Assembly: GCA_029339195.1 (NCBI GenBank)
Contig: JAPTJF010000238.1
Span: 29,365-93,364 of the forward strand
Direction: 5' to 3'
Source: Micractinium sp. NFX-FRZ
Lineage: Eukaryota > Chlorophyta > Trebouxiophyceae > Chlorellales > Chlorellaceae
DNA length: 64,000 nucleotides
Below are positions 1 to 64,000 of the stretch, piece by piece (positions within the stretch are counted from its first letter, which is position 1; every line of letters begins with the position of its first letter). The position numbers and the translations under genes are program-made. The notes below the pieces were generated by a model that searched no databases, was not told the DNA's origin, and worked only from the letters and a program-made list of their open reading frames with translations.

Positions 1-949
1 TGGCGGCAAACTACCTGGACACATGATGTGACAGCTCGGCGGGCGCCGCCATGTCAGCATAGGGCACGTGATGGTCGCAGCAGCGCTGCGCCTCTCTGAC
101 TCGTCCACTGGCCACGTGCGGTATCCTCCCTCCCCCGCAATGTTGTGTTCCCTGTTTGGCCCCTGTTTGTGTTGCTCTGTACCATCCATAGCTTGTTCCT
201 GACCGCACTGCCCACTCCTGCACATCACGCAACCTCCGCTCCTGCTACCCTGTCCAGCTTACTCTCCCCTTCTCTTGCTTTGCTCGCACTGCCCGCTGGC
301 TTGTACACTCCCTATATGGCTCAGCAAGCTTCCGTGAGGCAACTGGTACATTACGAGGTAGTTTAAACGGAAGGCTGACAAGGTTGGCCAGCTGATGTGG
401 GTAGCGCCGCCCAATGCGGGCCGGCGGGGGCACGGAAAACATGCATCAACATAAGGCAAGTCATGGGCAGAGGTAGGGGGTACACGCAGGTAGAGCAGGT
501 CGGATGCAAGCAAGATATCTTGGGCGTTGTTAGACAGCAGACAGAAAACTGTGCTCTGCCCACTGGGGCACGCTCTGCTATCAGATTGGCCGGCTGTGGG
601 CTGTGTGCTCGTGAACTCAGGAAAATGAGAGGAAAAAGCTGCTGCCATTTGAGTTCGGCAGGGAATTCGTTATGTCGTTGTGGCGCCGGTGGCTGCTGAT
701 GTCAGCTCGTGGCCGGCTGGCAGCTGGACAGGCATACCAACAATTGTGCCAACAGTGGCTGGCCGGGTCAGGCAAGATACAAAGCCAAGGTGAGCGGGGG
801 GTGGCATCGGGGCGGGGTGCCAAGGCGCGTTGTGTGTGCACTGGCGGGTCGGCGAGTGGGGTTGCTTGCGCCTGCCTTGGCCCAGCCGAGGGTTGGCTGT
901 GGCACTGAGAAGCGGCTGCCTAGCTGGCGGGGCAGCGGGCACCGTCTGC
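1..949. other. Non-coding flank
   Basis: This is the 3' side of the minus-strand gene that ends at 950, so it should hold that gene's 3' UTR. Short open frames occur on both strands, as expected in GC-rich DNA, but none shows a recognisable domain, an exon-like boundary or a match to a neighbouring gene. I see no clear TGTAA poly(A) signal on the minus strand here. Confidence 0.5.
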
Positions 950-3900
950 CTAGCTGATGGGCGCAGCCGTTGTTGCTGCGGGCTGCTGCTGCTGCTGCTG
1001 CTGCTCCTGCTTGCGCTCGTACAGGTAGCCTGGCAGGGGAGGGAAGGAGTGGGGCGCAAGGCAGGGAGGTCGAGGGCGGTGGCGGTGGCGGGCGACATGG
1101 GAAGCCAGGGGGCACGCAAGGCCGTACCCTGGCAGCCAGCCCCTCCCCACGCTTGGCCTCCGCCTTGCTCGCTCTCTCCTCCTCACGCTCCCTTCCTCCC
1201 CCCTGCCCTCCGCACCAGACAGCCCCGCTGAAGAGAGGCACCTCGCACTCTCCTCCCTGCCTGCCCGGCCCCCTCCCTCCCACCCTCCCACTAGCTCTCA
1301 CCATACAGCTCCCAGTAGGACAGGCATATGTGGTGCTTGTTGGACGCCTCTGGGTTGGGCCCCACCAGCAGCAGGCGGAAGTAGCGGTACGGCACCGCCG
1401 CCGCGTGGCTGGACACGGGCCAGGAGGCGTACTGCCCGGGCATGCGGATCGTGCGGTCGCTGATGTGGCGCCGCAGGTCGGCCCAGCTGGCGCCGTCGTT
1501 GGAGCCCTGCACGCGTGTTGGTTGGGCTCACAGAATGAGGGCCAAAGTGATGTCAGCAGGTGGGACCGGAGGGGTACTGAGGAAGGCGAAAAGGACTGGG
1601 GATTTGGGCCCGGGACTGCGGCTTGCTGCGATTGGGGCCACACCAATCGCAGCCCACGCCAGAGGCGTGCGCACAGCCAGCTCGGCCTTGCACCACTAGC
1701 AGCAGGGCAGTCACTGCGGCACCACCACCTGCCCGGCGTGTCACCTGCAGCACCCAGCTGCGCAGGAAGTCGGAGGAGCCGTCGTGGCGCAGGGTGTAGT
1801 AGTTGCAGATGAGCTGGTGCTGGGGGCCCAGGTCCAGCACCCACCAGCTGCAGGGCAGGGAGGGGCAGCGGGCAGGTTGGAAGGGGAGCGGGGAAGCAGA
1901 CACAGCAGGGAGTGGGCAGGCAGGTTGTAAGGGGAGAGGGGAAGAGGACACAGCAGGGAGTGGGCAGGCAGGTTGGAAGGGGAGAGGGGAAGCAGACACA
2001 GCAGGGAGTGGGCAGGGAGGTTGAAGGGGAGCGGGGAAGAGGACACAGCAGGGAGTGGGCAGGAGATTGCCCGGGGAGATTGAAATGTGAGGAGGCAGCA
2101 GGGAGGGGGCAGGAGATTCACGTGGAAGACACAGGAGGATGAGAGACGAGGCACGAGTCAGAGAGAGGTAGGGGAGGTGAGGCGGAGGGGGCGCTGTGAT
2201 GGGATGGCTGAGAAGTCTGCACAGGCACCATGCGCAGGCACTGTTGTGCGGCACAACCTCGAGTGCTGGCACCACGGGCACGGTGCAGGTGAGCGTGCAC
2301 GGTAGTGCCGCCTGCGCTCCTGGCCCCTGCCCACCTGGACAGCTGTCCATTCTCCATGCGTGGCCCCGCAAAGTTGCAGCGTGCAAAGCCGTTGCCTACA
2401 ACGGCCTTGGGGTCTGTTGAGCGGCAGGCCGGGCTGCTCGCACGCACCTGCGCAGCAGGGGCAGCGGGGGGGAACAGAGGGCGGAGGGGGCAAGCATAGC
2501 GTCGGCAGCGGAGCATCAGGACGCGCGGACAGCACTAACAGCCAGCCCTCAGGCAAAGCCCCCCTGAGCATCCAAAGCCAATCACCCTTGTGTGAGCCAC
2601 ACAAACCCGCTTGCGCCTGCTGCTTTCCTACCCACCCCCCACCCGCAGCCTGCCGCAGCCTCTCCGCAAGCATGCGAGCATCAAGCGCCCCAAAACACCA
2701 AGCCGCCCACCACTTGCCGTCACAGCCCTGTCCCCAGGATACCTGCAGCCGCCCAGCCAGCACCGGGTTGACCCAGGGCTGCGTGCCGCCGCTGCTGCCC
2801 AGGTGCCAGCACACCCCATTTTTGTCGCCGTCAAACATGTAGATGAGCTCGGCGCACCCGGGGGCACGCCTCATCTGCAGCGGGGGCAGAGGTAGCAGAA
2901 GCAGCGGGGGCGTGCATGTAGATGAAACACACGCACGCATCAGCAGTAGCAGCACCAGACAGGAAGAAGGCGTGCAAGCGGATGGCTGACTGCCCCCTCC
3001 TGCGACGCACGCACATCAGCAGCCGGAGGCGTGCCGCATGTGCAATGACATGTGCAGTGACATGTGACCAAGCCCACACCCACGCCGCCGCGCACACCTG
3101 GAAGCGGGTGGAGGCCAGGCGCTCGCTGGCGGTCAGCGCCCGCACGTGCCTCGAGTCCTGCAGTGCCATGCCGCCGCGCCGCACCTGCAGCGCGCGAGGC
3201 GAGCGCTGCCCATCCTCCTCCCGTGCATCCGCCGCCTCTTGAACAAGCTCTTGCATCAGGCTGCTGCGCGCCCACATGGCGTGCCGCCTGGGTGGTTCCA
3301 AGGGAGGCAGGATGGGTTGAAGGGTCAAGAAGGGCGGGGTGGGGCGGGCCAGCGCCCGCGGCAAGGGCAGCAAGCAGCAAGCGAGGCGTCATCATGAAGG
3401 CGGGGCGGCGCCGTCGGGAGCCAGCGCAGCCTGGGTGCGCGGCATGGCCATGCACAGCTTGCCATCAAACCCCCGTGAGCAGCCATGCATCGCAAAGGCA
3501 GCAACGGAAGCAAGGGTATGCCGGCCCGCCTCACCTCACAGCCTCCAGCTCTCCGTCCGACATGAGGGGGAAGCGGATGCAGGGCAGCAGGTGGTCCAGG
3601 TCCTGCGGGTGGGGTGGGTTCATTGGTGGAGCGGGTCAGGCAGCAGAATGCAAGGTTAGGGAGGATAGCAGGGAAGCACGACACCACCCCCGCCTCCCCC
3701 GCCTCTGCTGCAGCAAGTGCATGGCACCCCCAAGCCACGCAGCCACACACACACACCTGCATGGGGTGGCAGGCGGACGATCCATCCGTCACCTCGGCTC
3801 CATACCCCGCCCACTTCATGGCCGCATCAAACACAGCCTTCTCCGGGCAGTCCTGCAACACAACAGGGTGGGCACACACACAGGCATGCAACTTTAGTGA

Positions 3901-6411
3901 ACCACTACACCTGCATCTACAAAGGGGTGGTGTGGGCTACAGATCTGGGACGGCCACACAGGCTTGTGTCGTCCGCCGAGCATAAGCAGCGGAACCATGC
4001 TCCAAGTGCAGCATGCCTGCGACTTCTTCCATCTCCCGGCTCTGCCCCCGTCTTTCTCACCAAGGACTGGCTGCACAGGATGTCAGCCAGGCAGGCTGTG
4101 CTCAGGCTGCAGAACCCCGCCAAGTCCTGCTCCACCACCGCCAAAAAGTGCTGGGCAGCACACTCGATGGCTTGGCTGCATGATGGGCAGGCAGGGCAGG
4201 CCGTGTGGGGCAGAGGGGGGTGGGTGTGGGCCAGGGGGCGGTGCAAGCATGGGCAGCAGCAGTGGCAGCATGCAGCAGCGAGCAGAGCACGACGCAAGGC
4301 TGACGGTGAAGGGGCACCCAACGTCAGTTGTTGCTGCTGGTAGTTGCACGGCCGGCACCACATGCTGACAGCTGCCAGGCTGGCGCCAGCCGGCACACCT
4401 CCTACTCAGCTGCACCGGTGCAGCTCAGCGCCCGCCCGTGCCAGGCCGCCCATGAACACACCCACCCACCTGCGTAGGCCGTCCACGACGGGTGAGAGGC
4501 AGTCTGCCACCTGAAGCACGTCGCACACGCTGACAGGGCTCAGCGCGCCCAGCAGCGCCACCTGGCAGGCATCTAGTAGGCTTGGCACCGCCGAGGGCTG
4601 CTCCTGCTGCTCCTGCTGTGCCTGCTGCTGCTCCTGCTGCTCCTGCTGCTGCGCGTCCCAGGCGGCGGCTGCGCCGCCCATGCCGTCGCGTGCACGCTGC
4701 TGCTTGGGCGGGGGGCTGCTGGGCGGCGGCTGCAGCACCGGGTGCATGCGCAGGTTGCGGTACCCCACGTGCTTGTCCCATGCGCTCAAGCCTGCAGGCG
4801 CGCAGGGGTGTCAAATGGGTTGGGACGTCAGGCAGGCAAGGCAAGGTGAGCCAGCCAATGCGGCAGCTCAACCCCAGCCACAACCAGTGGGCGCAGCACA
4901 CCGTCACCCACCCACACCCGCACCGCCGTTCCACCGAGCCCATTGGGCGCCTGCCCCACCCACCCCACCCAAACATTGCCCCTGTCCATCCGGCACCTGC
5001 TGCCCCCACCCTCCCCTCCCAGCCACAGCCCACCCCCCACCTGCAAAACGGATGTTGTCGATTGGGTCGGGGTCGGTCCAGGTGGCGCACACCTCCTCCC
5101 CCGGCTGCCCCCGCCCCACGCTGATGCAGCCGTTGTCATAGTTGATCCAGTACCGGCTGAAGGTGCTGCTGCTGAGCTTGGCGCCGGGCGCGTTTGCCAC
5201 CTGGAGTGCAGGGAGGGGGTGGGGAAAGAAAGCGGGGCAGGTGGTGGGCAGGAGATGCTGGGAGGCAGCGAGCCTGGGCTGCTCTGAACATGCGGCGTGA
5301 TCAGACATGCCGGCAAACTGAGCAGCAGGGCAGCATTGGTCGCGCCACAATGTGGTGGCTGCTACGCAGAGATGGCCTGCCGCCATTCAGGGGGCGCTAC
5401 GCAGCCCACGTGCCCCCGCACCCACTGTTCACACGGCGACACAGCACCAACATGCCTTACCATGCACCCCACTGCCCCATCATGGACCCCGCTGCTCAGC
5501 ATGCAGCACAGCTTCCTGCCCATCTCATTGTGCACGATAGCACGCTCCCACTCCCACTCCCCTTCACACTCGCATGCCGCTCAACACCACATCGGCTCAC
5601 CATGCAGCACCGCTGCTCAGCCGCCCAGCGCCTCGCCATGCGGCACAGGCTCCCAAAGCCGCCACTACTGCTCACCATGCAGCGCACCTCTCCGCCCTCC
5701 TCATCACGCAAGATAGCGTCCAGCCCCGTCCCCTTCACAAACCCCACTACACACCCACTACACCCCACCACAGCGGCTCACCATGCAGCACAGCTCCCCG
5801 TCCTTTTCAAATTTCAGGCAGCTGTTGCGGTGGCTGCCCAGGATGACCGTGTAGTTCTGCTCCACAGGCGAGCCGGTGCGCCGAGCTGGCGCTGGCGCTG
5901 CTGCCATGGCCGCTGCGGGCGCGGCGGGCGCGGCGCCGCCGGCGTTGCCGGCCAGGTGCTGCCAGCGGCGCGACCCCGACTGCTGCTTGAGCAGCACGGT
6001 GGCATCGTTGTCGCCTAAGCGTAGAGAGGGAGGAGGACGGCAAAGGGCAATGCGCACAATCGTTGTGATGAATAATAAGCATGATTGCCAGCAGCGTGGG
6101 GTGGTGCAGAGAGGAGGCCAGTACATGACGGCGCAATGCTGCTCATGCTGAGAGCACCGCCCTCACTTGCACACAGCTTGACCGTGAAGCTCAGGCATCG
6201 TGTGGCAGAAAGAGCGCAGCGCAGCCACACACGACAGCACATCACGTCAATGCTGCTGGACCAGCGCGGCAGCGAGAGGCCACGCACCTTTGACCTCGAA
6301 GCTCAGGCAGCCGCGGCCGCCGTGCAGCGTGAAGGCGGGGCCGGTGAGCCAGACAGCCTCCATCGGCGGCACGATGACCACATCGCAGTTCGTGTGGATC
6401 ACAGTCTTCAT
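950..6411 (-). CDS. FA-methyltransferase-like / BACK / F5-8C domain protein
   Basis: Thirteen exons give 646 residues in one frame: 6411-6288, 6014-5782, 5200-5041, 4791-4470, 4175-4061, 3852-3757, 3602-3535, 3287-3098, 2874-2743, 2447-2335, 1847-1745, 1506-1302, 1029-950. Residues ~10-172 resemble the farnesoic acid O-methyltransferase-type beta-sandwich (YWINYDNGCISVG, then WTDPDPIDNIRFAG). Residues ~218-236 are a Gln/Glu run. Residues ~240-400 fit a BACK domain of BTB proteins (VFDAAMKWAGYG, CIRFPLMSDGELEAV). Residues ~437-626 fit an F5/8-type C (galactose-binding-like) domain (WWVLDLG, NYYTLRHDGSSDFLRSWVLQ, GSNDGASWADLR). This order resembles plant BTB proteins such as Arabidopsis At2g30600 as I recall them, which act as candidate substrate adaptors for cullin-3 ligases. 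The BTB core itself seems missing; only its last helices precede BACK. The name 'methyltransferase' is historical and no catalytic activity is implied. Confidence 0.85.
1870..2120. repeat. Intronic ~48-bp minisatellite
   Basis: About four good copies and one or two decayed copies of a purine-rich ~48-bp unit (core acacagcagggagtgggcag followed by ggttggaaggggag) fill intron 10 of the F5/8C gene. The unit differs by small substitutions between copies. It is non-coding in this model. Confidence 0.8.
5491..5802. repeat. Degenerate copies of exon-2 donor boundary in intron 2
   Basis: The exon-2/intron-2 junction of the 950-6411 gene (ggctcaccatgcagcac, 5775-5791) recurs in degenerate form at about 5491-5520, 5593-5616, 5631-5650 and 5669-5694. 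At least two copies (near 5600 and 5673) keep a full GTGAGC donor on the minus strand. Confidence 0.7.
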
Positions 6412-7148
6412 TCTAGCAGCCCAGAAACTGGGCCAATGCCATCAAACTAGGGCGCACGCGGCCTAAGCGTGTGTCCCAACCCAACTGCAAGCTCGGCGCC
6501 GGCGCACGGGCTGCAAGGGGTGGGGACGTATACCAGGTGTGGGAGGTGAGGTTGTGAGGTGAACTGGTGCAATCAGCTTCCCAAAACATGCATAGAGGGC
6601 CCACAGAAGCTGCAGACATGCGGACAGAGTGACACAGCGAGCAAACAGCGCAGCAAACCGCCGCGCAGGGTTGCCGCCGCTGCCAGCACGTGCCTGCTGA
6701 GTGAGTGTCGCAGCTGACGAGCCTCGTTTCGCTGTATCCTCTGTGCCCAACCTGCGTGCCGGGAACCCTCCGGGCCTGTGGAACGGCGGGGGTGGCAGAG
6801 TGGTGGGCGGGAGAAGGGGAGCCGGAGGGGCCGTCTGTGCCTACCCACGATCTCCTATAGCTAGTGAGCACAGGAGAATGCCCGACAGGCCCCAGAGCGC
6901 GCCTTCCGGGCTAAAGGGCACACCTGGCAGGGCGGAGCTGGTGGATGGCTATGCTGTGCCAGTTCGCGTAACAGAACAGTATTGTGGGAGAGGGTGGCAG
7001 GCCGTTGCGCACCATGTGAGGCACACCCTGTGAACACGTCAGCAACAATTTAGGATGCTCTCCTTGCAGGCCTTCGGCATGCGCACAGAGTGATCGTTGA
7101 TCGGTGGCAGCACAGAGACGTGCAAAGAACCTCTGAAAAGCGCCTGAG
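6412..7148. other. Divergent intergenic region
   Basis: This lies between the start codons of two divergent genes (minus at 6411, plus at 7149) and should carry both promoters and 5' UTRs. It is less GC-rich than the genes. I see no TATA box I would defend and no further exon. Confidence 0.5.
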
Positions 7149-9486
7149 ATGGAGGAGGGGATGGAGCCTGCTGTTCTTCAGCTGTCTGATTCTGCCGCAG
7201 ACTTTGTGGCAGGTTTGTGAGGCCTGCCTTAGCCATAGCAGCCTCCCGCGCGTTCCCTGGGAGCCGCCAGACTGCCGCAGCTCATCCGCCCTTAGCGTGC
7301 CGCCGCTGCGACCGCTGCCGCACCGCTCCTGACCACTGCTTCTGGTGGCCCTCCCCCCTCCACCACATTCCGCTGCCGCCTCCTTCACACCTATAACAGG
7401 CGGAATAGCAGGTGCCTGCGGCGTGATGGCCGGCCAGCCGCTGGACACTGTGCGCATCAGGCAGCAAGCTGGCGGCAGCGGCACCGGCGGCGCCCAGGCG
7501 GGCGCAGTGGTGCGGTCGATCCTGGCGGCAGAGGGCGCCCGCAGCCTCTTCCGAGGAATGGCGTATCCCCTGGCGACCGCTGCTCTGCAGGTGGGCAGAC
7601 CACAGACCGCTCTTGTTGGGCTGCCTGATGCAGCCGCAGCACCTGCACACGCTTTTGCTGTGCCGCTGCCCGGACGCTTCGATTTTGCCCTTCCCTCCCG
7701 GGTCCGCTCACTGTGCCCAGCGCTTGAGCGCTGCTTGCCCCTCTCCCTTGTGCAGAATGCGGTGGTGTTCCAAGCCTATGGCGCCGCCGCCCGCTTCATC
7801 ACAGGCGGTGCACCGCAGCAGCAGGAGCGGCAGGAGCAGCAGGGCCAGCAGCCGCCCGCGCGGTCGCTATCGCAGGTCTTCTGGGCCGGGTGCTTTGCTG
7901 GCGTCGTGCAGACGGTGAGTGCGCTCTTGGGGAAGTGGCAGGCTTAAGCATGGCATGGCAGGGGCGGCCGCAAGTGCACCTGCATCTGGCGCTGTCAGGT
8001 CAGTCCTGCACCCACCCGCCTGGCCTGCCACCTCGTTTCACCTCTGTGCCGCTGCCTGCTCTGCCCATCTGCACCCTTCCATTTGCTGCTTCCTTTGTAA
8101 TTGTCAATGTAGGAGGTGTTAGTGCCTTTTGTTCATTTTGAGGACTGGCTGAAGCTGCACACAGCATTTTCTTCACGATGTGTCCTACTCACCAACTTGC
8201 TTGTACTGTTGCAGGCCGTGGTGGTGCCTGTGGATCTCCTGAAGATCCGGCTTCAGCTGCAGACGGCGGTGCGCGGCGCCCCCGGCTACGTGGGGCCCCT
8301 GGCACTGCTGGCCGGCATACTGCGCAGCGAGGGGCCGCGAGGTGCGCCCTGGGCGAGATGCGGCTGGTGCTGCCTGCCTGCTCGTGTGCCTGTCTGGGCA
8401 CCCACAAGGCCAGCCCGCTGGCCTGCCAGCGTCTTCCTCTGGTGTGCAGCGGGCCATGAAGCTGAGTTCACAAGCCAGTGTGACCCTTTGCCCGGTGACA
8501 GCGCACCTTCTGCACCCTTCCCTCGCACCGCACCGACCCACCGCCAGTGCATGCCCCTCCCCCCGCTCCCCAGGGCTTTATCGAGGCACCGCCATCACAT
8601 GTGTGCGCGACTTCCCCTCCCACGGAGTCTATTTCAGTGTCTATGAGGGGGCCACGTAAGCGAGGAAGCTGCCCCATGCCCTGCCTGCTCTGTCTGCCTG
8701 TCCGCCCGCATGTCTGCCTTTCGGTGCTGCAGCTCTCTGGATCATCCCGCAAGCTGCAACCCTCCTGGCCCTTATGTGGCCACACGTGCTGCTCTTCCTC
8801 CCCAGCGCCGCTTGCCTCTCGCCTGCCTGCCCTCCCTCCTCACCGCCCAGTGCCTCCCTGCCTCCCTGCAGAGGGCTGCTCGACCCTGGGAGGCGCAGCA
8901 GCAATGCATTGGCGCTGTGGGCGGCGGGCGGCCTGGCAGGCGCGCTATCCTGGCTCAGCGTGTACCCCTTTGATTTCTTAAAGACACGCATTCAGGCAGC
9001 GGCTGCCGCGCAGTCGCCCTACAAAGGTGGGTGCGGTGGTCAGTGGGTGGGCGGGAGGGAGGGTGGCAGGCAGGCAGGCACATGGGTGGACGTTGGGTGA
9101 GCAGGCATATGCGGGATCGGGTGGAGCGCAGGCCTGCAGATGCAATGTGTGCCCTTCGAGCCAGCTCCAGGTGCTGCCCAAAGGCCGGGGTGTGCCTCTT
9201 TATCTCCCCACGCTGGGCAAGTACCAGCGGAATGCGTGCAGCCCCTGACAGCCGTCGCTGCTGGCTCGGTGGCCCTGCCGCAGGCTGGCTGGACTGCGCA
9301 CGGCAGGCCTACGTGGCAGAGGGTCCGGGCGTCTTCTTCCGAGGCCTCTCCACCACCCTGGGCCGGGCGTTTCTGGTCAATGGAGCAATTTTCACGGCAT
9401 ACGAGCTGTCCCACAAGATGGTGCGGCCACGACTTGACGCTGCTGCTAAACTCAGCGCCGATGATGCAGGTAGCACGACTGACTAG
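7149..9486 (+). CDS. Mitochondrial carrier (SLC25 family)
   Basis: Seven exons (7149-7212, 7400-7590, 7756-7914, 8215-8341, 8574-8655, 8872-9026, 9284-9486) encode 326 residues. Three ~100-residue carrier repeats are visible, each with the family signature in its first helix: PLDTVRIR near residue 34, PVDLLKIR near 140 and PFDFLKTR near 235. The start was chosen because a 21-codon first exon ending ADFVAG joins in phase to GIAGACGVMAGQPLD, the usual start of the first helix. The second signature and the wording around it resemble the SLC25A45/47/48 and plant acylcarnitine/basic amino-acid carrier branch, but I cannot fix the substrate. The product would sit in the inner mitochondrial membrane. 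A short Gln-rich insertion lies in the matrix loop of repeat 1/2. Confidence 0.93.
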
Positions 9487-10283
9487 TTTGTGCAGCCGCG
9501 CCGGCAGCAGAAGCCGCGTAACCTGCCGTTTCACAACAAGGGCCGCTTGTACCATCACTCCAGTCCGCCTGCAACCACCTGTATCCACTGGCGTGGCAAC
9601 CACCTGTACTGACTTGTACTCACCTGATACTCACTCCCACCAGCCTGCACAGTTTGCCCTGCACCTCACCCCACGGAGAGCTACAGCGCAACTCCTGATT
9701 TATGTCCCTCCCAGCATTGCATGTCGCCTGCAAGGGCGCCGACTTTCCAGCACACAGTGCACACCCGAAACCTGCCTCCTGTAACAAAACCCTTGGAGCA
9801 CCCTCGACGGCGGCGGGCAAGTCTGCTGGTGTGTCTGTGTTTCTGAAGGCTGCTGCTGCTTTGCCTTTGCTGTTGTTGCATGAATCGTCCGCCATGGGTA
9901 CTAGTAACTGTTCGGGACAACACGTTTAATATCGCGGTAAGTGAGACAGGGGTGGGAAACTGGTGGGGTAAAGCGTGATGCAGGGAGAAGCGGGTGGGCT
10001 GAGAAGGGATGAAGGCAGGTGGAAAGAATTGGGGCAGTGCATCATTATGCAGGCCACAGTAATGTTGTATACATCAGGGCATCAATTGAAAACAGCGCCA
10101 TTGGAAAGAAGAGGGCGATGAGCAGAGCATGCGACATGCACATGTATGGGTTTAGGTATGGTGATGGATCAGGGCGGGCAGAGTGCGAGCGGCCATGGCT
10201 TGTGGAATGCGCCCGGTGCAGCCGCCTGCACGGTGCCGACTGTGGTGACCACAGCACGAGAAGTCGCCACAACGTGGCGTGCC
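9487..10283. other. Convergent 3' intergenic region
   Basis: This lies between the carrier gene stop (9486) and the serine-protease stop (10284). It contains the carrier's likely poly(A) signal at 9780. I found no additional exon or RNA gene, and no TGTAA on the minus strand for the protease. Confidence 0.5.
9780..9784 (+). terminator. Poly(A) signal TGTAA of carrier gene
   Basis: TGTAA lies 293 nt past the stop codon of the carrier gene. TGTAA is the known green-algal polyadenylation signal. The assignment to this gene rests on position only. Confidence 0.55.
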
Positions 10284-13200
10284 TCACGCTGCCCAGCCCG
10301 TCCAGCCGTCGATCATGCCGTTGATGTGCTCCAGCTGGTCCGCCACCCTCGTGTAGTAGCTGTAAGGTTCAAAACAGAACTCCTTCCCCCAGCTCACCAC
10401 GCCCGTCAGCTCGCGGTTGGCATTCACCACGGGGCCGCCCGAGTCGCCGTGGCACGCGTGGCCGCCGTCGCTCACGCCCTGCTCGCCGGTGATGGTGCCC
10501 ATGCCAGCGCAGAAGTTGTCGGGGTAGGGCCCCGAAGGCACGGTGCAGGTGGTAGGGTCGTAGACTACGTTGGCTTGGCGGCACCCGGTGCAATCATGCA
10601 AGGCTTGCAATGCCGCCACGCTGTCGGCCCAGTCACTCAGTCCTGATGTACCGCCCTTCGGCTACTTCTCTTCTTCTCCTCCCTCCTCCTCTGTTCACGT
10701 TTTCGGCACTGCTTTCACCGTGTGTTTGACTCTTGCGGCCATGGATGCCTTTGGCCCGCGGGGGACCCCCAGCTTCCTGTTGTCGCACCCTCTACTGGCG
10801 CGGTGCCTTCACCGGTATGCGGTAGCCGGCAATCTGCGGATGTGGCACATGCGCGCAGCCGGCAATCTGCGGATGTGGCACATGCGCGCAGCGCGGCGCA
10901 GCCTGTCCTCACACGCCTTGCGGGGGCACGAGGCGGTGATCCTCCGCGAGCTGGCCGCAGTGCAGGGACCTGGCACCAGCGAGACGCTCAGCAAGCACGC
11001 GCTCAGTACCAGCGAGCTGCGCCTGCAGCTGCAGGAGCAGGCCCTGCCTGCAAGCAGCGGAGCCGCAGCAGCGGCGGCCGCGGCGGCCAGCAACATGGAG
11101 GCGGCGTCTGCAGGAGCGCCGGTTTGCCACCAGGCCGATGCAGCTGCTACAAACCGACTTTCCCGACACCGAGAAGTCCGCGGTGGTGAGCATTTGCCAG
11201 GGGAGGCAGGCAGGGCAGCTGGGTGCTGGCAGATGTGTGCATGCAAGGTGGCGCGTTCACGCGGCGGGAGCGATCCCTCCATCCACAAGAGGTTCTCACC
11301 TGCACGCGGCTCTCACTTGCTTCGCCCGATATCATCCCTGTTGTGAATGCAGGCCGGCTGGCAGGGGCAGTGCGTGGTGCTGCCGTACGACCACAATCTC
11401 TATGAGGACAGGGCGCTGGAGTACGATTGGCTCAGTCAGCCAGCGCCTGTTGATGCAACGGCAGCGGCAGCAGCCGCGGCAGCGGCAGGGATGCAGCGGC
11501 GGCGGCAGCAGCAGAGACCGTGCCCTTCCCCCGCAGCGTCCGTGTCAGGTGCGGTGCCGACTGCACAGTTGCATTTGGGCCTGCCGCGTGGGTGCTGGCC
11601 CTCTCGCTTGCCTGCCTGTCATCAAGCGGGTGACTGCCGCCTGACAGAGAGCACTGGCAGCCTGCCAGAGATGGGAGGTCGCAGGGTGTCCGATGGGTGG
11701 GTGCACGATAGGCAAGTTACTTGATGGGAGCACCACGATATGACGACGTTGCTCCCAAGATGGGGGCAACGTCTGCCCCACGATGGGCACAGGTGCTGCC
11801 TGCCATGGCTTGCCACCAGGGCTGGCAGGCAGCAACAGCTGTGTGGGACGAGCAGGTAGAAGAGGCAGATTATATCCTTGTGCTGTGCGATCATTTTTGA
11901 GACGCGCAGGCGTCTTTAAGCCGAAAGCAACCGCGTGGCCGGAAAAGAACAGCTGTCCCGACTGGCGCCAACGTGGCGGCCCGCGGTTTCAGCTTCGTTT
12001 CACCTCGTTGAGCTCATTGAGACGTTCTTGACACGCCTAGGATGTCCCAAGCAGCTTGTGAAGGAGTGGCGAGCCGGTCGAAGGCAGAGCGTGGCAGCCC
12101 CGGCTCTGCGCCCGCTCGGCGAGCACAGTAATACCCTCTCATATCCTAGGACGCCATCTGTAAACAGCAGATGGCGCTGCGTCGCGACTGAGACTTGGCG
12201 ATGCCAGTGGCAAGACTATGACGATGGGGAGGGCACGATGGGGTGCTGTTTACCGGCTTCCATGACGATGGGGTGATGGGGGCCAGCGGTGGGGCGATGG
12301 GGCGGACACCCTGCGGCCTGATGAGTGCTGGCAATGGGGGCATGCCGCAAATCATCACGGGCCCCTGCTGCATTTCCATATCACCACACCTGTGCATTTC
12401 ACGCCCTCCCTCCAGGCTGCTAGTGTATGATGACGAGCAGCAGCGGCAGCTGGAGCCTGATCTCCGGGAGATCGAGCGCTGGATCGCTGCCGAGCTGCAG
12501 CGGCCGTACGCCCTGTACTTGGACCCCGCAGGCGTGATGGCCAACGGCACGGACGCCCAGAAAGAGCTCTCCACCAAGCTACGCAGGTTGGCATTTTAAG
12601 GAGAGGCTGGGCCTGCTACGGGGCGGGGGTTTACACACCACGCCTGACAAGCATCTCCCGAGGGGCTACTCAACTGCTATGCCTGCCCTTGTTTTGCTTG
12701 CTGCCGGCTGCTGTTCTTTGCGCCCAGTTTTGCCCAAAAAGTCGTGGTTCCTGCCCCCTGCAGCGATCCAGATCTGGTCAAGTGGTTCCAAGCCAACGAG
12801 CCAGTGCTGAAGCAGTGAGTGAGATGGTGTGCAGGCCAGCAGTGGTGGGGCAGGGAAACGGCGGTGGGTCGGGCAGACGACCGGTCAATTCACGTGTGGT
12901 GCATGGGCTGAGACAATAAAGAGCAGGCAGACAGGGTCGGCCTGCAATCCTCCCGCCTGCATCTCATCTCCCCCGTCCCCGCTGCTCCCATGCAAAATCT
13001 ACCCCTCCACCCACCCTCCACCCCCACTCCCTCTCGCCTTCCGCCTCGCTCCCTCCGTTGTGCTTCCACAGGGACCCAGTGATTGCGTCCTTCTACGAGG
13101 ACCAGCCGCATCCCGCCGTGGCCAGCGTGCTAGAGCGGGACGCCGCCTGCCAGGCCGCCCTGCTGCGCGTGCTGACGCCGCTTGTGGAGGCCAAGGCCAA

Positions 13201-16200
13201 GGCCAAGGCGGCAGCAAATGTGGGCAGCCTCAAGCGCTCGGCCTCTGCTGCCGGTCTCAGCCTGCAGGACAGCGGCGACGCCAGCACCAGCACTGGCGTC
13301 AGCAGCAGCCCCGCCGTGAAGCGGTCGCGCGGGGGCCAGGGCATCCCATGGTGCGCAAGGGCATGGGTGTGGAGTCGGAGGAGCATGGGTGTGGAGTCTT
13401 AGGACGTCTAGCAGATGCCGAGGAGTGGCATGCCCAGCAGAGGCGGTGCATGATTGCAGAGCGTTGAATGATGCAAAGAGGTCACTGGTGATGCCGCGCG
13501 CAGGCAGTATGCACACTTATTGTTTCTGCCTTTCTGCCTGTCGTGGTACAAAGCCTTCAACCAACGCTCTTCTGCCCATTTCCATCTAATGCTGCAGGAG
13601 CGCTGCCGACATGAAGATTGTGCGCGAGCTGTACCACGTGGAGGGCCGGAGCTTCATTCAGGTGGGTGTTGACTGCGAGGGACGGGGCTCTGCGACAGAA
13701 GTCCAGTGGAGTGGCATTCCTGGCAGGCATTTTGCTCGTGTCCCTACCTGCCTTTGCGTGCTCGACTGCCCCAATTCATGCTCCACCAGCGTCCATCCCT
13801 GCAACAGCTTGACGCTCAGCCCTCTCACCCGCCTGGGTTCTGCAGATTGGCCGCAGTTTGGGCCGCGATCGCCACACCGTGAGGCAGCTGCTGAGCTAAT
13901 CACGCGCGGGCGGACGCACGCTAACGGACACCATGCTGCTCTCGCTGGAGGAGTTCAATGAGAAGGTGCGCCCTGTATTATTCTATTGGAGGAATGGTTG
14001 GATCGTACCCCAGTTTGCGAGGGATTGCTGTGACATTATAGCTGTGTGGAAGGGCATTTAGTGTCTAGTAGTGGGTCGCCGCATTTAGTGTCTAGAGTGG
14101 GTCGCCGCATTTAGTGTCTAGGGCGTGCTGCTTCACTGCTTCACTGCCAGGCCTTGGCTGGGTGCAGGCCAACAAAGTGTAACATAGCATTCTACCCGTC
14201 CATCTTCCCACACACCCGTGCAACTGCACCTGAGACCGCAGAGCCCCCCTGCGACCCCCTTCCTACAGATTCTCGTGGCGGAGCTGAAGGAGGCCAGCAA
14301 GAATGGCACCCTGGCCGAGATCATCGAGGCGGGGCTGGCAGCTCAGGCGGGCGTGGCGCCCGTGGAGCTCACCACAGCGCTGGAACATGATTGCCTGTCC
14401 AAGCTAGCCCCCGAGTTTGCGCACGCCTTCCGCCTCATGCGGGCGTCCTGCCTAAAGAACGTGTCGAGGGCGGCGCCCAAGCCGCCCCTGCAGCAGCAGC
14501 AGCAGCAGCAGCAGGCGGCCAGCAGCAGCGGCGCCGCCCAGCCGCCCAAGGGGCCACAGCAGCAGCAGACGGCCACCGGCGCCGGTGCCGCCAAGCCGCC
14601 CAAGCCGCCCCTGCAGCAGCAGCAGGCGGCCACCGGCGCCGGTGCCGCCAAGACGCCCAACCCGCCCCTGCAGCAGCAGCAGGCGGCCAGCAGCAGCGGC
14701 GCTGCCCAGCCGCCCAACCCGCCCCTGCAGCAGCAGCAGGCGGCCAGCAGCAGCGGCGCTGCCAAGCCGCCCAAGCCGCCCCTGCAGCAGCAGCAGGCGG
14801 CCAGCAGCAGCGGCGCTGCCCAGCCGCCCAAGCCGCCCCTGCAGCAGCAGCAGGCGGCCAGCAGGAGCGGCGCCGCCAAGCCGCCCAAGCCGCCCCTGCA
14901 GCAGCAGCAGGCGGCCAGCAGGAGCGGCGCCGCCAAGCCGCCCAAGGGGCCCCTGGTGGCCAAGCCGGTCGCAAAGGGGAAGGGAATTGCACAGTACTTC
15001 AGGTCCCTGCCTGGGAGCATTGGCAGCCAGGGCATGGGCAGCCAGGCCACGCCCGCCCCGGGGCAGCGGCCGCGGCGGCGGCTGAGCTGGCAGCGAGCCT
15101 CACCCCCCAAGACCTGGCTGACCTGGATGACTGGAGCTGAGGCGTTGCAGCCTGGCATGTGCCCGCCACAGCACACGCTTTGCCTCGGCAGCACAGTGCA
15201 AGTATGTGCAGCATGGCTGGCAGCTCGAGTCGATGGTGGCAGCCAGCAGCAGTAGCCACGGTAGCTCCGTTTCCGGCAATGCAATCGCATCCGGTCTTGT
15301 CTGGCCCGTATGCGGGCATGTGCACATCCCATCAGTATTAACACGAGGACCACTGCTGGTCGGGCGCCCTCTTTTCTGTACCAATGCGAGGCGGCGGCCA
15401 GGGTCTGTGTATTCTTTTTCCGCTGTGACATGCGCTGACACTGTGACATGGTACCTCCTTCCCCCTTCTTTTGTTTTCCCAACCCTGCCATCTTGTCCAT
15501 CTGCCCTAACCGCTTCTTCTGCCCTCCTGTGTATGCACCCAGGCCAATGTTAAATATGTGGCACTGTGGCAAGCGTATGCGTCGGACCATGTCGGTGAAC
15601 ATGCGGGTGGTGGCGTCGGGAGCGCCCTCCCCGGAGGCCGTGGCGCCGTAGCCGGCAGCGTAGACCACATCGTTGGGTGATGGGCCGGAGGTGGCCAGAG
15701 TGACGGGCGCCACGTCGGCAGCGGTGGTGAGGCCAATCAGGCCCAGGTCGTCTGCAGTCTGGTCCCTGGGACCTGCCAGCTGCTTGTAGCCTGCGGGCAG
15801 GGGAGATGAGGGGGCAGGCAAGGCAGGGGGCGTGTGAGCACGGGGGCTGGGGGGATGAAGAGGGACAGGGGTCAGCAGGCAGACGAGGATGGATGCTGGT
15901 GGTGCCAGCTGGCAGGGACAGGCCAAGCAGGGGCGCTCCATCCTGGGCACGCATGCAGCGCAGCCAGCACAGGACAAAGGGGGAGAGTTGCCAGGCACGC
16001 ACGGCAAAGACGAATAGGGTGCAAGAGAGGCATGGGAGGGAGGCAGGGAAGAAAGGAGAAGCTCACCATTGTGTGGATACAGGGTGCCGCAGCTGTATTG
16101 CATGCCGTTGACCTCCACAAACAGCACGTCAGCACACGTCCTCTGGACGCCCTCCTTGTTGAACAAGCAGTGGGCGGCCGTCAGGATGTGTGCCTGCAGG

Positions 16201-16872
16201 TGAGGGGCGGCAGGGGGGTTGAGCTCTCGAGTCATGAAAGGGGAGGTGCGCACAAGGGGTGCGGCCATGAGCTGCCACTTCACCTGCCCTTCAGCCTTCC
16301 TTTTCTGCCTGCCTGCCCACTTGTCTGCTCACGCTCGAGTCATGCAAGGGGTGGCGCGCACGAGTGGCGGCCGACAGCCAGCCAGCCTGCCTGCCTGCCT
16401 GCCTGCCTGCAGGCCCAATTGCTGCTCAGCCTGTCCGGCCGCTCACCGGGCCAACGAGGGAGCCGGTGCAATAGGAGTCGGTGAACCTGATGTAGGCTGT
16501 GAAGTAAGCCCAGTTGGTGTCATCGACTGCTCCATCTATGATGCGGTTTGTGGCCTGGCTGTCGGGCAGCGCGCCAGCTGGCGCCGGGGCTGGGGCAGCG
16601 GCGGCAGCGGTAAGCTTGCCAGTGCGCAGCAGAGCACGGCGTCCTGCGCATGGATAGGGGTGGTGGGGTGAGGTCAGGTTGCTTGTTATGTTGCACTCGT
16701 GAGGGGCAAAGCCGCCAAGAGAGCACATGGCTTGAGCTTTGGGTGCCCGTGTGCGAGCACTTGGAGCACAGGGCAACAGCGGCGGCGGGTGCGGCAGGGA
16801 GGGCTCACCAAGGACAGAAGGAGCTGCAGCGCCTAGCAGCAAGCAAAGGAGGAGGATTGAGGGAAGTCGCAT
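10284..16872 (-). CDS. Secreted S1 (chymotrypsin-fold) serine protease, split by nested gene
   Basis: Five exons (16872-16809, 16643-16447, 16193-16067, 15790-15539, 10642-10284) give 332 residues in frame. Exon 1 encodes a signal peptide (MRLPSILLLCLLLGAAA). Activation would be after Arg55 (NRIIDGA). The triad is His95 (LTAAHC, exon 3), Asp144 (DDLGLIGL, exon 4) and Ser281 (CHGDSGGP, exon 5). The residue at the S1-pocket position 189 is His275 rather than Asp, so trypsin specificity is unlikely. The last intron is ~4.9 kb and contains a whole plus-strand gene. Without joining exon 5, the first part has no catalytic Ser and the last part has no signal peptide, His or Asp. The phase across the long intron agrees (1 and 1), but its acceptor at 10643 lacks a good pyrimidine tract. 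Alternative: two broken gene pieces. Confidence 0.75.
10741..15255 (+). CDS. Nested gene: Myb/SANT-like protein with Pro/Gln repeats
   Basis: I do not recognise the family. Well-supported exons are 11353-11548 (end uncertain), 12416-12586, 12764-12814, 13072-13350, 13598-13661, 13846-13965 and 14269-15255; the last five junctions agree in phase. Across 13350/13598/13846 the protein reads WSAADMKIVRELYHV, then GRSFIQIGRSLGRDRHTV, a Myb/SANT-like helix-turn-helix, suggesting a nuclear DNA- or chromatin-binding role. The tail carries 19-residue Pro/Gln repeats. Problems: the 5' exon opens with MDAFGPRGTPS at 10741, but the frame that splices on (MQLLQTDFPDTEKSAV, from 11138) is shifted by one; the 11548-to-12416 junction does not fit in phase, so an exon may be missing (11993 on is a candidate); and a TAA at 13897 lies in frame. 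The C-terminus may end at 15255, or at 15140 in another frame (LTPQDLADLDDW). Confidence 0.55.
10826..10891 (+). repeat. 33-bp perfect tandem duplication in first exon
   Basis: Two identical adjacent 33-bp units sit in the 5' exon of the nested gene, adding a second copy of an 11-residue block (GNLRMWHMRAA) without changing frame. Being perfect, the duplication is probably recent. Confidence 0.9.
14482..14946 (+). repeat. 57-bp coding minisatellite (PPLQQQQAASSSGAAKPPK)
   Basis: Eight copies of a 57-bp unit encode 19-residue repeats in the last exon of the nested gene. Copies 1 and 2 are irregular: one has a longer Gln run and the next has lost PPL. The last two are identical and carry Arg for Ser. 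No copy shifts the frame, and the antisense frame is also open through the array. Confidence 0.9.
16220..16411. repeat. Intron-2 duplication and (CCTG)n tract in protease gene
   Basis: A ~43-bp segment at about 16222-16264 (ctcgagtcatgaaaggggag) recurs at about 16333-16375 with a few changes. It is followed by a CCTG/GCCT tetranucleotide run at about 16385-16411, next to the exon-2 donor. Confidence 0.7.
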
Positions 16873-17844
16873 GATGCTGGCTTTGTGAGGGCAGGGACCG
16901 GGGAGGGGCCTGGCTGGCAGGCGGGCCTGAGCGGCGGCGCTGTGTGGAAGGGCGGGTCTGGCAAAGTAGAGCAGGCGAGGAGGCTGGCTTGCTTGGAGCG
17001 CTCGGGTTGTGTGATGAAAGCATTGTGGACGCCCCTTTTATGCTTCTCTGGTGAACCGCGGCGGAGCACCGCGGTTGGGCCGCTTCACGGCCGCTTCCTG
17101 CCCTAGGCCAGCCGAGGAAAGAGCTAGCGCCTCAGCCCGGGCTCAACGGTGGTAGCCCTGCATTCAGAGACCAAAAGAAGCAGCACACATGGCGTCACAG
17201 CAGCCAGGACTGGCGGTGCCGTCCGTCTTGTGCGCCTGGCCGGTCTTCCTTCGCCTTTGCAATCAAGCCTCTGCCCGCTGCCTTGAAGGTTGAGAGCAGC
17301 ACCCTGGTCCCAGCCAAGCCTGCAAGTGAGCCAGTTTGCCAGAGCCCACTGAGCAGTCGCCTCAGGCAGTACCTCCCGCCAGGTGCGCACTGGAGTGCAT
17401 GCAGGCAACAGGCAGGCTCGGTCGCAAGGCTTCAGCTAGGTGGGAGCCTACCTGCAGCAGCCTGCGCCAGAGATGGCACATCCGCCACCATGAATCAGGC
17501 ATTTGCCGGAACTGCTGGTTCCTCCGCCCCCCTGCTTCTGCCGTCCCCACGCCACATCACCCCTGGGTGTGAGAGCCCGCTACTTTGTTGAGAGCTGTTG
17601 TTAATGAAGGGGTGAAATTAACAGGGTGCAGGCAATTGGGCTGAAGTGGCACAGCAGTGTTACACAGTATGCGGCCTTGCCGCACAGCAAATCCCAGCAG
17701 AAGGTGAAACCCGGGATGGGGAAGAGAGACATGTCGCAGTGTTGTCAAGCGTGGGTCAGGGTGAGGTGGGGTTTCTATCGAGGGGTTGCAGATTTCCCCC
17801 AAAGTCTCATTGCTCGTAATGTTCGTACAGTCAGGACCTCACAC
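16873..17844. other. Protease promoter region and 3' side of coiled-coil gene
   Basis: Both flanking genes are on the minus strand. The part near 16873 should hold the protease promoter. The part near 17844 should hold the 3' UTR of the coiled-coil gene. I see no exon or RNA gene in between. Confidence 0.5.
17660..17664 (-). terminator. Poly(A) signal TGTAA of coiled-coil gene
   Basis: TGTAA on the minus strand lies 181 nt past the stop codon at 17845, a usual distance for green-algal 3' UTRs. Confidence 0.5.
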
Positions 17845-20800
17845 TCACAGGTGCAGCGAGTCGGCGGTGGCATAGCGTGCACGCAGCGGGACGTCGTCGT
17901 CAATGGACGGGTCGCCTGCCAGCCCCCACTGCTGCTGCTGCTCCTGCTGGTGGAAGCCAAAGCGGTCGCTGTGGACAGCCGCCGCCGCCTCCTCCTCTGC
18001 CTGCATTGCAAAGCGGCTGCGCCCGCCGTACCCATGGGCGCCGCCGTGCACCGCTGCACGCGACTGTGGGGTGAGCAGGCGGTCGAGCTTCTCTGCAATG
18101 CTGGCCGCCTTGCGCCCAGCCTCTGCCATTGCCTCGCTGGCAGAGCCGGCGCAGCCGCCCCGGCCGGCATCGCGCCTGCCAGCACCAATGGCCCAGCTGT
18201 CGCCCTGGCTGGCACCGCCGCTGCTGCTGGCCTCCTGCACTCCGTGGCTGCTGCCCCACGTGCGCTCCTCCTGCTCCTGTTGGGGCTGCTGGTACTGCTG
18301 AGGCTGCTGCTGGTACTGTTGGTACTGCTGAGGCCGCTGGTGGTTGTGCTGCGGCCGGTGCTGCTGCTGGTGGTGCTGCTGCTCCTCGCTGCCGCTGCTG
18401 CTGCCCTCCCGTGCCGCCAGCAGGGCGGAGGACAGCGTGCGGTGGCGCCTCAGCACACGGCGCAGGCCCTTGCTCAGCTCCTCCACAAGTCGGTTGAGCC
18501 GCTGGCTGCTGGCACCACCCTCCCTGCAAGCAAGGGAGCAAGCAAGCCAGGCGAGGGCAGCAGGGTCAGGTGTGTGGATGTATTGTGGCATGACAGCAGA
18601 GAGCCGCCAATGCAGTGCACAAGATGCAAGTTGCACAAGATGCAAGTTGCACACACCCATCTGCCGTTGCCTACTCCCTCAAACGGCTGCACTGCCCAGC
18701 GGCACACATGTGCATGTACATGCCAACTTGGAAGCAAAGCATGGGGTCCCTCACCCGTCTGCCGCCCCGCTGCCGCACAGGTCGGCCTCGCTGTAGTCCT
18801 CCAGCACCCACTTGACCTCAGACAGCAGGTCGGACAGCCTGCAGGCATCAAGGGGAGCAGCAGGGCCATGGGTGTGTGGTCTCACGGCTGGTGAGATGGC
18901 GGGCAGGCAGGGAACCAGGCAGGCGGGGATGTGATGCAGGCAGGTGGCGCAGGCGGGCAGCCGTCATGAGAGGTCAAGAACATTTTTCAGGAGTGCCCAG
19001 GAGCTTGGACAGATGCTGGCACCTGCTGCCAACCCCTCACAGCTTGCCCCACCATCCTCTCACCTGTACCGCAGCAGCGCCAGGTTCTGCTCAATCTCAG
19101 CGGTCTGTGCCTGCCAGCGGGCGGCAGCTCCCTCCATTGCCCCAATCGTTGCCTGAAGCGAGGGGACCGTGAGAGGGGCTTGAGCGGCAGAGCGAGTGTG
19201 CAAGAGAGGGGCGCACGGGGCAGGCCAGTGGCCCCACACATGTGCTGCCCCCACGACTCTCAATGCTCACCTCGTACTGCAGCACGCGCTGCTGCAGGGC
19301 GCGCACATCTGCGGGCGGGTGTTCCCGCGCTGCTGCCGGGCCGACCGTGCCAGGGGTGGCGGGAGAGGCTGCCATGGCTGCTGCCTGCTGCTGCCACTGC
19401 TTTGACGCAGCTCTGCCCCCGCCTGCCAGGGCCAGCTTGTTCAGCGAGGCCCAGACCTTCTGCAGCCCCAGCTGGCGCAGCGCGGCGCTGTGCGCTGCCA
19501 TCAGCGGCGCCAGCTCATCCGCCAGGCTGCCGGCCTCCTGACGGCCTGCAGTTTGGAAAGTGGATGGCGTGTCAACTTGGACGCTGGTTACACGCTGGAA
19601 GCAGCGGAGTGCATGTGCGTGGGCACAAGAGCCAGAAAAAGAATTGCACAGCAGAGCAGGCAAGCAAGCTCTCGCATTCAGCCGGCCGCACGCCCGGCCC
19701 CCAAACCACCCACCTCCGACTTGGTCCATGGTCACAGCCAGTGCCAGCTTGCAGATGGCCTTGAGCAGGCGCTTCTCCACCTGCCACACATCCGCCTCGC
19801 TGGTGCTGCCGCTGAGCCCGCTGTGCTGTGGCGCAGGAGAGGCTGCGACTGGCGTGGGAGCCGGCAGGCCCAGCAGCAGCTCGGCATCACCGCTGGCGCC
19901 CGCCTCCCCACCTGCAGACAGTCGCTGCACCACCACCTGCAGCTTGCCAATGGCGGCCTGGGCGGCTGCCAGCCGTGCCGCTGCATCGCTGCTCTCCTGC
20001 TGCGCCGCTGCCAGCTGTCCTGCCAGCTGCTCCCGTTCCGCCTCCAGGAAGGCAGTGTACTGGTTGGGGCGGTTGCCGCCAGGTGGCGTGCCGTGGCCGC
20101 TGCTGCCAGCCAGGTGCTCCTCCAGCATGCGCCACAGCTGGGCATTCTCTGCCTTCAGGGCCTGCAGCTTCTCCACTGTCTGAGACAGCAGCTCCCGGCG
20201 AGCCGCCAGGCTGTGGCCGTCGCCCGCGCCGCCCGCAGCGGCTGCCGCAGGAGACGCCACCTCGATGCGCTGCAGCAGGTGCATCTGGGCCTGCAGCCGG
20301 CTGCTGAGGCCCTCCAGCACGTCGTGCACCTGCAGCACAAAAGCGGGCGGGACAGGCCAGGGTGTGAGAGGTCAGCAACTTTGAGCAGAGGGCAGGAACA
20401 GGAGGCGAGCGGCACAAGCCGTGATCCAACCCTCCAAGCTGGCGCATGGCACTCTCGCAGGTCCGCACATGCCTGCCCCAGCCTCGACTCTGCACAGCAT
20501 GTGCGCCACCTTCCGCCACCTTCAGTTGCCTGGTCGACCAATACCCACTCTAGCACCACACCCAGGCACCCACCTGCGCCTTGGCCAGCAACCGCTCCCG
20601 CTCCTCCACCGCTGCATCCAGCTGTGCCTCCACCGACCGCCGCCGGTCCTCCTCTGCTTCCAGCTGCTGCCACATGCGCTCCGTCTCGCCCTCCGCATGC
20701 TGCGCCTCGGAGTGAGCCTGCTCGGCTGCTGCCTGCGCCGCCTTGGCTGCCTCGGTCTGCTCTGCCAGCTGAGCGCACAGCTCCGCCTCGTGCTGCTGCG

Positions 20801-23800
20801 CTGTTTGGCAGGCAGCATTGGCTGCTTCGACTGCCGCCTGCAGGCGTTGCTGCTCGCTGGTGGCGTCTGCTGCAGCCTGCTGCGCATCGGCCAGCTGCCG
20901 GCGCAGCGAGTCGGCGTCGCCGTTTGCTGTCGCCAGAGCCGCCTTGAGGGCGGAGCAGGTGTCGGTGTCCGACTGCTGCTGCTCATGCAGGAATGCCAGC
21001 TGCTGCCGAAGCACGCTGCACTGCTGCTCCAGCTGCTGCGCGTGCCGCTCATGGGTTGCTGCATCACCTGCTGCCTCCCGGTGCAGCCGCTCGGCAGCAT
21101 CGCGGGCGGCTGCAGCTGCCGCATGCTCTGCCCGCGCCTCGCCCAGCTGCTGTTCTAGGCTGGCTCCCGCCTCGGTCGCGGCTGCCAGCTCAGCATTCAG
21201 CTCAGCGCAGCGTTGCGCTGCTGCCTGGTGCTGGCCACGTGCAGCCTCCAGGTCGGCAGATGCCTCCTGCAGCGAGGCCTGCAGGCCTGCCACCTCCAGC
21301 CGGTGAGACTCTGCAGCCGCCGCTGTCGCCTGCAAGTGTGCCTCCTCATCTGCTGCCGCCGCAGCCGCCAGCTGCTCCTCCGTCACCGCCAGTGCAGCAG
21401 CGTGGCGCCCCTCTGCTGCTGCCATCGCGGCGGCATGGCTCTGCTGCGCTGCCGCAAGAGCTGCTGCCTGCTCCTGCGCTGCCGTGCTGGCTGCAAGTGC
21501 CTGCTGCTGCACGCCGGCTTCATGCACTGCGGCCATGAGGAAGAGGCCCCGGTAGAGCTGCTGCACGCGGCACTGCTGCTCCTCGCTGCTTGCGGTGGCG
21601 ACCGCCAGGCGCTGCTGCAGCTCCCGGCAATTGTCCGCGGCATGCTCCGCTGCTGCCCGCGCCTCGGCAGCAGCAGCCTGTGCAGCTTCCAGCTCTGATT
21701 GTGCCGAGACCAGCTGCACGCTGGTGTCGGCTGCCATGGCTTCTGCCATGTCCAGCTGCTCCTGGCGCTCAGCCAGCTGGTGCTGTGTGGCCTCCAGCTC
21801 AGCTGTGGCTTGAGAACGCCCAGCTTCCGCCTCTGCCAGCGCGGCGCCTTGCTCCTGCGACTTCTGCAGCGCCACTTCCAATGCCGCCGCCGACTCAGCG
21901 TGCTGCTCCTCTGCTGCCTGCAGCCGCATACTCAGCGCTGCCAGCTGGTCTGTCTTGTCTGTGAGTTCGGCGGTGAGCGCATCAAACCATTCTGCTGCGC
22001 TGTGCTGCTCCGTCTCCAGCTCGCTCAGGCGCTGCACGGGCGCAGGGAAGTGGCAGGGGGAGGGGTGCACAGGTAAGCAAGGGGCACTTGAGTAGCAGAG
22101 CCCACCATGCAGGCCAGCACATTGCATGCTTCCTACAGGCAAGATCGAGCAGCACAGGAGAGGCATCCCCTTCCCCTGGCCCCGAGTTGGCCCCCGATAT
22201 CCTATGCTCCTCAATCTGGTCCCAGCACCCACCTGCTGCACCGACTGGTACGCTTCCTGCTGCTGCTCAGCCTGCGCCACGGCAAGCTTTGCCTCTGCCA
22301 GCTGCTGCTGCAGGGCCTCCTGGTGCGCGGCCAGCGCGTCGCGCTCCGCCTGTGCTGCGGTCAGCTGGTCACGCAGCTGGCTGCTGTCATGCTCCAGCTC
22401 CGCACAGTGGGCCTCCAGGGACTTGCACCTGCATGGGGGGTGTTACAGAAGCACACAGGGATCGCTTGGGTGCATGTTCCCGTGCTGGCTTTTGGGTACC
22501 AGGCATGCTGCTGCCACCAATGACTTGAACCCAAGAAGAGAACAGGCCTCCCGACAGCCGCATGCCTGCCAGCTGCAGGGCAGCCTCGGCTCTCACCGCT
22601 GCTCCGCCTCCTCCCACCGCTTCTGGTGGTCCCGCCCCTCCTCTGCAAAGCTCTGCAGCTCCTGCTGCAGCACCTTGAGCTGCTTGGACGCCTCCTGCGG
22701 TAGCAGCAAACAAGAAGGGACGACAATGGCGAGGTGGGCAAGCGACACGGGCGCAGTTCACCTAGGCAGGAGTGGCAGCTGGGGCTTCAGGGCAGCGCTG
22801 TGGGTGCGCGCCGATGGTTTTACACGTGGACGCATACACCAAGCTGGCCTGGCCCGGCATCACTGTGCACCACCCCTGCCTCACCTTGAACTGCGCCTCC
22901 CGCTGGCGAGCCAGCACCAGCTTGCCCTCAGCCACCGACTGCGCCTTCTTCAGGGACGCCAGCTGCTCCTGCAGCTCGCTGCGCTGCTGGGACCACTCCT
23001 GCTTCTCACCGGCGGCACACGCTGCCTGCTGCTGTGCCTCTCCCAGCTGCTGCGCCAGCTCAGCAGCCTTGGCGGCCGCCTCCTGCTGCTGCGCCTGCGC
23101 CTGCTGCATCAGCTGGCGGCTGTCTGCCAGGCTGGCTTCCGCAGCGGCCAGGCGCTCCTGCAGGCTGTCCCGCTGCTGTGCTGCCTGCTCCAGCTGCTGG
23201 GTCGCCTCGCCACGCTGGGCCTGCGCCGCTTCCAGGTCAGCCTGCAGGGCAGCCAGGGGAGTGACAAAGTGGCGGGAGTGGCGGCATAAGGAGGTGGGAG
23301 ATTGTGGGTGCAGGGTGCACTGCCAGCTTGCCTTCCCAGCTGAGCAAGCTCTACTTGCAGCACCCAGCCGGTAGCAAGCAGTGCAAGCCAGGAACCAGCC
23401 TTGCCAACGCCCTGCCTCTGTGGCCAGCCCACTCACCCGCGCGGCAGCCACTTCCTCCCGCAGCTGGCTCTGTGCCGACTGCAACGCGATGCACTGCTCC
23501 GCCGCCCCTGCCAGCTGCTGCTGGGCGGCCTGCAGAGCGCGCGCCTGCACTTCGTGGCCGCGGTACAGTTCAGCGTACTTGGACTTGAGCGTGTCCAGGT
23601 CTTGTTGCAGCAGGCGGTTGCGCTGCTGCAGCGCCTGCACCGCATCGACCAGGCCTGCAGGTGAGGGGGACGCAGGTTGTGGGGGCAGAGGGTGGCACAC
23701 AGAGTGAGGCTCACGGCTTGCTCTTGTGGTCTTCAAGAGCAGCGGGCAAGTGCATGTAACAGCACAGGGTAAATCTTCATGGGCACTCCCTCCATCGGCT

Positions 23801-26800
23801 TTGCTTTGCTGCCAGAACCACGATCCGCGCAGACCTTGCGGCGCTGCTGGCAGCACATTGCAGAATCCTGCCTCTTTGCCTTGTCCTGGCCCGCACCTGA
23901 CATGTCGCACATGTTGTCCACCAGCGTCTGGTTGGTCTGGTCCATGTTTGTGCCCAGCAGCTGCACCGCTGCACACTCTGCCTGCAGGGCCTGCCAGAAA
24001 AAAGGGGCCCAAGAATTGGGTGTCAGAGCATGATGCATGCATGGCGTAAGGCTGTGCAAACGCAACACACCCACGCAAGCCCCACCCGGCGACGCTGTTG
24101 CAAGCACATCTCGATTCTCACTTGCATACCTGTCATGCCCCTCCCCCCAAACATTCCGCGGCCATTGCTCACCTTGACGTTCTCCTTCAAGTTGGCGTTC
24201 TCCGCCTGCAGGCCCTGCAGCCTGGCAGACAGCCCCTCCTGCTCGGCAGCGACAGCCGCCAGGCGCTGAGCAGCCTCGCCGGCAGCCTGGTGCTGGGCAG
24301 CTGCCTCCTGCTGCGCCGCGCCCAGCTCGCGCTGCGTGTCCTGCAGCTGCATAAGCGCGGCGTCACGGTGCCCCGCTGCCCGCTGCAGCTCAGCCTCCAC
24401 CGCTGCTGCATGCTGCTCCAGCTGCTGTGCATGCCGGCTGCGCAGGCCTGCCTGAGCCTGCGTGTCAGCCAGCTCAGCGCTGACTGCCTCCAGCTGGCGC
24501 TCCAGCTCCTCGTGGCTGTCCGTCAGTGCCTGCAGCTGGTCTGCCGCGCCCTCCACTGCGGCGTGCGCTATATCCTGCTGCGCCAATGCAGTGTCCAGCT
24601 GCCGCCGCAGCTCCACACACGTGCGCTCCACCTGCCCTGCATAGCTGCCGCGCTCCTCAGCAGCCCCCTGCGCAGCCTGTGCTGCCGCCTTGGCATCGTG
24701 CAGCTGCAGCGCCAAGGCCGCCTTCTCCTCTGTCAGCCGCAGCACCACGTCATCTGCCTTGTCCAGCCGCTGCAGCGTCTCCTGCAGCGCCTCCACCTGA
24801 AGGGAAGGGGCAGGCAGGGGAGCACCGGGGTTTGGAGTGAGATCACCTGCTGCTGGGCGGGGATGGGCAGACATAAGGCAGATGCCAGGTACACCAGCTG
24901 ATCAGCCTGACTCTGAGCATGCAAATGCACTCCACGGACGACAACATCTGTTGCATCACATGGCCTGGCACCCACACAAGTCAGCCCAATCAGTCAATTG
25001 CAGCTGGGCCAGTGAACACTGCTCGCCCAGCTTACCCGGCCCTGCAGCTCGGCCTTGTCATGCGACAGCTGCTCTGCGCGGCTGCGCTCAGCCTGCGCCG
25101 CCTCGCGTGCTACCATCAGCTCCTCAGTTGACTGCTGCGCCAGCGCTGCCAGGCGTGCCACCTCAGAGGCGCGGGACTCCGACCCCTGCTGCTCCTGCCC
25201 CAGCTGCGATGCCAGCTGCTGGCAGCGCTGCCGCTCCTCTTGCAGGAAGGCGTTCATCTGCATGGGGTGGTGGCAAGTGGCAGCCGAGGTGTAACCCACA
25301 GAGCAGGGAACACTATTACGTGTGCTGCTCTGCGTGCACAACCAACGGCCAGCTGGCTCAACTAGCTAGCGGGGCACGTGCGCAGACAAAGGAACCGTCC
25401 GTTCATGTTGCCGCCCAGCCTCATCCATTGGCCGCTACAGCCGACCCCCTGAACGCCCATCCCACCTGCTCCAGATGGCCAGAGATCTGTTCCGCTGCGC
25501 TCAGCCTGCCCAGCGCCTCCTGGAGCCGTCCGTCCAGTCCCGCACGCTCCTCAGCCAACACAGTGCCACGCGCCCGCTCAGCTGCCAGCTCTTCTCGCAG
25601 CGCTGCTGCAGTGGCCTCCTGCTGCTGCTGCAAGGCTGCCAGAGTGGCGGCTGCGGCCTTGCGCTGCTCAGGGGTGGCGCTGCGCCCGCTGCGGTCGCCA
25701 CCAGAAGCCACTGCCTCCAGCCGCCCAGCCAGCGCTGCCTTCTCCTCCACCAGACTTTCAATGCGTGCCCGGCCCGCTGCCAGCTCCTGCAGCAGCGTCG
25801 CCAGCTGCTGCTGCTGCTGCTGTGGGGCACCGCCGCTGCCGCCGCTCAGCAGCTGCGCCTGAAGCCCGCACTTCTCCTCCTGCAGGCGCCCCACCGCCTT
25901 GCGCTCCTTCTGCAGCTTGTAGTGCAGAATCTTCATGGCGTGGTTGGCCTTGAGCATCATCTCGTTGAGCTTCTCACACTGCAGCGGGGACGGGGACCAG
26001 CCAACAGGAGTTGAGAGGGATGAGGACATGCAAGCTGCACACAAAGAAGCCCCGATGCACAGCCGCAGAGGTCCTGCACACCATGCCCGATAGCGCCAGC
26101 TTCCAAGGCAGACCAGGTTGCCAGAAGCTGGCTCGGCAAACAACACCAAGCCACAGCGCGCTGCTGCTATGTCCCACTACCCATGCTCTGCCCCAGCTAG
26201 CTTCCCACCTTGCGATTGAGCGTGTCCACCTCAGAGCGCAGGTGCCGCTCCTCCACTGCCTGCAGCCGGCACCGCTCCTCCAGCCCCGCACTGTCCCCAT
26301 CGCCATCGCCACGCCCTGCCCCACGGGCCGGCGTCTGCTGCCGCTGCTGCTGCCGGCGGCGCTGCTGCTCCTGCTGCTGGCGCCAGGGAGGCGTCCCACT
26401 GGCGCTGGCGCTGCCCTCTGCGGCTGCGTCCTGCATGTGCTGCGCCATCGTCTTTTGCTTGCCCTTCAGATCACGCAGCTCCTGGGAGAGGTCCCGCACC
26501 TGCTCACGCAGCTGCTGCCGGTCGTTCTGCAGCACACTGGTGCGGGTCAGTGTGCGAGCAACAACTGCTGCCTCTGACACCGTCGCCTCCGACTCGCCGC
26601 CAGACGAGGCAGCATCGTCGACGTCTGCGGCAGCGCCGCCGCCGGCGCCACGCACCCTGCCAGCTGTTGTGACGAAGCGGAATGAGGGGCTGCTGGGAGC
26701 GGGCTGCTGCTGCGCCGGCTGGTGCGGCTGTTGGGCTGGCGCTGGGCTGTGCGAGGCGAGGCCCTCCCGCCGCATGCTGTTGAGCATGGGTGACGAGAAG

Positions 26801-28341
26801 ACATCCGGCTCCTGTTCCTCCTGCGCTGCTGGCGATGCTGCTGCTGCTGCTGCGTCACCGGCACCGGCGGAGTGGTACGCAGTGCCTGGCTGTTGCAGGC
26901 TGATGCTGCCCTCCGGCTCCTGCCAGCCATCTGCTGGTGGCGTGCCATAGCTGGCCAGGTTGGCGCGCGCCTCCACCGCCCACAGCTCGCTGCGCAGTTG
27001 CTGCACCTGCGCTGCTGCCTCGCGCCGCGCCTCCTCCGCCTCCAGCCGAGCATAGTTCGCTGCTTCAGCATGCTCCTGCGCTGTGGCTGCAGCATTTGAA
27101 AGTGGGCGTGGGAGCAGAAGAGGGGCAGGGTGAGGTGAGGGTTTGTGGGGAGTCGCACAGCCACGGGTGTGAAGAGGGAGCCGCACTGAGCGGCATGCAC
27201 GCAAAGGAGCCAAGCGGCCGGCGTCCACGAAACACCGCCCAACACTAGTGGCAACGCCAAGCAGCCCACCGCAGCATGCACGCCAACCCCGCTTTGCCCA
27301 GCACGCACCTTGCGCCGCCCGCAGTGCGGCAGCAGCATCCAGCGTCGCCGCATGCGCAGCGCCCAGCTGCGCTTCCAGCTCGCTGCACCGCGCCTCGGCG
27401 GCTGCCAGCGCAGCGCCACGCTCCTCTGCATCGCGCCGCGCCTGTGCTGCCTCAGCGGCCGCCACCTCCAGCTGAGCATCGCGGGCAGCAAGCTGGTCTT
27501 TCAAAAAGCGCGCCAGCTGCTGCCCCGCTGTTTCGCGGTGGCGCGCAGCCGATGAGGGGCTCTCGCTGTATGCCTGCGCTGCCGCCAGCGCCTCCATGGC
27601 CGCAGCCAGCTCGCTGTCCTTGCGGCGCAGCTCCTGCCGCAGCTCCTCCACCTGCGGGAGAAATTCGTGTTGGCAGACGGGGCACAAGCGGTGGGCAGGC
27701 AGGAATGCTGGCAAGTGGATGAAGGGGCTGCTTCACCCCATGGCATCTCAAGGTTTGTCAGGGCATGCGCATCACCACGCATCTGTCTGCCTCCATCCCT
27801 GCAATGCCCGACCTCTCCATTCACTGCTCCTGCCGCACCTGCTCCCAAGCTGCCACCACATCGCCGGCGGCTGCCACGTCCGAGGCCAGGCGTCGGATGA
27901 GCACCGTGTCTATGGGCTGACCATCAGCTGGCGGGCTGGCCGGCACAATTGCATCTGAAGGCGTCCCACAGCCGCTGCCACCTGCCAAGTCCGCATGGAC
28001 GGCACTCTGCTTCTGTGCCGGGCTCTGCAGGGGCGGCAAAGGTGTGCAGGCGCAGGCGGCAGCCGGCGTCAGCTGGCAGCAGGCAGGCGGGCCAGCCAGG
28101 CCAGACCCAGCAAGCTGCCATTGGCTGTCCCCGTCTCACCCACCTCGGCCTCCAGCGCCTGGATCACAGCCAGGGCGTCCCGAGCCAGCGAGCCCTCTGC
28201 CGAGAAAGCGGGGTGCAGGTGCTCACGCGCCTCCCGCTGTGACTGGGCCTGCTTGGTGGGGGACACCTGCACGGAGCCAAAGCCTGCGCCGCTGCTGTTG
28301 GCGCGGCCGAGCTCGCCGAAGGGCTGACGAGGGTGCGCCAT
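17845..28341 (-). CDS. Giant coiled-coil protein, 2375 residues
   Basis: Eighteen exons join in frame: 28341-28144, 28024-27839, 27651-27309, 27086-26209, 25978-25466, 25257-25036, 24796-24173, 23990-23897, 23654-23437, 23241-22885, 22694-22597, 22428-22233, 22031-20574, 20329-19714, 19545-19271, 19152-19064, 18838-18755, 18523-17845. Most of the protein, from ~residue 125 to ~2100, is Ala/Gln/Glu/Leu-rich heptad sequence, interrupted near residues 330-470 by a Pro/Ser/Gln-rich segment. A short non-repetitive block, LLSEVKWVLEDYSEADLCG, lies near residue 2130. The C-terminus is Gln/His-rich and ends DDDVPLRARYATADSLHL. No motor, ATPase or membrane segment is visible, so a scaffold, golgin-like, centrosomal or nuclear-matrix role is possible but not shown. 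Several acceptors lack strong pyrimidine tracts, yet the total closes on one frame. Confidence 0.88.
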
Positions 28342-28533
28342 CGCCCAGCTGTCTCACGCCACTGCCGCTAACATGTTGGGCTGCGAGCGGGATCCATGGA
28401 TTCGTGTGCTGGAAGGCCAAGGCTGCCCAGGCTTCAAATGAGCACAGCAGGGCAGGGCGCCAGGTCGGACGCGCGAAAACGGGGTTTCCTTCTCCCCGAG
28501 TGCCTCGGACGTCAGAGGGCTCTCCAACCAAGC

Positions 28534-28698
28534 ATGACTGGAGCATTCGAGCCCGGTGCAGCTGGACACGCCAAGCACTTCCGCCTAGTTGCTGGCGGCG
28601 GTATTCTCGTGCTCGGTGTCGGAGCATACTTTGCCGTCACTGCCCTGACACGGGCCTTCAGCACGAAAGCAGCGCCCGTCGAAAAGGCGCAGGACTGA
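28534..28698 (+). CDS. 54-residue single-pass membrane miniprotein
   Basis: The frame opens MTGAFEPGAAGHAKHF and has one hydrophobic helix at about residues 17-38 (LVAGGGILVLGVGAYFAVTA), then a short basic/polar tail ending KAAPVEKAQD. I do not recognise it. The size and the single helix fit a small organelle membrane subunit, but that is inference. An upstream ATG at 28396 in the same frame is less likely, because it would add a Gly/Arg-rich stretch of no clear character. Its stop lies only 16 nt before the ATG of BCD1 on the same strand, and its ATG is 192 bp from the divergent coiled-coil gene start. Confidence 0.6.
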   Translation: MTGAFEPGAAGHAKHFRLVAGGGILVLGVGAYFAVTALTRAFSTKAAPVEKAQD

Positions 28699-28714
28699 CG
28701 TGCTGACGAGAGGC

Positions 28715-31176
28715 ATGGCGGCAGAGGCAGAAGAGGCGCCGACAGAGGCCCAGCGGTGCCAGGTCTGCGAAAAGGCGGTCGCCAAATACTGCTGCCCCCG
28801 ATGCAACAACCGCACATGCAGCCTGGACTGCGTCAAGGGTGCGCCGCCGCCAGCCGCTGCCGCCTGCCGCTGCCGCCAGCCGCTGCCGCCTGCCGCTGCC
28901 GCCTGCTGCTTGCCTTTGCAGCTGCCTTTGGTGCTCCCAACTGCCCACTTGCGCTTGCCTTTCTGGTCACCTGACTGCAAACGAGCCATCCTTCATGACG
29001 CCTCCCAGGGTGCCTCGCTCCCGCTTGCCGCCGCCTGGCCTGCACCGCCTGCGTGCCAACGCGCCCCTTGCCGCCCGCCCATGTCCTGCCCTCAGCCCAC
29101 AAGGAGGCGTCTGGCTGCTCCGGCAAGCGCGACCGTGCCGCCTTTGTGGGGCGCGCCGACTTTGACGAGCGCACCTTCCTCTCAGACTACCGCTTCCTGG
29201 AGGAGGTGCAGCTGGCAGAGGATGTGGCCAAGCGCAGCAAGCCGCCAGCACCCAAGCTGGAGCTGCCACAGTTCCTGCAGACGCTGCAGTACCAGGCCCG
29301 CAGGTGGGTGCTGAGGCGCATGGGTGCACGAGTGCTGTGTGTTGTTACTCATGCGTGTTGCCTGTTAGTTCCTGCATGCGCTTGCACCGCCGCCACCGGC
29401 GCTGCAAGCGCAGGCGGTGGGAGAGAGTCCGGTGTAGAGGCCACAGGGCTAGGCTGGTGCGCCCGTGCTTGCTGTGGGCTGGTGTGCAGACTGACCCCTT
29501 GCTGGGCGCAGACATGCTGGGGGACGCCTTGCTGCCGCTGCCGCTGGATACCATGCTCACTTCCACTTTCATCCAGCAGCGTCGGTGTCACCTACATTGC
29601 GTTGCCGTCACGCCGCGCCCCGCCCCCCCCGTTCCCCCCGCCCACAGGCGCGGCGTGCAGCTGCACATCCTCTCCCCCGGCATGGAGAAGCGGCGCACCA
29701 ACACCACGCGCTACGACGGCCGCCTGCAGACGCTGCAGTGGCACGTGGAGTGGAGCTTCCCTGCGGCGGGGGGCGCAAAGACGGCAGACCACAAGTAAGG
29801 TCCAGGGGGAGGGGTGGGGCACACGGCAAAGGAGTGGGAGGGGAGACAGAGTGAGCAGGCAGGCATGAGACCTGGGGGCGTGGCATTCCCAGCACGCTCG
29901 CTGCCTCTCGGCCTAGTTGCCAATGTTTGTTGCCACTGGACACGCCCGCTGACCCAGCTTTCGAAACTTGCGTGCTGACGTGGCATGTCCCGGTGCTGAC
30001 CTGTCGGGTGCAGGGTGCACGAAAACACGGTGATGTCGGAGCTGCTGAGGGGCCACCTGGAGCTTAAGCCGGGGGAGGCAGCCAAGCACCACGCTCTGCG
30101 CGAGTATGGCGAGGCAGGGCTGGGCGCGCTGACGGTGCTGCTGCGCAAGGAGCGCACGCCGGTGAGCCGGCATGCGCTGTGCTGTGCCCGCTGTGCTGTG
30201 CCCGCTGTGCTGTGCTGCGTGTGGCGCACTGCGGGTGCTTCTGGGTGACACTGTTGTGCGGCGTGCCACCTTGTGTGCGACTTTATGCGTTGGCAATTGC
30301 TAATGTGTGAGACGGGGTGCTGCGCCGGGTGCTGCCGCCGCGATGGGGGGGTGCATGTGCAAGAGAGCGCCTCCGGCGCAAAGCTGCGGTGGCGGCTGGT
30401 GTGACACTGCACAGGGTACCTTCCTTTTGAGATGAGCCATTTGCGTGCCTGCTGCTGCTTATCAACCACCGCAGGCCAATGCAGTAGAGTACTTTGAGAT
30501 TGACGTCACCCGCCCCCTGCGCACCCAGCTGGCCGGCAAGGTAATTAGATGGCCAGCAGCAGTTACAGATGGCAGCGATTGCGAGCACCAGCGGCCCTTG
30601 GCTGCCTGCCAGACACCTTGCTGCCTGGGAAACTTGCATGTGATTGGCATCCGCCGTTGGGACGCCCCGTCAGCAAGTGGCGGCTCACGCAGCTTCATGC
30701 AGCGTGCTCATGGCAGGCTCTGCTGTGCAACGCTGTTCCTTCCCCTGGCCACAGCCCACCTGTGGCCCCGCCCATGCCTCCTGCCCCTGCAGGTGATTGT
30801 TGAGTTCCCAACCTTCCTGGTGCTCCTGCCACGCGAGCGGGGGGAGTACCACATCCTGCCAGCCCAAGCGCAGGCGCCGCCGGCAGGCACGGCAGAGCCA
30901 GCAGGGCAAGCGCCAGCAGCAGGGGCAGAGGGTGCGCCGCCGGTCGCCGAGGCAGCAGCAGGTGCAGCAGCAGGTGCAGCAGCTCTGCCAGCAGCAGCAG
31001 CAGGAGCAAGAGCACCCGCTGCGGCTGGCGAGGGCGTCGCGTCAGCGGGAGGGGCAGCAGCACCGCCCTCAACAGGAGCATCAGCTGTGCACACGCAAGA
31101 ACAGGAGGCACCAACAGCAGCAGCAGCAGCAGCCCCCGAAGCAGCTGCACCAGCGGCAGAGGCTGCCGGCACATAG
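28715..31176 (+). CDS. BCD1: Box C/D snoRNP assembly factor BCD1 (HIT zinc finger)
   Basis: Six exons (28715-28838, 29096-29303, 29648-29794, 30014-30161, 30475-30540, 30793-31176) encode 358 residues. A zf-HIT domain occupies residues ~15-50, with Cys pairs CQVC, CCPRC, CSLDC, then HKEASGC. Downstream are landmarks of the BCD1/ZNHIT6 family: FLSDYRFLEEV, a NTTRYDGRLQTLQWHVEW block near residue 135 and a conserved core ending IVEFPTFLVLLP. The family acts in the nucleus with the R2TP/Hsp90 system to assemble box C/D snoRNPs. The last exon adds an Ala/Pro/Gln-rich low-complexity tail of about 100 residues with no family counterpart that I know. The gene sits 16 nt behind the miniprotein frame. 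Confidence 0.92.
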
Positions 31177-31307
31177 CCATGCACTGGGCACATGCTACAA
31201 TGTGCCACCCTGACTGAACCCCCACACACTTGAGGATATATATTGTCCATTGCACTCTGCACTCTGCTCCGCCTTTCACCGCTCGCCAGTACGCTGTTCG
31301 TTCACAA

Positions 31308-31312
31308 TTACA
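31308..31312 (-). terminator. Poly(A) signal TGTAA of dehydrogenase gene
   Basis: Minus-strand TGTAA lies 250 nt past the dehydrogenase stop codon. It is upstream of the plus-strand signal of BCD1, so the two convergent transcripts should overlap at their 3' ends. Confidence 0.5.
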
Positions 31313-31336
31313 CTTGAGGTCGTTGCAACAGGTTGA

Positions 31337-31341
31337 TGTAA
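31337..31341 (+). terminator. Poly(A) signal TGTAA of BCD1
   Basis: Plus-strand TGTAA lies 160 nt past the BCD1 stop codon and 24 bp beyond the facing minus-strand signal. Confidence 0.55.
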
Positions 31342-31562
31342 CAGATGCATAATAAAATCAGGACAGGGCAGGGTGACTGATGGGCATCAGGAGTGTGGGA
31401 TGGCGCATTCTTGTGCATAAAAGGGATAGATAGAACAGATTCAGTTCGTCGATTGCTCATATCAAGTGTCATGTCGCACTGCCAACAGCAGGCAGCAGCG
31501 ACCAAGCCAGCAGCTACATCATTGACGTGCATGCATGTGTTGGCCGTGGCACCCACACCGCC

Positions 31563-34500
31563 TCACAGCCCCACCAGATCAGCGCTGACCTCCCAGAAAC
31601 GCCGCTGCACATTCACGTCGTACTGCAGAGGGCGGGGCAGCACATCGAGCGTGTGCGGGTGAGGGTAGGGTGTCAGCACATGGGTGAGATGACGTGGAGA
31701 TGGCGCCTGTGTCAAGTGCAAGGTGGGAAAGCATGTGCACTGATGCTGCCCAATTCACAAGCTGTATTGTGCAAAGTGCCACGCTGCACAGTGCACTGCG
31801 TGCAGCACAGATGTGCTTGCGCAGGGCCAGGCGGGGCCAAGCCAGCAGCCCATGAGCTCCTTGCTGCCCTCGGTGCCACAACACAAAGCGCAGCACAAGC
31901 CCAGGTCACCTACTCAAGCCTACGCTCGCCGGTGCCACGACACAAGCTGCGCACAAGCCCAGGTCAGCAACCTGCACGCTCTCAACGCCCACAGCTCATC
32001 GAATCCTTGCTGCCCTTGGTGCCACGACACAAAGCGCAGCACAAGCCCAGGTCAGCAACCAGCAGCAGTGCTCACCGACTCCTTGCTGCTGCTCATTGGC
32101 TTCCTCTTGTCCCAGTACTTGCCGCTCAGCCCCTCAGCCTCGGGAGAGGAGGCCAAGTAGATGGAGGTCTGCAGGCAGGTGGGAGCCACTGTAATAGGTG
32201 AGTAGGCAGGCGGGTGGGGGTACAGGCGGGGAGGCAGATGGGTGGGAGGGAGGCGAGCGGGCAGGTGGGGAGGCAGGCAGGCGGGAGTGTGGGTGGGGAG
32301 GCGGGGGGGCATGCGGGACGCGGCAGCAGGAGGGGCCAGGGGGATGGTGGACTGGCGCTTGAGTGGGGTTGAGCACTCGCCTGCACCCGGTTCTGCGTGG
32401 TTAGCTGTTGTGAGGCTCAGCTCTTCCATCCATGCACCCACAGCCTGCCACGCCCACGCCCGGCTGCTCCGGCAGTTTCCCACCACTTTACGCAGCATGC
32501 CCCTAGTAGCTCAAGCACCCTGCCAGCCCGCTTGAGCACCCAGTTGCGCCCCCTGCTCAGCACCCCCCACGGTTCCCAAGCAGCATGCCCCACCTGCGCC
32601 CCCGCCTCGGGCGTCAGCACAAACTTATACTTCTACTCAAACTTAGAATTCATCAAGTTATAGCAGCCTGCCCCACCTGCGCCCCCGCCTCGGGCGTCAG
32701 CACAAAGTTCTTGGTGACCTCCATCAGCGGCGCCTGCCACCAGGCGGGCTCCTCGGGCAGCAGGTAACGAGACAGCTCCGTGTTGACCACGCCGGGGTGC
32801 AGCGTGTTAACTGCATGGGAGAGATAAGGGGCGGAGGGGAGCAAGCAGGGTTGGCAGGGCGCAGGAAAGAGGAGGTGCATCAGGCGGGCCCGGGGAGCAC
32901 TCAGAGATCCACATCCCTCGGGTTAAGGGTGCACCAGGGCCCGCAGCCCAAAAGGGCCTGCCTCTCATGCCCTCCCAAGCCCAGCTGCCCAGCAGACCTG
33001 GCCTCCCTCTGAGACCGCACATACTGGGGCCCACTGACCGTGCACGCAGCTGCGTTCCCGGGCACCCCCCGCTTGCTGCAGCGCACCTGTGCAGTTGGCG
33101 CTGGGCGGCAGCCGCTTGGCCAGCTCATAAGTGAACAGCACCTGCAGTTTCGAGAAAGAAAGAAAACGATGCTTATTAGCAGTACAACCATGCATTGCCA
33201 AGTTGACATGTAGCAGGCTTCCTAGCTCGCAGGCTGCTGCACTGCCCAGCGGCGCTCACGTTTGCCAGCTTGCTCTGCCCGTACGCCTTCCAGGGGTTGT
33301 AGTTGCTGCTGGACTGCAGGTCTTGGAAGTCGATGCTGCCAAAGTAGTGGGCCATGGAGCTGACGTTGACGATGCGGCTGGGGCGGTCGGGGGTGCTGCA
33401 CACGCGGGGGAGGTGGGTTTTGACTTCTGTTGCGGCTGGCAAGGTGTCCAGCAGAGGAAACACGCAAGCAAGCACGCAAGGGGTGAGGGGTGAGGGGTCA
33501 GCATGTCCTTGCACCATGCAGGAGCACTGGAGGCCGCCGCGAATGTGCACGCTGTGTCCCCTCCAAACCGCCTAGAGCAACTCAACAGCAGCGGGCGCTG
33601 GCCCGCCCCACCCACTGCCCCGCTGCCGCCCCACAGCCCCTCACCTCAGCAGCGGCAGCAGCATGTTTGTGAGGAGGAAGTGCCCCAGATGGTTGACCCC
33701 GAGCTGATACTCAAACCCGTCCTTGGTCTGCATCTGGGGGCAGGCCATCACGCCTGCACAATTGGGATCAGAAAAGGGAAGTTCAGTGTTGAGAGTTATC
33801 CAGCTGATACCTAACACCCATCGTTGGCCTGCATTTGGGGGCAGGCCACTGTGCGTGTTTGAAAGTGCACACACGGCTCTGCTCACCCAGCTCCTGAGTC
33901 ACTCTTTGCCGGCAGCTCCCCTCGGCTCCTGAGCACTACTAAAGAGAACACTACCATAGAGAGCACCCACCCAACGGCGTTGTTCGCAACCACGGGTTGA
34001 CGCCCCAGGCACCCTACTCCCAAGCAACTCAAACCCCTGGCAATCCCTGCCCTGGCCCACCCACCCGCGTTGTTGACCAGGACGTCAATCGGCAGGCCAA
34101 AGTCTTGCGCCCGCTGCGCCCAGGCGCGCACGCTGGCCAGGTCGGACAGGTCGAACTGGGCCACCTCCACACCGCGCGCGCTGGGCACCAGCTGCCTGAA
34201 TTCGAGAGAGATCAATACAAATGATGATGCAGAGGTTGATGTAGGGGGCAGAGCGGATGGGTGCATGCTGGGTGCAGTTCAAGACAGATCGAGCTGGGCG
34301 ACCTCCAATGAAGGGCGCCGGGCAACAGACTCCCCAGCAGTTCAGCACCCGCCATCCCCTCCCTTACAACACCACACCTCAGCTGCGCGCGCGCCGCCTC
34401 CGCTTTCTCAGCGCTGCGGCAGCCCAGCACGACATAGTAGTCCTGCTGCAGCAGCGCTTTGGCTGTCTCAAATCCTATGCCTGCAGGGCGAACAAAAGAA

Positions 34501-34888
34501 GTGGAGGCAGGGGGTGACGGGGAGGGAGGGCGAACAAGCGGTGTCACCTGTGTGGTCGGGGTACGGCCATACAAGCGCAAGAGGTGCAAGTTCCGGGCAT
34601 GCAGAACATCTCACAACTCCGATTCGCCCCAAAATACTGTTGCTCACCAGTGTTGCCGCCGGTAATAAGAGCAACTTTATAATCACGCTGGCCAGTGCCT
34701 GTGGGAGGGCCGCCAGCGGCAGCGCCTGGTGGCGGTCCACCAGCGCTGCACTGCACCCGCCTGCTGCTGGTCACAGCCGCTTGTTGGCGGCTCACAGTTG
34801 CGGTACGGTGCTGTGGCAGGCTAGCTCTGCCCTGCAGAGCGCCGGCCACAAGAGAACCGCGAGCAGCGGCGCAGCGGGAGGCCTGCAT
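31563..34888 (-). CDS. Short-chain dehydrogenase/reductase, plastid-type
   Basis: Nine exons (34888-34648, 34480-34378, 34195-34065, 33753-33645, 33395-33260, 33141-33087, 32810-32677, 32168-32076, 31622-31563) encode 353 residues. A Ser/Ala/Arg-rich N-terminus (~60 residues, [13 protein letters not shown]) looks like a chloroplast transit peptide. The Rossmann motif TGGNTGIG is at residues ~75-82 and GCRS (~104) suits NADP(H). NNAG, the catalytic Ser in NVSSMAHY and Y233-x3-K237 (YGQSK) follow. [11 protein letters not shown] matches the retinol-dehydrogenase/TIC32-like group. Substrate cannot be told from sequence. The C-terminus [19 protein letters not shown] also fits that group. Introns 7 and 8 hold repeats. 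Confidence 0.9.
31861..32070. repeat. Three imperfect repeats in last intron of dehydrogenase gene
   Basis: A unit containing acacaaagcgcagcacaagc and caggtca occurs near 31861-31910 and 32007-32055, with a shorter, altered copy at about 31926-31975. All lie inside the final intron. Confidence 0.7.
32587..32706. repeat. Duplicated exon-7 3' end with donor site
   Basis: A 37-bp segment spanning the end of dehydrogenase exon 7 and its GT donor (32670-32706) is repeated exactly at 32587-32623. The 46 bp in between is unusually AT-rich for this window. Confidence 0.9.
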
Positions 34889-35320
34889 GGCGAGTGATGG
34901 GTGTGGTGGGCTGCGTGGGGCAGAATGTGATTAGCATCGAGCTCCCTCACTGGCGCATTCTGTGCGTGTGAGACGCGTGCTGCGGTCTTTCATGCCCAAG
35001 GCTGGAAACCGTGCTGTATCCCCTTGATTACCTGCTGTTGAAGCAGATCTTGACAAAGGACTGACATTTATACAGAGGATCCTGGCCTGAGTGTTCGAGG
35101 AAGCCGTTCTCAACCAGGACAACCCCGCCGCTCGCGCTTTTGCTCCAGCGGCACCCAAACCGGCGATCAAGCCGCTGCGGTGTCCTGAAGCTCACACCGA
35201 AGCCGTCCAAGGTGCCGCCCGTGCCGCCGGTGCCGGTGTTCCCTGCCTGCCGCCGCCGCCGGCACGGGCAAGTCCACAAATCGCGCTGCCTCTTGTTCGC
35301 TTGCTTCCTGTAGGTTGCAG
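34889..35320. other. Divergent intergenic region
   Basis: This separates the dehydrogenase start (minus) from the zinc-finger gene start (plus) and should carry both promoters. An open frame at 35091-35280 on the plus strand has no exon boundary I can defend. It could be a missed 5' exon of the zinc-finger gene. Confidence 0.45.
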
Positions 35321-37268
35321 ATGCCATCGGCGGCTGACTTCCGGCAGGCATTTGGGCTGGATGAGGGGCAGCGCCTGGGTCCCAAGCAGGAGTGGCAGGT
35401 CACGTCGGCACACGTGGGGCACGTTGTAAGGCAGCAGGTATGCATGAGGTGGTGGGCTGCCTGCTGCTCCCTGCATCACTTCTGGAGGGAGAGTCAGGAA
35501 CTCTCCGAGGCTGGAATCGACACTGTCTTGCTTGAGCTGATACAGACCGCACACACACGAATCTCGTCCTATGCCACCTGGCGTCATCTTCTCCCTCAGG
35601 CAGCTCCCCATGCTACGCCGCTGCTCCCGTAGAATGAGCGCTACAAGCTCCCCATGCTGTCTGGCCGCTGCTGCCGCAGAATGAGCGCTACGAGTTCCCA
35701 ACAGAACTCACCCTGGAGTGGCGCAGCGGCACCGGCGCGGCGGGCAAGCGGCTGGCCCAGCGTGCCCAGCAGCTGGAGGCGGCCTTCAAGGGCGCAGCGC
35801 GGAGCCAGCAGATCGTGTACAGCGCCTACGGGGTAAGGGGATGATCAGAAGACATGACCGGGGGCGGGGGCACGGACAGCAACTGTGTGCCCTCAAGATG
35901 AATGGCATGCGGTGCATGGAGGGACAATGTGTGGTTCCCGCGGCTTGCTGTGCATCTGGGGGCGGCAATGCAGGGCACCGCCACGCACTCCCACCTGCGT
36001 GCCTGCCTCCCCCGCGTGCCTTGGTGCATCCTGCAGAGCCCCTACGAGTGCAGCCTCTCTGGCAGGCCCACTATATCCCCGATAGAAGGCTCCAACGGCC
36101 GCTGCTTCAAGCTGACAGATCGAGGCAAGGCGGTGCGGCGGCGAGACATTCCCACACGCAAGGTGGTTGGGGGCTGAACTGCTTAGGGAGCAGGGCGCTT
36201 GGCGTCAAGGCAGGAGCTGGCAGGCAGCCCGGAGCAGGGCAGCGGGGCATGTGGGCAGGCCGGGCTGGGCAGGGTGGCAGCTAGTAGGGCTGGCGTGCTG
36301 GCAGGCAGCTAGTTGAGCGAACTGCCTGGCCTGCTGCGTTTGCCACGGGTTCAGCCTGGCAGGGCAGAACTCAGAATGCCTGATGTAGAACTGCCCAGCT
36401 CTGCCCTGCGCTGCTGTGCCTGCCTGCCTGCCTCCCCCAGGGGGTGGGTCACCTCCTCTCCACCTCCTCTCATAGATTGTTCCCTTTTGCTGCAGGAGCA
36501 GGTGGCTAAGGAGCGGGAGCAGCAGGGCATGCACGAGGTGACTAAAGCGGGTGAGCCGCTGCCGGGCGTCATGGCCCTGCACTTCCTGGCAGTGGGCAGC
36601 CCCTGCACTCCGTTGCCTTGGCTAAGGGCCAGCCTGCAGAGGAAGAGCAGTGCCTAGGGGAGCGCCGGGTCATTGAGAGCAGCTGCCAACAGCACATTAA
36701 AGCTTTGCCGTTCCCTCCTCACGAACTAAAGCTGGAACTACAGAGAAGCAACCCATTGAACCGAGCTGCAACACGTCATACCAGTTATTTTGCCCTCCTT
36801 GCAGAGGAGCACCGCTACCTGCGGGGGTTCCGAGTCATCAAGAGCCGCTTCGGCACCAGCAAGTGCCCGGTGTGCGGCGGGGTGATTGACCCAGGCGTCA
36901 AGATTTGCAAGGCCAAGGAGGCGGGCGGGAGGGGAGGATGGGCGCATGCTGGCTGTGTGGTGCGGCACAAGCGAGAGGAGGGCGGGGAGGAGGAGGAGGT
37001 GGCAGAGGGAGAGGACGAAGAGGGAAAGGTGGCAGGCGAGGGAAAGGGGAGCAAGCGGCAGCAACGCAAGGAGGAGGAGGAGGAGGAGGAGGAGGCGACA
37101 CAGGAGGCGGCGGGCAGGAGCAAGGGCAGGCGACGCCATGCACGTGCTGCGGCCGGCAAGCGCAGAGGCAGCAGCAGCAGGGCCAGGGGCAGTGCAGGTG
37201 CTCGCAAAGGTGCGGCGCAGGCGGGTGGTGGTGGCAGGAAGCGGCGGCGCACGGCGTCAGAGGAGTGA
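35321..37268 (+). CDS. Unrecognised zinc-finger protein with acidic/basic tail
   Basis: Five exons (35321-35437, 35680-35832, 36037-36162, 36496-36550, 36805-37268) give 304 residues in frame. An alternative GTAAGG donor at 35426 would drop four residues. The N-terminal ~150 residues (FPTELTLEWRSGTGA, QIVYSAYGSPYECSLSGRP) match nothing I know. Residues ~170-205 hold a CxxC...HxxC finger (SKCPVCGGVIDPGVKIC, then GGWAHAGC) spaced like PARP-type zinc fingers. The last ~90 residues alternate long Glu runs with Arg/Lys-rich blocks and end KRRRTASEE, like a nuclear protein contacting DNA or histones. The start ATG at 35321 follows a TTGCAG sequence that could also be an acceptor, so a 5' exon may be missing. 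Confidence 0.7.
35602..35694. repeat. Duplicated intron-1/exon-2 boundary
   Basis: A ~47-bp unit with gaatgagcgctac and the preceding acceptor occurs twice: 35602-35647 (acceptor changed to TAG) and 35646-35694 (acceptor CAG, the one used in the model). Both end in exon-like sequence. Confidence 0.85.
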
Positions 37269-38526
37269 CCGACTCACTGCTGCGTGGGACACAGCAGCTG
37301 CGTTCATTGAGCTGGTGCATGCTGAACTTGTATCGGATGTATGTTGCCTCATGTGGTGCTTGTGATTGACTAGTTTACTTGCAAGCACCGCTCTGGCACT
37401 GCGCTGGCTGGTCAGTGCGGCAGGCAGTGGGAGCCGGTGGGAGGGCGAGGTGGGCCTGGTGCAGGAGACAGCAGCTCACAAAGCCCTGGCCTCACACACA
37501 GCACACAGCAGCCAGGCAACTGCAGCATTCTCGACAGTGGCGCACTTGAGCAGAGCTCAGCCTTGACCTGCCAGGGCTCCAGCCAGCATTGGTGGCCTGC
37601 CCAGGTGGCCAGCAATGCGCTTGAGGGCACTTGAGCCATCGTGCCTCCGCCCCCTGGCTTCTCAGACCCCGGGCAAGGTGCTGAGTGTATCGCAGCACAT
37701 GGCTGGACCGGCTGTCCTGTCGCAGCACGCACAGCGCAGCAAGGTTGCTTGCGCGGCCGCCTGCAGGTGAGCCTTGGCCAGCCCCTCACAACCACTGCCA
37801 ACGCCACCCTGTTTCTGTGCCTCCCTGCAGCCGCCAGCGCTGTTGGTTGAATACGAGGAGTTGGAGGCTTCACACGTCGGGGAAGCGGGCGGTCGGCGCA
37901 GAGTATAGCGGGGAGTGCACACATGGAAGAGAACAAAAGCATGCATCGCATTGGAGAAGAAGGAAAGAGAATGCATTTGCATGGTGGTGGGGCTGGCTGC
38001 ACAGTGGGTGGGAGGGTGTCAGGGAGGGCGTAGCGGGGCAGAGGCAAACAGGGGAACGGGCTGCGGGGCGGGCACGTGGCCAACAGTCTTCCAGACACCA
38101 ACAAACAGTGCAGCAGTGCAGTGCGGTGCGCTGGGCAAGGAAGTGTGTGCGGGGGTGGTGGCAGGTGGACAGCTGGCTGGGGGAAGCAGTGTGGAGCAGA
38201 GGAGAGCATGGGCGAGTGGCTGGAAGCAGGCGGAGGGGGAGACTGGGCGCGGGCGCCGCACTCCCCTGCGCGAGATGAGGTGCAGAGCCAGGAATGAAGG
38301 GAATATGCGAGTCGACAGGCAGTGGGTGGTCAGGCCGGGGGCCAGCCGCCGCCTAAAGTTTCGTAGCAGGGGCAGCGCCTGCGGGGCTCCAGGGCTCAGC
38401 CCAGTGCAGCTTGCCAAGGGCGCCGCCCGCCGCTCGAGCCGTCAAGCAGCGGGCTGCGCCGCATGGGCCGCTCATAGGCTAGCTAGCTGGGGAGGTAGCT
38501 GGCTAGCTCGTGTGCGTGCGAGGCAT
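37269..38526. other. Convergent 3' intergenic region
   Basis: This lies between the zinc-finger gene stop and the translocator stop. The open frames on both strands have no domains. A GCTA/TAGC-rich stretch lies at about 38475-38512, just past the translocator stop. I see no poly(A) signal that I would assign. Confidence 0.5.
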
Positions 38527-41500
38527 TTAGGCCGTCTTGGCTGCGGGCTTCTTCTTGGACATCTCAGTGTACAGCCAGGTGCCGAACAGGGCCACGGCGG
38601 TACCAATCTGTGTCTGCGCGGTCAGCTTGTTGCCGAAGAACAGCACTGCGGGCAGGGAGGGAAGGGCGGGGGGTGGAGGGCCGAGAGGGGTTGTAAGCAG
38701 CATGCAATGGCACCCAGAAGAGTGTGGTGGCAAATGCGGAGCTGCGTCCGTGGGCCCGTGCGCCCGTCGCGGGCGAGCATAACCCCAAGGCGGGAGCAAC
38801 CGCCAACACGCGGGGCATGCCTGCGCCGCGGAGCATGCACAGCACAGCATGCGCCGCGTGCAGCAGCACGCACCCGAGGTGGCGATGATGGCCACGCGCT
38901 TGACGACGTTGCACACGCCGTGGGAGACGGGGGAGACGCGGGCCAGGGTGTTGAAGGCAAACTGGTTGTACAGGTGGTACAGCAGGCCCACGCTGCACAT
39001 GGGCATAAAGAGGGTACCCAGGGGGGGGGGGGAGGGGCATGAGTGGGTGGTTGGAGAGGGTGCTGACATGAAGCACTGCAGGCCCATGCGGGACAGTGCG
39101 CAAGATCGGATGGCGATGGCGAGTTTGCAGATTGATGTCAGAGGGATCTACACTGGATTGTGCGCCGTCGCCGCATCGGCGCCACTGTCGCAGCCAGCAG
39201 GCCCCACCCACGTTCTGCAGTCTGGGGCATTATGTCCTCTCCCACACCACATGGACTCATGCACACGCCCTCAGCCTTTTTGCCCAGCACCCACCTCAGC
39301 AGCGCGCCGTAGAACTCCACGGCTCCCTTCTCCGCCACCTGCTGCTTGATGGCTGCCCACACGCCCTTCTCAAAGAAGAAGATGCCTGCGGGGCAGGCGG
39401 GGTGGGGGGGAGTGCAGGAGGCACCAGAGCTTGAGTACTTGTGTGTGAGCTTCACACGGGTTGTGACCCTACTCCACCCCCGCCCAGCAAATACATGAGC
39501 CATGCGTGGCTTCATGCCGCCCTCCAGGCAAGCCTCTGGCCCCACCAGGCCCCCCAGCCACCTGTGCAATGGAACCGTGCTCACCGGGCGCGCAGATGAA
39601 GCAGGAGATGAGGGTGGTGTAGGCGTAGATGCCGGTGGAGCCCAGCTTCTTGATCGTGTTCATCGCCCTGCTCGGGAAGGGCGGGGGGTTGGAGGCACGG
39701 GGGCCATAACGTCAGTGGTGAAGCAGAAGTGAAGGGGTGGAACACAGGCTCTTGCTCGTGGTGTTCACACGACTGCCCCTGTGCTGTGGTGGAGGCCGTC
39801 AGCAGGGGAGCTCCACTCCCGTGCTCGAGACCACGGAGCACAGCCCCTCACTCTCCCTTGCTCACTTGGTGGACCAGACGGCGTGGAAGCCGCATGTGAG
39901 GTTGAAAGCCATGGCCACACTGCCCACCTGCTCAGTGCCCTATCTGTACCACATCGACACTCTTGCTTCAGCCCTGGCCCTGCAGCCCCCCTCCGCCCCC
40001 TGCGCCATGTTCCGCCCCCTCACTTCTTGGACCAGACGGCGCGGAAGCCGAATGTGAGGTTGGACATCATGGCCGTGAGGAAGCCGGTCCAGTTGAAGGA
40101 CAGCTCGGAGGCGGAGGCTGCCGCCACTCCCAGCATGATGGGGATGAGGGAGGCGACGACAGGCAGCGGGGTGGGCACGCCCAGCAGCAGCTGCAGGGGA
40201 GGGAGGGCAGGCAGGGGCGTTGGGGGTTGTGGTGAGGCAAGGGGCGACAGGCAGGGGGTGGGGGGGATGCCCAGGGCGCAGGGGCAGGCAATGAACGGCA
40301 GCGATGCGCAGCACAGTGCAGCACAGCGTGACCGCCTGCTGACTCAGCACTAGCTGACTGCAACACATCATTGACAGCGGGGACGTGCCTGGCTGAGGAC
40401 GACGTTGAAAGCGGGCTCCAGCGTCTTGACGGTGTGGGTGAGGGAGATGGCGACGGCAGCAAAGGACAGGTTGGCGGCCACGTGGCCGATGGCGTGCATG
40501 GAGGCGGGGCCCGCAATGGCTGCCAGCTCATCCTTGGTGATGGGCTGCAGCGGGAGGGACAAAAGGGGGACAGGGAAATGAACCTTTAGCTGAAAACGGA
40601 GGGTGGGGTTCCAGGGGACCAACAGCGGCCCGCTCCACTGCTCCCGTGTGGGATGAGCCGCACAATGGCAACAACATGTCACAGTGTACTATAATGCCTG
40701 CATTTGAAGCACCTCGGGCAGGAGCAAGCCACATGCGCAAAATACCAGGCACTGCTGCAGCTGCCTGTCCAGGCTGCTAGTGCCGGTGCACATGCTGGGC
40801 ACCCACCCTAGCTGCCCAGCCACGCCCCGCTGCAGGTCCCTTCCCTCTTGCCAGCTTCCTGGGCAGCACCCGCCCGCCCGCCCCACCCGCTCGAAGGAGG
40901 CCTTCTTGGCTCCCAGGATGTACGCCACGATGCAGTACGCCGCGCCCACGATGACGTGGACGGAGGACACAAACCAGGGGAAGGGGAAGTAGTTGAAGAT
41001 GACCTTGTTCTGCATGGACAGGCACGCACAGGCACGACAGAGGGGTGGGTGAGAGGTGGTTCACCTTCAAGCACTGCTGTGCGTTTGAGTTGATGGAGAA
41101 AGATGGGTAGGGGCAGTGGTTAGGGCCGACCTTTTTCAGCAGGCGGACAGGTGTGCTGGCAAGTGGTGGCCATCTGTGCTGATGATACGCTTGGCATCAA
41201 CACAAATGACGCAGGATGGTGGATGTAAGGACTGCCAAGCATGTTTGAAAGGAGTTCCGAAACGTGCTGCGCCAGCATGCGGCAGGCGCAGCTGGCGCCT
41301 GATGCGCTTGCGCCAGAATGCAAGGCATGAAAAAATGCAACACTTTGTGGGTGTCATTCATGCACGAGCACTTGAATGCATGCAACAGTGGTGGCGTGCA
41401 GTTGCGCACAAACTGCCGCCCGGCACGCCATGCTGCCGGGCTGCCCTGTTTGGCAGCACCCAGCCAGCACCCACAAACCTGCAGGTTGAATGCGATGTTC

Positions 41501-42265
41501 AGGCCATACCAGAAGGCGATGAAGCCAAGGGTGACCACCGAGGGGGCGTTCTTGACACCCACCACCTTGGAAACGATGCTGCAGGGCAAGAATAATGCAG
41601 GTCAAACAGGAGGTGAGGTCAAACCTCACGGACGCCAACCGACCGAACAGCGTCAACGGACAATCATGGCAGCTGCTACGAGCTGGGAGCTGTCCAGGCA
41701 GGCTTGGCTGCGCCAAAGCAGCTTGCCAACGGCATGTCGCACGTTTGCAGCCCTGCCGTTGGCCGCTCTGCTTGTGCCAGAAGCAGCTGCCCTGGTGCCA
41801 GCGGTCACCGCCCAACGGCCGCCCGCCCGCCTTTGCTGCCCTGGCCGCTGGCGATGCGGCCATCGGGCCTCCCGACAGCCCACGACACCCGCCAGCCCCG
41901 GCTCACGTCTCCAGCGGGTCCAGCTCCTGCACCTCTTCCGCCTCGGCAGCAGCGGTGATCACCGCTGCCCGGCGCTGCGCCTTGATCGCCACAGCTTGCT
42001 GCTCCAGACGCAGACCGCAGATCGAGGAGGCGCGCAGGCCCAGGCCCTGCAGCGACGACAGATGGGAAGGGCAGGGGCGGGCAGGGCTGTCAGGGCCACG
42101 CCTGGCGCAGCCGGCACTCTGGGCAGCCTTTTAAAAGCTCCGATGGGAGCTTGATCGGGACCTCAGAGCCTCGCTCACCTGCGGCGCCACGGGCCGGGCC
42201 GCAAGCGGGCGTCGGCACGCCGCCGGGGTGCGCATAGCGCTGGAGGTGGCTGCAACGCACTGCAT
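38527..42265 (-). CDS. TPT: Plastid triose-phosphate/phosphate translocator family
   Basis: Ten exons (42265-42179, 42046-41907, 41578-41479, 41009-40887, 40544-40389, 40190-40024, 39667-39585, 39385-39295, 38992-38874, 38645-38527) encode 394 residues. Residues 1-~75 are a Ser/Ala/Arg-rich transit peptide. The rest has the NST/TPT drug-metabolite fold of 8-10 helices, with family landmarks [48 protein letters not shown] and YHLYNQFAF, plus the C-terminal KR pair (CNVVKRV). Such proteins exchange triose phosphate, 3-phosphoglycerate or related sugar phosphates for phosphate across the inner envelope. The motif wording is nearest TPT, though PEP- or xylulose-phosphate translocators are possible. 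The intron after exon 5 needs a GC donor (CAG/GCACGT). Confidence 0.93.
39861..40074. repeat. Copy of exon-6 3' end inside intron 6
   Basis: The end of translocator exon 6 with its donor (40019-40074) has a diverged copy at 39861-39916. On the minus strand the copy reads [14 protein letters not shown] before a GTGAGC donor, against [14 protein letters not shown] in the real exon. Confidence 0.85.
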
Positions 42266-43239
42266 GTTGATGGGTCTGCAGCAGGGAGGCCGATCAAAGC
42301 AAGACCAACAACGGCTAGTGACGCCGCGCACGAAGCCCTATCGTGTGCCGGCCCTGCTGTGCCTCATCGCCAGCCTTGAGGCCCTGAGAGCGCCCTAAAT
42401 CCCACTCAACCGCCAATCGAGTGCCCTCGGAAGGTTTGTGGACCGCTGTAGGCCGCTGGGGCCTGCCGCTTTGGGCCCCGCCCGCCTGCCGCCCTGCCTC
42501 CTGCCCCCGCCGACACCACCCCTGGCCCCTGGCCATGCCAGAATGAAGTGGAAGGCATGATGCGTGTATAAATATGGGCAATTGCCAGAATAACTGGTAA
42601 CCAGACCACTAAAGCAGGAGGCGCTCCGACCGGCCCACAACCGCGGTCGCAGGACGCTGTGCAGGTCACTTGCTACTTGCCCCTGCGGTGCCCAGCGCAA
42701 GAGGAAGGGAATCCTGTGTGCATCTGGCACTTCCCAGACGTGCCTTCAAAAGAGCTGCATGCAACTTGGCGCCGCTGTTGTCCTCGAGCAGCATTCTCAA
42801 ACCGCTGAGCCCCGGGGCAAGGCAACTGTCCATCCTCACTCTGCCGCCTTCCTCTTGTGCGATCTCCTCCGCCCTTCTCCACATCCGACCCTGCCCCGCG
42901 CGTCTCCTGCTCCCGACAGACTTGCAAACTATGCTGACCGAATATCTCCCCTATCAACACCCCGTGGCCCGCCAGTTTCCCCTGGCAAGTATCTCCTCTC
43001 AACGCTCCGTTACCCGTTGCCAATGTCCCTTGGCAAGTAACAAGGCTGCCAACAGATACTTTTCTGCTTAACCGAAAACAGTTACCAAGGTTGTGAGGTC
43101 GCGGCAGGAAGCAGGCGGGTCAGGCCAAATTCAACAGGCATGTAGTTGCAGGCATGCAAGAGTGGCATGCGCTGCCTGCCCGCTACCGCCCGGCAGCTCA
43201 CTGGTTCAACAACCAGCCACGGGCGGGGGCAGGCCACCC
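42266..43239. other. Translocator promoter region and lysA 3' flank
   Basis: Both neighbours are on the minus strand. Short near-repeats of cccctggcaagta occur at 42977-43040. I see no convincing exon or RNA gene here. Confidence 0.5.
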
Positions 43240-48433
<5,194 letters not shown>

Positions 48434-48922
48434 GGTGGTCGGAGCTCCGGCTGCTATGCTACCTCCAGCAAACGGTGCTTCGACTGCACCTTAGGCTTGC
48501 TATGAGCTCCTCACAATTCACGGCGAGGCGAAAGGGCGGGGCAGGGCGCAGGTGCTGCGGCCATGCTGTGCACTGTCCTCGCTGTTCCTGGCCAATTCGA
48601 TGCACCTGCTTGGCACTACACACTCTGGGACTAGTATTAGACCTGCAGGAGCGGCCAGCGCGCTCATCGCTTGCTGTCCTTGCCAGTATGCTGGCTGCAG
48701 CTCCCACTGTGAGCGGGTGCAGGAGCTGTGCGCCCTCCCGCCGGCAGCAAGCAGCCACTAGACGCCCTGTCAGGTGAGATGCGATGATGGCAGGGCTGCC
48801 AGGCCCCTTGGCACTGCCTGCCGTTGCCGCTGCCGCTGCCGCCTGTGCTCGCTGCTCCTCCTCTGCGGCTTGCTCCACGCTCGCGATTGCTCATTTGTGC
48901 GGCACAGCATCGCTCACATGCT
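48434..48922. other. Divergent promoter region lysA / HISN7
   Basis: 489 bp separate the two chosen start codons. The region should hold both promoters and 5' UTRs. The frame of the plus-strand gene stays open upstream to about 48824, so part of this stretch could be coding if an earlier start is used. Confidence 0.5.
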
Positions 48923-50838
48923 ATGCACTTCGCCACACCATGCTGCAGCACGCTTCGCCGCCTGCGAATGACCGCCGCGCATGCCAGCGCAGGGGCCGGC
49001 GCGCCGTCCGCTTCCGCCTCCACCGCTGCCGCCGCCAGCTGTCCTGCCGAATTCATTGAGCTGGCACACAGCCTGGCTGATGCCGCTGCAAAAGTCTCAT
49101 CCCGCTACTTCCGCACCCCAGTGCCAGTGGACGTCAAGTCAGATGCCAGCCCGGTGACCATTGCTGACCGGGAGGCTGAGGTGGCAATGCGCCAGCTCAT
49201 CGCACAGCGCTGCCCCGACCACAGCATCTTTGGCGAGGAGCAGGGGTACCTGGCGGGCGATGGCAGCAACAGCAGCAGCGGCAGCAGCGACGGCAGCAGC
49301 GAGTGGCTGTGGGTGATCGACCCAATTGATGGCACCAAGAGCTTTATCACAGGCAAGGAGGGGGTGGGAAGAGCGGGAGTGGGAGGGGATGTGGTGGGTT
49401 GCCAGCGCAAGGAGCCTTCATCACAGGCAAGCGGAAAGGCTCCGTGCACCGTCACACACACAGGCGGCGGGAGAGGGAGGGCGTACGTTTGTAGGTGATG
49501 AACCATGCACCCCATTTGATCCACCGTCATCATCAAATGGCAGGGCCGGGATGGAAGCACCTTGCCATGCATGTCAACAATGTGCTCACCCCGCCGCTGC
49601 ACCTTACCCAGCGGAGCCTGGCCCCCTGATCCCCCTCCCCCTTCTAGCCCCTCCTGCAGGCAAGCCTCTGTTTGGCACCCTCATCGCGCTGCTGCACCGG
49701 GGCACCCCAGTGCTTGGCATCATCGACCAGCCGATCCTCAAAGAGCGCTGGCTGGGGGTGGCGGGGCAGCAGTCCACGCTGAACGGGCGGCCCATCAGCA
49801 CGCGGGCGTGCGGCAGCATCGGGGACGCGTATCTGTATGCCACCACACCCCACATGTTTGCGGGGGAGAGCGAGGCGGCGTTCAACCGCGTGCGGGATGC
49901 AGGTGGGTGGCTGGGTGGGACGAGGGGTGGGCGACGGGCCTTGGGTGGGAGGCGGGGGTGGCTGGGCGGCCCTGCGCTCCAACCCTGCCTCGCCGCTCAA
50001 CGCTGCACCTCAGCCCATCACACCCAGCATTGCATTGCGCATCCCTTGTTCACCTGTGACTCCACCCCTAGCCCTGTCGTTACTAAGCTGCTCTTTGTTG
50101 CAAACCCTCTGCAGTGCGCATCCCCATGTACGGCTGCGACTGCTACGCCTACGGCCTGCTGGCGGCGGGGTATGCAGACCTGGTGGTGGAAGCCGACCTG
50201 AAGCCGTGAGCTGGGGTACTAAGGGCATAGTGGGGTTATGTTGGTTTGGCAATGGGTGCCGGACTGCTGGCGGTTTTCTAGCGGCTGGGCATGCTGACCT
50301 TGCTGGTAGAAGCGGCACTGAAGCCGTCTGCTGGCCGTCGACGGGAGCAGGCTGCAATCATTGCTCAACTGAAAGGGTTGACCGTGTGTTGACTCCTTTC
50401 CCTCTACCCCTACCCCCCACCCCCCACCCCCAGATATGACTACATGGCGCTGGTGCCGGTGATCCAGGGTGCAGGCGGCGTGGTGACCGACTGGCGGGGG
50501 CTGCCGCTGCAGTGGAGCGTGGGCACCCACGTGAGGCCGGGCTGCCTGCCCGGCTGGGCGGCCGGCGTGTGCCTGGGAAGGGGACGGTGGGGCATGAAGT
50601 GTTGGGGCTGGCCGGCATGGCGCCGGATGGGGGGGCACTGTGAGTTGGACGCACCAATAAGGCGCTACGCTGTCCTGCGATGCGTTATCCCAGGCGTGAT
50701 GCACCTCACCCGCCCTGCCCCCTGATGCGCCCCCCTCCACCTGTGCAGGGCGACGTGACTGCCTGCAGCGGCGAGGTGCTTGCAGCAGGAGATGCGGAGG
50801 CACACCGGCAGGCACTCGAGCTGCTGGCCTGGAAGTGA
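48923..50838 (+). CDS. HISN7: Histidinol-phosphate phosphatase (IMPL2 type), plastid
   Basis: Five exons (48923-49352, 49660-49902, 50115-50205, 50434-50530, 50749-50838) encode 316 residues. The protein belongs to the inositol-monophosphatase superfamily and matches plant HISN7/IMPL2, which dephosphorylates histidinol phosphate in plastid histidine synthesis. The metal-binding motifs are SPVTIADREAE, FGEEQG, WVIDPIDGTKSFITG and KPYDYMALVPVIQGAGG. Family-specific blocks are LLHRGTPVLGIIDQPILKER and YGCDCYAYGLLAAGYADLV. A Ser/Gly run (residues ~115-128) interrupts the loop before WLWVIDP. The start at 48923 gives a short Ala/Ser/Arg-rich transit peptide; ATG 48968 is an alternative. Intron 1 needs a GC donor (ACAG/GCAAGG). 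It converges on the histidyl-tRNA synthetase gene 370 bp away. Confidence 0.95.
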
Positions 50839-51034
50839 GGGCTTGCGTGGGGTAGTGCCCACAAATCCCTGTCCAGTACTGCCCAGTGCTCCCGCCTCCC
50901 TCCCTGACTTCGCCCCAGTAAATCTTATGTGATGTGCGACTCCATGCAACACTGCCATTGCTCATGCTGCCAGCTGCTTCTCCCCACGCCGCCTCTTCTA
51001 CGTTCATACTTCCTTGCTCCTCTGCTTTGCATCT

Positions 51035-51048
51035 TTACACTTATGTAA
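51035..51048. terminator. Facing poly(A) signals of HISN7 and HisRS
   Basis: ttaca (51035-51039, TGTAA on the minus strand, 169 nt past the HisRS stop) and tgtaa (51044-51048, 206 nt past the HISN7 stop) face each other across 4 bp, forming a near-palindrome that could serve both convergent transcripts. Confidence 0.6.
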
Positions 51049-51207
51049 CCGCCTTCCTCTGTTTCCAAAGACACTTGTCCAAGGGCATGGCAAGGGGGAA
51101 ATTATAGTTGCGCCCACAGCTGGCTGCCATGTCATAGTGCGTGTGATTTCAGGCCTGGGCAACTCCTGTTGTGTCTCCCGCCTTCAGTTGGTTGGCCACA
51201 CTGCCCC

Positions 51208-54200
51208 TCAGGCCTGGGCCGCCCCCTCCTCCTTCTGCTGGTACACGATGCGGCGGTCCGCCTTGAGCTTCACCAGCTCCTGCAGACGGCCGATCAGGTC
51301 CGCCTGGGGGCAGGGAGACGGGCGGGCAGGCAGGACAGGAAGGATAGCACGGTGGGAACGGAGGACTGCTATCTTGATTTGGGTCACAAAGGCATGACGA
51401 CCTTGGCTTGCGCAGCCAACTTCAGCAAGATGCGGCAATGAGGGCAGGGCGGCATGAAGGGCAGGGCTAGGGCAGGGGCCACCGTCTGAACTGGGCTGGC
51501 CAGTGAAAGGCGGGGCTATGCAGGCCCTTCACCCATTCCCGCACCCTGCCACCCGACCCCCGCGTCAGATAAGCTCAGCACAGCATGCCAGCACCACCTG
51601 CCAGCTCAGCATGCCAGCTCAGCATGCCAGCTCAGCATGCCAGCTCACCTCTGCCACCACCTCCTCGCTGCCGGCGTCCAGGTCCTTCACCTTGACCACC
51701 CCAGACTCCACCTCGCTCTCCCCAAACAGCACCATGTAGGGGATGCCCTGCTTGAGAGCGTAGCCCAGCTGCGGGGTGGGAGGGGTGGGAGGTACGCGGG
51801 TGTGGGAGAGGGTGTACACAACCATGCGAGGTGGGTGGAGAGGGCAAGTCGCAAATCACTGGCATGGCACCTCTGCCCTCACCCCCGCAGCCCACACCGA
51901 CAACGGGGCACCAATTTCACAAGCACGCAAGCTACCCGTTCAGCTGCCTTACTGCACAGTAAACCTTTCATATGTTGAGGCCCACCTGGTCTGCCATCTT
52001 GGGGTTGTGCCTCTGCCCTCACCCCCGCCAGCCCACACCAACAACGGAGCACGAGCTCCACGGAAACGAAAGCAAACCGTTTGAAATTCGGGTTGAAACC
52101 CCACCTGGTCTGCCATCTTGGGGTTGGCCTTGTACCCAAACTCCGCCTTGACCCCGGCGGCCCACAGGTCGGAGGCGATGCGCATGCGGCGCGGCTGCAT
52201 GCCGTTGCCGATGGACGCCACCAGCACCTCCGTCTCCGTCTCCCGAATCGTGCCGCCGGCCTGTGATTAAGAGCGGGGGACAGAGAGAGGAGTGCTGAGC
52301 TGAGAGACATGCGACGGGGGATAGAGGGGTGAGTCAGAGGGGTGGTTTCACACAGGCAGGCCTTGCAGGCAGCTGCGCGTCTGTGATGGCAAGACACCAA
52401 CACCAACTCACCGGGGGGGCACACACGCACACGCTGCACACAACGGCAGCCAGCTCAGCACCTTGCTTCTCCACTCCCTCTCTTCCAAACCCGCCGCCAC
52501 CTGCTCCCGCCAGCGCCTGCCACCCTGCACCCCACCACATTCCGCTGGACCCGGCAGCAACCCCTGTCCCAGTACACCTCGTCTGCCCGCGCCCGCCTAC
52601 CCCCTCTACCCATCCCGCGCACCTCCTCAGCCCGCGCCCGCAGCTGCGCCTCCATGATTGCAAACACGCGCTCAATGCCGATGGACACGCCCACTGCGGG
52701 CACCTCCTTGCCGCTGAACATGCCCACCAGCTTGTCGTACCTGGGGGGGGGGAAGGGAGGAGGGGAAAAGGCAGAGGGGTAGAGGGTGGGGCAGGAAGGG
52801 CAGGTTGAGTATTAGTCGGTAGCTGGTGGGTGCTTGGCAGGGGAGTTCCACAGGAGGTCGCTGAAGGCAGGGAGGCTAAAGGAGTGAGGGGCAAGAGGAG
52901 TGGGCATGCGTGAGCATATGTTTGCATTGTGAAAGCCACCTGCTAGTTGGTGGACAGGCCATGTGGGGCATATGTGGGAGGACGGTGCCCGGACATGAAT
53001 GGCAGACATATGGGGCCTTGTCACGCACAGCCCCTTGCACGAGCCCCTGGCACACCGCACAGCACAGCAGCGGCACCCGCATGGGCGCGCCGCACCGCAC
53101 CTGCCGCCCGCCGCGATGCTGCCCACGTTGGCCCCCTTCAGCACGGCCTCATAAATCACGCCCGTGTAGTAGTCCAGCCCACGCGCCAGGCTGAGAGCAG
53201 GGGAGGGATGACGGTGTTGTGTAGGAAGTTGGACGTCGGGATGTACACACACACATGCACACGCAAGTGCGAGACTGTGCACGCATGCAGACTCACGCTG
53301 TGCGCACAAGCACACACAGCAACGAACACCTTTGACCGTGGCTCACCTCAGGTCGAATGTGATGGGCCCCAGGGCGCCCATGGACTGCAGGAAGCCAAAG
53401 AGGGTGCGCAGCTCTTCCAGGGCGGCCGCCGACTCGGGGTGCAGGGCCAGGGGGTGGGCTGCGGGCGGGCGGGGTGGGGGAGGGGGAAAGCGGAGAGGGG
53501 AGGTGTGGGCAGAGGAAGCGTGCTGGGGGCAGAGTGGGGGGAGGTGTGGTGGGGAGGCATGCTCCACAGGGTGTGGGTTTCACCAAACAACGGCACCCGC
53601 CAGGAGCTGACCAGTGCCATCTCAGCACAACCATTGCCACCTCACCCGCCCGCCTCTGTCGCCGTTGCTCCTCCACCGCCTCCACCGCCCGCCCCTGCGG
53701 CACCACCCCACCCCACCCACCACCCCAGCAGCCTGCCGACTCACCCGCCTCCGCCGCCGTCAGCCTCTCCAGCAGCTGCATCAGCTCCTCAATCAAGCAT
53801 AGACACCCACCAACACAGCAGTACCACCGATGCCACCCCAGCACCCTGCCGCCTCACCCGCCTCTGCCGCCGTCAGCCTCTCCAGCAGCTGCATCGGCTC
53901 CCCCCGCAGCACCACAAACTCGCCGATGCGGTCCGCCACGTGCCCCGGCAGCCCCTTCTCCTCCACCATCTCTGCAGGCAGGGCAGCAAAGTTGATGCAC
54001 ACATCCATTGAAGCTCGGAAGCGGATTATATGCGGCGGGCAAGGCGCCCCCGCAACCCCCTCTCCTCCACCACCAATGCAAGCGAGGGTGTAGAATCAAG
54101 CACAGGGTACCATCTGTGCCTCCAGGCAGTGCATGGCCGGCCGGCCGCTCTGCCAATGTTGCTCTGAGACAACAACCACACCCTCCCAGGGCTCCCTTAC

Positions 54201-57200
54201 GGGGCACTATTTCCCCACCACCCCCGGCTGTGCAGCACAGGCAACCCATTGTAAGCTGCTCACCCTGCCGCACCGCCTCCCACGGCTCCTTGTCCAGCTT
54301 GTCGATTGCGGAGCAGATGGGGCGGAACTTCTGCGGGCAGGGGGGGCACATTGCGAGGCAGGGGCAAGGGCCCTGGTTGGAAGGCCAGGGGCGGGCACTG
54401 CGGCGAAGAGGAGCAGATGGGGAGGAAGTTCTGCGGGCAGGGGGGGCACATTGCGAGGCAGGGGCACATGGCAGACATGTTGAGACGGCCGGCTGGAACA
54501 CGTTTCATGGCGAGCAGAGGAAACACACATAAAGGCAGAGGCCCAGGGCCCAGGTTAAAGGCCAGGGGCGGGCACTGCGGGAGAAGCACGTCATGCGCAC
54601 GCACCTGTGCCAGCTGCAGCGCGTGCCCCAACGGCCGATCCCCACTACCCCATCCTCACCTGCTGCGCCTCGCCCGCAATGCCAAGCCGCTGTCCTTGCA
54701 CTTGCACTGCCTCCTCCCCCTTCCATCAACCCTAGACCTTGCGCACTGCCCGCACCTGCGGCGGCACCCCTGCAATGTCCAGCATGGCGTCCAGCAGCCG
54801 CCTGTGGTTGAGCTTCACCTCGTACTCCCCAAGGTTCAGGTCGTCCAAGATCTCCACAAGGACCTGCAGCAGGTGGGGGGCAACCAATTCATTTGGGGCA
54901 CGTAACAAGGATGTTGGATCACACGACTTGAGTGCGGATTGCCTGTGGGTTAACTGGACCTCATGCTGTGCCACGGCTGCAGGGCAGCTGCCGGCGATGC
55001 CAACCCTTCGATTCCCAAGCATCCCGCTCGCTCAACCAGCGCTCCCTGCAAAGCTCTCACCTTGAGCACCTCGGCATCGGGCACCATGGTGGGGTAGCTG
55101 CCGGCAATGTCAAAGTCGCACTGGAAAAACTCACGGAAGCGGCCGCGCGCCATCTGGGGCTGGTCGCGGCGGTACACCTGCACGGCAGTGCAGGTGCGCG
55201 GCAGTACAGGTGCGGGGTGGAGCCGTCACGGGGAGGAGAGGGGGCGGGGACGTGTGGAGTGCAAAGCAGCAGGCGTGGGTGCTTGCTTGCTGGGTGGGCG
55301 GGCCAGTGCTCTTGCTTCCAGTGCGTACCCTTTCATCATACCTCTGCACAAGACAGTACCCACCTTGGCGATGTGGTACCGCTTGATGTTGCCCACGCCG
55401 TGCAGCGCCACAAAGCGGGCAAAGGGGACGGTGAGGTCGTAGCGCAGCGACAGGATCTCGCCGCCCTGCAGGGGTGGATTGTGTTTGGAGGGGGGGGGAC
55501 AGGTGGGCAGGAGTGTGAGCAAGCGGGGCAAGGCAGGCTGGCAGGCTGGCAGGCAGGCACGGGATCGAGGCAGGTAGGTGGGCAGCGCTGGAGCGGTCTG
55601 GCCTGGCAGCGAGGGGTGCCCAACCACAGCATCCCATTGTGGGTGCTGGGCGCCAAGCTGGCGCGTGTGCTGAGCTGGCATGTGTGCTGAGCTATTGTGA
55701 TTTCTTGCTGGCAGGTGTGCTACATGTAAGCTGGTGTGTGTGCTGAGCTGGCATGTGTGCACAGCTAGTGTGTGCTCTGGCAGCATGTGTGCTGAGCTGG
55801 CGTGTGTGCTGAGCTAGCATGTGTGCATAAGCTGGCAGGTGTGATGAGCTGGCGCTGCCACCCACCTGGTCTGCCAGGTCGTAGATGAGCTTCGAGTCTT
55901 CGCCATACTTGCCCATCAGCGTCTCCCTGCAGGGGTGAGGAGAGGGTGAGTGAGGCAGGAGGAGTGAAGCCGGGCGGCCGGTGGGAGGGCATGAGGAGTG
56001 AAGCAGGGGAGGGGTTGGAGGTCATGAGGGAGAAGCAGGGGGGCAGCAACGCACACCTCCCTGCCTCCTCTCGGGTGCAGCAGCGGCTGCTGCCAGACAG
56101 TCGTGCAGCCAGCACACACCCGCCCCTAGGCCCCAGCCTGCACGCCCGAGTGGCTGAGCTCAACCACGGGGGTGCCAGCTGGCACAGCCATGTGTGGGGC
56201 CGCCCCCATCCCTCCCTCCACCCGACCCACAATGGACCCCCTTGCGAAACATACACCCTGAAACATACTCCTGATCTTCATGGCTTGCACTGCATCACCT
56301 TTGAGCCCACATCCCACCTCCTTTAGCTCCTCTCACACCCGTCTCCTCTGCTCACCCCAGCTCAAAGACGTCGGGACACCACGCTTGCCGGCAACTGCCA
56401 CTTCAATGAGGCACTGAGACCGTGCCCGACCAACTGAGCTCAAACACGGGGCCAGCAGCTGGCGCAGCTTCGAGGGAGCACCCGCATCCTTCCCCCCACC
56501 TGACCCATGAACCACCTTCTTGCTGCCATCTACGTTCATGCACCCACCCCTCTCACACCCGTCCCCTGTGCTCACCTCAGCTCAAAGACGGGTGTGTCGA
56601 TGGACACGGCGCCGTGGCGCTTGAACACGCCCGTGATCTTGGCAAAGGCCACCTCCCGGATGGCCATCTGGTCGGGCTGGAAGTCGCGCGCGCCCTTGGC
56701 AATCTTGGGCTTGCGGCGGGCCTGAGCAACACGCGGGGAAGGGGGGGGGGAGTTCAGTCGGCTTAGAGGGCGGAGGGGCGCGCCCTTGACAATCTTGGGC
56801 TTGCGGCGGGCCTGGGAAACACGCGGGGTGCATGGGACGAGGAGAGATGAGTTGGTTGAAAAGGTAGGGGAGCGACGTCCCTTGGCAACCTAGACGCTTG
56901 CGGCGCCGGCGCCACGATGCACAGCGTGCTGTGCCTGGCATGCCTGCCACCCCTGCCTGCCATCCCACCCAGTGCAGCACAGCGCAGCACAGCACAGCAC
57001 GGCACAGCACAGCGCCGCGCATCCCACTGCCCAGCACCCCACACCTGGTTTGCTTCAATCACCGCCCGCAGGGCTGCTAGCTGCTGGGCCAGCGCTGGGC
57101 CTCGGGGGTCAAGCGCCGCCGCCACAGCCTCCAGGCCGCGCTGCAGCTGCGCTGCCACACCCTCGGCGCCGCCATCCAGGCTCAGAGTTGCCAGCTTGCC

Positions 57201-59150
57201 TTCAAGCTCCCCGTCCTCTCCACTGCTCCCGCTGACGCTGCCTCCCGCCGCTGCATTCTCCACATAAGAGCGCAGCTGGGCGGTGCCCTTGCCCAGCAGC
57301 ATGCCCTGAGCGCCACCCTTGTCCTTCTTCTTGTCCTTCTTCTTGCCACCGCCAGCAGCCGCGCCGTCGCCCGCCCCGTCGCCCGCCGCAGCCGCCGCAG
57401 CGGCAGCGCCCTCAGCAGGCTTCCCCTCCTGCAGGCGCAGGCTGGTGGCACCTGCAAGCGCCTCCACAGCCAGCGCCTGCTGCAGCGCAGCCACCGCTGC
57501 ATACGCTGCCTGTGCTGCCGCCAGGCTGGGCACCGCCTCCTCCGCCTCTGCCAGAGCCAGCTTGCTGCTGGCCTCAGCCGCCTGCCGCTTGCGGGCATCC
57601 ACCACCGCCGCCGCCGCCGCCACCAGCTGCTGCAGCACGACAGATGCAGCCTCCGCGTCCGCCGTCGCCGCCTCGCCGACTGCCGCCGCTGCTGCAGCGG
57701 CTGCGACCTGCGGCAGACGTGCGTTGATGGCTGCACTGCGCTTCAGGCTCAGCCCCGCTGCCTTGAGCAGGGCTGTGGCCAGCAGCAGCAGGCCGGCAGC
57801 CAGGGAGGGGGAGCCCGCCTGCTGCGCACGCCCGTCCTTGGCTGCTGGCAGCGCTGCGGTTGCCAGCTCAGCTTTTGCGGGTGCTGACGCAGCATTGAGC
57901 GCCTCGAGCAGCGCGCCGTGCACCTGCAAGGAGGAGGCAAGGCAGGGTGGGGCAGCTCGATCACATGGGGCATGGGGGAGCACAGGCGGGCAGACACGGT
58001 GCTTCTTGGGAACAAGAAGCATGCAAGCACCCACATGCGCCCGCTCCAACTCCAACTCCATCTCTGCCGCTCCCTTCTGCAACCCGAGGTTGCAACTCCC
58101 ACCCAGCCCCCACATCCCTGCCCACCTGCACTGCATTGTTCACAGCCGGCACACTGCCCGCCCCCGCCTTCTTCCCGTTGATCTGCCGGGACCCCTCCAG
58201 CAGCCCCCGCATCTCCTCCCCCGCCTCCAGGGCACCCTTGTGCGGCTGCGCCTCCACGGCCTCGGCATCAAGAGACTTGACCTGTGCAGGGGAAGCGGGT
58301 GAGGCAGGGAGTAAGCAGGTTGGGGCCAACATGCATGCGACCAAGCCACCAAGGCAGGAGTTTGATGGGACGACGTGCAGGTGGCAGGGGGGCAGGAAGG
58401 CAACAGACAGCATTGTGCTGTGGGGTTAGACCTCACGGCAGCGGGACGGACAGCAACCGACCCAACCGACAGCCAGCACCCAGCAGCAGCGACCAAAACC
58501 CTACAGCACCCACGTCTGGCAAGCCTCCTCCCCACCCCACTCACGTCTGCCTGCAGCGCCTCTGCTGACAGTGCCGCCACCGCATTGGCTACAGACAGCA
58601 GCAGCTTGCCAGACTGCACGCAGATGGCGGCTGTCCCCGCCGCCACGCTCTGCCCGTCAAACACCAGCGCCCGCTCAGCGGCGCTGAGGCCTGGGACCTC
58701 GATGCCCGCTGCCGCCAGCGCCTCGGCTGCAGGCTGCTGCGTGCCGTCAGCGCCCACAGCGGCACCCACACCCTGCAGGAAGGCTGCCAGAGAGGCCAGC
58801 GGTGCTGCGTCGGCGTCTGCCGCCGGCAGAGCGGGCGTCGCGCCGCCGTTCAGCAGCGCTGCCAGCGCCTCCACCACCGACAGGCGCACGCCGCTCTTGC
58901 CGTTGATTAGGGCCGTGAGCTTGTAAAACAGGGCCGCCCGGCGCTGCGTGCGGTCCAGTGCCGAGCTGCATGGCGGCGCGGCATCAGGAGCAGGCTCCGC
59001 CTGGAACGCCTTGGGCGCCGGCGAGTCCTTCTTCACGCGGAGCGATGCCGCGCTGTCCAGCACTACCTCGGCACCAAGCGCCACAGCGACAACCTGCTCA
59101 AGGCTGAGCGTAGCCCCGGCCCCGCCGGCTATGACGGCGTGGGGAGCCAT
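51208..59150 (-). CDS. HisRS: Histidyl-tRNA synthetase, cytosolic plant type
   Basis: Sixteen exons (59150-58545, 58281-58126, 57923-57045, 56721-56576, 55926-55866, 55465-55364, 55177-55061, 54863-54756, 54330-54264, 53971-53858, 53458-53347, 53190-53101, 52740-52623, 52260-52105, 51768-51649, 51303-51208) encode 1015 residues in frame. The class II core starts near residue 555 ([19 protein letters not shown]). It has the motif 2 region ([34 protein letters not shown]), the histidine-binding [10 protein letters not shown] and motif 3 ([10 protein letters not shown]). The C-terminal anticodon domain begins [11 protein letters not shown]. The first ~550 residues form an Ala-rich extension, longer than the N-terminal region I recall in plant cytosolic HisRS, with a Lys cluster ([14 protein letters not shown]) near residue 450. 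No transit peptide is evident. Introns here are rich in tandem copies of neighbouring splice sites. Confidence 0.95.
51601..51649. repeat. 13-bp tandem repeats abutting HisRS exon-15 donor
   Basis: Three perfect copies of ccagctcagcatg are followed by ccagctcacc, which is the actual donor boundary of exon 15. Looser copies extend back to about 51572. Confidence 0.85.
51871..52131. repeat. Duplicated exon-14 donor boundary and flanking intron
   Basis: The exon-14 3' end with donor (52092-52131) recurs at 51974-52012. Adjacent intron text (tgcctctgccctcacccccg) also occurs twice, at about 51871 and 52006. Confidence 0.8.
53615..53905. repeat. Duplicated exon-10 3' end
   Basis: The sequence encoding [13 protein letters not shown] plus its GTGAG donor (53835-53905) has a close copy at 53721-53790 with its own GTGAGT donor. 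A third, decayed copy lies near 53615-53680. Confidence 0.8.
54311..54580. repeat. ~100-bp tandem repeat over exon-9 acceptor
   Basis: The acceptor and start of exon 9 (54311-54366) is copied nearly exactly at 54411-54466. The spacer (gcgggcactgcgg) also recurs near 54570, giving two full copies and one partial copy. Confidence 0.85.
55655..55855. repeat. Degenerate TGTGTGCTGAGCTGGCA repeats in HisRS intron 5
   Basis: About eight loose copies of a ~17-bp unit, ctggcatgtgtgctgag, fill the intron between exons 5 and 6. Confidence 0.75.
56160..56590. repeat. Duplicated exon-4 donor boundary
   Basis: The end of exon 4 (VFEL) with its donor, 56547-56590, recurs at 56327-56370. Weaker similarity between the flanking intron segments extends the duplicated block to about 200 bp. 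Confidence 0.75.
56688..56828. repeat. Duplicated exon-4 acceptor boundary
   Basis: A ~51-bp segment covering the start of exon 4 ([10 protein letters not shown]) and its acceptor (56688-56738) recurs at 56778-56828. The copy keeps a CAG acceptor and reads [11 protein letters not shown]. Confidence 0.9.
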
Positions 59151-60389
59151 GATGGAGATAAATGCAATGCGATCAGGTGCAGACGATAGCCAGCATGCTG
59201 AAAAGGAGAGGCCTGCCGCCCGCCCCGCCTAGCGGCGGCACCACAGGTGGTGGTGACCATGCACGCAGCTCCTGCCTCCTGCACCTTCCCTTACCCACCG
59301 GGACTGGTGAACTGGAACCTGGAGCATGTAACCTACACCACCTAGTTGGCATGCAAGCAGCAACAGCTGTCATTTGTGTCGCCACCAGGCCCTGCGCAGG
59401 TGCGCATGCATGGCGCACGTGATGGCCGGCACGCGGTTGCCGGCGCAGGAGAGTTTGTAAGGCAGCTCAGCCTGCCCGGTCAAACTACCTGGTCGCCGCT
59501 TCCTGGTTATTTTTTACAACATCGACCAGCAAGCAAGCGAGGCAGGCAGTCCCCGGTCCTTGTGGGGAGGCCAGCAGCCCACTGAGAGTTGACTGCCATG
59601 GGACACCTGTTTGGGCCTCTTTACTGCGGAGGTGCGTGCCTCACTTATGTATGCCACGCCCTCTCGCAACTTTCCCAGGCAACTGACACCTCCAACACAC
59701 AGCGCAACCTTGCTGATGCCGCTTGCATGCCGTAAAGGTGGGTAGATTCACATAATAAGCAGAGGGCATAACTGATTGTAAGTAAGATTAAGTGCATGAT
59801 TGAGGGAGTGTGGGTAGCATCGCACAACATAAGATGGAGGGCATGACAACCTGTCAGCCAGTAAGATGCAAGTAAGAGAGAAGGATGCAGCGGTGGCCTA
59901 CGCAGTGTGGCAAGCCCAGCACGCACCGGCTTGGAGTGGCTGCTCACCTCCCTGCAGCAAGTGAAATGTGCCTTGTGGCACACGCCCAACAAAAAACCCC
60001 TTGGTGAGATCCGTTTGCTACTCAGTGGTATGACCAGAAAATTATTGTATGAGACATAAACACACTTGCATGTATGGGGCACGTCTGCGTGCGGCCATGT
60101 CGAGTGCTGCTCGTCACTGCCGCCAGTGCCGCCATATGCCGCCACATGCGCTGGGTGGCCACCAGCTGCAAGCGCACGTTGCTTCCTTCCAGAGCAGCAA
60201 TTTTCCATATCAAGGACGTTGGGAAACCATGTATCATAAAGCAGCCAGTGGTCTTGATGATTCAAATTGAGGCACACAGCCTTGTGGGGGGCACTGCATG
60301 TGGAGACCCTGCCAGCTGGCAGGGTTCTTTTGGGGCCGGCTGCATATGCGCTCATTCCGACGCTCGAGATCGCTCACAGCATTGTCACC
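59151..60389. other. Divergent intergenic region
   Basis: This lies between the HisRS start (minus) and the 60390 gene (plus) and should carry both promoters. The middle (59740-60060) is AT-richer than the rest of the window. A perfect 20-bp palindrome lies at 60306-60325. I could not defend any exon or tRNA here. Confidence 0.5.
60306..60325. promoter_or_regulatory. Perfect 20-bp palindrome upstream of 60390 gene
   Basis: A perfect inverted repeat (half-site accctgccag) lies 64 bp before the start codon of the plus-strand gene. It could be a dimeric factor site or an RNA hairpin in the 5' UTR, but function is unknown. Confidence 0.4.
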
Positions 60390-62610
60390 ATGAGGCGAGC
60401 GCTGCTGTGCGGCGCCACGAGTGTCGGGTTGCTCGCCCAGGCGCCGGGGCGGTGTGTTTCTGCAGCTGGGCGGCTCCCTGCCGCAGCCCCCTTTTCGGGC
60501 GCCGCCGCGCTGCTGGCTGCCAACCAGGATGCGGGCATGAGCGGTAAACGCGCGGCCGACGCGGCCAGCGCGCTCTCCCACGCCGGCGACGGCGCCTCCG
60601 CCTTCTTCAACCCCGCTGCCACCACGCATGACGTGCCCGTGCCCTCAGTGGACAAGGAGGCCATTGAGGCCGCTTCTCCAAAGAGCACCAGCATGCCAGA
60701 CGCAGGCAGCGTGCTGTCGCACGGGGGCAGCGGAGCCTCCGTCTTCCTGCGCCCCGCCGCCGCCGGCCCCATGCCTTCGCCGGCGGTTGACAAGCAGGAC
60801 GCCGAGGCGCAGGGGGTGCCCTGGGACAGCCTGTCGCCCGAGGCATTCAAGTGGGTTACCATCAGCACAGCTGCACTGCGCGAGCCGTGTGCTGGGATGC
60901 TGCTCACTTGCCTGCCTGCACGCCTCCTGCCGGCCTGTGCGCAGCTGCCAGCGGTATCCTGCTGCGCCGGGGCGCCGGGGCTCTGCCACCCTTCCAGCCA
61001 GCCCCGCCTCCCCTGCTCATCATCCCTTCACCTGTGCAGCTCTGATTGACTGTAATTGATTGATCATTCCCTCACCCATGCAGCTCTGTGGCAGACATGT
61101 ACATTGGGCGGCTGTGGATGAGGCTGGAGCGGGGGCTGCGCGAGGCGGAGGGCGAGGTGGGGCAGGCAGGGCTGGGCGGGCGGCAGGGCAGGGGCGGGAG
61201 CATAGTGGGAGAAGCTTGCTCACTGCTGACAGCAGCAGCTGCACAGCACCTGGCACTGCCTGCTTGAAACTGAGGACATCTTGTGAGCAACATGATTGAA
61301 GATGGGATGCCAGGCACGCCTATGATCAAGAGGCGCCCACGCTCGCTGCCTCTGTCACTCCCCCTGCTGCACGCTGTGCCTGCTCCCCAGCTCTGCCCAG
61401 CGTGCGCAGCTCTGCCACCTCCCCCAACACCCACTTGGGGGCTCCCGTCCACGTGCACCTCCCTTGTCCCCTTCAGGGCAAGGATGACGAGTGCCAGATC
61501 ACGGCGGAGGGAGGGGCCATGCACGTGATGCTGCCCTTTGATGGACGCCTGGTCATCAGGTGAGGGCAGCTTTGGTTAAACAGAAGGTACGGCTGGGGCA
61601 GGGCAGGGAGTGCAGCTGCCATCAACTGGGTGCACCTTGTGTGACTTGATGCTGCCTGCGCCGTCTGCCGTGCCTGCCCGCCTGCGTGCACTTACTGCTG
61701 TCCCTGCGCTTGCTGTGCGGCGCCCGGGAGCTGGTCGCACCCGCCTCCTGCCCTGCGGGTTGTGCCAGCCTGCTGGCCACTTGCCTGCCTCCTCTCGGCA
61801 TACCCAAGAGCTGGCTGCGCTGCCATCCCCTCCATATCCCCACCTCTTTGCACTGCATCAACACGCATGTGCTTCCTCCCCACGACAGCGTGCGCGCTCT
61901 GCCAATTTGAGACGCCTGCAGGAAGGACTGCGGGGAGCATGCCCTGGTGGTGGAGAGCAATGTGTTTGAGCCGTGGGAGGACCGGGACTGCATTGTGTTC
62001 AGGTGAGCGGGCAAGGGGCTTCAACTTGAATTGGAAATGGCGTTGTTGCAGTCAGTGCCAGCGATGTTACCGAGGCGGCGAGCTGTTGCCGAACCGCATT
62101 TGGCTGTCAGCTGCCAGCAGCGCTGCCACATGGGGTGGTTTGTACGTGCACACCAGCCCATCGGCCGGCTGTGCCCACTGTCACCTGCCCCTCCATCCCA
62201 TTGCTCAGCGGCCTGCCCCCACTGGGTGCCGCAAGTGCTCGGCCCACCCACAGCGCTGGCTAGCCCCCGCCTGCATGCCCCTCCCTGCCCTGCCCTCCTC
62301 CTCTGCGACTCCTATCAGCCCGATGCGGGAGGGGCCAGTGAGTTGACGGCGGCGGCAGCGGTCCTCCTGTATCCCCCTGCACCCACATCTGCACTCGTTC
62401 CTGCTTCCCTGTTGCCGCCCTCCCCTTCCCATCGCTGCCCCTTGCCTGCACCCACGCCTGCTTCCCTGTTGCCGCCCTCCCCCTACCTCCCATCGCTGCC
62501 CCCCCAGGCCCCAGAAGGAGAACCAGTGGGTGGATGAGGATGGGCAGGCGCTGCCCGACTTTGTTGCCGATGCACTGAGCCGCTACCTCAAGGCCTCTGT
62601 CCGCCTGTGA
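60390..62610 (+). CDS. Unrecognised protein, possibly organelle-targeted
   Basis: Five exons (60390-60850, 61084-61156, 61477-61559, 61922-62002, 62508-62610) encode 266 residues in frame. I do not recognise the family. The N-terminus (MRRALLCGATSVGLLAQAPGR) is Arg/Ala/Leu-rich like a mitochondrial presequence. Residues ~63-150 hold two related segments, SALSHAGDGASAFFNPAA and SVLSHGGSGASVFLRPAA, each followed by VDKE/QxxEA, pointing to an internal duplication. The C-terminal ~110 residues are non-repetitive (MYIGRLWMRLERGL, MHVMLPFDGRLVIRKDCGE, NVFEPWEDRDCIVF, ALPDFVADALSRYLKASVRL) and look like a small folded domain. No membrane helix is seen. Confidence 0.75.
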
Positions 62611-62948
62611 GCCTCCAAAGCGGAGCGCCCCTGGCCACCAACCACAGCCGCTGTCCCCACCAACAACCACAGCCGCCGTCCCTGCCACCTGCTGCATCAA
62701 GTCCTCCCCGCGTGTGGGCGGTGCTAGAGAGCAGCTCCCTGACACCCTGCTGGCGCCCATGCCCAGCCTGGCCAGCTGGGGTGACTCTTGGGCTCCCCAC
62801 CCCACTGCTGAGCTGGCGCTGAGGCCAAGCCGTCACATGCGGTTGCGCACTGGGTGCAGAAGCGCCAGATTTGGGATCTGCAGACGGCAAAGAGCTCCAG
62901 TGAGCAGCCCATGGCCATCGTTGGCTCGCTTTGCATGCTTTGTTCTCT

Positions 62949-62977
62949 CCCCCCCCCCCCCCCCCCCACACACACAC
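62949..62977. repeat. Poly(C)19 plus (AC)n tract
   Basis: Nineteen consecutive C residues are followed by five AC dinucleotides. The G-rich complement could form a quadruplex. It is also a likely site of sequencing-length error. Confidence 0.9.
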
Positions 62978-63270
62978 ATGCGTTGCCCCGTCACAGGCAC
63001 AGTGCCTCATAACTGCGCTGTTCTGCACTGCGCATAGAAAGTAAGCACTGGCAGAGACGCACTGCACATTTGAACATTTGTGCGGGCAGCCGATGAGCGC
63101 ACGGAGGCGCGGGTGGCAGGCGTGCGAGTGCGTAATGTACGACAAGGATTCCTCTGGTGTGCTCATCGTCAGTATTGCAACTGCCGTTGCTGCCTGCAGC
63201 AGCTGTCGTGGCAGCTGCGCTCGCTGCCCGCTGCTGCCTGACCGACCTCCCTGCTGGCAACGTTTCTGCA

Positions 63271-63275
63271 TGTAA
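63271..63275 (+). terminator. Possible poly(A) signal of 60390 gene
   Basis: TGTAA lies 660 nt past the stop codon. It is the first TGTAA I found on this strand, but the 3' UTR it implies is long, so the assignment is weak. Confidence 0.35.
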
Positions 63276-64000
63276 CACGCTGCCTGTCCTTGCGCTGCAG
63301 CGAGCGGGAGGCTAGAATGCCCAACGCCTGCCTGGTGCTCGGACGTTTTTGGGGAGGTTGTCATCGCTCTGATTGCCGCAGCACAGCAGGCAGGGTGGCA
63401 GCTGTGAGTGGTGGAGGCCCGGGCGCAAAAAAGCAGGCAGCTTCTGTCAAGGGTCCAACATGCATTACTTCAATACACTATACTGTACCTCGTGTAAGTG
63501 AGCGTGTGGGGCTGCAGTCAAACGGCAGACAAGAGAAGGAGGGTGGTCCCTGCGCACCGTTCTCCCGCCAGTGCCAGAGCTCTGCCGCGCCTGGGCGGCT
63601 CCAGTTGCGGGTGCCGCCCGGGCCGCCCCTAGCGGGCTCCGCCAGCTGCATTGCTCGTCTACTGCATCGAACGTCACGTTTTGTGCGAGCTGGAGTGTCC
63701 GGGGCTCATCCTGCGGAGTTGTGATGAACAGTACTCCTGCCACAATTGTGTGCACGCAGTCCGGACGTCGCATGATCGCAACGTTGTTTCTCTTGAAGCT
63801 GATGAGATGCCTCCCTGCCACGGCGGGGCCCCAGCAATGCACCGCCTCGCCCTCCCGACCCTTCAAGGTTTGTTCCGCCTTCGCCCTGCTGGTTTCTGAC
63901 TGACCTGCTTGCACGGCATGCAGCGGGCCACCCCTGAAGTGATCCCCAGCGCCCTCATTCAGGGCCCTTCCCGGCCTCTGCGCACATATACTCGTTCTAT

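What the first reader, a model, noticed from the sequence alone, without database searches (positions are those of the whole stretch)
10284..16872. Serine protease interrupted by a complete antisense gene in its last intron
Signal peptide, activation site, catalytic His and Asp lie at 15539-16872, while the GDSGGP block and C-terminus lie at 10284-10642, all on the minus strand. The 4.9 kb between carries a multi-exon plus-strand gene. Joining donor 15538 to acceptor 10643 keeps phase and yields 332 residues with a full triad, so an intron-nested gene is the simplest reading. The alternative is a protease gene broken by insertion. Mutual antisense expression is possible.
Basis: partly seen in the sequence, partly recalled or inferred. 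Interest (0 to 1): 0.8.

Follow-up and report, generated by a model that had tools for sequence, protein, structure and literature searches.

The report
Algal protease gene split by insertion
A trypsin-like protease gene of a green alga is cut in the middle of a coding exon by about 5,000 extra bases carrying an unrelated gene on the other strand; the relatives compared have no intron there, so it looks like a gene broken by an insertion rather than one gene housed in another's intron.

Summary
The last-intron reading is not supported. Five of five homologues aligned at the site read straight through TDM|VVYDP. Of six own-genome paralogue loci examined, four match across the site without a break; two could not be judged. 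The join adds 41 residues seen in none of these relatives, all from the ends of the intervening DNA; they would fall inside a predicted beta-strand of the fold. The gap is therefore best read as a clean insertion of about 5,016-5,019 bp (10569-15587) into a continuous exon, no protease codon lost. The ends show no inverted repeats and at most a 2-3 bp target duplication. The insert carries a single-copy plus-strand gene with strong coding signal and no detected homologue. It is not shown complete: my exon chain needs two frame changes and meets a stop. The proposed acceptor is poor (5 of 15 pyrimidines against 9-14 at nine local acceptors). Most likely the protease is disrupted, perhaps recently. 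De novo intron creation is not excluded; RNA reads would decide.

The parts
16809..16872 (-). protease exon 1 (signal-peptide-like start)
   Evidence: splice and translation; aligned with P0001/P0002
16447..16643 (-). protease exon 2 (NRIIDG activation site)
16067..16193 (-). protease exon 3 (AAHC, catalytic His)
15588..15790 (-). protease exon 4, part homologous to relatives (catalytic Asp, ending ...FTDM)
15585..15587 (-). GTC at the 5' side of the break; possible one-mismatch partner of GTA at 10566-10568 (2-3 bp target duplication not excluded)
   Evidence: sequence; no longer shared word at the junction
10569..15584 (.). inserted segment, about 5,016 bp (5,019 if one GTN is counted)
   Evidence: absent from 5 of 5 homologues aligned and from the 4 of 6 paralogue loci that could be judged; ends single copy in the genome
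   Evidence: no counterpart in the homologues aligned
   Evidence: no counterpart in the homologues aligned; weak acceptor
10284..10568 (-). 3' half of the protease exon (VVYDP...GDSGGP...stop), 94 aa
10741..15255 (+). orphan gene or gene remnant carried by the insert; coding-like stretches, limits read by eye, about 10741-11185, 11353-11548, 12416-12586, 12764-12814, 13072-13350, 13598-13661, 13846-13899, 14269-15255
   Evidence: coding score 50.7 against 1.7-9.9 in 10 shuffles; single copy; frame changes and stop seen
11649..12348 (+). multi-copy repeat lying in an intron of the insert's gene
   Evidence: 17-nt inverted repeat 11676-11692/12303-12319

Best explanation
About 5.0 kb of DNA carrying a plus-strand gene was inserted cleanly, with no loss of protease codons, into a continuous coding exon of a secreted trypsin-like (S1) protease gene, between the codons of TDM and VVYDP. 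Shown: continuity of the site in the homologues and in the paralogues that could be judged, collinearity and completeness of both halves, single-copy insert ends, and coding signal on the plus strand. Inferred: the insertion is fairly recent, and the protease is now disrupted. Minus-strand transcripts would read on into the insert, giving a product without the catalytic Ser, or at best a spliced product with a foreign graft in a core strand. How the DNA got in is open: end joining of a displaced fragment, or an element whose ends are not recognisable.
For: Five of five homologues aligned at the site (P0001-P0005, the top 5 of 49 hits) go straight through TDM|VVYDP or its equivalent. Of six own-genome paralogue loci examined, C130, C22, C407 and C316 match across the site in one open frame; C293 and C27 gave no match reaching across it. 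The halves abut exactly, 197 + 94 residues, with no residue missing at the junction against P0001. The break falls between residues 209 and 210 of P0001, inside model strand 204-211 of a chymotrypsin fold. The intervening 4,896 bp compare with 165-276 bp for the gene's three other introns. No uninterrupted allele was found in the 66 Mb assembly.
Against: Both halves are free of stops and frame shifts over 291 codons and keep the triad and GDSGGP, which a long-dead gene would not. The relative-rate test is inconclusive: only with P0002 as outgroup does the 3' half look faster (9 window-unique against 2 P0001-unique sites; Fisher p 0.057), other outgroups p 0.25-0.64, the C130 exon leaning the other way (p 0.51). 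No transposon ends were found. The donor GTGCAT is acceptable (one of three sites in 14345-15600 with a hexamer from my list of strong donors), so some splicing cannot be excluded. Two paralogue loci (C293, C27) are undecided, and the C293 profile hits break between positions 140 and 165, near the site, which could be an intron there or unmatched sequence. No RNA data.
Confidence: 0.82

Rival explanations
1. Intron-nested gene: the protease has a 4.9 kb last intron, spliced 15538 to 10643, housing an antisense gene; the 41 extra residues are a species-specific loop.
For: Frame kept and 332 aa with full triad; donor GTGCAT acceptable; both halves undecayed.
Against: No break at this site in 5 of 5 homologues aligned or in the 4 of 6 paralogue loci that could be judged; poor acceptor; extra residues fall inside a core strand of the model.
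Confidence: 0.07
2. De novo intron: the insertion hit an exon but was afterwards (or at once) removed by splicing at sites in its ends, so a working protease with a short graft survives and the insert's gene became nested.
For: Undecayed halves; 23 in-phase GTR/YAG pairs in the flanking open frames; insertion of elements into exons is known to create introns (PMC9860276, passages seen).
Against: No strong acceptor near the 3' side; since every listed acceptor lies inside the insert, any listed pair leaves extra residues in the strand (arithmetic); 5 kb is far larger than described Introner families (median 30-654 nt).
Confidence: 0.12
3. The insert is an autonomous mobile element whose own gene is the plus-strand gene (a statement about the insert's origin; it can hold together with the best explanation).
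For: Clean insertion with a possible 2-3 bp target duplication; weak helix-turn-helix similarity (Sigma70_r4 E 0.0085, HTH_38 E 0.024, both below cut-off).
Against: Single copy in the genome at DNA and protein level apart from an internal repeat and low-complexity matches; no terminal inverted repeats; no transposase domain at Pfam cut-off.
Confidence: 0.2
4. Assembly artefact: chimeric contig.
For: The tools here give no read data, so it cannot be excluded directly.
Against: Both halves lie in order and strand on one contig, abut to the codon, no N in 9001-18500, no other near-identical copy of either half in the assembly.
Confidence: 0.04

Closest known systems
S1 (chymotrypsin/trypsin-like) serine proteases, algal secreted branch (Micractinium hypothetical proteins P0002, P0003)
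   Same: Both halves match Pfam Trypsin; P0002 is 47% identical over 98% of the joined query
   Different: Coding frame interrupted by about 5.0 kb at TDM|VVYDP
Opposite-strand genes nested in introns of animal genes (PMC8467205, passages seen)
   Same: An opposite-strand gene lies within another gene's span; opposite-strand nesting is the commoner kind in human and mouse (220 of 296 and 193 of 248)
   Different: That paper says most nested genes arise by insertion of young duplicates into introns of existing genes; here no ancestral intron is seen and the inserted gene has no detected parent
Introners: elements that create introns by inserting into exons (PMC9860276, passages seen)
   Same: Insertion into an exon
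   Different: Introner families are short (median 30-654 nt) and multi-copy (5 to more than 2,000 per genome); this insert is about 5.0 kb, single copy and carries a gene

Membership tests
S1 serine protease (gene of origin) | His, Asp, Ser catalytic blocks and chymotrypsin fold | tested here: met
   AAHC, DDLGLIGL, GDSGGP present across the halves; homologue P0001 models as chymotrypsin fold
S1 serine protease (functional product of this locus) | One continuous product bearing all three residues | not testable with these tools
   Needs RNA or protein data; sequence argues against
Intron-nested gene | Host gene has an intron at the site in its family | tested here: not met
   No extra residues in 5 of 5 homologues; one open frame across the site in 4 of 6 paralogue loci, 2 undecided
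Intron-nested gene | The gap is spliced out of this gene's own transcript | not testable with these tools
   No RNA data; acceptor weak, donor acceptable
Intron-nested gene | Internal gene complete | tested here: inconclusive
   Coding signal strong but exon chain needs two frame changes and meets a stop
Introner | Multi-copy family of similar introns | tested here: not met
   Insert ends single copy; inside the insert only a 700-bp repeat and low-complexity stretches match elsewhere
TIR DNA transposon | Terminal inverted repeats | tested here: not met
   Best end-to-end scores reached by 394, 244, 387 and 457 of 500 random pairs for 40, 60, 100 and 140 nt (overlapping random pairs were skipped but stay in the 500)
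TIR DNA transposon | Target site duplication | tested here: inconclusive
   Only GT, or GTC/GTA with one mismatch, shared at the two sides
Helitron | A|TC...CTRR|T ends (hallmark recalled) | tested here: not met
   Read by eye at both ends and strands; no program run
Retrocopy or LINE | Intronless copy or poly-A end | tested here: not met
   Plus gene has apparent introns and no poly-A/T at either end, by eye

The most novel reading that the evidence does not exclude
A 5-kb gene-bearing fragment landed in a coding exon and was made into an intron in one step, so that the protease survives with a foreign graft in its second barrel while an orphan gene became nested: simultaneous birth of an intron and of a nested gene pair outside any pre-existing intron.
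Probability: 0.1. Interest if true: 0.6.

Novelty: new member of a known kind. Interest (0 to 1): 0.33.

Why it matters
It turns an apparent nested gene pair into a single event at a named codon junction where an exon was split. Because both halves are still undecayed, the locus can show what follows such an insertion: loss of the enzyme or rescue by splicing. It also warns that frame-keeping joins across large gaps are weak evidence for introns in a GC-rich genome (90 in-phase pairs here).

Tried and rejected
Looked for terminal inverted repeats and target duplications: none beyond 2-3 bp at the junction. Looked for further copies of the insert or its ends: only an internal repeat and low-complexity matches. 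Looked for relatives of the plus-strand gene in the own genome, the protein collection, viral contigs and prokaryote genomes: none except its own exons and one weak own-genome match (E 0.11). Rfam over 10000-17200: none at gathering score. Relative-rate test of decay: inconclusive. The third protein search, with the neighbouring carrier, had 73% as best hit, so this species seems not to be represented in the protein collection and the absence of the joined product there says nothing about splicing. TGTAA (algal polyadenylation signal, recalled) occurs once on the minus strand of the insert (TTACA at 12631) and not in the roughly 880 bases after the protease stop: too weak to use. Five paper searches: their listings show no paper on this locus; the search for nested gene + intron + Chlorella held 2 papers, of which I saw passages of one (PMC3488318) and did not open the other (PMC12768974).

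Full report
WHAT WAS CLAIMED AND WHAT IS THERE. The window is a stretch of a 66 Mb, 838-contig genome. Pfam Trypsin matches the 5' half (E 1.4e-10) and the 3' half (E 2e-11). So the halves are real and belong together.

THE SITE HAS NO INTRON IN THE RELATIVES THAT COULD BE JUDGED. A search with the joined protein returned 49 homologues. I aligned the best five at the site (P0001 57%, P0002 Micractinium sp. CCAP 211/92 47%, P0003 Micractinium tetrahymenae 45%, P0004 45%, P0005 28%). All five run straight from TDM (or TDL) to VVYDP (or LVYDP, EVFAD); the joined model alone has 41 residues in between. P0002 and P0004 are near-identical in the 3' half (86 of 89), so the five are not five independent witnesses. 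These are proteins: they show that no extra residues are there, not the exon structure. The exon structure comes from the same genome. Of 30 own-genome trypsin-domain matches I examined six loci other than this one. C130 reads ADMVVQDP and C22 reads YTNLTVIQS in one open frame; C407 and C316 also match homologues across the site without a break. C293 and C27 gave no match reaching across the site, so they are undecided; the C293 profile hits break between positions 140 and 165. The ancestral gene most likely had no intron here.

THE BREAK. On the minus strand the 5' half ends ...GAC ATG GTC and the 3' half resumes GTA GTC TAC, so no protease codon is missing at the junction: 197 + 94 residues against a continuous homologue. 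The inserted DNA is 10569-15584, with GTC/GTA as a possible 2-3 bp duplication (5,016-5,019 bp). The two ends share no inverted similarity beyond chance and no longer direct word at the junction. Each end occurs once in the genome.

SPLICING. The donor GTGCAT is acceptable. The acceptor has 5 pyrimidines in 15 against 10-12 at the three other protease introns and 9-14 at six carrier introns; 155 of 185 YAG sites on the insert's minus strand are at least as good. That call took the insert as 10572-15592, a few bases off the final limits. The other protease introns are 165, 253 and 276 bp long.

STRUCTURE. The homologue P0001, modelled with 20 aligned sequences (mean pLDDT 76, pTM 0.76), matches solved chymotrypsin-fold proteases (best Foldseek E 2.6e-13, human chymase). 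The break lies between residues 209 and 210, inside strand 204-211 (mean pLDDT 88 for residues 201-210). That a 41-residue graft there would be harmful is inference; the joined product itself was not modelled.

THE INSERTED GENE. A simple exon-chain score gave 50.7 for the insert's plus strand, 2.7 for its minus strand, and 1.7-9.9 for 10 block shuffles; the neighbouring carrier gave 48.1. The weights were hand-set, carrier and protease exons were the training set, and the chain found for the carrier was not fully right, so this shows coding signal and no more. My exon chain, drawn by eye, passes from one frame to another near 11109 and 11480-11500 and meets TAA at 13897-13899; assembly errors or other exon limits could account for this. 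The gene is single copy and has no homologue at E 1e-3 in the protein collection (7,996 best-sharing candidates scored), viral contigs or prokaryote genomes, although proteins of Micractinium and Chlorella variabilis are in that collection. Weak helix-turn-helix similarity is below Pfam's cut-offs.

IS THE PROTEASE DEAD? Neither half has decayed (291 codons open). A relative-rate test against P0001 was not significant: 3' half 9 against 2 with outgroup P0002 (Fisher p 0.057 against the 5' half); p 0.25 to 0.64 with P0003-P0005 and 0.51 with the C130 exon, which leans the other way. So either the insertion is recent or something still selects for both halves. The species seems absent from the protein collection (carrier best hit 73%), so the lack of a joined product there is uninformative.

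VERDICT. A gene split by insertion, best read as disruption; nested-by-splicing remains possible mainly as a newly made intron. Literature: most nested genes are said to arise by insertion into existing introns (PMC8467205, passages); exon insertions that create introns are known as Introners, short and multi-copy (PMC9860276, passages); nested genes in animals are thought to accumulate neutrally (PMC3488318, passages).

Noticed in passing
window 11649-12348: Multi-copy repeat of about 700 bp inside an intron of the inserted gene, with a 17-nt inverted repeat near its ends (CGCAGGGTGTCCG); best other copy C232:63070-63904 at 89-93%, plus shorter pieces and several 66-bp end fragments.
   Followed up: partly
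window 14502-14955: 57-bp unit repeated 8 times, coding a Gln/Pro/Ala/Lys-rich array in the last exon of the inserted gene.
   Followed up: no
window 14343-16328, minus strand: The frame of the protease 5' half stays open far into the insert (661-aa stop-to-stop frame), antisense to the repeat array, so read-through would give a long chimeric product.
   Followed up: no
window 10817-10897: 33-bp unit in 2.5 tandem copies near the start of the inserted gene.
   Followed up: no
window 7149-9486, plus strand: Neighbouring gene is a mitochondrial carrier (BAC2-like), best hit 73% identical, from Micractinium tetrahymenae, which places the unnamed species near Micractinium.
   Followed up: yes
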